In this document: piece after piece, positions 1 to 64,000 of the stretch
Layout: each line of letters starts with the position of its first letter
Numbering within the stretch: the stretch's first letter is position 1
Source of the DNA: Robiginitomaculum sp.
GTDB lineage: Bacteria > Pseudomonadota > Alphaproteobacteria > Caulobacterales > Maricaulaceae
Assembly (NCBI GenBank): GCA_002733805.1
Contig: NVXG01000030.1
Location: forward strand, 1 to 64,000
Direction: 5' to 3'
Length of the DNA: 64,000 bases
Notes under the pieces: generated by a model
Database searches by the model: none
The model's input: the letters and a program-made list of their open reading frames with translations, nothing else
Told to the model about the DNA's origin: nothing
Position numbers and translations under genes: made by a program

Positions 1-703
1 TCTGCAACTCAAAGCGCCCATAGTGTTCCAAGTGGCTGGGTGAAAACTCAAAACGCATTTCCGCTGCATCATTGGTGTGGGCCAGCTCCGCCCTCAAATT
101 GGTTTTCGGTAATTTGATGACATAGGTGCCCGCAATTAGGTCGCCAATCCGCTGATTACGCTTCTGAAAAAAGGGTGTGGCCAGCATGAGAAATAACCAG
201 AAAAGCATAATGCCCCAAGACGGCGCATCAGCCCCTCCAAATCCAAATAGGATCAAGATTGGAAGAAAGACTTCGAGTTCCTTCATCAAATTGCGCACAA
301 CAATCTGATGCGCACTCAACCGTTGTCCGTCAGCGCTAATCACCCGTAACCCGGTAAGCCGCTTACCAATGGTGCGCCCATTCCAAACCAACTCAGTCAA
401 AATATAGTACGGCGCACGTATCCCAAGCATCAACAGCACAAAGAGCGTACTGACCTGACTAATAGAAATTGTGAAGCTATAAATCACCAGAATAAAGATC
501 AGCGCCAGCCCCCCATGGGTAATGAGCAAATCGAGAAACTGGGCCGAGAAGCGCGCTCCCAATCCCGCGACATCAAAATGGAGAGGCACACCTTCTGGCG
601 GCAAAACATCAATACGGCCTTTGTTTTGCGCACCGTTAAACTTTTGATGAGCATTCACAGGCTGAACCGGGACACCTTTGCGCGCACTCGGGAAAAACTT
701 CAT
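1..703 (-). CDS. RDD family membrane protein (partial, C-terminus outside the window)
   Basis: The minus strand is open from an ATG at 703 to the window edge, so the ORF track does not list it. The translation begins MKFFPSARKGVPVQPV. It contains 'FDVAGLGARFSAQFLDLLI', which carries the R and D residues that name the RDD family, followed by hydrophobic segments. 'NGRTIGKRLTGLRVIS' is the conserved G-R-T-I-G-K-x-x-x-G-L-R-V element, and 'QRIGDLIAGTYVI' closes the RDD domain. An AAGGGAG Shine-Dalgarno lies 7 nt before the ATG. RDD proteins are inner-membrane proteins of mostly unknown role, with some linked to ion or solute transport. At least 234 residues are present and the tail is cut off. 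Family assignment is firm; function is unknown. Confidence 0.85.
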   Translation of the reverse strand, partial: MKFFPSARKGVPVQPVNAHQKFNGAQNKGRIDVLPPEGVPLHFDVAGLGARFSAQFLDLLITHGGLALIFILVIYSFTISISQVSTLFVLLMLGIRAPYYILTELVWNGRTIGKRLTGLRVISADGQRLSAHQIVVRNLMKELEVFLPILILFGFGGADAPSWGIMLFWLFLMLATPFFQKRNQRIGDLIAGTYVIKLPKTNLRAELAHTNDAAEMRFEFSPSHLEHYGRFELQ

Positions 704-1021
704 CGAGTTTCTCCCTTAGGTGGCGTGCCCATGGAGCCCACCTCTTCCTTGCCGGTAAAGAAAAGCCAGTAAACCCAAAAGAACGGCCGTCCTGTCTGAA
801 CCGCTACGACCCTTTATAGCTATATCTATCTAGTCGTTTGCGATCGTGCGTCAGATGGGGACGACCGAAGAACTACTGTATAACACAAAAAGAAGAGATT
901 TGCACCCCCGGTGCCATTATGCCGCAAATGCCCCCTTGCCCAATTCATTTAGATGCGGTATCTGCCCGTCAAACTTGCGAACAATTCGCTTAATATCAAT
1001 AACAAATTCAGGACCACTCCA
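704..1021. other. Intergenic region between divergent RDD gene and rpmF
   Basis: About 320 bases with no convincing gene. The ORF track entry 846-1154 overlaps rpmF in another frame and looks like a shadow. On the minus strand, just ahead of the RDD gene, one frame reads TGRPFFWVYWLFF...KGETR and stops in an ATGA overlap with the RDD start. It has no ATG, GTG or TTG in a suitable place. Promoters for both flanking genes must lie here, but I could not pin down convincing -35/-10 pairs. Confidence 0.5.
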
Positions 1022-1204
1022 ATGGCCGTACCTAAGAGCAAAATCACCCGTTCACGCCGTGGAATGCGTCGCAGTCACGACCGGCTGGCTTCTGCAACTT
1101 ACATTGAAGATGCAAATTCAGGCGAATTGCGTCGCCCACATCATATTGATCTGAAAACTGGTATGTACCGGGGCAAACAAATCCTAGAACCAAAAGACGA
1201 CTAA
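1022..1204 (+). CDS. rpmF: 50S ribosomal protein L32
   Basis: This is a 60-residue protein beginning [20 protein letters not shown], the standard N-terminus of bacterial L32, a small structural protein of the large ribosomal subunit. I start it at the ATG at 1022, not the track's upstream in-frame start at 953, because MAVPKSK is the invariant family start and a CAGGA Shine-Dalgarno-like stretch precedes it. There are no four cysteines, so it is the zinc-free form. It stands alone and ends in a clear terminator. In many bacteria rpmF sits before plsX; here it is followed by eno instead. Confidence 0.95.
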
Positions 1205-1230
1205 TCCAGAGGTTCGAATCATTTATTATG

Positions 1231-1263
1231 GCGCCGCTTCGATAGCTTCGAGGCGGCGTTTTT
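1231..1263 (+). terminator. Rho-independent terminator after rpmF
   Basis: CGCCGC pairs with GCGGCG around an inner stem-loop (TTCGATAGCTTCGAG), followed by five T residues. It lies 27 bases after the rpmF stop. Confidence 0.85.
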
Positions 1264-1320
1264 GCGTTTGAAACGTAAAGTGAGCCAATAGTGCTTTGCC
1301 TGTGGCCTTCGAGCCGTTAG

Positions 1321-2631
<1,311 letters not shown>

Positions 2632-2707
2632 CTATATACCTCCCGATTTGCATTTACCCGCATATTAGCGTTATCTTATATTGATGATGCAAAAAGGGAG
2701 GTACATC

Positions 2708-3583
2708 ATGACAAAAAAACGGATTCTGACAGGTGCAGTTTTGGCTTTTGCCCAAATTTCGACCGGCAGTGCATTTGCCGATGATGCTGGCTTGATGCCA
2801 TATCAACGAGGAACCGCTCCGGCGGCAGAGGTTCGCAGTTCATTGAACGCGGCAGGATTTGAAATCGTTGGCGAATACTCGCCTTATGCTAACGCACAAA
2901 TCATTGCCATTAGTAATGACGCACTTCGATCCGCTGCTGCGGAGTCAGATTTTGGTGGATACGGCGCTGCTTTGCGGGTTTCCATCACAACGGTCGATGG
3001 TGTTGACCAGATCGCTTATAATAACCCGGCCTATATTTCCAATATTTATCGGATGAACAGTGACCTTTCCGCAGTACAAACTGCACTTGAGGGCGCATTG
3101 GGCAATCAAGGTCAATTTGGTGCCAAAAAGGGCTTGTCCGCCGAAAGATTACGTAAGTACCGATATAAAATTGGCATGCCCGGCTTTATGGGCCACATGA
3201 AAATTGCTGCACATGGCTCTTATGCCGAAGCCGTTGCTGCGGTTGAAGCTGGACTAAACCAACACAAGCTAGGGGTTGGTAAAGTGTATCGGGTTGATGT
3301 GCCCGGCAAAGATGAAACCCTGTTTGGTGTATCGCTGTCAGAGGCCGCCGAAGATGCTGGTGACGCCCATGTGATGGCCACAGTGGACAAAGAACATATC
3401 CGCTCTACGCCGCACTTGAGCTACGAAATTCTGGTTTCTGGCGACACTGCCTACATGCTGGGCGGAAGGTTTCGGATTGCCCAAAGCTTCCCCTCTTTGA
3501 CCATGGGGACCTTTATGAAAATAAACAGCTCACCTGGCGCAATCAAAAAAGCTTTGAAAGAAGCTGCAAACGGAGCGGAATAA
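2708..3583 (+). CDS. Secreted protein of unknown function (DUF302-like appearance)
   Basis: A 291-residue protein with a signal peptide (MTKKRILTGAVLAFAQISTGSAFA, probable cleavage before DD). The start is the ATG at 2708, preceded by AGGGAGG; the track's 2681 start lies upstream of that ribosome site. The mature part seems to hold two similar-sized alpha/beta halves. One opens with 'SSLNAAGFEIVGEYSPYANAQ' and the second with 'GSYAEAVAAVEAGLNQHKLG'. The C-terminal stretch 'YEILVSGDTAYMLGGRFRIA' recalls DUF302-type proteins, but I cannot confirm that without a profile search. There are no recognisable catalytic motifs and no cysteine pairs. It stands alone, with a strong terminator behind it, so it is probably a single-gene unit in the periplasm. 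Confidence 0.7.
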   Translation: MTKKRILTGAVLAFAQISTGSAFADDAGLMPYQRGTAPAAEVRSSLNAAGFEIVGEYSPYANAQIIAISNDALRSAAAESDFGGYGAALRVSITTVDGVDQIAYNNPAYISNIYRMNSDLSAVQTALEGALGNQGQFGAKKGLSAERLRKYRYKIGMPGFMGHMKIAAHGSYAEAVAAVEAGLNQHKLGVGKVYRVDVPGKDETLFGVSLSEAAEDAGDAHVMATVDKEHIRSTPHLSYEILVSGDTAYMLGGRFRIAQSFPSLTMGTFMKINSSPGAIKKALKEAANGAE

Positions 3584-3610
3584 AACCAACTCCAAACTTA
3601 ACCTGATTAC

Positions 3611-3646
3611 ACACCCTCGCTGGAGAAATCCGGCGAGGGTGTTTTT
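3611..3646 (+). terminator. Rho-independent terminator
   Basis: ACACCCTCGC pairs perfectly with GCGAGGGTGT around a short loop and is followed by TTTTT. It ends the transcript of the secreted protein at 2708-3583. Confidence 0.9.
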
Positions 3647-3706
3647 ATGTGGAACTCTGTACCAAATCAGTTGATATTGCGCGAATTGAACAAGTAGAGG
3701 TCCATT

Positions 3707-4666
3707 ATGTCATTACCCCCAATTTTAGCAGATCGTTTACGGCTCCCCCTGATCGGAGCGCCGATGTTTATTTTGTCCGGGCCTGAATTGGTGATCGCCC
3801 AATGCAAAGCCGGAATTGTCGGTTCATTTCCCTCACTAAACGCGCGGCCGATCGAGCAATTGGATGAATGGTTGATACAAATCAAGGCAGAGTTGGCCGA
3901 GTGGGACCAACAAAACCCGGATCAATTATCTGCACCCTTTGCCGTGAACCAGATTGTCCACCGATCCAATGTCCGATTGGAAGAAGATGTGGCTTTGTGC
4001 GTCAAACATGAAGTGCCGATTGTCATCACCTCTCTGGGCGCCCGGGTCGAGGTCTTTGAAGCCATCCACTCCTATGGCGGCATTGTCCTGCATGATGTGA
4101 TCAATGATCGCTTTGCACACAAGGCGATAGAAAAAGGCGCCGATGGCCTGATTGCAGTGGCTGCAGGGGCAGGGGGGCACGCCGGGCCGCTTTCTCCCTT
4201 TGCTTTGATCCAGGACATCAGGAAATGGTTTGACGGCCCCTTGCTGCTCTCTGGCTGCATCGCTACGGGGCAGGCTATTCTGGCCGCTCAAGCCATGGGG
4301 GCTGATCTGGCTTATGCGGGATCCATGTTCATCGCCACAGAAGAAGCAAGAGCCGTAGCCGACTACAAGCAAATGGTGGTGGATTGCGATGCATCCAGCA
4401 TTGTGAATTCCAATTTGTTTACCGGCATTCATGGCAATTATCTGGCACCATCCATTCGCAAAGCAGGACTGGACCCGGATCATTTGCCGGTCAGCGATCC
4501 CAGCGCCATGAATTTTGGTTCTGGCGGCAGTAGCGATGCCAAAGCATGGAAAGACATTTGGGGCTGCGGGCAGGGGATTGGTGCCGTGGAAGCCGTGTTA
4601 CCGGTTACTGAGTTGGTTGAAAAATTGCGCGCCCAATATGATGCAGCCAAAGATGCCCTCAAATAG
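3707..4666 (+). CDS. Nitronate monooxygenase (2-nitropropane dioxygenase family)
   Basis: A 319-residue FMN-dependent TIM-barrel protein, likely oxidising alkyl nitronates (for example propionate-3-nitronate) to carbonyl compounds and nitrite. The N-terminal 'LPLIGAPMFILSGPELVIA' matches the barrel entry. 'KGADGLIAVAAGAGGHAG' is the glycine-rich flavin-phosphate loop with its active-site histidine. 'LLLSGCIATGQAILAAQAMGADLAYAGSMFIAT' is the second phosphate-binding segment. It starts at an ATG behind AGAGG. It converges with the vWA gene, with only 15 bases between the two stops. The family call is good; the physiological substrate is not known from sequence. Confidence 0.88.
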   Translation: MSLPPILADRLRLPLIGAPMFILSGPELVIAQCKAGIVGSFPSLNARPIEQLDEWLIQIKAELAEWDQQNPDQLSAPFAVNQIVHRSNVRLEEDVALCVKHEVPIVITSLGARVEVFEAIHSYGGIVLHDVINDRFAHKAIEKGADGLIAVAAGAGGHAGPLSPFALIQDIRKWFDGPLLLSGCIATGQAILAAQAMGADLAYAGSMFIATEEARAVADYKQMVVDCDASSIVNSNLFTGIHGNYLAPSIRKAGLDPDHLPVSDPSAMNFGSGGSSDAKAWKDIWGCGQGIGAVEAVLPVTELVEKLRAQYDAAKDALK

Positions 4667-4681
4667 GCTCCTCACCTATGT

Positions 4682-5821
4682 CTAGTTTTCGGTAAGAACA
4701 GCTTTGGTTGTTTGACCCAAAGTAATCGTAAAATCGATTGGGTCGAAATCACCCCTTGGCTGCCACGCGACCAAGCGATAGCGCCCCGCAGCCAATGGTA
4801 GGTTTTGGCCCGGTTTGATTTTGATCTTGTCTGTTCCGGGTTTTCCGGAACCATCTAGACGATAGAGCCGTCCAACCCGACTTTTGGTTTTTGGTTCTGT
4901 TTTGAAAACATAATCCATTTCAAACCAGCCAACCGGCACTTCATAGCGCAAGGTCTGGGTTTGCTGGTTCGATATCTCGACGTTTTCAACCCGAAATGGT
5001 GTGAAACTGTTTCGAACCTCCAAGGTGTAAGTCCCCGATGGAATGGTGCCACCCCCGGCATATTGGATCATTCCAATGTCTTTGCCATTTTGCATCGCAA
5101 CAAATGGCAAGACCAATCGCGCATTGCTTCCCTTTGGAAACAATTGGGCAAAGACCCGAACTGGAAAAACCCGGCCCACGCCGAGCTCGGCACTGGTTGT
5201 TTTTTGTAAGTTGGCACTTAAATCACTGGCTGAACGACTATCATAAAACGAACCACCTGCAGTATCCGTAATGCACTGCATCGCTGTACGGCCCGGACGA
5301 TCCAACCCTAGACCCACCACGTGGATAACCAGTTCAATACCTGAAGACTTCCAGTTTTTCACCAAAGCGCAGGGGTCGCGACCACAACTTTCAACCCCAT
5401 CACTAATCAGTAAAACCTCACCAGTGCGGCCCTTCATATCTGCAAGCGCCAATTCCAACGACCGGGCAATTGGTGTTTTGCCAAGTGGCTGAACGCTGTC
5501 GATCAACGATCGCATTTTAGGCAATGTAGTGACAGGTGAACCAAACGGAACGACCAATTGGGTATCTTCGCAATCTGACTTGGTTCGGTGTCCATAAAGG
5601 CGCAAAGCCAACTCACGATTGGCCATCAATTTACCATCAATATTATGAAAGGCTTGGCGAGCTGCCTCAATTTTGCGAGTTCCGTCGGACAGCTCGCCCC
5701 ACATCGAATTCGAGACATCAAAGATCACGTAGAGGCTTTTTGTTTCAGTCGGATCAGGTTCTGCAAGCACTATATTGCTGCAACAAAAAATAATGCCCAA
5801 CGCCAGTAAAATGGATCGCAT
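4682..5821 (-). CDS. Secreted von Willebrand factor A (vWA) domain protein
   Basis: 379 residues, beginning with a signal peptide (MRSILLALGIIFCCSNIVLA). Residues about 30-200 form a vWA domain. The MIDAS motif is seen as DVSNS (D-x-S-x-S) in 'LYVIFDVSNSMWGEL', the downstream threonine is plausibly in 'LGKTPIARSLELAL', and 'LLISDGVESC' holds the third metal-binding position. The C-terminal half is beta-rich, with repeated short units ending 'SGTYTLEVRNS' and 'AAGRYRLVAW', like PEGA/carboxypeptidase-regulatory-type modules. The protein is probably periplasmic, or outer-membrane associated through a partner, and binds a divalent cation. No vWA partner genes (MoxR ATPase, BatA/B) are nearby, so this is not the MoxR-type system. 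Confidence 0.82.
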   Translation of the reverse strand: MRSILLALGIIFCCSNIVLAEPDPTETKSLYVIFDVSNSMWGELSDGTRKIEAARQAFHNIDGKLMANRELALRLYGHRTKSDCEDTQLVVPFGSPVTTLPKMRSLIDSVQPLGKTPIARSLELALADMKGRTGEVLLISDGVESCGRDPCALVKNWKSSGIELVIHVVGLGLDRPGRTAMQCITDTAGGSFYDSRSASDLSANLQKTTSAELGVGRVFPVRVFAQLFPKGSNARLVLPFVAMQNGKDIGMIQYAGGGTIPSGTYTLEVRNSFTPFRVENVEISNQQTQTLRYEVPVGWFEMDYVFKTEPKTKSRVGRLYRLDGSGKPGTDKIKIKPGQNLPLAAGRYRLVAWQPRGDFDPIDFTITLGQTTKAVLTEN

Positions 5822-6000
5822 ACTTGAATCCCCGATTTCTGTCCCACGTTAGCATTGTATAGATTTTCTCAATTCCAGACAATCACCAATACATCATGAT
5901 TTTGTATTGCGGGTCGTTATCCCGATCAGCGTTCAGCTTACTTTATTTTGAAATGCCGACGCATGGCGTAGATGAACTAGTCTGGGGTACTGAATCCCGG

Positions 6001-7218
6001 TTATGCGGGGGGCTTACAGCCAGATGTAATGCCGCCTGATATGGTCCAAGAAGTGGCGTCTTCAGAAACCATATGACAGGTTTTCATGTCCAGATAACGG
6101 CCGGATCCACTCCAATACCCACCACCAAAAACTGTCAGTCTCCGCGCCTGAATTTGCCGGGACGTTCCGGGCATAAAATTGCAACGAGATGTTCTGTCAT
6201 CTGGATTATATACGCATAAAATCTGCCCACTCGCATTGAACAAATTCAAAACTAACCGTTTGGGTTTGGCGATTTCTGTGATGGGAATTTGCACATTCAC
6301 TGCGGGAGCTGGGAGGGTGTCAATCTCATTTTTCAAACCTAATTTCTGGACTGGTTTAACCTTGGAAACTACGGCCGGAAAGACGGTTTCCACCACCAGC
6401 ATTTCACTGTGCTTTTGCTTAATTTCCGCCAATAATGTATCTCGAGATTTTTTATATTGATCCAGATTTACAGCACTCATTGTAATGCAACCGGCATCGT
6501 GCTTTTCAAGGGTTCCGCCAAACAGCGTCCGTAATATATCCGGATAACCGATAACACCCGGTAGGGCTTGATCACGTGCGATAACAAGGGATGTGCGCAA
6601 GTTTGGGTATTCTGCTGCTGTGAAGGATACACCATGGATTGCCTTTACCGCCTGATCATAGGATCGCAACAAGCCGTCATATTTGGCAGCCCATTCAAGG
6701 CCATTTTTATCAGCCAATTTTGCCTTTGTGTCTAATGCGGCGCACTGTTCTTGCTGATCGGTTTTGGCATACCTAGCCTGCCAGCTTTGCGGCACTTTAT
6801 ACAAAATGTTCAAATTGGTATCGAACCTTGCTTTAGCCGACTGGTATTCTGTTTCAATATCGGCCGGATTGGCCGCAAAGCATTTGGCCTTGGCAAATGT
6901 TTGATTAAAACCATTCATTTCCGCCAAGGCTCGTTTGGCTGCTTCACCGGCGATGATCAGTGAATTTCTGGTGGTCAAAACTTGCGGCCATTCGAAATTG
7001 GCTTCTGAACGCAAGGCAAATGCAGCGTCCGCCGCCTTTAGCTTTTGATTGTAAATTTCTGCTTTGGCATCATATGATGCGACGGTGGTTTCAACGGCAG
7101 CAGCCTTACCAACCCCGATCGTACGCAAGCTTAAACATTCATCTGCGATGGCCGATTGAATTGGTGCAAAGCAAAGGACTGCTGCCAACAAAATGCAATC
7201 GCGCAGTTTAGTTTTCAT
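6001..7218 (-). CDS. Secreted protein of unknown function, coupled to tdk
   Basis: I place the start at the ATG at 7218, not the track's 7287, because MKTKLRDCILLAAVLCFAPIQSAIA is a clean signal peptide and a GGAG lies 8 bases upstream. This gives 405 residues. The first 250 residues are rich in alanine, lysine and glutamine and probably helical. The last about 70 residues ('LVLNLFNASGQILCVYNPDD...') are beta-rich with scattered cysteines. I do not recognise a family. The start lies inside the last codons of tdk (11-base overlap), so translation is probably coupled. A secreted partner for a cytosolic thymidine kinase is unexpected, so the pairing may be accidental. Confidence 0.7.
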   Translation of the reverse strand: MKTKLRDCILLAAVLCFAPIQSAIADECLSLRTIGVGKAAAVETTVASYDAKAEIYNQKLKAADAAFALRSEANFEWPQVLTTRNSLIIAGEAAKRALAEMNGFNQTFAKAKCFAANPADIETEYQSAKARFDTNLNILYKVPQSWQARYAKTDQQEQCAALDTKAKLADKNGLEWAAKYDGLLRSYDQAVKAIHGVSFTAAEYPNLRTSLVIARDQALPGVIGYPDILRTLFGGTLEKHDAGCITMSAVNLDQYKKSRDTLLAEIKQKHSEMLVVETVFPAVVSKVKPVQKLGLKNEIDTLPAPAVNVQIPITEIAKPKRLVLNLFNASGQILCVYNPDDRTSRCNFMPGTSRQIQARRLTVFGGGYWSGSGRYLDMKTCHMVSEDATSWTISGGITSGCKPPA

Positions 7219-7801
7219 TTTTTGGCTCCGACATTCGCGCTGACCAATGAGGTCTGCATAATGAAATATATTTGTCGTTTCCACCAATTTCCACCTGCGC
7301 GCCTTGTTCTATCGCATTGCCATCTGCATCTAACCGCAACACCATGATTGCCTTGCTGCCACACCAGCATATGGTTCTGATTTCCCGCAAACTGTCCGCA
7401 ATCGCCAGCAATGCCGCACTACCTGGAAACAGTTTGCCCTGAAAATCAGTTCGCAAACCATAACACAACACCGGCACGCCTAACTCGTCAGTTGCTTTGG
7501 CCAGCGCCCAGACCTGTTGCTCAGATAGGAATTGCGCTTCATCCACCAATACGCAGTGCAAGGAGCCATCCTGAACCTGGGTGGCAATCAAATTAAACAA
7601 GTCTGTATCGCTTGAAAACACTTTTGCCTCGGCATTCAGTCCAATGCGAGATGTCACTGAGTTGACCTCACCGCGATCATCCAGCGCCGCCGTCAGAATC
7701 ATGGTCTGCATACCGCGTTCCTGATAATTATAGGAAGCCTGCAACAAGACTGTCGATTTCCCTGCGTTCATCGCTGCGTAGCTGAAATATAACTTTGCCA
7801 A
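7208..7801 (-). CDS. tdk: Thymidine kinase (type II, TK1-like)
   Basis: Phosphorylates thymidine to dTMP in the pyrimidine salvage pathway in the cytosol. The 197-residue length is normal. The P-loop is 'SYAAMNAGKST' near the N-terminus, the Walker B/DE pair is 'CVLVDEAQFL', and 'CYGLRTDFQGKLFPGS' is the family lasso-side signature. The zinc-binding residues are visible as 'ICWCG' and 'CRPH'. The only start that keeps the complete N-terminal strand is a TTG at 7801, preceded by an AGGG stretch; the first internal ATG would cut through the P-loop. It is divergent from the arginine genes and overlaps the unknown secreted gene downstream. Confidence 0.95.
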   Translation of the reverse strand: MAKLYFSYAAMNAGKSTVLLQASYNYQERGMQTMILTAALDDRGEVNSVTSRIGLNAEAKVFSSDTDLFNLIATQVQDGSLHCVLVDEAQFLSEQQVWALAKATDELGVPVLCYGLRTDFQGKLFPGSAALLAIADSLREIRTICWCGSKAIMVLRLDADGNAIEQGAQVEIGGNDKYISLCRPHWSARMSEPKNEN

Positions 7802-7936
7802 TTGTTCGGCCCTTTTGATAAATTTGGTTCGGTGTAAACTGAACTATACAAACAGGCAATTGATCCCTTGCCCTGAAAGGGTTTCTGGGACCATAAACAG
7901 CGACATTTTTGCTTTTTGACAAGAAACGTATCTGTA

Positions 7937-9022
7937 ATGACGCAACCCCTCGAGAACATCCTGCATCGCTTGGAACAATTGGTGGCGATTGACACGCGAA
8001 ATCCACCAAGAGCGATGGACGCGAAACATCCGATTGTTGGCGCGTTAGCTGCCGGGTTTGAAGACAGTGCTTTGTCGCTCAATGATCTGGGTGAGGGCTG
8101 TGTGCAAATACTATTGCAACGCGGTTCTCCCTCTACCCTGATCAATATCCATGTGGATACCGTGCCTTGTGCTGATGGCTGGAGCCATTCTCCTTTTGCC
8201 CTGCACCGAGCCGAAGACCGGGTGTATGGCCTTGGGGCATGTGACATCAAAGGCGCTGCGGCCTGTGCGATAACCGCCGCTCAAGCCGGGAGCGATGACT
8301 TCGCCCTGTTGTTCACCACTGATGAAGAAAATGGACAGGGAAGGTGCGTAGAGGAATTTGCCAATAGTGATCACGGGTTTTCAAAGGTTATTGTCTGCGA
8401 ACCTACTGGCTCAAAAGCCATTTTTGCCCATCGAGGATTGGGTGCCTATGAATTGGAATTTGCAGGTACCAGCATGCATTCTTCCGAATGGGCCGCGCTG
8501 AAAAGCTCAGCCATCCATCGGGCTGCAAACTGGATTTCTGCCGCCTGTACCTATGCGGATAAAAAGCGGAAACAAGGTGGAGATTTACCCGGCATTTGTT
8601 TTAATTCCGGACATATCGAAGGCGGCATCAAACCCAACATTTGCGCGCCAAATTGCAGTTTGAATTTTGGCATGCGTCCGGGACCAGAATATAAGCTGGA
8701 GACCATTGCCGCCGAATTGCAAGCTCTGGTTCCAAGCGAACATTTCGTAAAATTTGAACAATCGTATGGCAGTCCGGCGCTTAGCTTAAGCGGCCAACAA
8801 TTGAATGATGCTCAATATCTGGCCAATCGACTGGGGATTGCAACGGGTGATCCGGTCAATTTTTGGACGGAGGCTGCGTTGTTCTCGGACGCGGGTCTGC
8901 CAGCATTCGTATTTGGACCGGGCGATATCGCCCAAGCCCATGCGGTCGATGAGTGGGTGAAATACGAGCAATTGCTCTATGTTCATTCAGTATTTGAGAA
9001 AGTATTTGCGTTCGATGACTGA
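7937..9022 (+). CDS. M20 deacetylase of arginine synthesis (acetylornithine or acetylcitrulline deacetylase)
   Basis: 361 residues of the M20/ArgE/DapE zinc metallopeptidase family. Metal and catalytic residues are visible: 'INIHVDTVPCADGW' (His and Asp), 'LGACDIKGAAA' (bridging Asp), 'TTDEENGQG' (catalytic Glu pair) and a late 'AQAHAVDEWV' histidine. It sits in front of an argB/NAGS fusion and argC with an 8-base overlap. That is the order seen in organisms using N-acetylcitrulline rather than N-acetylornithine as the deacetylase substrate. I therefore favour ArgE' (acetylcitrulline deacetylase), but the sequence alone cannot exclude ordinary ArgE. I use the ATG at 7937; the track's TTG at 7916 adds MTRNVSV with no better ribosome site. 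Confidence 0.85.
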   Translation: MTQPLENILHRLEQLVAIDTRNPPRAMDAKHPIVGALAAGFEDSALSLNDLGEGCVQILLQRGSPSTLINIHVDTVPCADGWSHSPFALHRAEDRVYGLGACDIKGAAACAITAAQAGSDDFALLFTTDEENGQGRCVEEFANSDHGFSKVIVCEPTGSKAIFAHRGLGAYELEFAGTSMHSSEWAALKSSAIHRAANWISAACTYADKKRKQGGDLPGICFNSGHIEGGIKPNICAPNCSLNFGMRPGPEYKLETIAAELQALVPSEHFVKFEQSYGSPALSLSGQQLNDAQYLANRLGIATGDPVNFWTEAALFSDAGLPAFVFGPGDIAQAHAVDEWVKYEQLLYVHSVFEKVFAFDD

Positions 9023-10352
9023 GCAAAAATCAGAAACCAGCGCCACCCGGCAATTGGTCCGCGAATTATTGGGCGCCATGACCGAAGGGCGCGAAGTCCG
9101 TGCGTGGTTAAAACAGTTCGGTCAATTGCAGCCAGAACGCTTTGCCATCGTCAAAATTGGTGGCGGCACCCTACGCGATGAACTGGATACAATTTGCTCG
9201 GCATTATCGTTTTTACAAAAACTGGGGCTGTCCCCGATAGTCGTACACGGCGGCGGCCCGCAGATTGATACTGCATTGGCCGACGCGGGCATCAAAACGC
9301 CGCGACTGGATGGGTTACGCGTCACATCCGAACAGGCCATGCCGATCATTTCGGCGGCTTTACGCGAAGTCAGTCTGAACTTTATTTCCGCCTTGAATGC
9401 ACAAGGCGTGCAAGCTCAATTCTGCCCGGCCGATACGGTACAGGCTAAGCTGGTTAATCCCCAAAAATACGGCCGGGTCGGCGCGCCAGATAGTATCAAT
9501 TATCAGGCCATTACCCGCTCGATCCAACAAGGTAACCTTCCAATCCTGACCAGTATTGCGATTGGACCAGATGGCAAGCAAGTCAATGTAAATGCCGATG
9601 CACTGGTGCGGGATCTAGCCATTGGTTTGAAGCCACAGAAAATTATTTTCCTGACACCCACTGGCGGTATTCTAGATGAAAATGGCCAGCGTATTTCAGT
9701 AGTTCAATTGGTCAGTGACTACGAAAATCTAGTTACTCAAGATTGGCTGAATGGCGGTATGCGTTTGAAATTACAGCAAATCCAGGAAACTCTGGATGAA
9801 CTTCCGTTGACCGCCTCGGCGGCCATTACCAGCCCCGATAAACTGATCAAAGAATTGTTCACCCATAGTGGCTCAGGCACATTGATTCGCAAGGGTGAAG
9901 CTATTCATGTCATTCGGGATTTTGATGACTTGGACCGAGCGGCAATTTCCGAGTTGATCGAAACGTCCTTTGGGCGAGACTTGCATTCGAATTTCTGGAA
10001 GAAAACCAATTTTGAATTTGCTGTTCTTTCGCAAAGCTGCCGGGCTGTGGCCATGGTCAGTCGCTTGGACGAAACGTTGTATCTAGACAAATTTGCCGTG
10101 TTGGAAGAAGCCAGAGGCGAGGGGTTGGGCGCTGCGGTCTGGACCCGATTGTTACAAGAAGCGCCGTGTCTTTTTTGGCGCTCACGAGTGGGAAATCCAA
10201 TCAATCCATTTTATTTTCAGGAAGCAGATGGCAATTGCAAAATTGGTCAATGGCAAGTTTTTTGGCGCGGTTCCATTGACTGGCCAAATGTCCATTCGCA
10301 CCTCAAGGAAATTGCAGACCTGCCGGACTCCTTTTTGAAGGAGTCGCAATAA
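9015..10352 (+). CDS. Bifunctional N-acetylglutamate kinase / N-acetylglutamate synthase (NAGS-K)
   Basis: 445 residues with two domains. Residues about 35-290 are an amino-acid kinase fold: 'FAIVKIGGGTLRD', 'PIVVHGGGPQID' and 'IIFLTPTGGILDENG' are acetylglutamate kinase motifs. Residues about 300-440 are a GNAT domain of the vertebrate-like NAGS type: 'YLDKFAVLEEARGEGLGAAVW' binds acetyl-CoA, and 'FWRSRVGNPINPFYF' is the family signature. The enzyme would make acetylglutamate and phosphorylate it, the first two steps of arginine synthesis. The start at 9015 (ATG) overlaps the deacetylase stop, and the stop shares one base with the argC ATG. This fusion is known from Maricaulis, Parvularcula and Xanthomonas relatives. 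Confidence 0.93.
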   Translation: MTEQKSETSATRQLVRELLGAMTEGREVRAWLKQFGQLQPERFAIVKIGGGTLRDELDTICSALSFLQKLGLSPIVVHGGGPQIDTALADAGIKTPRLDGLRVTSEQAMPIISAALREVSLNFISALNAQGVQAQFCPADTVQAKLVNPQKYGRVGAPDSINYQAITRSIQQGNLPILTSIAIGPDGKQVNVNADALVRDLAIGLKPQKIIFLTPTGGILDENGQRISVVQLVSDYENLVTQDWLNGGMRLKLQQIQETLDELPLTASAAITSPDKLIKELFTHSGSGTLIRKGEAIHVIRDFDDLDRAAISELIETSFGRDLHSNFWKKTNFEFAVLSQSCRAVAMVSRLDETLYLDKFAVLEEARGEGLGAAVWTRLLQEAPCLFWRSRVGNPINPFYFQEADGNCKIGQWQVFWRGSIDWPNVHSHLKEIADLPDSFLKESQ

Positions 10353-11278
10353 TGCCTGTTAAAAAGATTGGCATCATTGGCGGGCGTGGTTTTGTCGGCG
10401 CCGAATTGATCGAAATTCTAAACGATCATCCAAATTTGGAATTGGAATTTGCCTCTTCATCTTCAAATGCTGGCAACGCCATTCCCGGCACTGATCTCAC
10501 GTTTATTGACGTGCAGCCTGAAGACATAAAACAATTCCCGCAGCTTGATGGGCTGATCCTAGCTTTACCGAATGGCCAAGCAGCTAAATGGGTGCAGGCA
10601 GTAGATCAAGCCGGTCTGGATCTTTGCATATTGGATATCAGCGCCGATTTTCGCTTTGATGCGGGTTGGGTTTATGGATTACCTGAGATCAATCGCCAGC
10701 TTTTGCACGGCGCACGACGTATTTCCAACCCCGGCTGCTATGCCACGGCGGCGCAACTTGCACTATTTCCCATCCGGGACATGTTGGCCGGCCCAGCTAA
10801 TATCTTCGGAGTTTCCGGGTTTTCCGGGGCGGGTGCTACGCCAAACCCAAAAAACGACCCTGAACACCTGAAGGACAATTTAATACCCTATTCGCTGATC
10901 GATCATATTCATGAGCGCGAAATCAGTCACCAATTGGGGCAGCCCGTACATTTTAGCCCGCATGTTGCATCTTTTTTTCGCGGCATCAGCCTGACGATCC
11001 ACCTGAATTTTAGCGCCCCGATCAACTCCGAAGCACTGCGGAACAAGTTCGAGGAATTCTATCAGGATCATCCTTTGATATCTGTCAGCGAAACCATTCC
11101 AGAAGTAAAACAGGTGGTCCATTCACCAACAGCCCGCATTGGCGGCTTTCACGTCGATGAGACAGGGCGCCATGGCGTGATCATTGTTGTGCTCGACAAC
11201 TTGTTAAAAGGCGCAGCATCACAAGCTATACAAAACTTGGAGCTGGCGCTGGGTACTGGTCAATCGAAGCGAAATTAG
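10352..11278 (+). CDS. argC: N-acetyl-gamma-glutamyl-phosphate reductase
   Basis: Catalyses the NADPH-dependent third step of arginine synthesis. The 308 residues begin with a Rossmann motif, 'KIGIIGGRGFVGAELI', and contain the catalytic cysteine in 'RISNPGCYATAAQLAL'. 'GVSGFSGAGATPN' and the late 'SPTARIGGFHVDETGRHG' agree with the family. It is the shorter type of ArgC. An AAGGAG site ends inside the preceding gene and the start shares a base with its stop (TAATG), so the three arginine genes form a tightly coupled operon. The 3' end overlaps the opposing hydrolase by 4 bases. Confidence 0.95.
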   Translation: MPVKKIGIIGGRGFVGAELIEILNDHPNLELEFASSSSNAGNAIPGTDLTFIDVQPEDIKQFPQLDGLILALPNGQAAKWVQAVDQAGLDLCILDISADFRFDAGWVYGLPEINRQLLHGARRISNPGCYATAAQLALFPIRDMLAGPANIFGVSGFSGAGATPNPKNDPEHLKDNLIPYSLIDHIHEREISHQLGQPVHFSPHVASFFRGISLTIHLNFSAPINSEALRNKFEEFYQDHPLISVSETIPEVKQVVHSPTARIGGFHVDETGRHGVIIVVLDNLLKGAASQAIQNLELALGTGQSKRN

Positions 11279-12150
11279 TCAACTTCCCCGACAAATTTGC
11301 GGATAGCCGCCCAGCTTTGTGGTTCGATTAAAGTTGGTGCGTGACCAACGTTCGGCACAATGCTTACGGCTAGATCGGGTTTTCGTGATTTCATTGTCTG
11401 GAGAGTTTCGGCCGACAGAATGTCACTGATTCCGCCTCGGATTACCAAGGTTGGTATTTCTTTTAAAGCCATAAACAAGGGCCATAAATCAGCCAAATCC
11501 TGATTGCCTGGCGTTACCGATTGACTGATTTTCGGATCGTAATTGACGATCAATTGACCATTCTCGTCGTTGCGAAAGGTTTTTTTAGCAAAATCCAGCC
11601 AGAATTCATGACCCGTTTCATTGGGATAGGCGGCTCCATTGATCTGTTTGATCCGGTTGGCCGCATCATCCCAAGAGGTCACAGGCGTACTTTTACCCAC
11701 ATATCCTTGAATACGGGCCAAGCCCTTTGGATCAATCTCTGGCCCAATATCATTGATGATGGCGCCGGTCATGCGCTCGGGCGCGGCTGACGCGGCGATC
11801 ATGGTCATCAATCCGCCCATGCTGGTTCCAATGAAAAGTGCTTTTTTGATGCTCAAATGGTCGAGTAATCCCAGCATATCTCCGGTATAGATCAGCGGGC
11901 TATAGCGCGCCGGGTCTGTCTCCGGGTCAGAATCTCCACGGCCACGTTGCGAGGCGGTGATTACTTTTCGTCCCATCATGGCAAGGCGAGGGGCCAGATC
12001 TTCAAAATCCAGTAGACTGCGGGTCAATCCATGCAGACACAGGATCGGCACGCCGGTTTCTTCACCGCCCATCGCTTCATAGACGCGGTAGGCAATCTGC
12101 GGCCCTTCTGCGGTTTGCATCTTGTGGTCGGAAAAGTCGGGCTTTTGCAT
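11275..12150 (-). CDS. Alpha/beta hydrolase
   Basis: A 291-residue cytosolic alpha/beta-hydrolase fold. The oxyanion strand is 'PILCLHGLTRSLLDF', the nucleophile elbow is 'FIGTSMGGLM' (G-x-S-x-G), and the catalytic histidine is in 'VPNVGHAPTLIEP'. 'ASQRGRGDSD' is the usual R-G-x-G-x-S/D loop. The set of motifs resembles haloalkane dehalogenase/esterase-type hydrolases, but the substrate cannot be read off. It has no signal peptide. It lies head to tail with a second hydrolase 46 bases away and may share its transcript. Confidence 0.85.
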   Translation of the reverse strand: MQKPDFSDHKMQTAEGPQIAYRVYEAMGGEETGVPILCLHGLTRSLLDFEDLAPRLAMMGRKVITASQRGRGDSDPETDPARYSPLIYTGDMLGLLDHLSIKKALFIGTSMGGLMTMIAASAAPERMTGAIINDIGPEIDPKGLARIQGYVGKSTPVTSWDDAANRIKQINGAAYPNETGHEFWLDFAKKTFRNDENGQLIVNYDPKISQSVTPGNQDLADLWPLFMALKEIPTLVIRGGISDILSAETLQTMKSRKPDLAVSIVPNVGHAPTLIEPQSWAAIRKFVGEVD

Positions 12151-12196
12151 TTGTCTACCTAAAATTGTGCCAAGTTCACCCTATGGATAGGCGATT

Positions 12197-13138
12197 TCAA
12201 TCCGATTTTCTAGCCGTCAAAAAGTCGCGGACAATCTGGGCGCTTTTCACTGGCTTTTCTTCCTGGCCCATATGGCCGACATCTTCCAGCAAGACAAATC
12301 TGGCGTCTTGTATGGCTTCGACAATTTGCTGACCTTGGGCGGGCGGGATCAATCGATCCTGCCCACCCCAAAGCACTAAAGTTGGGGCTGTTATCCAAGC
12401 CAGTTGCCGCAAAGGGTCAGGCATGGTGAACATGGCAATATGGGCAATCAATGCATCTGCATTGCCTTGGCGCAACATCATGTCCTGCATGCTCTGCAAC
12501 CGGGTATCCGTCAGCCGGGAAGGGTCGGCCCACAAAAACACTGCTGCCTGTTTTAGTCCGGACATCGGCGCAAAGCGCAAAAACGCCGCCATGGCAGCCG
12601 GTGCTTTGACGGGTTCATCGTGAACCGCGTTAAACGCAAAGGCCGGACCATCAACCAAAATCAATTTTTCAACACGATCCGGAAATTGCGCGGCAAACCG
12701 CCATGCAATGGTGCCACCTAATGAGTTTCCAGCTAGATTGACTGTCTTCAGTTCCAATGAATCGAGTAGTTTTTCCAAAAAAAATGCACGTTGTTGCGGC
12801 GTATATCTCTGTTTTGGATCAGGTCCAGTCAGGCCGTGCCCCAGCAGATCATAGCGCACAATGCGAAAATCGCGTTGTAATTCAGCAACCCAACCATCCC
12901 AGCTTTCCAACGAATAACTGAACCCATGCAACAGCACCAAAACCGGCGCTTGGTCCGGCCCCTCGATCCGCACCCGGACCCGAGCACCATCAATTTCAAT
13001 AAAACGATCGTCGGCAGTCAAATACCGGGCTTCAAGTTCTGCTGGCACATTGCCCTCGCTCTTTTGGGAGACCCAAACCCAACCGGCAATTACGGCGATC
13101 AGAATTACGGCCAACGCGATCCAAAAAAACTTCTTCAT
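12197..13138 (-). CDS. Membrane-anchored alpha/beta hydrolase
   Basis: 313 residues when started at the ATG at 13138. That start has GGAG upstream and places a hydrophobic anchor (KKFFWIALAVILIAVIAGWVWV) at the N-terminus; the track's start at 13213 adds an unlikely 25-residue leader. The hydrolase core shows 'VLVLLHGFSYSLESW', the nucleophile 'LAGNSLGGTIAW', the loop 'RYDLLGHGLT', an acidic residue in 'WGGQDRLIPP' and a late histidine in 'LEDVGHMGQEEKP'. It is likely anchored in the inner membrane facing the periplasm. It follows the TonB receptor gene, separated by a terminator-like hairpin. Confidence 0.85.
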   Translation of the reverse strand: MKKFFWIALAVILIAVIAGWVWVSQKSEGNVPAELEARYLTADDRFIEIDGARVRVRIEGPDQAPVLVLLHGFSYSLESWDGWVAELQRDFRIVRYDLLGHGLTGPDPKQRYTPQQRAFFLEKLLDSLELKTVNLAGNSLGGTIAWRFAAQFPDRVEKLILVDGPAFAFNAVHDEPVKAPAAMAAFLRFAPMSGLKQAAVFLWADPSRLTDTRLQSMQDMMLRQGNADALIAHIAMFTMPDPLRQLAWITAPTLVLWGGQDRLIPPAQGQQIVEAIQDARFVLLEDVGHMGQEEKPVKSAQIVRDFLTARKSD

Positions 13139-13168
13139 TGTTTGCTCCAAGCAAATGTAAACTTCAAA

Positions 13169-13201
13169 CCAAACAGGGGCACACCGATCGGTGCGCCCCT
13201 G
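13169..13201 (-). terminator. Long palindromic hairpin, likely terminator after the TonB receptor gene
   Basis: CAGGGGC pairs with GCCCCTG around the inner palindrome CACCGATCGGTG, giving a stem of about 13 pairs with single mismatches. On the minus strand it is followed by GTTTGGTTT. It lies 25 bases past the receptor stop. It is also in the 5' region of the following hydrolase, so readthrough is possible. Confidence 0.7.
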
Positions 13202-13225
13202 CTGTGTCAGCAATCATCATGTGGC

Positions 13226-15523
13226 CTAATGGCGCCAGACCAACGTCGCGGTAATGGTTCGGGGTGCACCAAAAAACGCGGTCAAATTGCCTTCCAGTCC
13301 CAGTGTGGTATTGGTGACAAAATCATATCCGGCAACTTTGTATTTCTCATCGGTAATGTTCTTGGCGTGAATGCCAAACTGCCAGCTTTTATCATCACTG
13401 TTCCAAATCAAAGATGAGTTCCACAGCGCAAAGGCGTCCTGATCAATTGGCGAAGCCAGCTCGAACTGTTGCGAGTCGCCCCGATACGAAATTGTATTTA
13501 AGAAGGTCAGGTTTCCGTTTTGAAACGGTGCGCTATAGTTCAAAGTAGCCGATGCGGTTAGATCCGGGGTATTTTGCACCTTCGCTATATTTGAAATATC
13601 CACACCAAACGCGTTGATAAATACCTTGTAGTCAGCGTCCAATACACCCAAAGCCCATTGCACGGACCATGCATCGCCCGGTGTGAAGGCATCATTCGCT
13701 AATTGCAAATTCCCCTCAAACTCCAACCCTTTGATTTCGATAGAGCCGGCATTGGAGGTCACACCGGTAAAGGTGTCATTTATCCCATCGCCATCGGTAT
13801 CCAACCCAACGGAACCCGGCACCTGCACATCCTTATAATCGGCATAGAAGGCTGAAATGGAATGGCTATATGCGCCCATTTGAGTTTTCCAGCCAATTTC
13901 ATAACTGTCCACTTCTTCCGGTTCAAAAGCCATGAACTGAAAGATTTCAGCCTGACTTACATTGCCATCGCTATTCAAATCAGGCGCGCCGGTCGATTGT
14001 GCCCGCGGATCAAAGCCGCCGCCTTTGAAGCCCTGACTAAAGCTGACATAGAAATTATTGTTTGCATCCGGCTTCCAAGCCAGTGAAATATGCGGACTAA
14101 AATCGGTCCAGGAATTAGTGCCGTTGAAGTCAGAAGTAACAGCAATCGGGAAGCCGGTTCCACCAAATGTAGGTGAAAACCCACCTAAGAACGTGGTCCG
14201 CAGCACTTGTGCAGTGCGCTGATCATCTGTGTACCGTCCGCCCAGTGTAAGGCTGAATTTATCAGTCAAATCATAGGTGAAATCGCCAAATACCGACCAG
14301 GTTTCAGTGCCTACATCACCAAGGGTTTGCGCTTGCAAGCCGGGTAATCCGATAAGCCCGCCCAGATCAGCCAACAACACGTCAAATACATTGAAGGTTT
14401 GCGCGTCGAGATAATAGAACCCCGCGACACCGGAAAGTTTGTCGCTCTGATACAACACTTGAAATTCTTCAGAGAATTGCTCGTTATTTACTTGAAAGGG
14501 TGCTTCCAGATCAGAGTTGGGCAGACTGTCAAAATCGATCGGGGAAATCGTGTCATCATCGCGATAGGCCAGAATGTTGCGGAACGTCCAATTTGGATTG
14601 GCTTGCCATTCGGCTAGGAAGTTGATGCCTTTTGATTTGACCTCCTGATCAACAATGGTCAGCCCGGCCCGGGTATCAAACACATTATCCAGAACCGGCG
14701 CGCCGGTAAACCCGCCAACCAACAGGCGGTGCCCGTTTTTGGCATTGGAATCATCGTCCATAATATCGCCACTTACGCGCAAAAATAGGCCATTGCCCGG
14801 CTCAAACTCGGCTGATAATCGACCGGCCCAAACCGATTTGTTGTAATTGTCCTGACCGGTGGTCAAGTTGTCGCCATACCCGCTATGGGACAAGCGAGCC
14901 ACTGATCCGCCAACGCGAAATGTATCGCTTAACGGCGCGCTAGCCATCACAATGCCGTCCAACTGGTTGTAGGAGCCTGCGTTTAACTTGACCGACATTG
15001 TTGGTTTTTCTGGATTGATCCGTTTAGTCACATACTTGACTGCGCCACCAATGGTATTTCGGCCATACAGAGTGCCTTGTGGTCCGCGTAATATCTCAAT
15101 GCGTTCAACTTCATAAATATCCAAAACAGCGGCTTGCGGGCGATTGAGGTAGACATCATCCAGATAAATACCAACGCCCGGCTCAAACCCGGCAACCGGA
15201 TCTTGTTGTCCAACACCACGAATAAAGGCGGTCAATGTGGAGTTGGTCGCACGAGAGTATTCCAGCGTCACATTTGGAGTGGTTTCATTCAATGCGGTGA
15301 TATCTGCCGCACCACTTAATTCCAATGCTTCGCCAGAATACGCTGTAATCGACATGGGAACATCAAGAATTGATTCTTCTCGTCTTCGAGCCGTAACCGT
15401 AATGGTATCAGGTCGAACCGCCGCTGCGTCTTGCGAGAACGAAGGGCTAGCGGCCAGAACGGGCAATACAAAAACACTTGCCAGTAAGGCGCGGCCATAA
15501 ATGCTGGTTTTTAATTTGGTCAT
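13226..15523 (-). CDS. TonB-dependent outer-membrane receptor
   Basis: 765 residues with the start at the ATG at 15523 (GGGGAG upstream). The signal peptide is MTKLKTSIYGRALLASVFVLPVLAASPSFS. A TonB-box-like 'DTITVTARRREE' is followed by the plug domain ('VPMSITAYSGEAL', 'IRGVGQQDP', 'VERIEILRGPQGTLYGRNTIGG'). The rest is a 22-strand-type barrel with repeated aromatic strand ends, finishing 'PRTITATLVWRH'. The ligand is not readable from sequence. The type resembles the many organic-substrate receptors of sphingomonads and Hyphomonadaceae rather than a classical siderophore receptor. A palindrome shared with the neighbouring acyl-CoA synthetase gene lies in its promoter, which suggests control by the adjacent TetR protein. 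Confidence 0.92.
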   Translation of the reverse strand: MTKLKTSIYGRALLASVFVLPVLAASPSFSQDAAAVRPDTITVTARRREESILDVPMSITAYSGEALELSGAADITALNETTPNVTLEYSRATNSTLTAFIRGVGQQDPVAGFEPGVGIYLDDVYLNRPQAAVLDIYEVERIEILRGPQGTLYGRNTIGGAVKYVTKRINPEKPTMSVKLNAGSYNQLDGIVMASAPLSDTFRVGGSVARLSHSGYGDNLTTGQDNYNKSVWAGRLSAEFEPGNGLFLRVSGDIMDDDSNAKNGHRLLVGGFTGAPVLDNVFDTRAGLTIVDQEVKSKGINFLAEWQANPNWTFRNILAYRDDDTISPIDFDSLPNSDLEAPFQVNNEQFSEEFQVLYQSDKLSGVAGFYYLDAQTFNVFDVLLADLGGLIGLPGLQAQTLGDVGTETWSVFGDFTYDLTDKFSLTLGGRYTDDQRTAQVLRTTFLGGFSPTFGGTGFPIAVTSDFNGTNSWTDFSPHISLAWKPDANNNFYVSFSQGFKGGGFDPRAQSTGAPDLNSDGNVSQAEIFQFMAFEPEEVDSYEIGWKTQMGAYSHSISAFYADYKDVQVPGSVGLDTDGDGINDTFTGVTSNAGSIEIKGLEFEGNLQLANDAFTPGDAWSVQWALGVLDADYKVFINAFGVDISNIAKVQNTPDLTASATLNYSAPFQNGNLTFLNTISYRGDSQQFELASPIDQDAFALWNSSLIWNSDDKSWQFGIHAKNITDEKYKVAGYDFVTNTTLGLEGNLTAFFGAPRTITATLVWRH

Positions 15524-15599
15524 GTGGTTCTCCCCAACCTGCAAGATTCAAGTGCTGATATATCGCACGATGTGCAGCTCTGTTTCAGTTGGTTAGATA

Positions 15600-15624
15600 A
15601 TTTCAACGTTGTATGAAATGTCAA
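15600..15624 (-). promoter_or_regulatory. Candidate TetR operator with -35 element, TonB receptor promoter
   Basis: The plus-strand sequence ATTTCAACGTTGTATGAAAT (15600-15619) has perfect 6-base half-sites, ATTTCA-N8-TGAAAT. Read on the minus strand it lies directly after TTGACA (15624-15619), a perfect -35 box, so the palindrome fills the -35/-10 spacer. A weak -10-like region (TATCTA) follows at 18-19 bases. A near-identical copy is found at 16461-16480. A repressor bound here would block the receptor promoter. Confidence 0.6.
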
Positions 15625-15745
15625 GTTATTTTCTACACTTGTTTAATTTTGGTTTTTAGTGTTGCATTCAACAAACAGCAGCGGCTTGCGAATTGGACCA
15701 AAATTCCGTAGTGATTTGCCAAAGACATAATAGAAGAACGATTTT

Positions 15746-16402
15746 ATGGCCAAAAGAGGCGACGTAACACGAAACAAAATCCAGGATGCAGCAGAAGAAC
15801 TGTTTGCAGCTAGAGGTTTTTATGGCGTGACTGTGCGAGAAATCACCCGACTGGCCGGTGTGGATACGGCGCTGGCAAACTACTATTTTGGTTCCAAGAA
15901 AAACCTGTTTGACAGTGTCTTGCTCCGCAGGGCGGAAGGGCTGAACGAAGCCCGGCTAAAAGCGCTAGAAGACGTTGAGCGCGAAGCAGGGGACAACCCA
16001 CCCGACCTTGAAAAAGTTATTGATGCCTTCACCCACCCCTTGCTGGATCGTTCAGAACGCGGCGGGCCAGAGTGGAAATCCTATTTTGCTCTGATTGCAC
16101 AGGTAAACAATTCGCCAGAATGGGGAGGGCGGATGATGACGGAGTATTTCGACCCCTTGGTTCGCCGGTTTATTGCCGCGATCAAACGGGCGCTACCCAA
16201 CACGCCTGATGAGGATATATATTGGGCTTATCATTTCTTATCTGGTGCTTTGGTGCTGACCTTTGCCGAGACCGGCCGGATTGATAATTTGTCGGATGGG
16301 CTGTGCCGTTCCAGTGATCTGGAAAGTGTGCACCGCCGGTTACCGCCATTTATTGCGGCTGGGTTTCGGGCATTAAAAGAACGAGACAGCGAAAAATCAT
16401 AA
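15746..16402 (+). CDS. TetR family transcriptional regulator
   Basis: 218 residues. The N-terminal helix-turn-helix is classical TetR: 'RNKIQDAAEELFAARGFYGVTVREITRLAGVDTALANYYFGSKKNLF'. The C-terminal domain ('DAFTHPLLDRSERGG...', 'YFALIAQVNN') resembles the CerR/RutR-like ligand-binding class. It lies between the divergent TonB receptor gene and the acyl-CoA synthetase gene, and two copies of a shared imperfect palindrome flank it. The simplest model is a local repressor of both neighbours that responds to the imported compound or its CoA thioester. That is inference; the ligand is unknown. Confidence 0.9.
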   Translation: MAKRGDVTRNKIQDAAEELFAARGFYGVTVREITRLAGVDTALANYYFGSKKNLFDSVLLRRAEGLNEARLKALEDVEREAGDNPPDLEKVIDAFTHPLLDRSERGGPEWKSYFALIAQVNNSPEWGGRMMTEYFDPLVRRFIAAIKRALPNTPDEDIYWAYHFLSGALVLTFAETGRIDNLSDGLCRSSDLESVHRRLPPFIAAGFRALKERDSEKS

Positions 16403-16460
16403 TCTTTGGCTACGCTTTGGATATTGTTCGCTAAAAATTACATCATCCAATAGAAAACTT

Positions 16461-16480
16461 ATTTCAACGTAGTATGAATT
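16461..16480 (+). promoter_or_regulatory. Second copy of the candidate TetR operator
   Basis: ATTTCAACGTAGTATGAATT matches the copy at 15600-15619 at 18 of 20 positions. It lies 125 bases before the acyl-CoA synthetase ATG and just upstream of a TTGACA (16484-16489) that could be its -35 box. The -10 element is not clear. Confidence 0.6.
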
Positions 16481-16604
16481 TCCTTGACATTCGCTCCAAG
16501 TTTGAATTTGCTTTCCGTACAACCAATCGGAGCAGAACCATCTACATCATCGTCTTTTTTACACTAGAAGTGAACAAAATGCTTTCTGTCAGGCGGGGTT
16601 TTGC

Positions 16605-18206
16605 ATGACAAATGCCAATCCATCCGACTTGGTTCACTCCACAATACACCGAACGGACACTGGCCTGACCGGACGCGCACCCATGTTTTCAGATATTCTT
16701 GCCCTGCATGGCAAATGGCGCGCCAACAAACCCGCTTTGGTCGATAATGGTCAACCAATCAGTTGGGCTGAACTCGATGCTAGCGCTAATCAGGTTGCGA
16801 ATGCTCTATTGGCATCTGGGCGAACAAAAGGCGATGTGATCGCACTTTTGATGCAAAATGGCCGTGAAATGGTTGAAGGTCTGCTCGGCATTGCCAAAGC
16901 CGGAATGGTTTCGGCTCCCTTGAACCTGTCGGTCACGGACGAAGCCATAGAGGCGATGATCAAGGACGCGGATGCCAAGGGCATTTTGACCAGTTCTGAT
17001 CAGGCCATTCGGCTTTGCTCCAACAAAACCATTATGGAACTGCCCCTTAAAGTTACCTGCGAGTCCAATAGAGAAATCGAAAATTGGATGAATTGGGGCG
17101 ACTGGCTCAAGGAACAATCCCAACAGGCACCAGATTGCCGATTGGAACCAGGTGATCCGTTTAATATCATCTATTCTTCCGGAACCACCGGACAACCCAA
17201 AGGAATTGTACACACCCAGCAAACAAGGCTGGACTGGGCTTATGATCTATCGATTGCACTGCGATACCACGGAAATTCGCGCACCTTATGCACCTTAAAT
17301 TTGTACTCCAACATTGCCTGGGTGCAAATGATGTGTACTTGGCTGGCCGGGGGAACCTTGTATTTGCTGCGTAATTTTGATGCCGGGGACGTGCTAACTC
17401 AAATTGAAACCCATAAAATCAGCCACACCGCCATGGTTCCTGTACAGTTTCAACGCCTGCTGGATCACAAGTCTGCGGCACAAACTGATCTAAGCTCCAT
17501 GCAAGCCATGATGTCTTGCGGTTCTCCATTGCATGAAGAATTAAAAGCCAGGATTTTTGATCGATTTTCCTGCGGCATCATTGAGTTATACGGATTGACC
17601 GAGGGCGTGATCACCACATTGGAGCCAGAAGAAATAGAGGGGCGGTTGGCCTCAGTAGGCCGCCCGTTGATCGGTACTGATCTTTGCTTGCTGGACGATA
17701 ACGATCAATTGTGTCCCATTGGGCAGGCTGGGGAGATCCTAAGCCGGGGGCGTATTGTCATGCCGGGCTATCACAATCGATCCGATGCCAACCAGCAATG
17801 CACATGGATCGACCCGCAGGGCAGGGCGTGGCTCCGTACCGGCGATATTGGAAAACTGGATGCCGAAGGCTATCTCTATATTGTGGATCGCAAGAAAGAC
17901 ATGATCCTATCCGGTGGGCAAAATATCTATCCAGCCGATATCGAAGCCGTTTTGGTTGAACACGCGCAAGTGCGTGACGCAGCAATTATAGGCATTCCAT
18001 CCAAAGACTGGGGAGAAACGCCAATCGCATGGGTCGAGCCCAAAGCAGATACGAAACCGGACACCGATGAAATTATGGAATGGCTCAATCAACGAGTGGG
18101 CAAACGACAGAGAATTCGGGCGGTTTATCTGATTGACACCTTACCTCGCAATCCAAATGGCAAGGTCTTGAAGCGAGAGTTGCGTGATATTTCAACTGCC
18201 GGGTAA
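16605..18206 (+). CDS. Acyl-CoA synthetase (AMP-dependent synthetase/ligase)
   Basis: 533 residues of the ANL superfamily, activating a carboxylic acid as an acyl-AMP and then an acyl-CoA. The P-loop is 'NIIYSSGTTGQPKGIVHT', the A5 motif is 'IIELYGLTEGV', the hinge is 'WLRTGDIGKLDAEGYLYIVDRKKDMI', 'SGGQNIYPADIEAVL' follows, and the catalytic lysine is in 'LPRNPNGKVLKRELR'. All core motifs are intact. The substrate may be a medium or long-chain, aromatic or terpenoid acid; sequence does not decide. It stands alone after its own promoter region, which carries the shared palindrome, and is probably co-regulated with the TonB receptor. Confidence 0.92.
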   Translation: MTNANPSDLVHSTIHRTDTGLTGRAPMFSDILALHGKWRANKPALVDNGQPISWAELDASANQVANALLASGRTKGDVIALLMQNGREMVEGLLGIAKAGMVSAPLNLSVTDEAIEAMIKDADAKGILTSSDQAIRLCSNKTIMELPLKVTCESNREIENWMNWGDWLKEQSQQAPDCRLEPGDPFNIIYSSGTTGQPKGIVHTQQTRLDWAYDLSIALRYHGNSRTLCTLNLYSNIAWVQMMCTWLAGGTLYLLRNFDAGDVLTQIETHKISHTAMVPVQFQRLLDHKSAAQTDLSSMQAMMSCGSPLHEELKARIFDRFSCGIIELYGLTEGVITTLEPEEIEGRLASVGRPLIGTDLCLLDDNDQLCPIGQAGEILSRGRIVMPGYHNRSDANQQCTWIDPQGRAWLRTGDIGKLDAEGYLYIVDRKKDMILSGGQNIYPADIEAVLVEHAQVRDAAIIGIPSKDWGETPIAWVEPKADTKPDTDEIMEWLNQRVGKRQRIRAVYLIDTLPRNPNGKVLKRELRDISTAG

Positions 18207-18264
18207 CGAGACCGGACCCCATCATCAAAAGTTAAACATCAGCTTCGTGACAAGACTAGAAATA

Positions 18265-18354
18265 TGGCGGATGGGGAGGGATTCGAACCCCCGAGACGCT
18301 TCCACGCCCGCTGGTTTTCAAGACCAGTGCATTCAACCACTCTGCCACCCATCC
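18265..18354 (-). tRNA. tRNA-Ser (anticodon TGA)
   Basis: Read on the minus strand, the gene begins GGATGGGTGGCAGAGTGG and ends CCCATCC-G-CCA. The acceptor stem is GGATGGG/CCCATCC, the discriminator is G as usual for serine, and CCA is encoded. The anticodon arm CTGGTCTTGAAAACCAG places TGA in the loop. A long variable arm (CGGGCGTGGAAGCGTCT) marks a class II tRNA, and the T arm is GGGGTTCGAATCCC. The total length is 90 bases. The track ORF 18264-18476 crosses it and is spurious. Confidence 0.97.
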
Positions 18355-18369
18355 GCAAGTTGAGCGCAG

Positions 18370-18398
18370 GGAGTAGCAAGCCCCGGCGTATCGGGCAA
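18370..18398 (-). promoter_or_regulatory. Possible promoter of tRNA-Ser
   Basis: On the minus strand TTGCCC (18398-18393) and TACTCC (18375-18370) are separated by 17 bases. A GC-rich discriminator (CTGCGCTC), common in stable-RNA promoters, follows. The tRNA begins 16 bases after the -10. Confidence 0.35.
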
Positions 18399-18668
18399 GC
18401 CCGGATTAGCATGTCAGAACTGACTTTAATAAAAACAATAAAGTTACATCCTGATTTGTCCCAATCCGGGAAATAAATGCCACAATTTGGTTCAATGTTT
18501 CATCGCATTCAATTCAAGTTTTTTGCTGGCTGGTCATTATTGGGTAACCATCTCGTTTAAGCGAAGATTCAAGTTCTTGGCTTAAGGTTTGATATATCCA
18601 GAAAACCCGGGCCAACCGGGTGAGGCGATGCTTCGCGAAAAGTGGGGCCAATAAAAGGAAGACCAAGA
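18399..18668. other. Intergenic region before rlpA
   Basis: No gene seen. It contains an ACCCGG/CCGGGT hairpin at about 18604-18621 in the probable rlpA leader, and an AAGGA site just before the chosen rlpA start. Promoters for rlpA are expected here but none is clear. Confidence 0.4.
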
Positions 18669-19670
18669 ATGGTTCTCGCAAGTGAAGTAATCAACTTTTT
18701 TCCGACTCGAATTCTTAGAAACATCATGATTGTTGGTGCAGCCAGTCTGGCCACCGCTTGTGCGTCAGGTGGCGGCTATCAAACCAACAATGGTGGCAGT
18801 TGGGGCGCGCCAGATTACCACAAATCTGGTAAGAACTCGAAATATGCAAAAGCCAGCAGAGGCAGGCAACTCCCATCGACTCGCGGATCAAGTGGCGGCC
18901 ACCAAAAAATTGGTCGCCCCTATACGGTTTCCGGTAAAACCTACGTTCCAGCCCGTGATGATAATTATAACCGGGTTGGCATCGGCTCTTGGTATGGCCC
19001 TAACTTCCATGGCAAAAAAACCGCCAACGGCGAAACATTTGACCAAAACGCCATGACCGCAGCGCATCCGACCTTACCTTTGCCATCGGTGGTTCGCGTG
19101 ACCAATCTGGGAAATGGCAAGCAAATCCTGGTGCGGGTTAATGACCGGGGGCCGTTCGTTGACAACCGGATGATTGATTTGTCCAAACGTGCCGCAACCG
19201 AGCTTGGTTACAAATCAAAAGGTATCGCGAAATTACGTGTCGAGTATATTGGCCCGGCTCGTTTGAACGGTGCCCGTCTGCCCATTCGGCAAACGTCTGC
19301 CAGTACCAGACCTGAAAGCCGCGCAAACATTTATCAAGCAGTGGTGAAACAAAAACCAGTGCAAAAGGCTGCAAATATCTGGCCAGAAGATCCTGCAAAG
19401 AAATATAGTATTGCCCTATCGCGTCCCAGAACCTCCGCCAGTGGTTGGTTTGTGCAGGCTGGTGCCTATTCCAACAAAGGGCGCGCCAAGCAAATTGCCA
19501 GCAATATGCACCTTGCCACTCAGCCAATTGTACAAACTGCTTATGTAAATAACCGATATATCTACCGCGTATTGGTTGGACCATTCGCCCAAAAATCCCA
19601 AGCTGTCAGCCAGCACGCGGAAGTAGTTGCTGCCGGTTTTGTCAAAGCAAGGGTTACCGAACAAAACTGA
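18669..19670 (+). CDS. rlpA: RlpA-like septal lipoprotein with SPOR domain
   Basis: 333 residues starting at the ATG at 18669 (AAGGA 8 bases upstream). A short N-terminal helix ends in a lipobox-like 'SLATACAS', so the protein is probably an outer-membrane lipoprotein. A low-complexity Gly/Ser/Lys linker follows. The double-psi beta-barrel shows 'GIGSWYGPNFHGKKTANGETFDQ', 'TAAHPTLPLPSVVRVTNLGNG', 'VRVNDRGPFVDNRMIDLSKRAA' and 'AKLRVEYIGP', all standard RlpA motifs with the conserved catalytic Asp and His positions. The last about 75 residues ('GWFVQAGAYSNKGRAKQIA...YRVLVGPF') are a SPOR domain that binds denuded peptidoglycan at septa. The family cleaves naked glycan strands in some bacteria. 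It precedes dacC, another cell-wall gene. Confidence 0.92.
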   Translation: MVLASEVINFFPTRILRNIMIVGAASLATACASGGGYQTNNGGSWGAPDYHKSGKNSKYAKASRGRQLPSTRGSSGGHQKIGRPYTVSGKTYVPARDDNYNRVGIGSWYGPNFHGKKTANGETFDQNAMTAAHPTLPLPSVVRVTNLGNGKQILVRVNDRGPFVDNRMIDLSKRAATELGYKSKGIAKLRVEYIGPARLNGARLPIRQTSASTRPESRANIYQAVVKQKPVQKAANIWPEDPAKKYSIALSRPRTSASGWFVQAGAYSNKGRAKQIASNMHLATQPIVQTAYVNNRYIYRVLVGPFAQKSQAVSQHAEVVAAGFVKARVTEQN

Positions 19671-19711
19671 GCGCAGTCTTTGCTCATTAAATTGAATCGT
19701 GTCATGAAGAG

Positions 19712-19736
19712 GGGCGGCCAATAGGCCGCCCTTTTT
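19712..19736 (+). terminator. Rho-independent terminator after rlpA, directly before dacC
   Basis: GGGCGGCC pairs perfectly with GGCCGCCC around an AATA loop and is followed by TTTTT. The T-run ends only 7 bases before the probable dacC start codon. The hairpin therefore either isolates dacC from rlpA or forms part of the dacC leader. Confidence 0.88.
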
Positions 19737-19743
19737 ATTGATC

Positions 19744-20913
19744 ATGGGTTCCAATCTGATGCGTTCGCTAATTTGTACACTATGCCTGCTTTTTCCAGCC
19801 GCCGCCGCAATCGGCCAAGGATTTGAAACCACTGCACCAGTTGCCGTTTTGATGGACGCACAAAGCGGTACGATATTGTTTGAAAAAAATGCGCGCGAAC
19901 CAATTCCACCCGCCTCCATGACCAAGATCATGACGCTTTATATGGTGTTTGAACGCTTGAAATCTGGCGCGTTGACGCTGGATGACGAGTTCACCGTTTC
20001 AGATGATGCTTGGCGGCGCGGCGGGTTTCGCTCCGGCTCGTCAACCATGTGTTTGAACCCGAATGAGCGGGTTCGCGTCGAAGACTTGATCCGGGGTGTG
20101 ATCGTGTTGTCGGGTAATGACGCGGCCATTACACTGGCTGAAAACATCAGCGGCAGCGAGGCCGCCTTTGCCCAAGCCATGACCAAGCGGGCCCACGAAT
20201 TGGGATTGGCATCAGTAAATTTCCTGAACTCGACAGGTTGGCCGGCCGAAGGGCATGTAATCAGCGGACTTGATCTGGCTCGATTGGCCCGAATGAGCGC
20301 ACAGGATTTTCCGGAATACTATGCCTATTACGGTGAAAAAGAATTTGGCTGGTGCAAAGCCGCACCTTCGAACCGGTTTAACCGAAATCCACTTTTGTCT
20401 TTGGTTGCCGGAGCCGATGGCCTAAAAACCGGCCACACAAATGAGGCTGGTTACGGATTGGTTGGTTCAGCGGTTCGTGACGGAAAACGTCGCATTGTCG
20501 TAATCTCTGGCCTACGCAGCAACCGAGATCGCTCGAGGCAGTCCGAACGTTTATTGCGTGCCGCATTTCGGGAATTTGATGTTAAAGAATTATTTGTGCC
20601 GGATGCACCCATTGGGAAAATTGATGTATTTTTGGGTACACAAAAAACAGTATCCGTTGGGGTGAAACAAACCGTTCAGTTCGGTGTTTTCAAACCACAA
20701 ATTAGAGACGTCAAAGCCGAAATTATCTATCAAGGGCCGGTTTCTGCACCGATTGAGCAGGGACAGAAAATTGCGATTTTACGCCTTACTTCGCCAGATA
20801 GACCTCCGGTCGAAATTGATTTATTCGCGTTGGAAAGCGTTGCCAAAAAGGGATTTTTCTCTCGTGTCATCACTGGGTTGGTGCGGTTTATTCAAGGCTC
20901 AGGCAAGGAGTAA
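19744..20913 (+). CDS. dacC: D-alanyl-D-alanine carboxypeptidase (PBP5/6 type)
   Basis: Trims the terminal D-alanine from peptidoglycan stem peptides in the periplasm. The signal peptide is around MRSLICTLCLLFPAAAAIGQG. The penicillin-binding triad is intact: 'PASMTKIMTLY' (S-x-x-K), 'VLSGNDAAI' (S-x-N) and 'GLKTGHTNEAG' (K-T-G). The C-terminal PBP5 domain and an amphipathic tail ('KKGFFSRVITGLVRFIQGS') for membrane attachment are present. Start choice is uncertain. ATG 19744 is used; ATG 19759 (MRSLIC) is as plausible, and neither has a good Shine-Dalgarno because a terminator hairpin lies just upstream. tmk starts 6 bases after the stop. Confidence 0.94.
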   Translation: MGSNLMRSLICTLCLLFPAAAAIGQGFETTAPVAVLMDAQSGTILFEKNAREPIPPASMTKIMTLYMVFERLKSGALTLDDEFTVSDDAWRRGGFRSGSSTMCLNPNERVRVEDLIRGVIVLSGNDAAITLAENISGSEAAFAQAMTKRAHELGLASVNFLNSTGWPAEGHVISGLDLARLARMSAQDFPEYYAYYGEKEFGWCKAAPSNRFNRNPLLSLVAGADGLKTGHTNEAGYGLVGSAVRDGKRRIVVISGLRSNRDRSRQSERLLRAAFREFDVKELFVPDAPIGKIDVFLGTQKTVSVGVKQTVQFGVFKPQIRDVKAEIIYQGPVSAPIEQGQKIAILRLTSPDRPPVEIDLFALESVAKKGFFSRVITGLVRFIQGSGKE

Positions 20914-20919
20914 AGCTCG

Positions 20920-21558
20920 ATGTCGGGCCATTTTATTACCTTTGAAGGCGGAGAGGGGGCCGGCAAGTCAACGCAGATCGCCGCCTTGCACGATTTTTTA
21001 ACTTCGCGCGGAATATCGGTGGTTTGCACCCGCGAGCCGGGCGGTACGCCAAATGCCGAATTATTACGCGATCTGGTGGTGTTGGGCGAAACGGGACGCT
21101 GGTCAGCACTGGAAGAAATGCTGATCATGTATACGGCCCGTTCCGAGCTGGTTCGAACCCTGATCAAACCTGCCTTAAAAGAGGGCCGTTGGGTTTTATC
21201 AGATCGCTTTTTTGATTCAACGACTGTTTATCAAGGATATGCCGGCGGCGTCCCCTTATCTCGGATCCGCAAATTAAACGAAATTGTATTGGGCAATTTT
21301 GGCCCGGACCTGACGTTAATTCTGGATGTCCCAACCAATACTGGCCTGCACAGAGTTGCCAGCCGGGCCGAAACCATATCTCGCTTCGAGAAACAAAAAG
21401 TGACGTTTTACGAACAAGTACGAGACGGGTATTTGCAAATCGCCAAAGAAAATCCAAAGAGGTGCCAAGTCATTGATGGCACGCAATCCCAAATGGACGT
21501 CAGCCAGCAGATCGAACAAATTGTCGTTAAGCATTTTGATGCCGAGTTGGCTCCATGA
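20920..21558 (+). CDS. tmk: Thymidylate kinase
   Basis: Phosphorylates dTMP to dTDP. It has 212 residues. The P-loop is 'FEGGEGAGKSTQ', the DR motif for dTMP binding is 'CTREPGGTPNAELLRDL', the catalytic segment is 'WVLSDRFFDSTTVYQGYAGG', and 'NTGLHRVASRAE' starts the LID region. It is directly after dacC, and its stop overlaps the holB ATG (ATGA), so it is translationally coupled to the replication gene behind it. This dacC-tmk-holB order is common in Alphaproteobacteria. A thymidine kinase gene for salvage also lies in this window (7208-7801). Confidence 0.96.
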   Translation: MSGHFITFEGGEGAGKSTQIAALHDFLTSRGISVVCTREPGGTPNAELLRDLVVLGETGRWSALEEMLIMYTARSELVRTLIKPALKEGRWVLSDRFFDSTTVYQGYAGGVPLSRIRKLNEIVLGNFGPDLTLILDVPTNTGLHRVASRAETISRFEKQKVTFYEQVRDGYLQIAKENPKRCQVIDGTQSQMDVSQQIEQIVVKHFDAELAP

Positions 21559-22616
21559 CGCAACCGTTCGAAGACTGCCCACCAGACAAGATTGAAAACT
21601 GCCCACACCCCAGAGCTGTCCATCAATTGTTTGGCCACGAAACCGCCGAGCGAGCTTTTTTGAGCGCCATGAATAGAAACCAATTACACCACGCTTGGAT
21701 AATCACCGGGCCAAAGGGGTGCGGCAAAGCCAGTCTGGCTTATCGGGTGGCAAGGCGGTTGTTGGGTGCAGCCTCTGATCCGGATAACGGCGTACTTGGC
21801 GTGCGTGAAGATGATCCGGCTAGCCGCCAGATTGCAGCGGGGAGCAACCCTGATCTGATGGCCATCACCAATGGTTGGAATCAAAAGACAAAAAAATGGC
21901 GCTCTGAAATCAGCATTGAGCAAATACGAAAAATCAGCCATTTTTTTGCCAATCGAGCTGCTGGAAATGGTTGGCGAATTTGTATCATAGATTGCGCCGA
22001 CGACTTGAATCACAACGCGGCAAATGCCCTGTTAAAAACGCTGGAAGAACCGCCAGAACAGGGCCTGTTAATGCTAGTATGTCACCGTCCGGGACGTTTA
22101 CTGCCGACCATCACTTCTCGTTGTCGACACTTGGCACTACGCAATCCAGACACTTCGATTGCCAAAAATGTGGCGATGGATTGCGGCGCCAATGAAGCTG
22201 ATTCCATTTTGGCCGCCAAATTGGCCTATGGCAGTCCAGGGCGCGCGGCCGAAATTGCCAACGGGCAGGGGTTGGAATTGTGGGCTGAAATTACGCAAAC
22301 CTTTGATGGTTTGCCCATATTGGATCAATCAAAAACCCACGGCTTGGCTAACCGGCTGGCCATCAAATCCGCAGAGCAATCTCGAAATCTGTTTCTGGAT
22401 CTGCTGCAATTGCGGTTGGAGCAAGAAATCAAAGCATATGCAAAAAAACAACAAATGTACGGGTTAGATGCATGGTTACAGGTTCAAACCGAAAACCAGA
22501 ATTTACAAAATAGCCTGACCCGGCTAAATCTCGACCCGGCCATGGTCATTGTTCAAATGCTTGGCAATATCCGCAAAGCGGCGGTTTCGATGCAAATTGA
22601 AATGGCATCAAGCTAA
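21555..22616 (+). CDS. holB: DNA polymerase III subunit delta'
   Basis: A component of the clamp-loader complex. The 353 residues include an AAA+ core with the degenerate P-loop 'ITGPKGCGKASLAYRVA', the segment 'IRKISHFFANRAAGNGWRICIIDCADDLNHNAANALLKTLEEPP' and the SRC motif 'ITSRCRHLAL' that supplies the arginine finger. The C-terminal helical part is less conserved. Its ATG overlaps the tmk stop and its stop overlaps the tatD start (TAATG). In many Alphaproteobacteria metG stands between holB and tatD; here it is absent. Confidence 0.92.
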   Translation: MTQPFEDCPPDKIENCPHPRAVHQLFGHETAERAFLSAMNRNQLHHAWIITGPKGCGKASLAYRVARRLLGAASDPDNGVLGVREDDPASRQIAAGSNPDLMAITNGWNQKTKKWRSEISIEQIRKISHFFANRAAGNGWRICIIDCADDLNHNAANALLKTLEEPPEQGLLMLVCHRPGRLLPTITSRCRHLALRNPDTSIAKNVAMDCGANEADSILAAKLAYGSPGRAAEIANGQGLELWAEITQTFDGLPILDQSKTHGLANRLAIKSAEQSRNLFLDLLQLRLEQEIKAYAKKQQMYGLDAWLQVQTENQNLQNSLTRLNLDPAMVIVQMLGNIRKAAVSMQIEMASS

Positions 22617-23398
22617 TGTTGGTTGAAACGCACGCCAATTTGCATCATGCGGATTTTGATGACGATATCACCGAGGTTATCAACCGGGCGCGGTTGGCCA
22701 AAATCACCACGATCGTGACTATTTGTTGCCATATGGATGAATTTGCACCGGCATTATCCATCGCCCAATCCGATCCAGATATCTGGTGTACAATTGGGGT
22801 GCATCCGCATCACGCAGCAAAACATCCAGATTTGAGCGTTGCGGAATTGGTTGCAAGCGCGGCACACGACAAAGTCATCGGAATTGGTGAAACCGGGCTG
22901 GATTATCATTACAATTACAGCCCCCGCGCCGATCAAATCAAAAACCTGATGACCCATATTGAAGCGGCGCGCCAAACCAAATTGCCATTGGTATTGCACA
23001 CCCGAGAAGCAGATCAGGACATGGGCGATATCTTGCAACGGGAGTTGGCGCTCCAGCCCTTTCGCTTTGTGTTGCACTCTTATACCTCTGGCGCGGAATT
23101 GGCGCGGATTGGAGCTGAAGCAGGTGGGTATTTCAGCGTAAACGGGATATCGACCTTCAAAAACGCAGCTCCAGTCCGAGATATTATTCGCGATATCATG
23201 CCAGATGACCGCATTATGCTGGAAACTGATTGCCCGTATTTAGCCCCAATTCCACACCGAGGGCGCCGTAATGAACCAGCGTATTTGCCGCTCATCCGCG
23301 ATCATCTGGCCGACATTAAAGGCTGGAGCGCGAACGATACCGATCAACGCACCAATGACGCCTTCTTTCAACTTTTCACCAAAGCGAAACGTCCATGA
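22616..23398 (+). CDS. TatD family metal-dependent hydrolase
   Basis: 260 residues of the amidohydrolase-type TIM barrel family, often 3'-5' DNA exonucleases. Recognisable are 'TIGVHPHHAAKHP', 'VIGIGETGLDYHYNYSP' (metal-bridging Glu), 'LPLVLHTREAD' (His), 'FVLHSYTSGAELA' (His) and 'ETDCPYLAPIPHRGRRNEP' (Asp and the signature). The N-terminal H-x-H reads 'VETHANLHHADF', so the second metal histidine is replaced by Asn or displaced. This may alter the metal site. It sits in the tmk-holB-tatD-MBL string with overlapping starts and stops on both sides. Confidence 0.9.
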   Translation: MLVETHANLHHADFDDDITEVINRARLAKITTIVTICCHMDEFAPALSIAQSDPDIWCTIGVHPHHAAKHPDLSVAELVASAAHDKVIGIGETGLDYHYNYSPRADQIKNLMTHIEAARQTKLPLVLHTREADQDMGDILQRELALQPFRFVLHSYTSGAELARIGAEAGGYFSVNGISTFKNAAPVRDIIRDIMPDDRIMLETDCPYLAPIPHRGRRNEPAYLPLIRDHLADIKGWSANDTDQRTNDAFFQLFTKAKRP

Positions 23399-24225
23399 CA
23401 TCAGCCAGAACCATTGTTCGAATTTTGGGTTGCGGTTCATCAGGCGGTGTGCCTCGCCTTGGAAACCGCTGGGGAAGCTGTGATCCGTCGGAACCCAAAA
23501 ACCGCCGATCCCGGTGCTCAATTTTGGTGGTCAACCAAAATGAACAGGGCGAACAGACCAGCCTGTTAGTTGATACCAGCCCCGATATGCGTGAACAGTT
23601 ACTGGCGGCCGAATGTCGGCATCTGGACGCCGTGCTCTATACCCACGATCACGCTGACCAAACCCACGGCATCGATGATTTGCGGCAAATTTGTTATATG
23701 ATGCGTAAGCGCATCCCGGTTTATTTTGATGATGTTACCCGACACTCGCTGGTCTCGCGGTTTTCTTATGTTTTTGAACAAAGTCCTGAATCAGCCTATC
23801 CGGCGATTTTGGACGCAAGGGAAATGCCGCCGCTGGGTGAAGCATTTGCAGTTTCAGGGGCCGGCGACCCAATCTCAGTCATCCCGTTCTTGCTGGAGCA
23901 TGGACCAACCGTTCAAGCATTGGGGTTTCGCTTTGGCAGTATCGCCTACACGCCGGACGTATCGGATATACCGGCACCGGCCGTTGCTGCGTTGCAGGGG
24001 ATAGATACTTGGATTATTGATGCTTTACGTCCGGACCCACACCCAACCCATTTCCATCTCGATTTAACTCTGGAATGGATTGCAAAAATAAAACCCAGAC
24101 GCGCAATTCTGACTAATATGCACATCAGCATGGATTATAAGACGTTGCGAAACAGCCTGCCGGATCACGTGATCCCGGCCTATGACGGCATGGAAATCAT
24201 CATGGAAACCACGAGCAAAGCCTAA
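23395..24225 (+). CDS. MBL-fold metal hydrolase (PhnP/ RNase Z-like)
   Basis: 276 residues of the metallo-beta-lactamase fold. The N-terminal 'ILGCGSSGGVPRLGNRWGSCDP' and the metal site 'YTHDHADQTHGIDDLR' (H-x-H-x-D-H) match PhnP-like phosphodiesterases that follow tatD in many Alphaproteobacteria. 'LLEHGPTVQALGFRFG', 'IAYTPDVSDIP' and 'HLDLTLEWIAKIKPRRAILTNMH' carry the later metal ligands. The likely activity is phosphodiester hydrolysis of a small cyclic or linear substrate. The start overlaps the tatD stop by four bases (ATGA). It converges on the SQR-like gene with a 4-base overlap. Confidence 0.88.
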   Translation: MTSARTIVRILGCGSSGGVPRLGNRWGSCDPSEPKNRRSRCSILVVNQNEQGEQTSLLVDTSPDMREQLLAAECRHLDAVLYTHDHADQTHGIDDLRQICYMMRKRIPVYFDDVTRHSLVSRFSYVFEQSPESAYPAILDAREMPPLGEAFAVSGAGDPISVIPFLLEHGPTVQALGFRFGSIAYTPDVSDIPAPAVAALQGIDTWIIDALRPDPHPTHFHLDLTLEWIAKIKPRRAILTNMHISMDYKTLRNSLPDHVIPAYDGMEIIMETTSKA

Positions 24226-25358
24226 CGATACTGGCGAATATGTAGCCTTTCAAAGACCCGCTTGGCCAAGTGCGCGATCCGCATAGGTGGCAACATGAGT
24301 GATCTTTCACCTTTTCGGTAGACGAGAGCACCTTTGTTTTCACTATCAATGATACAAATCAACTCGGTTTCAAACTCCTCACCCGGTTGACGGCCATCCA
24401 GTTCTGCCAACAAGTTGGTGGCCGCAGCTTTTGCCTGTAATTCGGCCATATGGGCCTGTTTTGGCATCCAACCGGGACCCGGAAACGACCCGGCATCTCC
24501 AGCCACATAGGTCATGGGCCAATTTGTGCCATCTACTTGGCAATTGGCACCAGCTTTGATCATGCCACCATCCGAAAGAGGCAATCCGGATTTTGGAAAC
24601 CAGCTATTGCCGGTCATACCCGGCATGAACAAAATCATATCGGCATCAAACTTCTTGGTTTCTGTTTCAACACCCTTAGTTGAAAATTTGACAATTTTCT
24701 CTCCAATAAAAGATATAATATCTTGTTTTTTCATGCGGTTAAGTAGTTTTTCTACAGCAAGTTCACCTAAGCGAATTCCGGGTTTTGGGGCTGGAGAAAA
24801 GAAGGTCAGTTTGAATTTGTCGCGCCGACCTTGGCTACGCAATAACTGATCTGTCCCGAATAAAAACTCGAATACCGGACCACCACGCATTGCAGCAGGT
24901 TCTTTTGGATTTCCCGAAAAACCAAAGGCGAGGGTGCCGCCGTCCATATTTTTCAACCTATCCCGAAATTCCTCACCACATTTAATACCCTCACAGGGCG
25001 TGATTACATTTTCAATTCCCGGAATTTTTTTGATAAACCGACCGCCACAGGCAATAATAAGCCCGTCATTGGAGAATGAACCAGCGTCCGTTTCAACCAT
25101 GCGGCCATTTTGCGAAACATTCAGAACTTTGGCCTGAATATATGAGATATTGGTCCGGGCAAAAAACCTATCCAGCGGAATGACCAGATCAGATGCTTTG
25201 CGCTTTCCAGATGCCATCCAGATCAAACTGGGCAGATACACAAATTCTGGTTTTGGCGCGATCAGACTGATCCGAACCGACTTATCCAGCTTTCGAAGTT
25301 GTCGAGCCGCAGCCAGACCGGCAAATCCGGAACCCAAAATTGTGATGTGTTTACTCAT
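24222..25358 (-). CDS. FAD-dependent pyridine nucleotide-disulphide oxidoreductase, SQR-like
   Basis: 378 residues starting at the ATG at 25358 (MSKHITILGSGFAGLAAARQLR). This start puts the FAD-binding G-x-G-x-x-G at the N-terminus; the track's 25439 start adds an unlikely leader. 'GGRFIKKIPG' and 'MTYVAGDAGSFPGPGWMPKQAHMAELQAKAAATNLLAEL' are typical of the sulfide:quinone oxidoreductase/flavocytochrome c-like group. Two close cysteines occur in 'VITPCEGIKCGEEF', but not in the position I would expect for a canonical SQR pair. An SQR or NDH-2-like membrane-associated oxidoreductase is the best description. The substrate is not certain. Confidence 0.75.
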   Translation of the reverse strand: MSKHITILGSGFAGLAAARQLRKLDKSVRISLIAPKPEFVYLPSLIWMASGKRKASDLVIPLDRFFARTNISYIQAKVLNVSQNGRMVETDAGSFSNDGLIIACGGRFIKKIPGIENVITPCEGIKCGEEFRDRLKNMDGGTLAFGFSGNPKEPAAMRGGPVFEFLFGTDQLLRSQGRRDKFKLTFFSPAPKPGIRLGELAVEKLLNRMKKQDIISFIGEKIVKFSTKGVETETKKFDADMILFMPGMTGNSWFPKSGLPLSDGGMIKAGANCQVDGTNWPMTYVAGDAGSFPGPGWMPKQAHMAELQAKAAATNLLAELDGRQPGEEFETELICIIDSENKGALVYRKGERSLMLPPMRIAHLAKRVFERLHIRQYR

Positions 25359-25692
25359 AATTGCAGCCTGTGTATTCGAACCAGAATGTGGTTTATGTCT
25401 GGTGCAGAGCTTTGCAACCGTCAAGAGCACCAGAATCAAATTTTCCGTGTAGTCAAGGTTGACATAGGACAGGATTTTGTAATTTACATCAATTATCGGT
25501 TATAAACTTTTATTATATAACGAAATAACTATTAGAAATTCTATAGTAAGACTTCAATACAACCGATATAACAACACATAATATATATTATGCGCGTTAT
25601 TATTGACGTGACAAAATGCTTCACCCCAATTGCACCACGGCTCTGTGCCCTTTATCAAAATTGGCTAGTTTTATTTTTGACAGGAAAATCTC
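25359..25692. other. AT-rich divergent intergenic region
   Basis: About 330 bases between the SQR-like gene and the gene at 25693, clearly more AT-rich than the surroundings between about 25480 and 25605. It holds a perfect 16-bp palindrome and a TTGACG at 25603-25608 that could be a -35 box for the plus-strand gene. No coding sequence was seen. Confidence 0.5.
25577..25592. repeat. Perfect 16-bp palindrome CATAATATATATTATG
   Basis: The sequence equals its reverse complement over all 16 bases. It lies in the AT-rich stretch about 100 bases before the gene at 25693 and 220 bases before the divergent SQR-like gene. It could be an operator; the low complexity makes chance a possibility. Confidence 0.5.
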
Positions 25693-26124
25693 ATGGTAAA
25701 ATGGGATGAAAAATCGATCGCGCATGTGTACCAAGGCATGCGAGACCATTCCCTGCCCTATGCCGAATGGTCCCATCAAGCCCACATCTCAACTGGGTTG
25801 GCATTTTTGGATGAATTTGGCCTGGAACAAGCCGAGATTCTGATGCCTAAGGCTATTTGGACGTATAATGCATCACTCGGAAACGAAAACAGCGATACGG
25901 AGGGCTATCACCACACGATTACCCTGCTTTATTTGCGGGTGCTCGATACGTTGCGAAACAAGTGCGGCTCAACAGACCTGCAAAGCTTGGTCCGCGCCGC
26001 CCTGCAGAGTGAAATTGCTGATAAATCATGGCCTCTGACCCACTATTCCAAAGAATTGCTTTTTAGCGTGAAGGCACGCAAAAACTGGGTGGAGCCTGAC
26101 TTGAAGCCATTGCCCACATCATAA
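25693..26124 (+). CDS. Conserved protein of unknown function with histidine motifs
   Basis: 143 residues, no signal peptide. AGGAAA precedes the ATG. Three histidine-containing motifs stand out: 'AEWSHQAHISTGLAFLDEFG' (H-x-x-H), 'TEGYHHTITLLYLRVLD' and 'WPLTHYSKELLFSVKARKNWVEPDLKPLP'. The pattern W-S-H-x-A-H ... G-Y-H-x-T-x-T ... H-x-S-x-x-x-L-x-S resembles a family of small uncharacterised bacterial proteins I have seen but cannot name. The spacing suggests a helical metal-binding bundle like DinB-type folds. It is isolated: the gene after it points the other way. Confidence 0.72.
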   Translation: MVKWDEKSIAHVYQGMRDHSLPYAEWSHQAHISTGLAFLDEFGLEQAEILMPKAIWTYNASLGNENSDTEGYHHTITLLYLRVLDTLRNKCGSTDLQSLVRAALQSEIADKSWPLTHYSKELLFSVKARKNWVEPDLKPLPTS

Positions 26125-26143
26125 ACATTTTGGAATAACCTTA

Positions 26144-27364
26144 TTATTTCAACAGCAAAATGGCTCGAAAATCATTGACGTTTGTACCCGTTGGGCCGGT
26201 GTGAATGCTGGTGCCCAATTTCTTGAAGAATCCACCAGAATCGCATGCGCTCACGGCGCGCGCCAAGTCTTGCGATCTGTTACGGGTTTTCTCGCTGGCG
26301 AACCAGGCACCAGCCTCTCCATCCGATCCGTCACAGCCATCGGTATCTATTGCCAAGGCAGCGATTTGCATCTTATTGGGTGCCGACCTAGCCAAATGAG
26401 CCAGAAAATGCCGGTTGGGGCCGCCTTGCCCAGCGCCGCTCACTTCTACATTGGCCTCCCCGCCAGACAGCAACAATATGGGTGATTGGCCATTTAACAG
26501 AGTGACCCTCTGCAAATGAACGCGCGCCAATGCCTCAGCATTTCCCTCCAATGCATCGCCCAAGTTAAGCACGCGCAGACCTTGCGCTTTTGCCCAGCCC
26601 TCTGCTGCTTGTAACGCAGTTGCGCCGCTACCAATCAAACGGGTATCCACCTGCGGATGAATATTGTTCTGTATTGAAACAGACAAAATACCCTTTCGGA
26701 TATGCTTTGATATTTTAATCCCAGCCCGATCCAATATCGCCAGACATCCCTTTGCATCAGGTCGGTTGGGTGCAAATGGCCCTGATGCCACTAGGTTCGG
26801 ATCGTTCCCGGGTACATCCGAGAGAACCAATGCCTGGATTGGCTGTTTAGCAACAAACCGGGCCAAACTACCGCCCTTTACGCTAGAGAGCACTGCCCGG
26901 ACCTGATTTAACCGGCCAATTGATGTGCCCTTGGCCAGCAATTGCGAAATGATCGATTGTTTTTCGGACAATGAGATGAATGATGCCGGCCCACAACATA
27001 CGCTGGAACCACCGCCGGAAATCAATGCCAAAACTGGGTTATTGCTGCTCTTCAGCATTTCAATGATTTCATTTGTTGCGTCAATCCCATTTTGGTCCGG
27101 CAGCGGATGGGCGGCTGATCGCACCTTGATCCATTGGCAATTGGCTTCATAACCATACGGTACAACCACTATTCCTTGCGCCGCCGACCCTAAAGTTTTT
27201 TCTATCCCCAGCGCCATGTGGGCAGCCGCTTTTCCCATTCCAACAACGGTTAAGGCCTGGCCTTTTAAATCAACAATATGAGGTTGCACCAAGCGTTCAG
27301 GCTTGACGGCTGCCAGTGCCTTTTGCATGAGGGACAACAGGAATTTTTCTGGTTCAATGTTCAT
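26144..27364 (-). CDS. Glycerate 2-kinase (GckA/MOFRL type)
   Basis: 406 residues of the glycerate kinase family with N-terminal DUF4147 and C-terminal MOFRL domains, phosphorylating D-glycerate to 2-phosphoglycerate. Motifs: 'LTVVGMGKAAAHMALGIE', 'LALISGGGSSVCCGPAS', 'LVLSDVPGNDPNLVASGPFAPN', 'PILLLSGGEANVEVSGAGQGGPNRHFLAHLA' and 'AALAIDTDGCDGSDGEAGAWF'. All glycine-rich active-site loops are intact. The product feeds enolase, whose gene is also in this window. The start is uncertain. I use ATG 27364 (MNIEPEKF); the track's 27421 start would overlap mazG. The start is only 12 bases from the divergent mazG start, so its promoter must lie in mazG coding sequence. Confidence 0.9.
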   Translation of the reverse strand: MNIEPEKFLLSLMQKALAAVKPERLVQPHIVDLKGQALTVVGMGKAAAHMALGIEKTLGSAAQGIVVVPYGYEANCQWIKVRSAAHPLPDQNGIDATNEIIEMLKSSNNPVLALISGGGSSVCCGPASFISLSEKQSIISQLLAKGTSIGRLNQVRAVLSSVKGGSLARFVAKQPIQALVLSDVPGNDPNLVASGPFAPNRPDAKGCLAILDRAGIKISKHIRKGILSVSIQNNIHPQVDTRLIGSGATALQAAEGWAKAQGLRVLNLGDALEGNAEALARVHLQRVTLLNGQSPILLLSGGEANVEVSGAGQGGPNRHFLAHLARSAPNKMQIAALAIDTDGCDGSDGEAGAWFASEKTRNRSQDLARAVSACDSGGFFKKLGTSIHTGPTGTNVNDFRAILLLK

Positions 27365-27376
27365 TTGGAGAGTCAA

Positions 27377-28177
27377 ATGCAAACCTCGTCGCAAATCAAC
27401 CAATTGCTGGAGATCATGCACAGCTTGCGAACCCCAAAAACCGGCTGCCCGTGGGATTTGGAGCAGAACTTTGCCAGCATCGCCCCCTACACCATCGAAG
27501 AAGCTTACGAGGTAGCAGACGCAATCGACCGCAAAGATATGGGCGATCTGCGCGATGAACTGGGCGATTTATTATTTCAAGTAGTTTTCCAGGCGCAAAT
27601 TGCCAAGGAAGCCGGGCTTTTTGATTTTGACGATATCGTTCAAGCCATAAGCGACAAGATGATCCGACGACATCCTCATGTCTTTGGAACCCAAAAAATC
27701 GCCGATGCTGATGCCCAGACTGAGGCATGGGAGCAACAAAAGGCCAAGGAGCGTGCCACAAAAGGTGAAAAAAGTCGACTGGATGATATTCCGATCGGGT
27801 TACCCGCTACGTTGCGCGCCTTGAAAATTCAATCCCGGGCAGCCCGATCCGGGTTTGATTGGCCCGACTTGTCACCGGTTTTTGCCAAATTGCAGGAAGA
27901 AGTCTCTGAGCTGCAAGACGCAATCAACACCGAACCTCAAAACATGGATGATATTGAATCGGAATTAGGTGATTTATTGTTTGTTTGCATAAACTTGTCC
28001 ATGAAATTTAAATTGAACCCAGAGCGTGCTTTAAACCAGACCAACCTTAAATTCATTCGACGGTTTCAATATATTGAAACGGCCTTGGCTGCTGATGGCA
28101 AAACCCCTGAAGACGTAACTTTGGATGAAATGGATCGGTTGTGGGATGAAGCCAAATCGAAAGAAACCGTTGATTAA
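27377..28177 (+). CDS. mazG: Nucleoside triphosphate pyrophosphohydrolase
   Basis: 266 residues with two MazG repeats. The first reads 'CPWDLEQNFASIAPYTIEEAYEVADAIDR' and 'DLRDELGDLLFQVVFQAQIA', giving the metal-binding E-x-x-E ... E-x-x-D pattern. The second half has 'EEVSELQDAIN' and 'DIESELGDLLFVCINLSMKF'. The enzyme hydrolyses noncanonical or all NTPs to NMP and pyrophosphate. I start at ATG 27377 because GGAGAG lies 6 bases upstream and the track's 27278 start adds 33 residues that shadow the divergent gene. It converges on hflX with 7 bases between. mazG next to hflX and hfq is a conserved alphaproteobacterial arrangement. Confidence 0.94.
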   Translation: MQTSSQINQLLEIMHSLRTPKTGCPWDLEQNFASIAPYTIEEAYEVADAIDRKDMGDLRDELGDLLFQVVFQAQIAKEAGLFDFDDIVQAISDKMIRRHPHVFGTQKIADADAQTEAWEQQKAKERATKGEKSRLDDIPIGLPATLRALKIQSRAARSGFDWPDLSPVFAKLQEEVSELQDAINTEPQNMDDIESELGDLLFVCINLSMKFKLNPERALNQTNLKFIRRFQYIETALAADGKTPEDVTLDEMDRLWDEAKSKETVD

Positions 28178-28184
28178 GTCGAGC

Positions 28185-29507
28185 TTACCAGCGGCTATTG
28201 TTCGGTGCGGGCAGCAATTTCGGAAACGCCGATTGAAACCGCCCGACCGCAATCTGGTTTAGTTTCACCACGCAGGCCAGATCGCCAAACTCATCAGGTT
28301 CGCAGCTAAGCACCTGCCCATTTGTATGTAACCAACTCAGGGCCGCGCCTGAATTCGAAGGAACAACCAGTTCTATGGTTTGCTCACGCGTCTGCAAAAT
28401 TCCGGAAACCCGTTCCAATAAAGCATCCAGCCCGACACCGGTCTCGGCTGAAATTAAAACAGGCGGCATGTCCATTTTTTTGGCTTTACCGCGCAAGTAA
28501 TCTAGATCTTCTTCCGATAACAAATCGATTTTGTTCCAGACCTCGAGCATTTTTGGTTCAGAACCGCCCTCTTCTTTTAATTTTTTAAGCACGCTTTCAA
28601 CGTCTTGTTTTTGCTCCAAGGTCTGCGCGCTGGCAATATCTCGAACGTGAAGGATCAAATCGGCTTGGGTTACCTCTTCCAGTGTCGCACGAAAAGCGGC
28701 GATCAATTCCGTCGGCAAATTGGATATAAATCCAACGGTGTCCGATAAGACTGCTTCCTTGTTGTTCTCCAGTATGATCTCGCGAATGGTGGGATCCAGC
28801 GTGGCAAACAACATGTCTTCGACTAGGACATTGGCCTCAGTCAGCTGATTAAACAAAGTTGACTTACCCGCATTGGTATAGCCAACCAGCGCGATCATCG
28901 GGCAATCACGTTTTACTCTGGCCTGACGGTGCAATTGCCGTGTACGGCGCACTTTTTCAAGCAATCGCCCTAAAGAAATTGCCTTCTCGGACAGCGCCCG
29001 ACGATCAGATTCGATTTGCCGCTCGCCCGGCCCGGCCAAAAAACCCTTACCGCCTCGTTGTCGTTCCAAATGGGTCCAAGTTCGAACCAACCTGGATCGT
29101 TCATAAGAGATTCGGGCCAGCTCAACCTGCAAACGCCCTTCTTTGGTTCTAGCTCGTTTGGAAAAAATTTCTAGAATCAGCCCCGTGCGATCTAATACTT
29201 TTACATGCAGCCGTTCCTCAAGGTTTCTCTGCTGCACCGGGGTCAACTGGCCATTAAAAATAAGCAGGTCAGCTTGTTCTGCTTGCAAATTATCCTTGAG
29301 TTGCTCGATAGCACCGCCGCCCAAAAACGTTGCTGGGATAATTTTCTTTATTTTCAAGGTTTGCGCGTGGCTAACAACCAAGTCCAGAGCCAAGGTAAGT
29401 CCCACGGCCTCATTCAGGCCATTTTCAGGGTCAAGCTCACGATTTTCAGAGCGGACAACTGGATGGATAACAATTGCACTTTGAGGTGCTTCATCAACCG
29501 GTATCAA
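28185..29507 (-). CDS. hflX: GTPase HflX
   Basis: 440 residues. The N-terminal HflX domain ('[41 protein letters not shown]') and the helical linker ('[19 protein letters not shown]') precede the G domain with '[15 protein letters not shown]' (G1), '[10 protein letters not shown]' (G3) and 'EVWNKIDLL' (G4). It acts on stalled or heat-damaged ribosomes. The only long-frame start is a TTG at 29507 whose last two bases begin the hfq stop (TTGA), so hflX translation is probably coupled to hfq. It lies at the end of the dusB-to-hflX minus-strand run. Confidence 0.95.
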
Positions 29508-29758
29508 TCTTCGCCTTCTTCTTCTTCAGATGACTCAAACAACGAAACCGGTGCCGAAGGCATAATCGTTGAAATGGCGTGTTTATATACCAATTGAGAA
29601 TGTCCATCGCGGCGAAGTAACATGCAAAAATTATCGAACCAAGTCACAATGCCCTGCAGCTTTACGCCATTTACCAGAAAAATTGTGAGCGGTGTTTTTG
29701 TTTTTCGGACGGTGTTCAAAAAAGTGTCTTGCAAGTTTTGCTTCTTGTCTGCGGGCAT
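29504..29758 (-). CDS. hfq: RNA chaperone Hfq
   Basis: 84 residues starting [23 protein letters not shown] with GGAG upstream; the track start 29803 adds 15 residues with no ribosome site. Sm1 is '[33 protein letters not shown]' and Sm2 is '[12 protein letters not shown]', giving the hexameric ring that pairs small RNAs with mRNAs. The C-terminal tail is short and strongly acidic ('[12 protein letters not shown]'), like the acidic tip known to regulate RNA release in enterobacterial Hfq. The stop overlaps the hflX start. Confidence 0.97.
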
Positions 29759-29853
29759 GAGTTTGCTCCATTTTTGTTTTTTTGAGCGATTCGGTAAATT
29801 CAAGTTTACGCTATTGTTTGACCGTTGGGAACAAATATACGGTCATTTATCAG

Positions 29854-30720
29854 CTATTCTCGATCAGCCTGCTTGGCACCATGATCCAGATAGGCCTGCC
29901 GCAAGCTGGTTGTCAAAGCGCCGGGGCGGCCATCACCGACCTGAACTCCATCAATAGCAATCACTGGCATGGCCAAAGTTGTTGCTGCCGAGATAAATGC
30001 CTCCGTAGCATTTTGGGCTTCGGCAACGGTGAAGCTACGCTCCTCGATTTTTAGTTGGTGTTGCTCGGCAATGCCCAACAAGGTCAATCGCGTTACGCCG
30101 CCCAGAATATCTGAACCAAGCGCCCGGGTGACCAGAACCTTGTCCTTGGTCACGATCCAAGCATTGGTCGATGATCCTTCGGTGACAAAGCCCTTGTCAT
30201 CCACAAACCACGCTTCATACGCGCCTTGCTCTCTTGCTTTTTGTTTGGCCAGTACATTAGGCAATAGCGAGATGGATTTGATATCGCACCTCTGCCAGCG
30301 AATGTCGGTAATGGTTCGAATTTCGACACCGAGTTTTGCCTTTTTATGTCCAATCGCCGGATCGACAGACTTGGCAGTTACGACGATGGACGGTTCGATA
30401 TCAACATCCCAAGCATGGTCGCGCGGCGCGACACCCCGGGTTATTTGCAAATATACCATGCCCTCTTGCACACGATTGCGCCGCACGACTTCATCCAAGA
30501 TCACATCCAGAGCGCGCTCGGTGAGCCTCATTGGAATATCAAGTTCACGAAGAGAGCGCCGCAACCGTTTCATATGCAATGCATGGTCCTGCAATGCGCC
30601 AGCGCGCACCGCCCAGACTTCATAGACACCATCGGCAAATTGAAAGCCGCGATCTTCAATATGAACGGCCGCCAGATTATGAGCGCCATAGCTTCCGTTG
30701 ACATAAGCAATTCTTGACAT
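29854..30720 (-). CDS. dat: D-amino-acid transaminase
   Basis: 288 residues of PLP fold type IV. It begins 'RIAYVNGSYGAHNLAAVHIEDRGFQFADGVYEVW', the family N-terminus. The PLP lysine is in 'RCDIKSISLLPNVLAKQKA', and 'EGSSTNAWIV' and 'GSDILGGVTRLTLL' bind the phosphate. It makes D-alanine or D-glutamate from keto acids for peptidoglycan, or participates in D-amino acid breakdown. Branched-chain transaminases share this fold, but the sequence is closer to D-alanine transaminases. It lies between trkH (4-base gap) and hfq, a position conserved in Alphaproteobacteria. Confidence 0.9.
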   Translation of the reverse strand: MSRIAYVNGSYGAHNLAAVHIEDRGFQFADGVYEVWAVRAGALQDHALHMKRLRRSLRELDIPMRLTERALDVILDEVVRRNRVQEGMVYLQITRGVAPRDHAWDVDIEPSIVVTAKSVDPAIGHKKAKLGVEIRTITDIRWQRCDIKSISLLPNVLAKQKAREQGAYEAWFVDDKGFVTEGSSTNAWIVTKDKVLVTRALGSDILGGVTRLTLLGIAEQHQLKIEERSFTVAEAQNATEAFISAATTLAMPVIAIDGVQVGDGRPGALTTSLRQAYLDHGAKQADRE

Positions 30721-30724
30721 TGAA

Positions 30725-32122
30725 TTATTCTCTCCAGAATTCTGGCGAAAGAATGGCCACGGCAGCCAAAATTTCTATTCGGCCCAACGACATGGCCAAA
30801 GCGATCCCGACCAAAAATGGGTCTGATATGCTCGATAGGTCCCCCGCAATGCCTGATGGGCCGATATAGGACGGTCCTGCATTGGATATCGCAGCAATTG
30901 CAATCTGGGAAGCTTGCCCAAAATCAATGTTTGCTAAGCCTAAAAAGATAACCAGAAACGCGATAATCATCGCATAGCCCAAGACATAAGCCCATAATCC
31001 AACCAGCTCATGCGGCCCGATAGTCATTTGTCGAAAATGGATCGGCCGGGTGCTGGATGGATGCGACAGTTTGGATAAATCCACTCCAGTCTGGCGAAAC
31101 AGGATCAGAAACCGGATGATTTTAACACCTCCTGCGGTCGATACCGCAGCCCCGCCAACCAGAACCAAGGCCATCAATACTGGCTTTGGTATCTCGGAAA
31201 ACCCTTGCTGACCCATCGGGATTGCAGTGGTGGAAATCAGCGAGACCGCGTTTTGTACTGCATTTGCGAACGGTTGGCCCAAGGTCACGAACAAGATTGC
31301 GGTCAGAGCCAGAATGACCAGTAATCCCCTTGATTCCAAATCATTCCAATAGTGCGTGCGTCGCTGTAGGACATCCCAATGTAAGGCAAAACCAAGCGCG
31401 CCGAATAACATCCCAAATGTACCAAACCAGGCACCAAACACGCTGGCGCTGGTATAGTAATCTTGGCCCGCTGGCACAAATCCCCCGGTGGAAATGGAGC
31501 CCATTGTCAACAACACGGCTTCGAACCGTGGCGTACCAGACGCCAGCATGCTGAGCAAAAGCAAGAGTGACGCCCCCGTATAGACCAACAACATTGAGCG
31601 CGAAATCGGCCCTATCCTAGCGGCTATATTGCCTTTTTCTATGGTCAGAAATGGGGATCGATGTACGCCCGGCGCAGTCATATTTAAAGGCGCAAGCACC
31701 AGCAATGCCAAAACGATTGACGCATAGCCACCCATCCATTGCAGGCCAGCCTGCCAAAGAAAAAACGATTGAGGGAAACTCTCGCGATCAACGATAATGG
31801 CGCCGGTTGTGGTGATCTGTGAACTGGCATCAGCATAGGCGCGTATCCAGCCTGCAGAGCCATCTAATTCCATCGTGGGAATGGCGGCCATAATGGGCAA
31901 TAAAACCCAAAATAACACCAATAATACGATTGAGCGGCGCAAAGACAATCGGATATCCCCGCCTTTGGCAATCAGCGTAAAAACCAACCCGACAACCACA
32001 TTGGCAAAGGCTGTAAAACCAAACGCGGTAACCGCATCGGATTCCTCCCATGCAAAAGCCAAAGCGAAACAGAACAAGGCCAATAACGCCAATCCGAAAC
32101 AGGCAAATGCCAAAAATTTCAA
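30725..32122 (-). CDS. trkH: Trk potassium uptake system membrane subunit TrkH
   Basis: 465 residues with about ten hydrophobic segments and four pore-loop regions. The filters read 'QITTTGAIIV', 'SISTGGFVPAG', 'ISTTAIPMGQQGF' and 'AISNAGPSYIGP'. The first, second and fourth fit the T-x-G pattern. The third has Ile-Pro where the conserved filter glycine (TTAGF in E. coli-type TrkH) is expected. The protein imports K+ with TrkA as its cytosolic regulator, whose gene lies immediately upstream. The track start at 32122 is a TTG with no close Shine-Dalgarno, so the true start is uncertain. Confidence 0.92.
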   Translation of the reverse strand: MKFLAFACFGLALLALFCFALAFAWEESDAVTAFGFTAFANVVVGLVFTLIAKGGDIRLSLRRSIVLLVLFWVLLPIMAAIPTMELDGSAGWIRAYADASSQITTTGAIIVDRESFPQSFFLWQAGLQWMGGYASIVLALLVLAPLNMTAPGVHRSPFLTIEKGNIAARIGPISRSMLLVYTGASLLLLLSMLASGTPRFEAVLLTMGSISTGGFVPAGQDYYTSASVFGAWFGTFGMLFGALGFALHWDVLQRRTHYWNDLESRGLLVILALTAILFVTLGQPFANAVQNAVSLISTTAIPMGQQGFSEIPKPVLMALVLVGGAAVSTAGGVKIIRFLILFRQTGVDLSKLSHPSSTRPIHFRQMTIGPHELVGLWAYVLGYAMIIAFLVIFLGLANIDFGQASQIAIAAISNAGPSYIGPSGIAGDLSSISDPFLVGIALAMSLGRIEILAAVAILSPEFWRE

Positions 32123-32158
32123 AATACCAATAATTGCCGTACTCCAGATCAGGTTGGG

Positions 32159-33532
32159 TTAGAAATAATCGGCACTGACGCGAAACATTTTCTCGACCAC
32201 AGGAACTTTGTCTCGTTCAACAAACAAGATGACATGATCATCCGGCTTAACCACGAAGGACCCGCTGGGAAACAGAACTTCATCATTTCTGGTCACCGCG
32301 CCGACACGAATACCATCCGGAATATCCAATTCTAGCAAAGGTTTACCAACTAAAGGTGATGTAGATAATGCAATGGCTTCGATCACTTCTGCCTGACCGT
32401 CCTCAACCGTTTGGACTGCCAAAATACGTCCGCGCCTAACGTGTTGCAAAATGGTTGAAATCGTGGTCTCGCGCGGATCCACAAAGATATCCACCTTTAA
32501 GGGTTCTTTGAGTGAGTTCAAAGTCCGGTCGTTAACTAGGCATAAAGTACGTCGCACCCCAAACTCTTTGGCCAGTCCGGCCGATAACACATTTACCCGA
32601 TCATCATCAGTCAGGCTGATGGCGATATCAGTGCTATCCATCCCGGCTTCAATCAACGTATCCCGATCCAGACCATCACCGTGCAACACAACGGTTTTTT
32701 TCAAAGAGATCGAGGCCTGTTGGGCTGTTTTCTTATCAATTTCGATCATGCGAACCCGGACACCGGCCATTGTTTCCAGCTCACGCGCTACATGTACGCC
32801 GATATTACCGCCGCCAATCATGACGATTTTTCGCCCGCGATCTTCAGTTCGACCCAATATGTCCAAGGTTCGGGCAATTTGGTTTTTATGGGCGATAACA
32901 TACACCTCATCACCGGCCAAAATTTGATCCTCGCCTTTTGGAACGAATAATTTCCCGGCCCGCTTCACCCCGACAACCATCGAATGCAAATCCGGGAACA
33001 ATTCGGTGAGTTGGGTCAAAACCGTGTTGGCGATCGGGCAATTGTCGAGCAATCGCACCCCAAGCAAACTGACCCGACCATTTGAAAATGGTGTGTTCAT
33101 AAAGGCACCCGGTGTCGTAACCCGTTGCAAAACGGCCCGCGCCACCTCCAATTCCGGGGAAATGATGACATCAATCGGCATGTTATTACGAGAGAATAGA
33201 TCCTGCCACGCCGGGTCCAGATAGCTTTGCGCCCGCACTCGGGCAATCTTGGTCTGCACATCAAATAAGGAATGAGCCAACTGACAGGCAACCATGTTCA
33301 CTTCGTCGAGATAGGTAACAGCGATAATCATATCGGCGGTTTCAATACCGGCCCGAACCAACACCTCCGGATGCGCGCCATGACCGACTACGCCTCTGAC
33401 ATCCAGATTTGTACTGATTTTCTGAATTAGCGAGTTGGATAAATCTATGACTGTCACTTCGTTATTTTCGGCGCACAGTTTCTCGGCAATACCATACCCG
33501 ACCCGACCGGCGCCGCAGATGATAACTTTCAT
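32159..33532 (-). CDS. trkA: Trk potassium uptake system NAD-binding subunit TrkA
   Basis: 457 residues with two RCK units. The first Rossmann motif is 'MKVIICGAGRVGYGIAEKLCAENNEVTVIDLS' and the second 'IVMIGGGNIGVHVARELE'. Each is followed by a C-terminal RCK/TrkA-C part ('GVRLLDNCPIANTVLTQL' and 'IALSTSPLVGKPLLELDIPDGIRVGAV'). It binds NAD(H) and nucleotides on the cytoplasmic face of TrkH and gates it. Its ATG shares a base with the ntrX stop (TAATG), and trkH follows 36 bases later. The linkage of ntrYX to trkAH is a known alphaproteobacterial arrangement. Confidence 0.96.
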   Translation of the reverse strand: MKVIICGAGRVGYGIAEKLCAENNEVTVIDLSNSLIQKISTNLDVRGVVGHGAHPEVLVRAGIETADMIIAVTYLDEVNMVACQLAHSLFDVQTKIARVRAQSYLDPAWQDLFSRNNMPIDVIISPELEVARAVLQRVTTPGAFMNTPFSNGRVSLLGVRLLDNCPIANTVLTQLTELFPDLHSMVVGVKRAGKLFVPKGEDQILAGDEVYVIAHKNQIARTLDILGRTEDRGRKIVMIGGGNIGVHVARELETMAGVRVRMIEIDKKTAQQASISLKKTVVLHGDGLDRDTLIEAGMDSTDIAISLTDDDRVNVLSAGLAKEFGVRRTLCLVNDRTLNSLKEPLKVDIFVDPRETTISTILQHVRRGRILAVQTVEDGQAEVIEAIALSTSPLVGKPLLELDIPDGIRVGAVTRNDEVLFPSGSFVVKPDDHVILFVERDKVPVVEKMFRVSADYF

Positions 33533-34923
33533 TATTCGGCTCCCAGATCACCGCGTTTGGATGAATGTATGCCAAGGGTTTTTAATTTTCGGTGTAAAGC
33601 GGAACGTTCCATTCCAATATAATTGGCAGTTCTCGAAATGTTACCACCAAATCGACTGATTTGCACTTCAAGGTATTCGCGCTCAAATTCCACTCTGGCA
33701 TCGCGCAGGGTCAAAGACACCAAGCGATCGACACTGATCCCGCCCTTTTCATTAGAAGGTTCACTGTTTTCTGGTATATCATCCAGCGTGATGGCCGTTT
33801 CATTGGAACCTTTGGCCAAGATCATCAAGCGTTCTACGTAATTCCGTAATTGGCGGACATTCCCCGGCCATTCGGCCGCTTGCATCCAACCCATGACGTC
33901 TTCGCCGATTTCGCGAACAACCATTCCGGAAGACTGACTGATTTTATCGGCAAAATATCGCACAAGGTCCGGTATATCCTCGCGGCGCTCGTTTAGCGAG
34001 GGCACGGAAACCGGCACTACATTTAGCCGGTGATACAAATCCTCCCGAAAACGACCATTAGTGATTTCCGCATTCAGATCCCGTGACGTGGAACTGATCA
34101 CCCGGACGTCTACACTTACCGGGTGTTGCCCCCCTACTCGCCGGAACCGTTGCCCCACAAGAATTCGCAACAATTTACCTTGGGTTTGCATCGGCATATC
34201 AGAAACTTCATCGATATAAAGTGTGCCCATATGGGCCTGCTCAAACAGGCCGGTTTTTGTGGTCCTGCCCCGTTGATCTTCAATGCCAAATAATTCCTGC
34301 TCAACCGTTTCCGGGCTCAACGCAGCGGCGTTGATCACCACGAACTCACCAGCATGTCGGTGCGATTGCTGGTGGATTTTTCGTGCCACAGTTTCTTTGC
34401 CAGCCCCAAGCCCGCCATAGACCAATATCCGGGAATTGGCTTGTGCAACTTTTTGGACAATTTGACGAATGGCATTGATGTTTGAGGAGTTTCCAATCAA
34501 ATCTAGGTTGGCCACATCCTTGGCGCGCAATGCGATATTTTCACGCTTCAATTTTGAAAGTTCCAAAGCTCGACGCACCAGAAGTAGCAACCGCTCGCTC
34601 TTGAACGGCTTTTCAACAAAGTCGTATGCACCTTTGCGAATGGCGGCCACTGCCGTCTCAATCGTACCATGACCCGAAATCAAGATAACCGGTAAGTCCG
34701 CGTCAAGCCGCTTGACCTCTTCTAATACGCCCAACCCGTCCAGATCGCTGCCATGCAACCAGACGTCCAGCACGACAAGAGCTGGCTTTCGTTCTTGCAC
34801 AGCGTTTAACGCTTGCGTTGCATCCGCCGCAGTACGGGTTTGGTAGCCCTCATCCTCAAGGATGCCCGCAACCAATTCACGAATATCTTCTTCATCATCA
34901 ACGATCAATATATCTGCTGACAT
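33532..34923 (-). CDS. ntrX: Response regulator NtrX
   Basis: 463 residues. The receiver domain is intact ('DILIVDDEEDIREL', phosphoacceptor in 'LVVLDVWLHGSD', Lys in 'FVEKPFKSERLL'). The AAA+ domain has a modified Walker A, 'VYGGLGAGKETVA', and a normal Walker B, 'GTLYIDEVSDMP'. Between them the segment 'ELFGIEDQRGRTTKTGLFEQA' lacks the GAFTGA sigma-54 contact loop. The C-terminal Fis helix-turn-helix is 'GGNISRTANYIGMERSALHRKLKTLGI'. This fits alphaproteobacterial NtrX proteins, which do not act as usual sigma-54 activators. It shares one base with the ntrY stop and one with the trkA start. Confidence 0.95.
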   Translation of the reverse strand: MSADILIVDDEEDIRELVAGILEDEGYQTRTAADATQALNAVQERKPALVVLDVWLHGSDLDGLGVLEEVKRLDADLPVILISGHGTIETAVAAIRKGAYDFVEKPFKSERLLLLVRRALELSKLKRENIALRAKDVANLDLIGNSSNINAIRQIVQKVAQANSRILVYGGLGAGKETVARKIHQQSHRHAGEFVVINAAALSPETVEQELFGIEDQRGRTTKTGLFEQAHMGTLYIDEVSDMPMQTQGKLLRILVGQRFRRVGGQHPVSVDVRVISSTSRDLNAEITNGRFREDLYHRLNVVPVSVPSLNERREDIPDLVRYFADKISQSSGMVVREIGEDVMGWMQAAEWPGNVRQLRNYVERLMILAKGSNETAITLDDIPENSEPSNEKGGISVDRLVSLTLRDARVEFEREYLEVQISRFGGNISRTANYIGMERSALHRKLKTLGIHSSKRGDLGAE

Positions 34924-37148
34924 CAGGTTTTCCCCTGTTTATTTTCTAGTTTTGATATTGGAAAGCTAAGGCGAACCACCGCGCCTTGTTGTTCGTCTTT
35001 TCGGTCGCGTAATTCCAGCTTCCCGTGGTGATCTTCCATAATCCGCTTTACGATGGCCAGTCCAAGACCGGTACCCTTTTGCCTCGTTGTAAAATAAGGT
35101 TCAACCAAGCGTTGTCGGTTGCTGACCGGCCAGCCCGGACCGTTATCGATAACGTCCAAAATGGCAAAACCATCTATTTGGCTTATTTCTAGCTCGATCA
35201 GCGGATCACTTCCCTTTGCAGCACCTGTTTCGGTAGCTTCGGCTGCATTTTTCAGCACATTCAAAATGGCTTGCGCCGACAAGCGAGCATCGCAATCAAC
35301 CTGAAATTTTGGTTCAGTTTGTCCAAATTCAAATTTAACAGACGGAAATGAAACCTGCTGACCAAACATGGTTTCACGGACCAACTCGTTCAGGTCCACC
35401 GATTCGATTTTTGGCTCTGGCATTCGGGCAAACGAAGAAAACTCGTCGACCATTCGGCCGATATCCCCGACTTGGCGGGTGATCGTATCCAGACACCGGT
35501 CAAAAATGGCTGGGCTGGTCTTAATTTCATCACGGTATTTACGACGAATACGCTCGGCAGAGAGTTGAATGGGGGTCAAAGGATTACGAATTTCATGGGC
35601 AATACGTCGGGCCACTTCACGCCATGCCGCACTACGCTGATCGGAAATCAGTTGGCTCATATCATCAAATGTAATGACAAAGCCCTCATCATTACTTTTG
35701 CCTTCCGGGGTGATGTTCACATTCAGTATCATGTGTTGGTGTTGGTTTTCGCTTTCAAACTCAACAACCCCCTGCACGACTTGACCGGAGGACTCGGAAG
35801 TTTGATCCAGTAGGTTTTTCAAAAATGGGGCAATATCCAAAACCGATTTGCCGATCAACTGATCTGCATCCAACGATAACAAGGAGCCAGCAGAGGAATT
35901 AGCCAAGGTAATTTTTAGCTGGTGATCTACACCCAAAACACCGGCGCTTACCCCAGACAATACGGCCTCGGTAAATCGTCTTCGGTGTTCGGACACATCA
36001 TGTGCAGCAATCAATTCGGCGCGCTGTGTCCCCAGAATTGCGGTCATTTCATTAAAGTCCCGTGCCAAGCTGGCCACTTCGTCATTTTGATTGCCGGGAT
36101 CGACCCGAACGTCCAGGTCACCATCTCGGACCCGGTGCGCTGCCAAGGCCAGACGGCCAATGGGAAACACCACTTGGTTGGCGGCTGCTAATCCAACCCA
36201 GATCGCACCGATCAGCACCAACAATGCGGCTTCGACATAGACCAACGCAAAGGAGCGGGTCAGCCGCCCTCTTTGTGAATTAGCTTCGCGATACGCGTTG
36301 CGCGCCCCTTGGGCTTCAACCAGATTGAGCAAGCTGCCACCAGTGGCATAACGCGCAACGTACAAATATGCGTCCGTATAGGCTTGCAGACGGAAAAGCC
36401 CCCGGATCAGGTTTTTTTCATTTTCAAAATGCAAGTTGATGCTGCCACTATCTGCGGCCAATAAGGCTTCGGCCGTGGGTACGGCAAAAGGCGGAGAAGA
36501 ATCAAATTCAGCCAATGACAAAATTGCCCCTGAACTGTCGATAATATACGCAGCCTGAAAGAAACGCAGTTCGGCCTGTCTCCGTAGATAGCTGGTGTAT
36601 AATATGGGGCCATCCTTGAACTGCGAAACCGCTTGCTGCTGGTTCAAGTCAATCGCCATCGGTCTGATTTCGCTGACCACTTGATCCCGTTCGGCATTAA
36701 AGGCCGCTTCGGCAACTGTCGCGGCCCGATCCACCGCCGTTTCCACCACCGGTGAAAACCAACTCTCAATCCCTTGAGAATACACGACCGCAAAAAATAT
36801 ACCGACCACAACAGCTGGCAAAACCGCTGCGCCACTGAACAACATGGCAAACCGTACGTGTAAGCGAGGTGCAAATTCATCGCCCGGCAGAGGTTGTCTG
36901 AGCCGGATCAACCGCCAGCCTAAATAAAAAGCCAGCCCCAGGATCAAACCGAGATTGCCGACCAAAATCATAAACAAGGATTGGCTGGCTGGCCCCAACT
37001 TGCCCGCACCAGACAGGGCAAAATAGGCACATAAAATGGTGGCCGTGATGGTCAGGGCATACAGCGCACCAAAAATGGCTGAAGACAGCAAATTGAGCGG
37101 TCTGGAAAACCGTGCAGCAACTGGACTGGATGAAACGGAAAGGCTCAT
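34923..37148 (-). CDS. ntrY: Sensor histidine kinase NtrY
   Basis: 741 residues. Three N-terminal membrane helices (about residues 20-110), a periplasmic sensor region, a further helix ('LVYVEAALLVLIGAIWVGLAA'), a HAMP domain ('PIGRLALAAHRVRDGDLDVRV'), a PAS domain ('FTEAVLSGVSAGVLGVDHQLKI') and the kinase core follow in order. The H-box is 'RRIAHEIRNPLTPIQLSAERI', the N-box 'QAILNVLKNAAEAT', and the G-boxes 'VIDNGPGW' and 'GTGLGLAIV'. It phosphorylates NtrX. All catalytic boxes are present. It starts 90 bases after ntrC and overlaps ntrX by one base. Confidence 0.96.
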   Translation of the reverse strand: MSLSVSSSPVAARFSRPLNLLSSAIFGALYALTITATILCAYFALSGAGKLGPASQSLFMILVGNLGLILGLAFYLGWRLIRLRQPLPGDEFAPRLHVRFAMLFSGAAVLPAVVVGIFFAVVYSQGIESWFSPVVETAVDRAATVAEAAFNAERDQVVSEIRPMAIDLNQQQAVSQFKDGPILYTSYLRRQAELRFFQAAYIIDSSGAILSLAEFDSSPPFAVPTAEALLAADSGSINLHFENEKNLIRGLFRLQAYTDAYLYVARYATGGSLLNLVEAQGARNAYREANSQRGRLTRSFALVYVEAALLVLIGAIWVGLAAANQVVFPIGRLALAAHRVRDGDLDVRVDPGNQNDEVASLARDFNEMTAILGTQRAELIAAHDVSEHRRRFTEAVLSGVSAGVLGVDHQLKITLANSSAGSLLSLDADQLIGKSVLDIAPFLKNLLDQTSESSGQVVQGVVEFESENQHQHMILNVNITPEGKSNDEGFVITFDDMSQLISDQRSAAWREVARRIAHEIRNPLTPIQLSAERIRRKYRDEIKTSPAIFDRCLDTITRQVGDIGRMVDEFSSFARMPEPKIESVDLNELVRETMFGQQVSFPSVKFEFGQTEPKFQVDCDARLSAQAILNVLKNAAEATETGAAKGSDPLIELEISQIDGFAILDVIDNGPGWPVSNRQRLVEPYFTTRQKGTGLGLAIVKRIMEDHHGKLELRDRKDEQQGAVVRLSFPISKLENKQGKT

Positions 37149-37238
37149 AAAGCTTAAAAATCGATACTTTGACCAAGAAACAGCCTGTACCTTGCGCTAT
37201 GTGTGACTAATTTTCAACACTTTGTTGCGTGATTATCA

Positions 37239-38582
37239 CTATTTTTGATCAGGGTCGAGAGTAGACAGTTTTTTGCGTAAGGTGTTTCGGTTGATGCCCA
37301 ACACCTTTGCTGCCTTGACCTGATTACCGTCCAATTGCTCTAGAACCAGTTGTAACAACGGTCGTTCAACCGCCTCGATCACCTGTCGATAGAGCAGTCC
37401 ATCACCAGTTTTTATATTTTGCAATTCCGATGCTCGTTGCAAGAGAGCTTCCATCTGGCCCTCCAAACCGGCACTTGGCGGGAATGACCCCGGTTGAGAT
37501 GCACGCAATTCGTCCAGCTGTACGCTATCCAAGATGCTTCCGGAATAGATCGTGGCCGCCCGGATCATCAGATTTTTCAATTGCCGAACATTTCCTGGCC
37601 AATGCGCGGCTCGCAATTTTTGTAGGCTTTCTTCACTCAATCGCATTTGTCCGGCGGATGCTTCATCCAAAAAAGTTTCAGCTAAACCTCCAATGTCGTC
37701 TTTTCGTTTGGATAGTTTGGGCATGAAGATTTGCAAAACATTCAGACGATCAGCCAACTCGCCAACAATCGGAGCCTCTTCTGAGGCCTGCAACTCTGTG
37801 GGCAATGCCGTGGCAATCAACCGTAATTGCTGGTCTGTGCTGCTTTGCCGATCCAGCCAGTCGCATATCCATAATTGCCGGGCCGGTTCGAACCGGTCCA
37901 GTCGTTGTAACACCAACGTCCCGGTTGGTCTTGCCTCGGAAGACGAAAGCCATTCCTTCATTTGGTCATCTGGAGTGGTTGCCTGCAAGCGGATCAATGG
38001 CGCGCTTTCATCGTCACCATATTTATGAATGGTTTCGGCCACCCGAAATTTACCGGTTCCCGGCTCGCCAATAATCAGTACAGGGTGAACCGATCTAGCC
38101 GCTTTGGTTATGGTCCGCATCACGTGATGCATCGAGGCAGATTTTCCCGAAACAGGCTCTTCAACACGTGGTTTGGCTTGAGTATTTCCGGTTTCTTTTT
38201 CCAGTAACGCGTTGGCAATTGCTGAAGCCAATTGCGAAAAACTATAGGGTTTGGCAAAGAAATCCACGGCACCAAAACGAGCCGACAATAACGAGGAAAG
38301 CACTGTGTTTTCACCGCCCATCGCAATAATGGGGCAATCCGGGTTTACTTTTCTGATTTCCTGCATGACATCAAATCCGTTGCGGTGTGCATCGAACAAA
38401 TCAACATCGAGCAAGACAATTGCTGATTTTGCATTGGCTGCCCAACCCAGAATTGTTGACAAATCATCGGTAGCGCGCACGCCATAGCCCAGAGAGGCCA
38501 AGTCTCGGGCCAATGAAGAACGCCCCTTTTTATCGCCATTGGCAATCAGGACTTTTGGTTTTGAATTTGCGGAACGTTTCAT
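37239..38582 (-). CDS. ntrC: Degenerate NtrC-like response regulator
   Basis: 447 residues with NtrC domain order but clear decay of function. The receiver starts 'KVLIANGDKKGRSSL', so the acidic pair is changed, although 'IVLLDVDLFD' and 'FFAKPYSF' remain. In the AAA+ domain Walker A is 'IIGEPGTGKFRVAE', the GAFTGA loop is missing altogether, and Walker B is 'GTLVLQRLDRFE' (the D-E pair replaced by Q-R). The C-terminal Fis-type helix-turn-helix, 'NQVKAAKVLGINRNTLRKKL', is well preserved. It is best viewed as a DNA-binding protein that no longer hydrolyses ATP or activates sigma-54. It overlaps the dusB stop (ATGA). ntrB, normally between dusB and ntrC, is missing. Confidence 0.85.
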   Translation of the reverse strand: MKRSANSKPKVLIANGDKKGRSSLARDLASLGYGVRATDDLSTILGWAANAKSAIVLLDVDLFDAHRNGFDVMQEIRKVNPDCPIIAMGGENTVLSSLLSARFGAVDFFAKPYSFSQLASAIANALLEKETGNTQAKPRVEEPVSGKSASMHHVMRTITKAARSVHPVLIIGEPGTGKFRVAETIHKYGDDESAPLIRLQATTPDDQMKEWLSSSEARPTGTLVLQRLDRFEPARQLWICDWLDRQSSTDQQLRLIATALPTELQASEEAPIVGELADRLNVLQIFMPKLSKRKDDIGGLAETFLDEASAGQMRLSEESLQKLRAAHWPGNVRQLKNLMIRAATIYSGSILDSVQLDELRASQPGSFPPSAGLEGQMEALLQRASELQNIKTGDGLLYRQVIEAVERPLLQLVLEQLDGNQVKAAKVLGINRNTLRKKLSTLDPDQK

Positions 38583-39592
38583 GCGACCTGCTTAACCGAG
38601 GTTTGGGCCAGATCGTTTTGTAATGCGGTCAGCTTGCTGTGAATTTCAACCGCATCAGCACTGCGGCACAATTGTTGTCGCGTCTTGCTGATCTCCAACT
38701 GATCTTGGCTATGGGAACAAACCGCATCCAACGTCCAAGCAATATGTTTGCGAAACATTTTTATGCCAATGGTCGGTCCATATAATTGCAAACTGCCTTG
38801 AAATTGTTCCAACAAAAATCCAACCTGCTGTGCTGGATCAGGTATGGATGATGATCTACCGGCCATTTGATTGGCAATGTATCCGGGCAACCACGGACGA
38901 CCATAGGACGCCCGGCCTACCATCACACCATCGGCACCAGATAGGTCCATGGCTCTTTTGGCATCCTCGGCCGAAGCGATATCGCCATTGACCAATAATG
39001 GAATTTTGAGCACATCGCGAACCGGGCGCACCGCCGCCCAATCGGCATCTCCCTTGTAAAACTGGCACCGAGTACGACCGTGCACACTGACCATGGCAAT
39101 CCCGGCTTGCTCGGCCCGCTGGGCTAATTCTGGTGCATTCAGCGAGGCATGATCCCAACCCAGACGCATTTTCAAGGTTACCGGCACATCGACCGCATCA
39201 ATCACTGCCTCGATCAGCCCCATGGCATGATCTAAATCACGCATCAGCGCGGAGCCAGAGGCTCCCTTGGTCACATGGCGTGATGGACACCCCATGTTGA
39301 TATCAATGATTTGCGCCCCAGCATCGACAGCCATCTTTGCCCCTTCGGCCATCCAGATGGCTTCGCGCCCGGCCAATTGCACGACAAACGGTCCCGGCGA
39401 TGCGTCCCTGGCAATTTTTCGGAGCATGTCCCGCCGACCACCAACCAATTGTTCGCTGGCGGTCATTTCACTAATGACCAGACCCGCCCCCAGCTTTTTG
39501 ACCAATTTGCGAAATGGCAAATCCGTTACGCCCGACATCGGGGCCAGAACTACTGGATTTTCTAGCTGAATGTTTTGTATATATAAGGTCAT
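38579..39592 (-). CDS. dusB: tRNA-dihydrouridine synthase (DusB/NifR3)
   Basis: 337 residues of the FMN-dependent dihydrouridine synthase family, reducing uridines in tRNA. 'NPVVLAPMSGVTDLPFRKLV' is the N-terminal flavin-binding strand, 'IIDINMGCPSRHVTKGASGSALMRD' contains the catalytic cysteine, and 'MVSVHGRTRCQFYKGDADW' and 'LLVNGDIASAEDAKRAMDLSGADGVMVGRASYGRPWL' complete the barrel. I use ATG 39592; the track's 39619 is a TTG. Neither has a strong ribosome site. It is the first gene of the minus-strand run, overlaps ntrC, and is divergent from ispDF. Confidence 0.94.
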   Translation of the reverse strand: MTLYIQNIQLENPVVLAPMSGVTDLPFRKLVKKLGAGLVISEMTASEQLVGGRRDMLRKIARDASPGPFVVQLAGREAIWMAEGAKMAVDAGAQIIDINMGCPSRHVTKGASGSALMRDLDHAMGLIEAVIDAVDVPVTLKMRLGWDHASLNAPELAQRAEQAGIAMVSVHGRTRCQFYKGDADWAAVRPVRDVLKIPLLVNGDIASAEDAKRAMDLSGADGVMVGRASYGRPWLPGYIANQMAGRSSSIPDPAQQVGFLLEQFQGSLQLYGPTIGIKMFRKHIAWTLDAVCSHSQDQLEISKTRQQLCRSADAVEIHSKLTALQNDLAQTSVKQVA

Positions 39593-39671
39593 AAGCCGGT
39601 GATCATTTATTGGTGCCAAATTTTAAGCACCATTGAGGGCAGTGGTGCAACTTTTTAAGCAGGGTCTGGTC

Positions 39672-40841
39672 ATGAAAACAGCAGTGGTAATTGTCGCCGC
39701 CGGATCTGGCACCCGGTTTGGTGGTGAATTGCCCAAGCAATATTGCGATCTGGCCGGCCAAAGCGTGCTGCGCCGTACGGCTCGGGCATTTTCCGGTCAC
39801 CCTGAAATTGATCATGTTTTGATTGTCATCGCAAAAGATGCCCAACAACAGTTTGAAAATACCATGGGCACGCCCTGCCCGGCCTTTGTCTTCGGTGGCG
39901 CCAGCCGCACCCAATCGGTTCAGGCTGGCTTGATCGCGCTGGAACGAACCCAGCCCGACCGTGTATTGATCCACGATGGAGCGCGCCCTCTAATCTCGTC
40001 CGAAGATATCAGTGCCGTATTGGCCGAGCTAAGCCATTTCGATGGATGCGCTCCGGCCGTGCCCATTATTGACGCGATCAAGCAAGTTAATCAAAAAACC
40101 GGAAAGATCATTGGGGATGCAGATCGCAATGAGTTTCAGCGCGTACAAACCCCGCAAGGGTTTCATTATACCCGGCTGGTCTCAGCCTATGCCAATTTGC
40201 CACCAGATGAAGAGCATGTTGATGACCTTGCTGTGGCGATGGCAGCGGGAATGACTTGCAAGTTGGTATCAGGCAATCCAAATAATCTAAAAATCACCAC
40301 GCAAGCTGACTTGGCAAAGGCAAACCGGCTCATGAACGCCAAACAGAAAATTCAAATTACCGGGTTGGGGTTTGATGTGCATCAGACTTGTGCGGTCAGC
40401 AAGACCAATGGGCCAATGATACTGTGCGGGGTCAAGGTCGATACTGAACTGGCCCTCAAAGGCCATTCAGATGCGGATGTTGGGCTACACGCCCTCACCG
40501 ATGCCATTTTGGGCGCAATGGCACTTGGCGATATTGGCGACCATTTTCCGCCAAGTGACGAGCAGTGGAAAAATGCAAATTCCGGCTTGTTCCTGACCCA
40601 TGCCAAACAATTGGCCGAACAACAAGGCGGGCAGATTTGCCACGTGGATATCACCTTGATTTGTGAAGCGCCGAAAATTGCACCTTTTCGCCTGCAAATG
40701 AGAGAGTATATCGCTGATTTGTTGGGATTGCCCCTGACGCGGGTCAGTGTAAAAGCAACCACTACGGAAAAACTGGGGTTCACCGGCCGTGGCGAAGGTA
40801 TCGCTGCGCAAGCCTGTGTTACGATGGAGATCGAAGTTTGA
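39672..40841 (+). CDS. ispDF: Bifunctional IspD/IspF enzyme of isoprenoid synthesis
   Basis: 389 residues with two catalytic domains of the MEP pathway. Residues about 1-225 are 2-C-methyl-D-erythritol 4-phosphate cytidylyltransferase ('VVIVAAGSGTRFGGELPKQY', 'VLIHDGARPLI', 'RVQTPQGFHY'). Residues about 232-389 are 2-C-methyl-D-erythritol 2,4-cyclodiphosphate synthase ('TGLGFDVHQT' with the zinc Asp and His, 'GHSDADVGLHALTDAILGA', 'SVKATTTEKLGFTGRGEGIAAQA'). The fusion is typical of Alphaproteobacteria. The start is the ATG at 39672; the track's 39633 start lies upstream of it. The TGA stop overlaps the TTG start of pgpA. Confidence 0.96.
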   Translation: MKTAVVIVAAGSGTRFGGELPKQYCDLAGQSVLRRTARAFSGHPEIDHVLIVIAKDAQQQFENTMGTPCPAFVFGGASRTQSVQAGLIALERTQPDRVLIHDGARPLISSEDISAVLAELSHFDGCAPAVPIIDAIKQVNQKTGKIIGDADRNEFQRVQTPQGFHYTRLVSAYANLPPDEEHVDDLAVAMAAGMTCKLVSGNPNNLKITTQADLAKANRLMNAKQKIQITGLGFDVHQTCAVSKTNGPMILCGVKVDTELALKGHSDADVGLHALTDAILGAMALGDIGDHFPPSDEQWKNANSGLFLTHAKQLAEQQGGQICHVDITLICEAPKIAPFRLQMREYIADLLGLPLTRVSVKATTTEKLGFTGRGEGIAAQACVTMEIEV

Positions 40842-41296
40842 GCAAAATAGTATCCAAATGGATTTCGACATTTTTTGGTGTTGGATTATTGCGCCCAGCC
40901 CCCGGAACCTGGGGCTCACTGGCTGCCATGCCGATCGGATTATGGATGTTGGTAACGGGTGGTTGGTCAATCTTGCTGGCAGCCAGTATTACGGCCTTTT
41001 TGATTGGCTTATGGGCCTCCGATCAATACGCCAAAAACACCGGCAATAAAGACCCATCGGAAGTGGTGATTGATGAAGTGGCGGGTCAATGGTTGGCTTT
41101 AGCCTTCGTACAACCGGTTTTGTGGCAGGTGGTTGCTGCCTTTGTTTTGTTCCGAATATTTGACATTTCCAAGCCTTGGCTAATCCGTCGTCTGGAAAAA
41201 CTGCCGGGCGGACTTGGCATCATGGCCGATGATATGTTGGCCGGGTTGGTTGCTGGTCTGTTGATTTTCTTGTGCCGGATTGTTCTGGGCCTATAG
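40838..41296 (+). CDS. pgpA: Phosphatidylglycerophosphatase A
   Basis: 152 residues with about four membrane helices. The family motifs are 'RPAPGTWGSLAAMPIG' and the acidic 'DPSEVVIDEVAGQWLAL' (catalytic metal-binding D-E). The enzyme dephosphorylates phosphatidylglycerol phosphate in the inner membrane. The start is TTG at 40838, overlapping the ispDF stop as TTGA, so it is probably translated by coupling. cinA follows 21 bases later. Confidence 0.93.
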   Translation: MSKIVSKWISTFFGVGLLRPAPGTWGSLAAMPIGLWMLVTGGWSILLAASITAFLIGLWASDQYAKNTGNKDPSEVVIDEVAGQWLALAFVQPVLWQVVAAFVLFRIFDISKPWLIRRLEKLPGGLGIMADDMLAGLVAGLLIFLCRIVLGL

Positions 41297-41317
41297 TGCG
41301 CCAAAAGAGGTTGATTG

Positions 41318-41806
41318 ATGTACCCTGACGATATTATGGCACTGGCCACCAATGTGTTAAAAAAAGCCCGCGATGGCAAACATCTCATTGCGGTTGCAGA
41401 AAGTTGCACCGGAGGACTGGTGAGCGGCGCTTTGACCGCCATTGATGGCTCGTCTGCGGTATTTGACTGCGGATTTACCACCTATTCTTACAAGGCAAAA
41501 TCATCGCTACTGGGCGTGCCGCAAGGCATGTTGGTTGAACATGGTGCGGTGAGTGAACAAGTCGCCTTGCTGATGGCCGAGGGGGCATTGTCGGCTTCCA
41601 ACGCCGATATTGCCGTGGCCATCACCGGCATTGCCGGACCGGGCGGTGGCACCGATGAGAAGCCAGTTGGTCTGGTTTGCTTTGCAGTGGCCCGGATCGG
41701 GTTCAAGACCAAAACTAAAGAGTGCTTATTTGAAAATACTGGCCGCGATTCCATCCGTATGGAAAGCGTAAAACAGGCATTATCAATGCTTGAAAGTAGC
41801 CTTTAA
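41318..41806 (+). CDS. CinA C-terminal domain / nicotinamide-nucleotide amidase
   Basis: 162 residues, only the CinA C-terminal (PncC) domain, as is common in Alphaproteobacteria. 'AVAESCTGGLVSGALTAIDGSSAVFDCGFTTYS' contains the catalytic serine and the surrounding signature. 'VAITGIAGPGGGTDEKPVGLVCFAV' is the second signature. It deamidates nicotinamide mononucleotide to nicotinic acid mononucleotide in NAD salvage. I use the ATG at 41318 (AGAGG upstream); the track's 41315 start is a TTG one codon earlier. Its 3' end overlaps the opposing ratA by 24 bases. Confidence 0.93.
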   Translation: MYPDDIMALATNVLKKARDGKHLIAVAESCTGGLVSGALTAIDGSSAVFDCGFTTYSYKAKSSLLGVPQGMLVEHGAVSEQVALLMAEGALSASNADIAVAITGIAGPGGGTDEKPVGLVCFAVARIGFKTKTKECLFENTGRDSIRMESVKQALSMLESSL

Positions 41807-42292
41807 CTCGGCAATTTCGGATCGCACCTGATGCTCAAATTCGTGTGGTGTTTTGATTTCGGTGAACCGACTGGCGGCGCGGTTTTCAAAGGCGCGTAAA
41901 ACCTTGTGTTCAGCCCGACTTTGTTTGGAACCAAATAACTTGCCCAACCATGAAATTGAAAACCTGTAGCTGACCATGAACTCCACCAAGGTCGATCCAT
42001 CAGCCAATGGATGGAACTGCCATCGATTGTTCAAATCCTTAAAAGGACCACTGACCAGCGAAACCAATATCTCACCATCGTCTGGTTCGCGGGTGATATT
42101 GGTCACAAATGACTCGCGCAACATTTTGTATTGCACCCGCACCTCGGCCCGCATCTCATTCTTGGCTGATTTCAGCAAGCGGATTGCCGAGATAAACTTG
42201 ATGAAATTCGGGTAGTCTTCCACATCCCAAGCTAAATCGTGCAAATCGTGCGGCGAAAATGGCATGTGGCGAAAAATGTGATGGCGGCTCAT
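41783..42292 (-). CDS. Coq10/RatA-like START-domain protein
   Basis: 169 residues, polyketide-cyclase/START fold. The N-terminus '[31 protein letters not shown]' and '[13 protein letters not shown]' match the Coq10/RatA family. In Alphaproteobacteria and mitochondria these proteins bind ubiquinone and help its use in respiration; the toxin-like RatA role is less likely. The start overlaps the lipA stop by four bases, and the lipA-coq10-cinA order is conserved. It overlaps the convergent cinA gene. Confidence 0.9.
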
Positions 42293-43254
42293 GCCGGATT
42301 GGTGCCCAGTTTTGCCAGTCTGGCAGCGCGCAATCTGGCAAAATCATCCCCGGCATGATGGCTGGAGCGGGTGAGCGGACTGCTCGATACCATCAAAAAC
42401 CCTTTGGAACGGGCGATAACTTCCAGCGCCTTGAACTCGTCCGGTTCCCAAAACCGACTGATCGGCGCGTGTTTTCTGGTGGGTTGCAGATATTGGCCAA
42501 TCGTAATGAAATCAATATCGGCAGATCGCATGTCATCCATGACCTGCATGATTTCTGCCTTGGTCTCCCCCAACCCGACCATGATGCCGGATTTGGTAAA
42601 TTGCGTATGGTCTCGCTCTTTGACTTTTTGCAACAACCGCAAGGAATGAAAATACCGGGCGCCGGGTCGGATCGAATGATACAATGACGGCACGGTTTCC
42701 AGATTGTGATTGAACACATCCGGTTTGGCATCAATTACCGTTTCGGCAGCCCCCTCTTTACGCAAGAAATCCGGGGTCAGTATTTCGATGGTGGTCGAGG
42801 GTGTAGTTTTGCGAATTGCCGCAATGGTTTTTGCAAAATGTACTGCACCGCCGTCCTCAAGGTCATCACGATCAACCGAAGTAATGACCACATGGTTTAA
42901 GCCCATTTCAAACACGGCTTTGGCTACGTTTTCCGGCTCACTTTCGTCCAGCGGTCCCGGCAATCCGGTCCGAATGTTACAAAACGCACAAGCCCGCGTG
43001 CAGGTATCACCCATAATCATCAAGGTGGCGTGCTTCTTGTCCCAACACTCGCCCATATTCGGACAGGCTGCTTCTTCGCAAACCGTGACCAAACCCTTAT
43101 CCCGCACAATTTTTCGGGTTGCTGCATATCCCTTGCCAACCGGCGCTTTAACCCGAATCCAAGCCGGTTTACGCAAAATCTTGCTGTCGGGACGCTTTTG
43201 TTTCTCCGGGTGGCGGAGGGGTGTTTTTTGATTGGTATCGATCAATGTCGTCAT
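42289..43254 (-). CDS. lipA: Lipoyl synthase
   Basis: 321 residues of the radical SAM family, inserting two sulfurs into octanoyl groups on lipoyl-dependent enzymes. The auxiliary cluster ligands are '[13 protein letters not shown]', the radical SAM cluster is '[14 protein letters not shown]' (C-x3-C-x2-C), and the C-terminal '[16 protein letters not shown]' carries the S-S-x-x-R-S auxiliary serine. All ligands are in place. The length is as expected. lipB is not in the window. It leads the short minus-strand unit lipA-ratA; the next gene upstream (43297-43806) is on the same strand with a 42-base gap. Confidence 0.97.
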
Positions 43255-43296
43255 GGGATTTGCTCAAGGTAAATCGGGTTGTCGATTATATCTAGG

Positions 43297-43806
43297 TTAC
43301 CCATCTCCCAACGCAAGGGTTTTTGTGGTTTGTCCGGCGCTTGTTGTGGCGCTGATCGTGCCCGAACCCAGCCGAATATTGGTTAAATTGATCTGTTCGG
43401 GGAACTGATCCATCAGCAAAGCGTTCAGGACAATCAATTGCTTTGGCGCCTGATCTATTTGAAGCGTAAAATAGACAAAAATGTATTCTGCCTCCGCCTC
43501 GCTACCGACAAATTCCAACTCCATCACCTTGCCGTCCAACGCAATGACAAAGCGTTTTTGACAATATGTTTTGATCAGCTCCAACGTTTCGGCCTGATCA
43601 TCCCAGCCATGGTCAAAACTCTCATAAATAATTTTCTCAAAATCATGGGCATACAGACGGTGGGTTATCTGTATTTCAGACGGGTCTTGGCCATATTCAA
43701 TAACACTCAACCCGGCATGCAGACGGTGCGCTTGGGCGGCCTGATTGGCGGCAAACAAAACGATTGCCGCCAATATGGCTAACCTGCTGATTTTTGGCGC
43801 AATCAC
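43297..43806 (-). CDS. Secreted DUF6702-like protein
   Basis: 169 residues with a signal peptide (SRLAILAAIVLFAANQAAQA, then HRLHAG). The body fits the DUF6702 pattern: an N-terminal His after cleavage, 'LSVIEYGQDPSEIQITHRLYAHDFEKII' and a beta-rich C-terminus. Function unknown. It overlaps the end of the M1 peptidase gene by four bases and is probably co-translated. Genes of this family often accompany M1 peptidases in marine bacteria, which supports a functional pair in the periplasm. Confidence 0.75.
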   Translation of the reverse strand: MIAPKISRLAILAAIVLFAANQAAQAHRLHAGLSVIEYGQDPSEIQITHRLYAHDFEKIIYESFDHGWDDQAETLELIKTYCQKRFVIALDGKVMELEFVGSEAEAEYIFVYFTLQIDQAPKQLIVLNALLMDQFPEQINLTNIRLGSGTISATTSAGQTTKTLALGDG

Positions 43807-46196
43807 TTCTTCGGTGCTTTTTTCTCTGCTTTGGTGATCAGACTACCTTCAGAAACCACCAGCTTGTCCTCGGCCATTCTGTTGCGCGGTGGTTTTTTGC
43901 CCCGAAACGCTTCAAGCCGGGTTGGGGTAATTTGGCGTGGAAAGGTATTGTTGTGTACGTCCACATCAGCCGTTTCCCAACGCGGATCGACTGTTGCCGA
44001 GACAATCTCACGATCAGTTACGATCATCTTGGTCACCTTTTTAGGATTGGCGCGCCAAATTTCGGCTGGTAAGCGGAATTCTTCCTTGCGGCCGTTTTTA
44101 TATTCCACCTCTAGAATAATCGGCATGACCAACCCACCCAAATTGGAAAACTCGAAGAAATAGTAATTTTCATCACTTTTCAGGACTTCGCGTTCCCAAG
44201 GTTTCAAGTTTTTCAATAATTCTTGATAATCAGATTTTTGAAATTTGGTGGTCTCAAATTTATCATGCGAATTATAGTAATCCAACAAAGCGCGATCCCT
44301 ATCAACTTCCATGGGCATGGATTTGTTGCGCTCGATGGTCAATGACAACGGTTCCTCACCGGCTTCTTTGCGCGCCAATTTGTTTTCAATTTCCGGATCA
44401 GCAGTATTGAGGGTTCCAATACTGATATTGTCCAACGAAATATCAACATGATCGGTTGAATAAAACCAGCCGCGCCAGAACCAATCCAGATCTGTGCCCG
44501 ATACTTCTTCCATGGTTCGGAAGAAATCATAGGGTGTTGGGCGCTTCATTTTCCAGTCTTCTGAATACTGAGTAAATGCCCGGTCGAACGCCTCGCGGCC
44601 CAAAATAGTTTCGCGCAAAATGTTCAACGCAGTGGCTGGCTTGGCATAGGCATTATTGCCGAATTGTAAAATGGATTCAGAATTGGTCATGATCGGCACT
44701 TGGTTTTGCGACACCATGTATTCGGCCATTTTTTTCGGCTCGCCACGGCGCGATGGGTAATTTTCTTCCCATTCACGTTCCGCCAAGAATTGCATAAAGG
44801 TGTTTAGACCTTCATCCATCCAAGTCCATTGGCGCTCATCAGAGTTGACCCACATCGGAAAGAAATTATGGCCAACTTCATGAATAATAACCGAGATCAA
44901 CCCGTATTTATCTCGATCCGTATAACTTAAATTCCCCCGCATATCCTTTTTGGGACGAGGCCCATTAAAGCAAATCATCGGGTATTCCATGCCAAATTTC
45001 GGGCCATTTACTGATATGGCGACCGGCCATGGATACGGCGTTGAATACTTGGAATAGACTCGAAGTGTGTGCATCACTGATTTGGTGGAATAGGCCGACC
45101 AAAGCGGCTCTGCTTCCTTGGGGTAGAACGACATGGCCATCACATGATCAGGGCCGCCGGGGATTTCTTGGTTCATGCCCTGAGCATCCCAGATAAACTT
45201 TCGAGATGCCGCAAATGCAAAATCACGAACATCTTCGGCCATGAACCGCCATGTTTTCGTGCCTTTGGCGACACTGCGTTCATTGGCCTTGGCTTCGCTG
45301 GGCGTCACAATAAACACCGGCTCGTCAGCGGTTCTGGCCTCTCTTAATCTGGAGGCCTGCGCCGCACTTAATACTTCATCCGGGTTTTGTAATTCACCGG
45401 TGGCGGCAACGATCAAATCGGCCGGCACCGTGATTGAAACCTCATATTTTCCAAATTCCAGCGTAAATTCACCGCGACCCATAAACTGCTTGTTGTGCCA
45501 GCCTTCATAATCGGAAAATACTGCCATTCGCGGATAGAATTGGGCAATTTCGAAAATACAATTCCCGTCTTCGTTTTTTGCTTCAAAACACTCATAGCCG
45601 CCACGACCGCCAATAACTCTTTCCTCAATGATGTTATAGCCATAGGTAATCGCAAAGCTCATTTGAGCACCGGCCTTTAACGGTGTTGGCAAGTCAATAC
45701 GCATAACCGTATCCACCACTTGATACGGCAAATTACGGCCTGTTGCGTCGGTAACCGAGCTCAACCGATAACCGCCATCAAACTTACGCATGGCCAAGGC
45801 CCGCCTTGCTGCGTTGTAGGATACTTCTTTGGAAGAAGTTACCGCCCGGCCCAACTCGCCGATGGAGCCGTTTTGAAACCGATTTTGGTCCAGTTGCACC
45901 CAGAGATAGGGTAAATCCTGCCTAGATTTATTGGTGTAGGTAACCCGAACAATGCCATCCAGTCGGCGTTTGGCTTCATTTAAAGTTACGTCAATCTTGT
46001 AGTCTGCTTGTTGCTGCCAATAATCTGGACCGGGCGAGCCGCTAGCGGTCCGCATGGAATTGACATCCGGCCATTCTTCGCCCTCCAGCTGCCTGAACTT
46101 GTCTTCAAAGCTGCCTTTGGTTTGTTGAATAGGGTTGGCAATTGCCACATTGGCAAAAACCGATGCCAAAAACCCGAGCGCTACAATTCGAAACAT
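43803..46196 (-). CDS. Secreted M1 family metallopeptidase
   Basis: 797 residues starting at ATG 46196 (GGAGG upstream) with a signal peptide (FRIVALGFLASVFANVAIA). The zinc site is 'ISVIIHEVGHNFFPMWVNSDERQWTWMDEGLNTF': HEVGH supplies two histidines and the catalytic Glu, and the Glu of 'MDEG' is the third ligand. The exopeptidase motif is modified to 'GPKFGMEYPMICFN' instead of GAMEN, with G-M-E-Y-P in that position. The last about 150 residues lie beyond the catalytic core. It is a probable periplasmic aminopeptidase that digests imported peptides. It forms a two-gene unit with the DUF6702-like gene. Confidence 0.93.
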   Translation of the reverse strand: MFRIVALGFLASVFANVAIANPIQQTKGSFEDKFRQLEGEEWPDVNSMRTASGSPGPDYWQQQADYKIDVTLNEAKRRLDGIVRVTYTNKSRQDLPYLWVQLDQNRFQNGSIGELGRAVTSSKEVSYNAARRALAMRKFDGGYRLSSVTDATGRNLPYQVVDTVMRIDLPTPLKAGAQMSFAITYGYNIIEERVIGGRGGYECFEAKNEDGNCIFEIAQFYPRMAVFSDYEGWHNKQFMGRGEFTLEFGKYEVSITVPADLIVAATGELQNPDEVLSAAQASRLREARTADEPVFIVTPSEAKANERSVAKGTKTWRFMAEDVRDFAFAASRKFIWDAQGMNQEIPGGPDHVMAMSFYPKEAEPLWSAYSTKSVMHTLRVYSKYSTPYPWPVAISVNGPKFGMEYPMICFNGPRPKKDMRGNLSYTDRDKYGLISVIIHEVGHNFFPMWVNSDERQWTWMDEGLNTFMQFLAEREWEENYPSRRGEPKKMAEYMVSQNQVPIMTNSESILQFGNNAYAKPATALNILRETILGREAFDRAFTQYSEDWKMKRPTPYDFFRTMEEVSGTDLDWFWRGWFYSTDHVDISLDNISIGTLNTADPEIENKLARKEAGEEPLSLTIERNKSMPMEVDRDRALLDYYNSHDKFETTKFQKSDYQELLKNLKPWEREVLKSDENYYFFEFSNLGGLVMPIILEVEYKNGRKEEFRLPAEIWRANPKKVTKMIVTDREIVSATVDPRWETADVDVHNNTFPRQITPTRLEAFRGKKPPRNRMAEDKLVVSEGSLITKAEKKAPKK

Positions 46197-46291
46197 AACA
46201 ACCTCCAAAACCCAGATCGAGACAACTAACCCCTACGTGACACGTGTGTCGACATTAAATACTTGTAATCTTTTGACTGTTCGAGAAACGC

Positions 46292-47044
46292 CTAGCCAGC
46301 CGCATCAACGATCGGGCAAAACTTGTCGGCGGTAAGACTGGCACCACCGACCAAGCCACCATCAACATCCGGCAAACCAAATATTTCTGTGGCATTGCCC
46401 GGATTAACTGACCCGCCGTACAAAATACGCGCTTGTGCCAGATCGTCCCCGCCGCAAGATTTCAGCACGCCGCGAATTGCCCCATGCATTTCATTGATAT
46501 CGTCCAGCGTCGCGGTTTTGCCTGTGCCAATGGCCCAAATCGGCTCATAGGCAATGACGCAATTGTCTGCATCAGCCCCACTGGGGAGCGAGTTTGTGAC
46601 CTGTAACGAAACCAATGAAATAGCTTCACCAGATTCACGTTGATCTAAGGTTTCACCCACGCAAACGATGGCAATCAGGCCGGCACGGAGCGCCGCTTCG
46701 GCCTTGGATTTGATCAGGGCGTTACTCTCGTGATAGCCCTCACGGCGTTCTGAATGCCCGACGATGCAATAGCTGGCTCCGACATCAGCCAACATTTCGG
46801 CTGAAATATCACCAGTATGCGCGCCGGAGCTTTCAGGATGACAATCCTCGCCGCCCAGCAAAAGGCCAGAATTTTTCGCTTGGTTATACAGACTGGCTAA
46901 AATGGTCGCGGGTGGGCAGATCAACACATCATGACGCTCGAATTGTTCAGCCGATATCCGGTCAATCATCAGACCCAACTCGGACTGGTTAGTCAGCAAC
47001 CCGTTCATCTTCCAATTCCCGGCGATCAGCATTTTTCGAGGCAT
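46292..47044 (-). CDS. tpiA: Triose-phosphate isomerase
   Basis: 250 residues interconverting dihydroxyacetone phosphate and glyceraldehyde 3-phosphate. 'LIAGNWKMNG' holds the catalytic Asn and Lys. 'YCIVGHSERREGYHES' has the catalytic His. 'CVIAYEPIWAIGTGKTA' carries the catalytic Glu and loop 6. 'ARILYGGSVNPGNATEI' binds phosphate. GGAG sits 6 bases before the ATG. It is divergent from ppiD with a 146-base gap. Linkage of tpiA, ppiD and trpE is conserved in Alphaproteobacteria. Confidence 0.97.
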   Translation of the reverse strand: MPRKMLIAGNWKMNGLLTNQSELGLMIDRISAEQFERHDVLICPPATILASLYNQAKNSGLLLGGEDCHPESSGAHTGDISAEMLADVGASYCIVGHSERREGYHESNALIKSKAEAALRAGLIAIVCVGETLDQRESGEAISLVSLQVTNSLPSGADADNCVIAYEPIWAIGTGKTATLDDINEMHGAIRGVLKSCGGDDLAQARILYGGSVNPGNATEIFGLPDVDGGLVGGASLTADKFCPIVDAAG

Positions 47045-47190
47045 TTCATTCTCCAGCGTGCAGCAATTTTATGACTGTCCCTAGCAGGCGATTTACCCCT
47101 GTGCAATAAACACCGCAATCGGTGCTTGCGAGTGCAAATGACACCGCATACATTCCGCCTTCCTGTTCAACTCCAAAACCGGAGACTTCC

Positions 47191-49077
47191 ATGCTTGAAG
47201 CCATGCGTAAATCACTACGCTCCCCCATTTCGGTGGCGTTCCTTCTGCTCATTGTTTTGAGTTTTGTCGTCTGGGGCACTGGTGATATTTTCCAAGGCGG
47301 CACAGGTGATGCTGTGGTGATTGTTGGACCAGAGAAAATTACTGTGGATGAATACGCCTCCACTTGGCGCCGCGAGGTGAATTCGCGCATTCGAGCCAGC
47401 AATGGTAAATTTTCAGAAATTGAGGCCAAGGAACGGGGCATGGACGATCAATTGCTCGAGCGGATGATTTCCGAAACTGCACTGGACGCAAAGCTCAACG
47501 AGCTTGGAGTCAGCGTTTCGCGTCGGATGATGCTAGAATACGCCAAAGGGTATGAAGCATTCAAAGACCCGCTAACCGGCGAGTTCACGGACGATCAGTA
47601 TTTGCTGGCCTTAACCCAGGCACAACTGACCCCCAAAATGTTTGAATCGGAAGCCAAAGCCGATCTGGGCCGCCGTCAGGTAATGTCGGTGATCGTCGAT
47701 GGAGTGAGCGCACCCATTTCCTACACCCGTAACTTGATGGCGTTTCAACAGGAAATGCGACAGGTTGAATCTGTTTTTCTACCAAGCTCCTCCCTGCCCA
47801 GCCCGTCGGAGCCAACCCGCGAACAACTCCAAAAAATGATTGATCAAAACCCGGCACAGTTCGCTATTCCTGAACGGCGCGCTGCTACTTTGGTTTTGAT
47901 CTCGGCCAGAGATCTGGAACTCGACATCCAGCCAACCGAAGAAGAATTACGCGCCACTTTTGATTTTCGCAAAGCTGAGTTTACCAAACTAGAAACCCGC
48001 TCCTGGGTACAAGTGCCAACTCAAGATCAAGTCACTGCTGATCTGGTTTCAAAACGGCTACAAGCCGGTGAAGAAGCCGCAGACATCATGTTGGATATGA
48101 AGCTTGATGGCACACCGATTGTTCTGAGCGATGCAGACGTCAGCAATTCCCCGGATGACCAAATTGCCGAAGCGGTGTTTGCTGCTGTAACTGGTGACAC
48201 TGGAGCGACAGAGGGCCGGTTTGCTTGGGCAGCTTGGAAACTTCAATCCATTACCGCCGGTGAGGAACAAACCTTTGAAGAAGTGCAAGACCAATTGCGC
48301 GAAGACTTTACCCGCGAAGAAGCCCGCAACCGCCTGTTTGAAATTATGGGTGATTTTGAAGGCTCCCGAGGCGATGGCATGACCATGGATGAAGCAGCCG
48401 AAGCCCAAAATCTAGTGGCGATCAGCTTGCCACCGGTTGACCGCTCCGGGTTGGATGAAACCAGCGAAGCCGTCGAATTTTTTACAAAGTCGCCCGAAAT
48501 GCTGGAAACTCTATTCCTGTTGGATGAACTGGTGGAGAGCGATATTGAAGAAACCGAACAAGGCGACTTTTATGCCTTGAGCGTTGACGAGATTGTCAGT
48601 GCTCGCAACCCGGAGCTGGATGAAGTATTTGAACAGGTCAAATCCGCTTGGACCTTACAACAAACTTCGAATGCCCTACGGGCGCTGGCCGATAGTGCCA
48701 AAGCGGCATTCGATGCGGGCGAAGCCGCATCTGACATTGCGGCAAAACACCCACAAGCGCGCGTGGAAATCGCCATACTGAACCGGTATCAACCAGAACC
48801 CACCATTCCGCCAAGTCTGGCCCGGCAATTGTTTGCAATGGAACCAGGGCAATCTACCTACGTTTTCTCGGGAGCAACCGAGGAAATCATCGTTTCCAGA
48901 TTGCAAACGATCATCCCAGCTCCCCTGGCATCAGATGCCAGTTTGTTATTATCCCGCGCCCAACTTGATCAGGAGTTGAGCCGGGACATTGAGAGTCAAT
49001 TCATCAACGGCTTGCGCTCCAGTTATACCATTCGCCGCGATAACAGATTAAAAGATCTGGCTCTCGGCGATGGCTAA
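47191..49077 (+). CDS. ppiD: PpiD-like membrane-anchored periplasmic chaperone / peptidyl-prolyl isomerase
   Basis: 628 residues when started at ATG 47191 (CGGAG upstream); the track's start adds 23 residues. One N-terminal helix ('SPISVAFLLLIVLSFVVWG') anchors it in the inner membrane. A SurA-N-like domain follows ('ITVDEYASTWRREVNSRIR...') and then a parvulin-like central part without an obvious active PPIase signature. A C-terminal helical region with '...EEVQDQLREDF' repeats completes it. Relatives help fold and release outer-membrane proteins. The last 8 bases overlap trpE. This linkage is ordinary for Alphaproteobacteria. Confidence 0.88.
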   Translation: MLEAMRKSLRSPISVAFLLLIVLSFVVWGTGDIFQGGTGDAVVIVGPEKITVDEYASTWRREVNSRIRASNGKFSEIEAKERGMDDQLLERMISETALDAKLNELGVSVSRRMMLEYAKGYEAFKDPLTGEFTDDQYLLALTQAQLTPKMFESEAKADLGRRQVMSVIVDGVSAPISYTRNLMAFQQEMRQVESVFLPSSSLPSPSEPTREQLQKMIDQNPAQFAIPERRAATLVLISARDLELDIQPTEEELRATFDFRKAEFTKLETRSWVQVPTQDQVTADLVSKRLQAGEEAADIMLDMKLDGTPIVLSDADVSNSPDDQIAEAVFAAVTGDTGATEGRFAWAAWKLQSITAGEEQTFEEVQDQLREDFTREEARNRLFEIMGDFEGSRGDGMTMDEAAEAQNLVAISLPPVDRSGLDETSEAVEFFTKSPEMLETLFLLDELVESDIEETEQGDFYALSVDEIVSARNPELDEVFEQVKSAWTLQQTSNALRALADSAKAAFDAGEAASDIAAKHPQARVEIAILNRYQPEPTIPPSLARQLFAMEPGQSTYVFSGATEEIIVSRLQTIIPAPLASDASLLLSRAQLDQELSRDIESQFINGLRSSYTIRRDNRLKDLALGDG

Positions 49078-50581
49078 ACATGCGAACAAGCCATCGGATG
49101 ATCAAAATGACTTTGAGAACTTTTGCCGCGCATCCCTGAGCGGCCAGCCCCATCTGGTCATTCGCAGATTGATTGACGATCTGGTCACGCCGGTGGCGGC
49201 TGTACTCAAACTGGGCGCAGATCGCTCTGATATATTCTTACTGGAATCGGTCAAAGGCGGTGAAACTCGGGGCCGGTACTCGGTCATTGGGTTAAAACCG
49301 GATCAGCGTTTCAAAATTCTAGATGGACAACCTTCGATGGCTGATGGCCAAGGTACGTACCAACCATTGCCCAGCAACCCCATTGCCGCGTTACGGGAGT
49401 TCGTTGAGGCGGCAGAGGTGGATGTCCCACCACAAATGCCGCCCATGCTAAGCGGTGTCTTTGGCTATGTCGGCTATGATGCAATCACTTGGATTGATGA
49501 TGTGCCGTTGGCGGTTGGACAAGGCTTGGGAACGCCAGAAGCATTATTGCTGCGGCCTACGCAAATGGTGGTATTTGATTCGGTAAATCAGGAAATTATC
49601 CTGTCCCGGCGAATTGAACCGGTTGCGGAAAAGGATTTGCAATCAACTTGGCAGGCGCTCAAAGCTGAGCTGGATTCTTTACAAGAAACTATATTGGGAC
49701 CGTTGCAAGCCAAACCGGTTTTACAGGCACCCAAGCGTCAAGAAACCACAAAACGAGACAGCAATACAAGCATTGCCCAATTCCACCAAATGGTCGGCAA
49801 GGCCAAGCAATACATCGTGGATGGTGACGTTTTTCAGGTGGTTTTGAGCCAGCGGTTTTCAATGCCATTTACTCTGCCACCCTTTGCGCTTTATCGGTCG
49901 TTACGTAAAAGCAACCCGTCCCCGTTTCTGTTTTTCCTAGCTATGGACGAGTTTTCAATTGTTGGCTCCAGCCCAGAAATTCTGGTTCGGGTTCGCAATA
50001 AAAAAATCACCATCAGACCCATTGCCGGCACCCGGCCCCGGGGCAAGGATGAAGCGGAAGACTTGGCCTTGGAAGTGGACTTGCTGTCCGATCAGAAAGA
50101 ACGGGCTGAACATTTGATGCTGCTCGATCTGGGCCGCAATGATGCGGGCCGCGTTGCCAAGCCCGGGACGGTCAAAGTCACCAAATCATTTGTCATTGAA
50201 CGTTATAGCAAAGTGTTGCACATCGTATCTAACGTCGAAGCGGAACTGGCCGATGACAAAAATGCATTGGACGCCCTGTTTGCCGGGTTTCCGCACGGGA
50301 CAGTTTCGGGCGCGCCCAAAATCCGGGCCATGCAAATCATTGCCGAATTAGAACAAGACCGCCGGGGTATCTATGCCGGTGCGGTTGGGTATTTTTCGGC
50401 GCATGGTGATCTGGACACCTGCATTGCACTTCGTACTGCGGTAATCAAAGATGGAAAAATGTACGTTCAGGCGGGCGGCGGAAATGTGCTGGATAGCGAT
50501 GAAGAAATGGAGCGGCAGGAAACATTGCACAAATCCAGCGCCGTATTTGACGCCGCAACAGATGCTTGGCGATTTGTCTAA
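49070..50581 (+). CDS. trpE: Anthranilate synthase component I
   Basis: 503 residues. The N-terminal region ('DIFLLESVKGGETRGRYSVIGLKPD') contains the tryptophan feedback site LLES. The chorismate-binding core shows 'QYIVDGDVFQVVLSQRF', 'SSPEILVRV', 'RPIAGTRPRGKDEAEDLALE', 'LMLLDLGRNDAGRVAKPGTVKV', 'PHGTVSGAPKIRAMQII' and 'YAGAVGYFSAHGDLDTCIALRT'. It makes anthranilate from chorismate with ammonia from TrpG. The start (ATGGCTAA) overlaps the ppiD stop by 8 bases. I see no leader peptide with tandem tryptophan codons in front of it, so trp attenuation is unlikely here. Confidence 0.96.
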   Translation: MAKHANKPSDDQNDFENFCRASLSGQPHLVIRRLIDDLVTPVAAVLKLGADRSDIFLLESVKGGETRGRYSVIGLKPDQRFKILDGQPSMADGQGTYQPLPSNPIAALREFVEAAEVDVPPQMPPMLSGVFGYVGYDAITWIDDVPLAVGQGLGTPEALLLRPTQMVVFDSVNQEIILSRRIEPVAEKDLQSTWQALKAELDSLQETILGPLQAKPVLQAPKRQETTKRDSNTSIAQFHQMVGKAKQYIVDGDVFQVVLSQRFSMPFTLPPFALYRSLRKSNPSPFLFFLAMDEFSIVGSSPEILVRVRNKKITIRPIAGTRPRGKDEAEDLALEVDLLSDQKERAEHLMLLDLGRNDAGRVAKPGTVKVTKSFVIERYSKVLHIVSNVEAELADDKNALDALFAGFPHGTVSGAPKIRAMQIIAELEQDRRGIYAGAVGYFSAHGDLDTCIALRTAVIKDGKMYVQAGGGNVLDSDEEMERQETLHKSSAVFDAATDAWRFV

Positions 50582-50640
50582 AAGGACCAGAACGCCCGGT
50601 TCGGGCTTTCACCCATTTGCGTACCAACAAGGAAAAGTCC

Positions 50641-51228
50641 ATGATCCTGGTGATCGATAATTACGACAGCTTTACGTTTAATTTGGTGCACTATCTGCAA
50701 GAGCTAGGTGCCGAGATACAAGTCGAGCGCAATGATGCCCGTACCGCATCCGAATTTTTGGTCCTAGAGCCAACGGGCATTTTATTATCGCCCGGCCCCT
50801 GCACACCCGATGATGCCGGGGTGTGTCTGGAACTCATTCAAAAGCTACCAGAGCATTTGCCATTGTTAGGGGTATGCTTGGGCCATCAGGCTATCGGACA
50901 GGCATTTGGCGGCACTGTCATTGGAGCCAAAACCATTATGCATGGTAAAACCAGCCGCATCCGCCACGATGGGTCTGGCTTGTTCGCAGATATTCCCGAT
51001 AATTTTGTGGCAACCCGGTATCATTCGCTTTCGGTTGAGGCAAAGACATTGCCCGAATGTCTACGGGCCAATGCGTGGACAGCGGATGACGAGATCATGG
51101 CACTGCAACACCAAAAACGACCGATTTTTGGCGTTCAATTTCATCCAGAATCTATTGCCTCGGAACACGGCCATCAATTGCTGGAAAATTTCCTGCAATT
51201 CTGCAAGCTGCGAGGTGATCCGTCATGA
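50641..51228 (+). CDS. trpG: Anthranilate synthase component II (glutamine amidotransferase)
   Basis: 195 residues, started at ATG 50641 with AAGGA upstream; the track's 50566 start would overlap trpE. Class I amidotransferase triad: nucleophile Cys in 'LLGVCLGHQAIGQAFGG', and His and Glu in 'VQFHPESIASEHG'. 'VIDNYDSFTFNLVHYLQELG' is the N-terminal signature. It supplies ammonia to TrpE and can also serve PabB. The trpD ATG overlaps its stop (ATGA). Confidence 0.96.
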   Translation: MILVIDNYDSFTFNLVHYLQELGAEIQVERNDARTASEFLVLEPTGILLSPGPCTPDDAGVCLELIQKLPEHLPLLGVCLGHQAIGQAFGGTVIGAKTIMHGKTSRIRHDGSGLFADIPDNFVATRYHSLSVEAKTLPECLRANAWTADDEIMALQHQKRPIFGVQFHPESIASEHGHQLLENFLQFCKLRGDPS

Positions 51229-52247
51229 ATGAATTTTCCACCCTGCTGGAGAGCCTCTGTACCGATCGCCAATTGTCGTCGACGGATGCGCAAACCGCTT
51301 TTGAGTTGATTATGTCCGGACAGGTCGATGATATCCTGATCGGCAGCTTTCTGGTCGCCTTACGCACAATTGGCGAAACGTCCGAAATCATTACGGCCGG
51401 TGCCAAAGTATTACGATCCCGCCTGATCCCGGTTCTCTCGCCAGCCGGAGCCATTGATACTTGTGGCACCGGCGGAGACAGCAAAGGCTCGTTTAATATC
51501 TCAACCGCAACCGCGATTGTTGCCGCCGGGGCAGGTGCCATCGTTGCCAAGCATGGGAACAAGGCATTGTCTTCCAAATCAGGATCTTCGGAAGTGCTCG
51601 AAAAGCTGGGCGTGAAATTACAACAACCCGAAGGCGGAGTTGCCGCCTGTATGCAGGAGGCCAATATCGGCTTTATGTTCGCACCGGCCCACCATGCCGC
51701 CATGAAATACGCGGCTCCGGCCCGAACGGCATTGGGCATGAGAACAATTTTCAACCTGCTCGGTCCCCTATCCAACCCGGCGGGAACCAAGCGTCAGTTA
51801 TTGGGCGTGTTCGATCGCAAGTGGACCGAACCCATGGCACACACCCTGCGCAATCTGGGCGCACAGCGGGCCTGGGTGGTGTGTGGTGATGATGGGATGG
51901 ATGAATTGACCACAACGACAACATCGCAAGTCACTGAGCTAAAGGACGGTCAGATCAAGACCTTTTCACTGGATCCGCAGCAATATGGTTTACACTTGGT
52001 CAATCCTAACGAATTGGCTGGTGGTGGACCGCAAGAAAATGCCGCAGCCATCACCGCATTGCTGGCTGGTCAGAGCGGAGCCTTTCGCGACATTGTCTTG
52101 CTGAACACCGGGGCCGCCTTGTTGGTGGCCGATCTTGCTTCTGATTTGCATGACGGAATTACCCAAGCCAGACAATCCATTGATCAAGGGCGCGCGGCAT
52201 CTGCCTTGGCCAAGCTGGTCAATGTCTCCAATCGAGAGGCATCATGA
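51225..52247 (+). CDS. trpD: Anthranilate phosphoribosyltransferase
   Basis: 340 residues. 'AIDTCGTGGDSKGSFNISTATAIVAAGAGAIVAKHGNKALSSKSGSSEVLEKLG' holds the PRPP and Mg sites (GTGGD, NIST, KHGN), 'APAHHAAMKYAAPART' the second anthranilate region, and 'LGMRTIFNLLGPLSNPAG' the conserved C-terminal signature. It attaches phosphoribose to anthranilate. Four-base overlaps with trpG and trpC show a coupled operon. trpF, trpB and trpA are not present in the window. Confidence 0.96.
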   Translation: MNEFSTLLESLCTDRQLSSTDAQTAFELIMSGQVDDILIGSFLVALRTIGETSEIITAGAKVLRSRLIPVLSPAGAIDTCGTGGDSKGSFNISTATAIVAAGAGAIVAKHGNKALSSKSGSSEVLEKLGVKLQQPEGGVAACMQEANIGFMFAPAHHAAMKYAAPARTALGMRTIFNLLGPLSNPAGTKRQLLGVFDRKWTEPMAHTLRNLGAQRAWVVCGDDGMDELTTTTTSQVTELKDGQIKTFSLDPQQYGLHLVNPNELAGGGPQENAAAITALLAGQSGAFRDIVLLNTGAALLVADLASDLHDGITQARQSIDQGRAASALAKLVNVSNREAS

Positions 52248-53032
52248 GTGTGTTGGACGACATTGTAGCGGCAAAAAGGCTGGAACTTGTGCAAGCCAAA
52301 GCACAAATATCGATCGTAACACTCCAAACAGAAGTAAAGCACTGTCCGCCGACCAGAGGCTTTGCACAAGCCATCCACGATGCTGCTTTGCGCCAAGAAG
52401 TAGCCTTGATTGCCGAAATCAAAAAGGCAAGCCCGTCCAAGGGACTGATCCGCGCCAATTTTTGTCCTGCCACCCACGCAAAAGAATACCAACTTGGCGG
52501 CGCAACCTGTCTCTCTGTGCTGACAGATATTCACTTTATGGGAACAGATGCACACTTTACCGAAGCCAGAAATGCCAACCAATTGCCTATGCTTCGGAAG
52601 GATTTCATGATTGATCCTTGGCAAATTCTGCAATCCCGCCAACTGGGTGCCGACTGTGTTTTGCTTATTATGGCCATCCTGTCAGATGCACAGGCCGCAG
52701 AATTGCAGGCCATTGCTCAATCATGCCAATTGGATGTGTTGGTCGAGACCCATGATCTGGCTGAACTGGACCGGGCCTTGCAATTGCCAGCAACTTGCCT
52801 GATCGGCGTAAACAACAGAAATCTGCACAACTTCAACACAGATTTGCAAACAACGGACCATTTGCTGCAAAGCGCACCCAAATCCAGAACGTACGTATCG
52901 GAAAGCGGGATCCATAGTCCGGCAGATGTCAAAGCCGTAACCCGCGCTGGTGCCGTCGCCATTTTGGTCGGAGAAAGCCTGATGCGGCAAGAAAACCTGG
53001 CAGATGCCACAAGGCATCTTTTGGCAAAATGA
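52244..53032 (+). CDS. trpC: Indole-3-glycerol phosphate synthase
   Basis: 262 residues, TIM barrel. 'ILDDIVAAKRLELVQAK'-type N-terminus (here SVLDDIVAAKRLELVQA), the signature 'ALIAEIKKASPSKGLIR' with catalytic Glu and Lys, 'LRKDFMIDPWQI', 'LVETHDLAELDRAL', 'LIGVNNRNLHNFNTDL' and 'VSESGIHSPADVKA' all fit. It closes the indole ring from CdRP. It is the last trp gene, and lexA follows after 84 bases, which contain the SOS promoter. Confidence 0.96.
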   Translation: MSVLDDIVAAKRLELVQAKAQISIVTLQTEVKHCPPTRGFAQAIHDAALRQEVALIAEIKKASPSKGLIRANFCPATHAKEYQLGGATCLSVLTDIHFMGTDAHFTEARNANQLPMLRKDFMIDPWQILQSRQLGADCVLLIMAILSDAQAAELQAIAQSCQLDVLVETHDLAELDRALQLPATCLIGVNNRNLHNFNTDLQTTDHLLQSAPKSRTYVSESGIHSPADVKAVTRAGAVAILVGESLMRQENLADATRHLLAK

Positions 53033-53038
53033 CCACCC

Positions 53039-53067
53039 TTGACGAATAAATAGAACACATGTAGAAC
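53039..53067 (+). promoter_or_regulatory. lexA promoter with alphaproteobacterial SOS box
   Basis: TTGACG (53039-53044) and TAGAAC (53062-53067) are 17 bases apart and form a plausible promoter. GAAC-N7-GAAC (53053-53067: GAACacatgtaGAAC), the reverse complement of the consensus GTTC-N7-GTTC, overlaps the -10 element. LexA bound here would block its own transcription. The start codon is 50 bases downstream. Confidence 0.85.
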
Positions 53068-53116
53068 ATCGATACTTGTTGTCGATTTGTTCTCTTATTT
53101 CACTCGAGGAGGTTTT

Positions 53117-53800
53117 ATGCTTACCAAAAAACAACACGCATTGCTGGTTTTCATCAACCAACGATTGACCGATACCGGTGTTTCGCCCTCCTTTGACGAA
53201 ATGAAGGACGCGCTTGGGCTGGCTTCAAAATCCGGTATTCACAGATTGATTACTGCGTTGGAGGAACGAGGCTTTATCCGCCGTTTGCCCCATCGGGCTA
53301 GAGCGCTGGAAGTCATCAAACTCCCTGAGGCAAATGTACCCAAACAACCGATTGGCGGGTTCAAGCCTAATGTGGTCTCAAACAATCCTGATCTGGATCG
53401 GCCTGCAGCAGCCAATACGGTAGACATCCCGGTTTTGGGACGGATCGCGGCGGGAACGCCCATTGAGGCCATCCAACACGAAACCGACCGCTTTTCAGCA
53501 CCGGCAGACATGATTGGTCGCGGTGAACATTTTGCTCTGACCATTCAAGGTGATTCCATGGTTGACGCCGGTATTCATGACGGCGACACGGTGGTTATTC
53601 GTCGTTCAAGCACCGCCCAGAATGGCGATATTGTTGTTGCTCTGGTTGATGATCAGGAAGCCACTTTGAAACGGTTTCGTCGCAAAGGCAGCACCATTGC
53701 GCTGGAAGCAGCCAATCCGGAATATGAAACTAGGATTTTCGGACCTGACCGGATAAAAGTACAAGGTACATTGGTTGGTTTAATGCGAACCTACCAATAA
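53117..53800 (+). CDS. lexA: SOS repressor LexA
   Basis: 227 residues starting at ATG 53117 (GAGGAGG upstream); the track's 53087 start precedes the ribosome site. The winged helix domain reads '[44 protein letters not shown]'. The self-cleavage site is '[12 protein letters not shown]' (Ala-Gly), the catalytic serine is in '[18 protein letters not shown]', and the lysine is in '[10 protein letters not shown]'. RecA-stimulated autocleavage relieves repression of DNA repair genes. An SOS box lies on its own promoter. It converges with comEC, as in many relatives. Confidence 0.97.
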
Positions 53801-53842
53801 GTATTTTTGGTGCGGTTAAAACAAGACCGTAGCAAAGCCAAC

Positions 53843-56029
53843 TCATCGAGGTTTTCGTGCGGCCCGATCCCAGATTCTGTCACTTTTCGGATACTTAGTG
53901 ACCCATTGGTTTTCTTGAAGATAAACCATTGCGCCCGTATCTTTTGACAATGTCATAATTTGTACATTCTCGCAGGCAACCAGTTGGCGCATTGAGAGTG
54001 AACCCGGCACAACAATTAGGTCTGCAAATTGGCAATCCGTCTCCACATCTTCGCCAAACGATCGAATTGAAATCAACTTGCTCCCTAAATTGTATGTGCA
54101 ACCATTTGCATCGCACTGGGCATTTTCGGACTTTTGAATTTTGATATTTGCTGCATCTGGCATCCCGACCGCTTCAAAAAATAACCGCAAGGCAAATTTG
54201 TTTGGTTTTCCAAACACAATCGGCATTGCACCCTGCCCGGTTTGCGGCAGGATGACACCGCCTTTTTGATCCAGCCATACATTCGGTTGCACATGACTGG
54301 TCCGTACCATCATGGAAACCAAAACGAGTACCAAACCAACATATTTTAGTCGCTCCCAAGCAATGCAGACCATGATGAGAGCCATGGATTCGAGCAACAG
54401 GCTAAGGGACGATACCGACCCAATTGCCCAAATCGCGCCGGGCAAATCCGCTGTATATTTGGAAGTTTGTAGAATGGAATGCAGCCCGATGGATGTTACG
54501 TCAAAGAAAACGCCCTCAAGCCCCAACGGCATCAGGCACACTCCGATAAACAAAAACGGCATCACCAAAATGGTAAAAACTGGCATCGCCAACAAATTCC
54601 CCAGCAGTGAATAAACGGCAATTTTATGAAAGTGCCAGCTGGCAAATGGCGCGGTTGCAATCCCGGCAATCAGGCTGGTCAACAAAACCCCAAGCAGAAA
54701 AGCCGTTCCCTTACGCAAACCACTAAATATCACAGAACTATTTGCCGCTTTTTGCGTATTGATCAAAAGCATTGGTCTGGCTCGTTGATAAAATGCGATC
54801 AAGGCCAAACTAGCGGCAAAAGACATTTGAAAGCCGGGGCTGACCACATATTCGGGCGAAAGAATTGCGACCAACAATGCGGCCATCGAAATAGTCCGAA
54901 TCGATAAGGCTCGCCGCCCGAGTAATACGGCTAGAAAGATCAGGCCCAGCATAATAAATGCGCGCTGGGTTGGCGCGGTCGCACCCGAGATCATCAAATA
55001 GGAAAAGGACACAATAAGCCCGATAATTGCCGCAGGTTTTCGCGCATCCATTCGTGCTCCGATCGCCGGGATCATCGAAAAAAGCAAAGATGCAATAAAG
55101 AAAGCCAGCCCGCCAACCAGCGACATATGAAGGCCCGAAATGGCTAGCAAATGTCCCAACCCGGCCTCTCGAAATGCCACAGAAGTTTCTTCCTTAATTG
55201 CGCTACGATCCCCGGTGATCAGAGCGGCAGCCAATGCGCCTGACTGCCCCGGCATTCGGTTGCGAATTGCTGCTGAGAGGTCGTATCGGAGCTTGAACAA
55301 GCGCAATGCATTCGAGTTAATTTTGGGTTCAACCAAAACTTCTAGATGCCCCAAAGTGAACCCGGTTCCTCCAATTTGTTGAAACCAGGCATTTCTGGAA
55401 AATGAAAATCCGCCGGGAACCACCGCTTGACGCGGCGGCTCTAGTCTAGCGAGAAACCGGACAACGGATCCGATCTTTGCGTCACCAGAAAAACCACCTA
55501 CCCGAACGTATTTTGGGAGTTGTTCAGGGTTTATCCCCTCAATTTTCTGCACACGGATCAGATATCTAGCTCGATGTCCGATTTCACGGTCGATTTTGTT
55601 TAATTTTCCGGTGACGACCCATGACCTTGCGCCTGACGGCATAACTTGCGCTGCCTTATTGTATCCGCGCCACTCGGCCCGGCCCATGCCCAAAAACATG
55701 GCGCAAATCATAGCCAAACAAAAAAACAGTTTTGCGCTGGAACGCCTTTGAAACCCGACCCAAAGCACTGCGATACTACTGAGCGCCAGTGCGAAAGGGA
55801 CCAACCAGATGGCCGGTTCAGAGTGTGGAGCAAACCAAAAGGCAATGCCAAAACAAAAGGCCCATGGGCCCCACAAGGCAATGCTGCCGGCAGATGGCTC
55901 TGGAAACACCCCGGCCAGCACTTTGGAAATTTGTACATTGCCCCAATCGAGGCGGATTAACCTCGATGCTATTTTGCTGGATTCACGCAAATTCGTTTTC
56001 CTTGCCTTACCGCACCCCCATGCTATCAC
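53843..56029 (-). CDS. ComEC/Rec2-type DNA uptake membrane protein
   Basis: 728 residues with about ten or more membrane helices. An N-terminal DUF4131 domain (residues about 60-210) leads into the Competence domain ('LAAALITGDRSAIKEETSVAFREAGLGHLLAISGLHMSLVGGLAFF', 'ISGATAPTQRAFIMLGLIFLAVLLGRRALSIRTISMAALLVAILSPEYVVSPGFQMSFAASLALIAFY'). The C-terminal soluble part shows no H-x-H-x-D-H metallo-beta-lactamase motif, so it lacks an obvious MBL nuclease, as often in Alphaproteobacteria. It would form the inner-membrane channel for transforming DNA. The start is uncertain: the track's GTG at 56029 has no clear ribosome site. It faces gltX with a short gap. Confidence 0.87.
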   Translation of the reverse strand: MIAWGCGKARKTNLRESSKIASRLIRLDWGNVQISKVLAGVFPEPSAGSIALWGPWAFCFGIAFWFAPHSEPAIWLVPFALALSSIAVLWVGFQRRSSAKLFFCLAMICAMFLGMGRAEWRGYNKAAQVMPSGARSWVVTGKLNKIDREIGHRARYLIRVQKIEGINPEQLPKYVRVGGFSGDAKIGSVVRFLARLEPPRQAVVPGGFSFSRNAWFQQIGGTGFTLGHLEVLVEPKINSNALRLFKLRYDLSAAIRNRMPGQSGALAAALITGDRSAIKEETSVAFREAGLGHLLAISGLHMSLVGGLAFFIASLLFSMIPAIGARMDARKPAAIIGLIVSFSYLMISGATAPTQRAFIMLGLIFLAVLLGRRALSIRTISMAALLVAILSPEYVVSPGFQMSFAASLALIAFYQRARPMLLINTQKAANSSVIFSGLRKGTAFLLGVLLTSLIAGIATAPFASWHFHKIAVYSLLGNLLAMPVFTILVMPFLFIGVCLMPLGLEGVFFDVTSIGLHSILQTSKYTADLPGAIWAIGSVSSLSLLLESMALIMVCIAWERLKYVGLVLVLVSMMVRTSHVQPNVWLDQKGGVILPQTGQGAMPIVFGKPNKFALRLFFEAVGMPDAANIKIQKSENAQCDANGCTYNLGSKLISIRSFGEDVETDCQFADLIVVPGSLSMRQLVACENVQIMTLSKDTGAMVYLQENQWVTKYPKSDRIWDRAARKPR

Positions 56030-56071
56030 GCGACATCATGGCTTGCATGGTTCTTCTTCAAAGGCAGATTG

Positions 56072-57481
56072 ATGTCAAAAATCGTAACACGTTTTGCACC
56101 CTCACCGACCGGATACTTGCATATCGGCGGCGCACGAACAGCATTGTTTAATTGGCTTTTTGCTCGCCACTTTGGTGGGAAATTTTTACTACGTATTGAG
56201 GACACGGACCGAACCCGTTCGTCGAATGATGCCATAGAGGCCATTTTATCCGGACTGGAATGGCTCGGACTAAGCCCGGATGAACCAGCAATGTTTCAAA
56301 GCGATGCAGCTTCTCATCATGGTGTCGTCGTCCAGCAAATGCTGGCCAAGGGAACCGCCTATCATTGCTATATGTCGCCCGAAGATATGGATGCAGAAAA
56401 GCAAAGCGCCCGCCAGGAAAATCGCCGATTTGTCTCGCCATGGCGCGAAAGGGAGGCCGCAGAGTATCCAGCCGATGCCCCCTTTGCTGTTCGGTTAAAG
56501 GCACCACTCAGCGGCGAAACTGTAATTGAAGATGCCGTACAGGGGCGCGTCACATTCCAAAATCAACAATTGGATGATTTGGTATTGTTGCGCGCTGACC
56601 AATCTCCGACCTATATGTTGGCGGTTGTAGTGGACGATCACGACATGGAGGTTTCGCATGTCATTCGCGGCGATGATCATCTGGTAAATGCGGCGCGACA
56701 GAAATTGATATATCAGGCGATGGAATGGTCCATCCCGGTATTTGCCCACATCCCTTTGATCCACGGCCCTGATGGTAAGAAGTTATCCAAACGACACGGT
56801 GCGCTGGGCATCGATGCCTATCAAGCCATGGGATACTTACCAGAAGCCATTCGTAGCTATCTACTTCGGTTGGGTTGGTCGCATGGCGATCAGGAAATTT
56901 TTTCCGATGAAGAAGCCATTTCAGCTTTTTCGTTATCCGGGATCAACAAGGGATCATCGCGACTTGATTTTGAAAAAATGGCCAACATCAATAGCCATTT
57001 TCTTAAACTGGCTGACCCGGAGATGTTGTGTACAGAGGTTTGTAACTTCATGGCCAGTGACAATGGTATTGCCCCGGATACAGATGAGCGAGAGCGCATT
57101 TTGTCCAGCATTCCTCATCTGGTTTCACGGGCAAAATTAATACCTGACCTAGTCAAAGAAGTGGCATTCCTGATTCAAAAACGCCCTCTTACTTTGAACA
57201 AAAATGCACGAAAATCGATCAACGAAGAACGAACCAAATATTTGGAGAAATTGATCGCATCCCTGTCTGAATTGGAAAACTGGGATGTACAAAACATCCA
57301 TAAAATAATGCAAGATTTTGCTAATCAACATCAGATTGGATTTGGAAAATTTGGGCCAATATTGCGCGCTGCAATCAGTGGAGGCCTTCCTGCGCCGGAT
57401 CTTGCTCTGGCTTGTGCATTATTAGGTAAGAAAGAAACCCTAGGCCGTGTAGACGATTTGCTGGCGAACCGTTTATCATAG
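56072..57481 (+). CDS. gltX: Glutamyl-tRNA synthetase
   Basis: 469 residues, class I synthetase. 'VTRFAPSPTGYLHIGGARTALFNWLFAR' carries the HIGH-type motif (HIGG), 'GKKLSKRHGALGIDAY' the KMSKS-type motif (LSKRH), and 'LLRIEDTDRTRS' the glutamate-binding region. The start at ATG 56072 follows a TTG one codon upstream (track start 56069), with AAGG before. It charges tRNA-Glu, possibly also tRNA-Gln if a GatCAB pathway is used. gltA follows in the same direction. Confidence 0.96.
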   Translation: MSKIVTRFAPSPTGYLHIGGARTALFNWLFARHFGGKFLLRIEDTDRTRSSNDAIEAILSGLEWLGLSPDEPAMFQSDAASHHGVVVQQMLAKGTAYHCYMSPEDMDAEKQSARQENRRFVSPWREREAAEYPADAPFAVRLKAPLSGETVIEDAVQGRVTFQNQQLDDLVLLRADQSPTYMLAVVVDDHDMEVSHVIRGDDHLVNAARQKLIYQAMEWSIPVFAHIPLIHGPDGKKLSKRHGALGIDAYQAMGYLPEAIRSYLLRLGWSHGDQEIFSDEEAISAFSLSGINKGSSRLDFEKMANINSHFLKLADPEMLCTEVCNFMASDNGIAPDTDERERILSSIPHLVSRAKLIPDLVKEVAFLIQKRPLTLNKNARKSINEERTKYLEKLIASLSELENWDVQNIHKIMQDFANQHQIGFGKFGPILRAAISGGLPAPDLALACALLGKKETLGRVDDLLANRLS

Positions 57482-57526
57482 AGACAAGCGAATCATAAAA
57501 TAAACCGGTCAGATGAGGGATTTTCC

Positions 57527-58834
57527 ATGGAAATCAAAATAAACAAAACGAGCGAAGCAAAAATTAAATTACCAAGCGGAAATGATCTGACTTTGCCGGT
57601 TTACTCTGGATCGGTCGGACCAGATGTAATCGACATCCGCACCCTGTACCGCGATACCGGATTGTTTACTTTTGACCCTGGCTTTACCTCTACTGCCAGT
57701 TGTGAATCACAAATCACCTATATTGATGGTGATCTGGGTACGCTGCTCTATCGCGGGTATCCGATTGAACAACTGGCTGAAAAGTCCAGCTTTTTGGAAG
57801 TCAGCTATCTGTTGCTCAATGGTGAATTACCGACCAAAGAGCAAATGGAAAACTTTAAACATTCAGTGACCTACCACACCATGCTGCATGCACAATTCGA
57901 CGCATTTTTTAACGGGTTTCGTCGCGATGCTCACCCGATGGCGATCGTTTGCGGAGCGGTTGGTGCATTGTCGGCATTTTATCATGATTCAACCGACATC
58001 AATGATCCAAAGCAACGAGAAATTGCTAGTTTACGCATGATTGCTAAAATACCGACCATCGCGGCGCGTGCGTATAAATTCTCAATCGGCCAGCCGTTTG
58101 TCGAACCTCGCAACGAGCTTTCTTATTCCGAAAATTTCCTGCGGATGTGCTTTGCTGTTCCTTGCGAGGATTACAAGGTTGAAAAAGTTCTGGCCCAGGC
58201 CATGGATCGTATCTTCATTCTACATGCCGATCACGAGCAGAATGCCTCGACATCTACAGTGCGGCTTGCTGGCTCATCAGGGGCCAACCCTTTTGCCTGT
58301 ATTGCGGCTGGTGTTGCCTGTTTGTGGGGACCGGCGCATGGCGGTGCCAATGAAGCAGCTTTGAATATGCTCAATGAAATTGGCTCTGTAGATCGGATCC
58401 CCGAATATATTGCCCGCGCCAAAGATAAGAGTGATCCGTTCCGGCTTATGGGTTTTGGACACCGAGTTTACAAAAATTATGATCCACGAGCCAAGGTCAT
58501 GCAGAAAACCTGTCATGAGGTTCTTGAGATCACCGGCAAGAAAAATGATCCAATTTTGCAAGTTGCACTCGAGTTGGAACGCATTGCATTAAGTGATGAA
58601 TATTTCATCGAGAAAAAACTGTATCCAAATATTGATTTTTATTCTGGCATCACCTTAAAAGCCATGGGCTTTCCGACCACCATGTTTACCGTTTTGTTTG
58701 CCTTAGCCAGAACCGTCGGTTGGATCGCGCAATGGTCAGAAATGTTAAGTGATCCCAGTCAGAAAATTGGCCGACCACGGCAGGTTTACACCGGCGAACC
58801 AACCAGAGATTACCAACCCATTGATGGTCGTTAA
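57527..58834 (+). CDS. gltA: Citrate synthase
   Basis: 435 residues, type I hexameric-like citrate synthase of the TCA cycle. '[33 protein letters not shown]', '[50 protein letters not shown]' (catalytic His and the signature), '[27 protein letters not shown]' (second His) and '[40 protein letters not shown]' (catalytic Asp) match. GAGGGA lies before the ATG. It follows gltX by 45 bases. The end overlaps the opposing lpxB by four bases. Confidence 0.97.
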
Positions 58835-59997
58835 TCCATAAGTTCCAGCACCTTTTTTGCTGCAACTTGGCTGACATTACCTTTGGTTGATTGCATTTTG
58901 ATAAGTGTCTTTTGCGCCGCCTTTTGTTGATGGCCCCGTAACTTCGGATCATTCAGTAACAGACCCAGCGCCTTAGCAAGTGCTGGGCCGGTACATTTGG
59001 ACGACAAAAATTCAGGGATAATTTCCTGATTTGCAGCCAAATTAATCAAATTAGCGAATTGCGCCTTGAATACGAATTTCTCCATCAAATAACCAGAAAC
59101 CGGGCTTAACCGATACCCGATCACCATTGGAACACCGGCATTGGCCAGCTCCAACGTCACGGTACCCGAACAAGCAAGCGCCAAGGTCGAAGCAGTAAAA
59201 ACAACAGATTTTTCTGCCTCGTCCAACAAAATTATATCTTGCAATCTAGGCTCATGCGCCACCAAAGAGCGGACCATTATCGCAATATTGTCCGACAATG
59301 GTGCCACGACGACCAGATCAGGATGATTGCTTTTGATTTGTTCGATGGCACGTAAAAACGGTTCCATCAGAAATTTGATCTCGCCGGGTCTTGACCCAAA
59401 AAACGCCGACAAAACTGGCTGACCCGCAGGATTATATTTTTGCTGAAATGCCTGATCATCCACCTTCTGAACCGCAGAAATGGCCGGGTTACCAACAAAT
59501 GTGGTATCTAACCCTTCTGATTTAAAATACTTGCCGTCGAATGAATGGATGGTCAAAAGATGATCGTAGGTCTCGGCCGTAACTTTTGCCCGTCCGGGAC
59601 GAGTCGCAAACACCTGTGGCCCCACATATTTTACCAGAATTGTGTCTGGTAGAATTTTTCGAATTTGGTGCGCCACACGTAAAGTAAAACCCCACGAGTC
59701 AATCAGCACCACCAAATCGGGTTTGAAGAGAACCACTTGCGCCACGGTCGCAGCCACCAGCTTACGAACATTCGGGTAGGCCAGTAGGCCATCGACCAAG
59801 CCCAAGACAGAAAGAGGGCGTATATCAATCGGCGACTTTACACCCAGTTTGGCCATTTTTGGACCGCCAACACCACCGATTTCTACGGTTTCGGACTGCA
59901 CATTGCGTATTGCATCGATAAATCGTGCACCTAACTGATCACCACTGGGCTCACCGGCAATGACAAACAGTCGTGATGATGCTTCCCGTCGCATCAT
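58831..59997 (-). CDS. lpxB: Lipid-A-disaccharide synthase
   Basis: 388 residues, GT19 glycosyltransferase joining UDP-2,3-diacylglucosamine and lipid X. '[21 protein letters not shown]' is the N-terminal signature, '[32 protein letters not shown]' the acceptor region, '[20 protein letters not shown]' and '[26 protein letters not shown]' the donor region. The ATG overlaps the lpxI stop (ATGA). It is the last gene of the lipid A operon in this direction. Confidence 0.96.
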
Positions 59998-60854
59998 TCA
60001 ATTTCCTGCAAATTCAACCCGAACAAGAACAACCCGAGGCGATCAGCCTGTGCGAGCATTGCCTTGCGCTCCAACAAAAAAGTCTGTCCGGTCACAAACC
60101 CGATACCAGCCAGACCTGCCTCGGATGCTCGCTGAACAGTTTCGACACCGATGGTTGGCAAATCAATTCGCATTTCCTGACCCGGCTTGGGCGTTTTGAC
60201 CAGCACCCCGGCAGGTTCTTTTCGGGTGCCGCGCATGCTTTTGGGCAATGAGGCACATCTGCGTAACATTGCATCGGTTCCTTCTTGTGCCTCAACGGCC
60301 AAAACTACCCCCCTGCAAACTATGGCCCCTTGCCCGATATCAAGCTGACCAACCGCCTTGGCAATTTGCGCCGCTTTATTCATATCTGCTATTTGTTGCT
60401 GGTTTGGCTCAATCGTTCCTAATTGCCCAGCCGGAGCCAAAAGAGAGGCGGCGATTTCATCTGGACCAATAATGTCAAACCCGGCATTTTCAAAAACACT
60501 GAGAACAGCGCGCATCAATGCGTCATCGCCTTGTTGTGCGGCGGTCGAAATCCTTGGCATCTCTTGTCGGCCAATTTCATCAAGCTGCAAAGTCGAAAAG
60601 TTGGGTCGATCAACAATGCCGGCAAAACAAATTTGCGACACGTCGGCATCCTTCAAATCTTCAAGTATTCCGCCGATCTGGCCGATAGAACGCCATGGGC
60701 CATTGGATAGTTCCGATTTGGTTTTGGCAAAGCCACTTAAGTTTACTGGATAAACCATCATACCCGCTTGGCGGGCTAGTTTTGCCACTTGTTGCGGCAA
60801 TTCTCCGCCACCAACAATCAGTCCCAAATGTTTGGGTTTGGTCTGCTTTTTCAT
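59994..60854 (-). CDS. lpxI: UDP-2,3-diacylglucosamine pyrophosphatase (LpxI type)
   Basis: 286 residues starting at ATG 60854, one base after the lpxA stop, with an AGG 5 bases before; ATG 60866 is the alternative. 'LGLIVGGGELPQQVAKLARQAGMMVYPVNLSGF', 'GGILEDLKDADVSQICFAGIVDRPNFSTLQLD', 'GAIVCRGVVLAVEAQEGTDAMLRRCASL' and 'MRIDLPTIGVETVQRASEAGLAGIGF' match LpxI, the alphaproteobacterial replacement for LpxH. It hydrolyses UDP-diacylglucosamine to lipid X and UMP. The operon order lpxA-lpxI-lpxB is standard. Confidence 0.95.
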   Translation of the reverse strand: MKKQTKPKHLGLIVGGGELPQQVAKLARQAGMMVYPVNLSGFAKTKSELSNGPWRSIGQIGGILEDLKDADVSQICFAGIVDRPNFSTLQLDEIGRQEMPRISTAAQQGDDALMRAVLSVFENAGFDIIGPDEIAASLLAPAGQLGTIEPNQQQIADMNKAAQIAKAVGQLDIGQGAIVCRGVVLAVEAQEGTDAMLRRCASLPKSMRGTRKEPAGVLVKTPKPGQEMRIDLPTIGVETVQRASEAGLAGIGFVTGQTFLLERKAMLAQADRLGLFLFGLNLQEIE

Positions 60855-60855
60855 G

Positions 60856-61653
60856 TCACCTGACATGCGGCATACACAATGAACGAGCGCTTTCTTCCCG
60901 GATAAAATCCACAATTTCCATGACTTCGGTACTGGAGGCAAATGTCGCGCTTACATCCACCAAACGCTCTTCAAACGTGCCCTCATCGGCAAATAACAAT
61001 CGATAGGCCGACCGAAGATTGTGAATTGTCTTGCGCGGCATATTTCGCCGCTTCAATCCCACAATATTCAACCCGGCCAAATGCGCGTGATTGCCCAATA
61101 CGGAACCATACGGAATGACATCGCGGGTCACCATGGCCATGCTCCCGACAAAGGCAAAATTACCAATTCGGGTATTTTGATGCACGGCGCTTAGGCCACC
61201 CAAAATACAATTATTGCCAACGGTAACCAGCCCGGCCAAGGCAGCGTTATTGGCGAAAACTACGTTGTCGCCAACCACACAATCATGTGCCACGTGCGAA
61301 CCAACCATGAAATACCCACCCTGCCCGACCCGGGTAATTCGCTTACCCGATGTCGTGCCGGGGTGCATGGTTACATGCTCGCGGATAATGGTATCTGCGC
61401 CGATTTCGAGACGGGTTTTTTCTCCATTGTGCTTAAAGTCTTGCGGGCGCAAACCAAGCACTGCAAACGGGAATACTTCACACCGCGGCCCCAGTGTAGT
61501 GGCACCACCAATATGGGTTTGCGAATATAATTTTGCCCCTTGGCCCAAAATTGCACCAGATTCGACGATACTATACGCACCAATCGAAACACCTTCGCCG
61601 ACCTCGGCCTTCGGCGAGACAATTGCCGTGGGATGAATATCAATGCGTTCCAC
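60856..61653 (-). CDS. lpxA: UDP-N-acetylglucosamine acyltransferase
   Basis: 265 residues, hexapeptide left-handed beta-helix. It begins 'IDIHPTAIVSPKAEVGEGVSIGAYSIVE', and 'IREHVTMHPGTTSG' and 'MVGSHVAHDCVVGDNVVFANNAALAG' include the catalytic His. The C-terminus is the helical LpxA cap ('GLNIVGLKRRNMPRKTIHNLRSAYRLLF'). It performs the first acylation of lipid A synthesis. The start is GTG at 61653, immediately after the fabZ stop. The tail overlaps the longer lpxI start option. Confidence 0.96.
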   Translation of the reverse strand: MERIDIHPTAIVSPKAEVGEGVSIGAYSIVESGAILGQGAKLYSQTHIGGATTLGPRCEVFPFAVLGLRPQDFKHNGEKTRLEIGADTIIREHVTMHPGTTSGKRITRVGQGGYFMVGSHVAHDCVVGDNVVFANNAALAGLVTVGNNCILGGLSAVHQNTRIGNFAFVGSMAMVTRDVIPYGSVLGNHAHLAGLNIVGLKRRNMPRKTIHNLRSAYRLLFADEGTFEERLVDVSATFASSTEVMEIVDFIREESARSLCMPHVR

Positions 61654-62109
61654 TTATGGGTTCTCCACAGTCATGGCCATGAATGTGCAGCTAGCCACTA
61701 CTTTTCCCGAGACCAGAGCTTGCCCCTCAAAACGAACAAAATTTCTTTTCCGAGCAAGAATTGATACCGGTATCTCAAGGCAGTCACCGGGGGATACTCG
61801 GTTACGAAACTTGGCCTTTTCAACGGAAGAAAATAAGATCGTCTCTTTTTCGGGGCGAATATTCCATGATTTTGCGGCCAGCAAGGCACCGGTTTGAGCC
61901 ATGCTTTCGATCAGCATGACACCAGGCATTACAGGGTTTCCTGGAAAGTGTCCGGAAAACCATGGATCGTCTGCAGCAAGTTGTTTGTGGCCAATCAGGC
62001 TTTCGCCTTCGACAAAATGAGAGGCATGATCCAGCAACAAAAACGGCGGACGATGCAATAACCATTGCAATATCTCTTCATAAGAGATGGTATTGGCTTC
62101 GGTGTTCAT
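61654..62109 (-). CDS. fabZ: 3-hydroxyacyl-[ACP] dehydratase FabZ
   Basis: 151 residues, hot-dog fold. The catalytic pair is His in 'DPWFSGHFPGNPVMPGVML' and Glu in 'LIESMAQTGALLA', the FabZ form. 'LLHRPPFLLLDHA' is the N-terminal signature. It dehydrates hydroxyacyl-ACPs, branching supply between lipid A and phospholipid chains. The ATG at 62109 shares one base with the lpxD stop (TGATG); the track's first codon is a TTG one residue upstream. Confidence 0.96.
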   Translation of the reverse strand: MNTEANTISYEEILQWLLHRPPFLLLDHASHFVEGESLIGHKQLAADDPWFSGHFPGNPVMPGVMLIESMAQTGALLAAKSWNIRPEKETILFSSVEKAKFRNRVSPGDCLEIPVSILARKRNFVRFEGQALVSGKVVASCTFMAMTVENP

Positions 62110-63131
62110 CAATTTCCCGGCTTTTTTTTGGTTTGCTGTGACAATTTACTCAAAGTTGCGACCTCGCGCAAATACCGCCTGTTTGGTTTGGCGGGGTATC
62201 CACTCCACGTCTGGCCATCTGGTATGTCATGCAATACGGCGGAGCCGGCTGTAATTACCACATCATTGCCAATGGTGCGGTGATCAGTCACTCCAACACG
62301 CCCTCCCATCAGCACACGATTGGCGATCCGCACACTTCCCGAAATGCCTACGTGTGCCGCAAAAATGCAATCTTCTCCAATTTCAACATTGTGGGCAATT
62401 TGCACAAGATTATCTATTTTGGATCGCGCACCAATACTGGTGGTGTCAAATACCCCGCGATCAATTGTGGTATTTGCACCAATAGTTACCCCATCGGCAA
62501 TTTGGACCACTCCAAAATGAGGCATATCGATCAAACCTTCTTGACCCTTTGCAACGCCTAAGCCCTGCCCGCCGATCACTACGCCTGGCATCAGGCGGAC
62601 ATCATTGCCTATTTGCGTAAAAGCAATATGTGCACCGGAACCAATATCGCAGTTCCGACCGATCTCAACTCCGCATTCAATTACGGCGTTCGCACCAATC
62701 CGAGAACCGCTTCCGATATGAACATCATCACCAATTACCGCGCCGGGGTTAATTTCCACTCCAGAATCCAACACCGCACTTTTAGAAACCAAATCACTAC
62801 GGCTTTTGGACTTTCTGCTGGATATCAGGGAGTTGGCAATTCCCGCAAAAACGGATTGTGAGCTCTGCGCTTGCAGAGCCGCTACCGGCCATTGCGAGAT
62901 CACGTCCAGTGTCGCCCGATCTGCAATGATAACACCACCCGTCGGAATGTGATCTGTCAGGTGTTTTTTATTTCGGGCAAAAGCGATATTGCCCGCAGTC
63001 AGATCGCGTAATGAAGAAACAAAATGGACCAGAATTTGCGGATCCCCGCGCACAATTTGTGCGCCGGATTGCTTCGCCAGATCAACCAAGGCAATCGGAG
63101 AGAGTTGCGTATAAAACCTTTGATCAATCAT
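62109..63131 (-). CDS. lpxD: UDP-3-O-acylglucosamine N-acyltransferase
   Basis: 340 residues. An N-terminal uridine-binding domain precedes a hexapeptide repeat beta-helix ('GVEINPGAVIGDDVHIGSGSRIGANAVIECGVEIG...'). 'DNLVQIAHNVEIGEDCIFAAHVGISGSVRI' carries the catalytic His region, and the conserved 'GQTWSGYPAKPNRRYLREVATL' closes the protein. It adds the second acyl chain in lipid A synthesis. It starts 22 bases after ompH. Confidence 0.96.
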   Translation of the reverse strand: MIDQRFYTQLSPIALVDLAKQSGAQIVRGDPQILVHFVSSLRDLTAGNIAFARNKKHLTDHIPTGGVIIADRATLDVISQWPVAALQAQSSQSVFAGIANSLISSRKSKSRSDLVSKSAVLDSGVEINPGAVIGDDVHIGSGSRIGANAVIECGVEIGRNCDIGSGAHIAFTQIGNDVRLMPGVVIGGQGLGVAKGQEGLIDMPHFGVVQIADGVTIGANTTIDRGVFDTTSIGARSKIDNLVQIAHNVEIGEDCIFAAHVGISGSVRIANRVLMGGRVGVTDHRTIGNDVVITAGSAVLHDIPDGQTWSGYPAKPNRRYLREVATLSKLSQQTKKKPGN

Positions 63132-63153
63132 GCATCGACCTAGACGGCTTTCA

Positions 63154-63735
63154 CTATCGCCGCGCGCCTTGTGCCGGAGCCGCAGGTGGCACCCGAGGAA
63201 CCCGCACCCGTGCTACAGATGTTGTGGTGAGCGCCGCATCCATTTTTATCACAACGGCCTCAGTAATGTCCGACTGTTTATTCCGAAACAAAATGTCTGC
63301 TCCATCAAATAAAATATCAATTTTCTTATCGGCGATAACCCCGTTTACTGCCGCTTGATAGGCTTCGAGTACGGGTTTTAACGCCTGATTTCTGGAAGCC
63401 GCCATTTGGCGTTGTTTCCAATTGGCCAATTCACCCAATTTCAATCGCAGATCTTGCTCACGCCGCATCAGGTCATTGCGCGTTCTCAAAACTTCTGGCG
63501 CTAACGCGGACGCCTCAGCGTTTAACTGCTGGGCCTGTGCCCGCAAAGGCACCAGTTCAGGCTCGAACTCTGCATCGATTTGATTATCAATCACCTGTAA
63601 TTGTTGCCCCACATAGATACCAACCTTCGAAGTGGTCAGTGCCATTTCCTGACTGATTACAGCAACGTTTTGCGCCATTGCAGGTGCGGAAAATGTCAGC
63701 GCTGCCAATAGCAGAATAGAGCGAATAAAAGTCAT
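63154..63735 (-). CDS. OmpH/Skp family periplasmic chaperone
   Basis: 193 residues with a signal peptide (TFIRSILLLAALTFSAPAMA). The mature protein is mostly helical with a central coiled coil ('EPELVPLRAQAQQLNAEASALAPEVLRTRNDLMRREQDLRLKLGELANWKQRQM'), as in Skp tentacles, and a Pro/Ala/Arg-rich tail. It holds unfolded outer-membrane proteins on their way to BamA. It follows bamA by 2 bases and precedes lpxD, the conserved order. Confidence 0.9.
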   Translation of the reverse strand: MTFIRSILLLAALTFSAPAMAQNVAVISQEMALTTSKVGIYVGQQLQVIDNQIDAEFEPELVPLRAQAQQLNAEASALAPEVLRTRNDLMRREQDLRLKLGELANWKQRQMAASRNQALKPVLEAYQAAVNGVIADKKIDILFDGADILFRNKQSDITEAVVIKMDAALTTTSVARVRVPRVPPAAPAQGARR

Positions 63736-63737
63736 AA

Positions 63738-64000
63738 TTAGAACCTTGTTGTTTGCGAGAAGCGGAATGTTTTCACGTCATCATAAGTTTCACTTCTCAA
63801 GACGCGAGAGAAGTCGAAGCGAACCGGACCAAATGGCGAATCCCAGAAGATACTAAGACCAACCGATGCACGAAAAGCCAATTCATCTTTGACAGCGAAA
63901 CGGGTTGGATCACTGACCACTTTATCACTTGCATCCAATACGCCCAGCGTTCCGAATTCAGAAAATAATGCAGCCTTGATCCCGTATTCATCGGGCAATC
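63738..64000 (-). CDS. bamA: Outer membrane protein assembly factor BamA (partial, 3' end only)
   Basis: The minus-strand frame runs off the window end. The visible C-terminal about 87 residues include '...RASVGLSIFWDSPFGPVRFDFSRVL' and end 'DVKTFRFSQTTRF', the final barrel strands with the terminal Phe of outer-membrane proteins. 'SPFGPVRFDFS' is the BamA C-terminal motif. Its place before ompH-lpxD supports the call. The N-terminal POTRA domains lie outside the window. Confidence 0.93.
   Translation of the reverse strand, partial: LPDEYGIKAALFSEFGTLGVLDASDKVVSDPTRFAVKDELAFRASVGLSIFWDSPFGPVRFDFSRVLRSETYDDVKTFRFSQTTRF

Follow-up and report, generated by a model that had tools for sequence, protein, structure and literature searches.

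Two near-identical 20-base repeats flank a tetR gene in a Robiginitomaculum contig, one on the side of a TonB receptor gene and the other on the side of an acyl-CoA synthetase gene. The question that this locus raises is whether a single repressor acts at both repeats and ties the uptake of a compound to its activation with CoA. The window, as the term is used here, is the whole stretch of DNA that was analysed, 64,000 nucleotides of contig NVXG01000030.1; its relevant features are listed by position.

11275-12150 (-): alpha/beta hydrolase 2 (ABH2), PF00561, GTSMGG motif, PDB relative 3bwx; cluster member c1
12197-13138 (-): alpha/beta hydrolase 1 (ABH1), PF00561, N-terminal membrane anchor, GNSLGG motif; cluster member c2
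13226-15523 (-): TonB-dependent outer-membrane receptor, 765 aa from the ATG at 15523, PF00593 and PF07715
15597-15624 (-): sigma-70-type promoter of the TonB receptor gene, TTGACA, 16 bases, AATTAT
15600-15619 (-): candidate operator 1 (O1), ATTTCATACAACGTTGAAAT on the receptor-gene strand, given as ATTTCAACGTTGTATGAAAT at 15600-15619
15629-15648 (strand not assigned): candidate operator 3 (O3), TTTTCTACACTTGTTTAATT, a weaker dyad (11/14) just upstream of the -35 box
15746-16402 (+): TetR-family regulator, 218 aa, PsrA/NicR-like
16461-16480 (+): candidate operator 2 (O2), ATTTCAACGTAGTATGAATT, 5' of the acyl-CoA synthetase gene
16605-18206 (+): AMP-forming acyl-CoA synthetase, 533 aa, PF00501 and PF13193

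Candidate operators in the window and in the genome

Direct inspection of the sequence placed O1 and O2 where the sequence-only reading had put them, identical at 18 of 20 bases and with the TetR gene between them. That reading described the pair as near-identical palindromes; the near-identity stands, while the palindromy holds only in the sense of imperfect dyads, with six-base outer arms around an asymmetric centre, and the third copy, O3, had been overlooked. O1 and O2 are degenerate forms of TTTCAAC-N4-GTTGAAA, in which the right arm reads TATGAA where the consensus has GTTGAA. At up to three mismatches they are the sole matches in the window (the mean for shuffled sequence was 0.05, and no shuffle held two) and also in the whole 3.72 Mb genome, through which the motif is not scattered. 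O3 lies 29 bases from O1, and the receptor region of Hyphobacterium likewise holds two copies 29 bases apart; the Hyphobacterium orthologues also have a site of 12-13/14 ahead of the acyl-CoA synthetase gene, as O2 is in the window. The sites that flank the TetR gene are very probably docking sites of the predicted TetR repressor.

A scan with the consensus found five places in the genome at up to one mismatch. Four of these are coding (glnA, an integrase-type gene, an hflK-like gene and a ctp-like gene) and were set aside, which left only the fifth, just ahead of an MFS gene on contig 4. The glnA place is a perfect TTTCAAC-N4-GTTGAAA inside the coding sequence (G000 contig 21, 43881-43898; L081:1501-1518); it is probably there by chance, and it makes plain that a perfect dyad is not sufficient in itself. 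A wide genome regulon drawn from a loose pattern was rejected, as there were 618 forward matches against 450 control matches at three mismatches. A first site model, R1, held the window and MFS sites and was set aside as circular; its replacement, R2, holds no sites from this genome or from its 98%-identical relative. In the whole-genome scan with R2 the MFS site is the best match in the genome (E 0.08), and O3 is among the nine reported matches; O1 and O2 are not among these nine, being too degenerate for R2, so that they rest on orthology instead. R2 matches on contigs 43 and 104 were discarded, one not lying beside a gene start and the other lying inside a gene.

The remote MFS gene is orthologous to cluster member c3 of related genomes (up to 57%); a possible promoter, TTGACA/TAAATC, lies upstream of its operator. 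The genes 3' of it, for a carboxylate-amine ligase and an N-formylglutamate amidohydrolase-like protein, look unrelated. The predicted regulon can be extended beyond what was first noted, by the two hydrolases, O3 and the remote MFS transporter; as the transporter illustrates, the operator can point to pathway genes that gene order misses.

The cluster, its regulator and the likely substrate

The receptor, ABH1 and ABH2 genes form a leftward run and the synthetase gene runs rightward, with the TetR gene between. The PDB relatives of ABH1 are esterases and lipases. For the synthetase the best NCBIfam model is PRK06187 (fatty-acid CoA ligase subfamily), with a score below its cut-off, and the PDB relatives are FadD5, FadD13 and the 4-coumarate and feruloyl CoA ligases. 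Elsewhere in the window, a deacetylase-like gene, a gene for a 457-aa protein that reads as an N-acetylglutamate kinase fused to an acetyltransferase domain, and an argC-like gene stand in a row (7916-11278) that looks like an arginine cluster of the Xanthomonas type.

The TetR protein carries a TetR_N domain (PF00440, 49.3 bits, above the cut-off of 24) and a C-terminal TetR_C_30 domain (PF17939, 130.5 bits, above the cut-off of 26.3); against the PsrA equivalog model NF053516 it scores 104.2 bits, under the cut-off of 300, and thus fails as PsrA proper. Its nearest structure in the PDB is 2fbq, with NicR (5fhp/5fgl) second-best, over nearly the full length. NicR is a local repressor of a nicotinate-degradation cluster and is not known to sense fatty acids. 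The nicotinate catabolic genes are absent from the window cluster, and the likeness to NicR is one of TetR protein structure. The closest solved and modelled relatives fall in the PsrA group (PsrA of Pseudomonas and Vibrio, TfmR of Xanthomonas, SMLT2053 of Stenotrophomonas). PsrA sites, like the candidate sites here, are palindromes spaced by N4. The PsrA operator at rpoS in P. putida is TTCAAAC-N4-GTTTGAA (PMC13104628); neither this nor GAAAC-N4-GTTTC, the operators of PsrA proper, is matched here, the N4 spacing being shared and the half-site being TTTCAAC instead. PsrA relatives govern acyl-degradation genes, and the Xanthomonas TfmR governs mhpC too; unlike PsrA, which controls beta-oxidation and rpoS, the window regulator would have a small local set for uptake and activation, headed by the TonB receptor. 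Two TetR-type regulators of proteobacterial acyl catabolism, FadP and LiuQ, whose regulons were worked out by comparative genomics (PMC5343134), are comparable by role in that they govern acyl-CoA metabolism; their targets, unlike the window regulon, are genes for the degradation of fatty acids or branched-chain amino acids.

A search of 137 genomes from the family gave relatives of the TetR protein (E ≤ 1e-30) in 47, and most of their loci hold a receptor, hydrolases, an MFS carrier and often a synthetase, in several gene orders. In L065 a non-orthologous CoA ligase that passes a general acyl-CoA synthetase model is encoded in the receptor operon, after the receptor and the MFS carrier; in g16-type genomes no close synthetase orthologue was found elsewhere, in a search run at a strict cut-off and without a positive control. 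Across the order, TetR orthologues at about 50-57% occur in 182 of 398 genomes. In Caulobacter-like loci the tetR, receptor and MFS genes follow in succession, with TTTCATC-N4-GATGAAA ahead of the receptor gene, and several have a gene for an RPE65-type oxygenase directly before tetR. The RPE65/carotenoid-oxygenase-type gene near tetR-receptor-MFS in Caulobacter- and Brevundimonas-like loci (L116:4470-5921, and also L118, L119, L125 and L122) encodes a Tat-like signal. At L126, L127, L120 and L123, TetR orthologues (51-55%) stand without a receptor cluster or operator nearby.

In loci for carbohydrate scavenging a TonB receptor acts as one unit with a transporter of the inner membrane, enzymes of degradation and a local regulator. 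The window differs from such TonB receptor loci (PMC1790865) in its enzymes, alpha/beta hydrolases and a CoA ligase, and in its PsrA-like regulator, a difference that suggests an acyl or aryl compound and not a sugar. The members of the cluster always point the same way (receptor, hydrolases, MFS carrier, CoA ligase), and the compound is probably an ester. Fatty acyl esters are favoured by the relatives of the synthetase and of the regulator, aromatic esters by the PDB relatives of the CoA ligase and by the RPE65-type neighbour in Caulobacter-like loci. An aromatic (phenylpropanoid-type) ester or dimer in place of a fatty acyl ester is a real but lesser possibility, and one that concerns the substrate only. 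Besides the resemblance of the synthetase to 4-coumarate and feruloyl CoA ligases and the oxygenase gene directly before tetR-receptor-MFS, it can draw on a weak similarity of the MFS carrier to aromatic-acid symporters and on a crotonase gene beside the CoA ligase gene in g13; however, PF03055 (RPE65 oxygenase) is absent from the window genome, the best matches of the synthetase are fatty-acid ligases, the L065 ligase passes the general acyl-CoA synthetase model, and those PsrA-like regulators that have known ligands sense fatty acids.

Operator position and the direction of control

A promoter scan of the minus strand agrees with the earlier proposal that the first site fills the spacer of the receptor promoter: O1 lies directly after a perfect TTGACA (15624-15619), which it overlaps by one base, and AATTAT follows as the -10 box 16 bases on. 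The second site, as had also been proposed, precedes a TTGACA (16484-16489) ahead of the acyl-CoA synthetase gene, from which O2 is separated by 4 bases; the promoter ahead of this gene is below the threshold of the promoter scan. Overlap of the operator with the core promoter appears as constant TTGAC offsets at the receptor gene only. In at least 14 genomes (window, Hyphobacterium and degenerate-site genomes) the operator core begins 7 bases on from the TTGAC start, inside the -35/-10 spacer of the receptor promoter, which is a classic place for a repressor; in another set of genomes it starts 20-26 bases after the TTGAC start, over the -10 box, often with a second copy 17 bases on. A position in the spacer or over the -10 box fits repression by exclusion of RNA polymerase. 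For tetR itself, the sites lie 98-146 bases upstream in the divergent arrangement, and there are none in the g12-type arrangement.

We consider it highly likely that a local PsrA/NicR-like repressor acts at operators of the TTTCAAC-N4-GTTGAAA type and that uptake, hydrolysis, transport and CoA activation are co-induced. A TetR dimer would bind at the promoter of the operon for the receptor and two hydrolases (at O1 and probably also at O3), at O2 ahead of the acyl-CoA synthetase gene, and at the remote operator in the 5' region of the contig-4 MFS gene; once on O1, it would occupy the spacer between the -35 and -10 boxes and keep RNA polymerase out. The operator would be freed by a ligand, most likely an acid that is set free from the imported compound, or the CoA ester of that acid, and on release of TetR outer-membrane uptake, ester hydrolysis, transport and CoA activation would rise together. 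Control of the synthetase gene is the least certain step, since the -35-like box there is weak and has O2 on its upstream side. Comparison between genomes supports the proposed operator and its targets, as well as the pairing with this TetR; binding, repression as the direction of control, the dimer contacts, the ligand and the ester nature of the substrate are what we infer.

The location of O2 before a -35-like box, together with the report of PsrA both as a repressor and as an activator of rpoS (PMC13104628), would suit a TetR that is an activator, or that represses the receptor gene and activates the synthetase gene. We regard this as unlikely, since the operator in the receptor promoter fills the spacer or overlaps the -10 box, the MFS operator lies downstream of its possible promoter, and for the synthetase gene the promoter is weak and putative.

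A local repressor of this kind would be an ordinary mechanism; the reading is well supported, and the regulon itself is apparently undescribed: a literature search, with most subscription papers outside its scope, found no description of it. For many TonB receptors in such bacteria the substrate is not known. A defined operator and regulon offer a direct route to the substrate of the receptor, by way of compounds that release TetR.

Pairing of the dyad with the regulator

Nearly all of the regions upstream of the receptor genes hold TTTCAAC-N4-GTTGAAA or a degenerate form of it, with TTTCAACGTTGAATGAAA in one group. When all 4,096 six-base half-sites with an N4 spacer were enumerated over the receptor promoters, TTCAAC ranked first and the next-ranked half-sites were its close variants; at up to two mismatches the TTCAAC dyad occurs in 29 of 30 receptor promoters, spread over 14 of 15 genera. 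The exception is L078, where the sites lie ahead of tetR and the receptor gene then follows in the same direction. The related loci together span 472 kb, and each of the 30 matches at 12/14 or better in them falls in a promoter of the cluster. The dyad stays with the receptor gene even where this is convergent with the TetR gene and its promoter is more than 2 kb off (g12, g17, g18 and g5); in that arrangement no good site was found ahead of the synthetase/hydrolase/MFS operon or of tetR, which leaves the receptor as the only constant target. Whether these loci make up an undescribed uptake and catabolic system that spans the order is evenly poised in our judgement. In such a system a single ester-type compound (a lipid or phenylpropanoid) would be captured by a non-iron TonB receptor, two hydrolases (one membrane-anchored), an MFS carrier and a CoA ligase, and the PsrA-like regulator would have held on to its receptor target through repeated changes of half-site, promoter position and gene order.

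The site was absent upstream of the receptor gene in all 11 genomes that lack an orthologue of this TetR and keep a relative of the receptor (at about 60% in g13 and at 41-46% in two of the same genus), the best match there being 9/14. Site and TetR thus co-occur in 29 of 30 loci with the regulator and in none of the 11 without it (Fisher p about 4e-9, a value that ignores kinship and overstates the evidence, the genus count being the fairer measure). This pattern, in which the site is conserved with TetR and absent without it, is best accounted for by the proposal that a single repressor would govern how one compound is taken up and activated with CoA. In g13 this TetR is replaced, next to the orthologous receptor operon, by a different one (L162:5833-6441 (-), and also L163, L164 and L167), which adjoins genes for an enoyl-CoA hydratase-like protein (crotonase) and a CoA ligase. 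Four wider g13 loci gave no site at or above 11/14. The g13 receptor gene closely follows another hydrolase gene, and its promoter is probably further upstream. Judged by its sequences, g13, a single genus, is a regulator swap with the operator gone, and it serves as a natural control for the pairing of regulator and operator.

That the dyads belong to another regulator, the neighbouring TetR being incidental, is improbable. Related genomes do contain further TetR genes, and tetR itself is without a site in some arrangements, but the site tracks this TetR, there is none beside the TetR paralogues with an HHTL helix in the 472 kb of related loci, nor in g13 with its other TetR, and in Caulobacteraceae-like genomes the helix (VDTALIHYYFG) and the site (TTTCATC-N4-GATGAAA) are both different. 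A simple code from helix to half-site (YHF versus YYF) was dropped, since L078 and L128 break the pattern.

The repeats are short and imperfectly symmetrical, yet that they are chance or duplication remnants without regulatory function is extremely improbable, as chance is excluded by the shuffles, the whole-genome scan and the half-site ranking, and all three sites are kept in the nearest relative (O1 at 19/20, O2 at 20/20 and O3 at 20/20) in intergenic DNA that is otherwise 79% (in the O1 comparison) and 67% identical. Comparison of the intergenic regions of related genomes likewise upholds the conservation of the dyads beside orthologous TetR genes. The same intergenic DNA of the nearest relative holds further conserved blocks, and O2 sits inside one of them. 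Between O3 and tetR, at 15660-15673 of the window, lies a second conserved dyad, TGTTGCATTCAACA, of the opposite arm order (GTTG-N4-CAAC); it sits in a block that is identical in the nearest relative and is possibly part of the tetR promoter.
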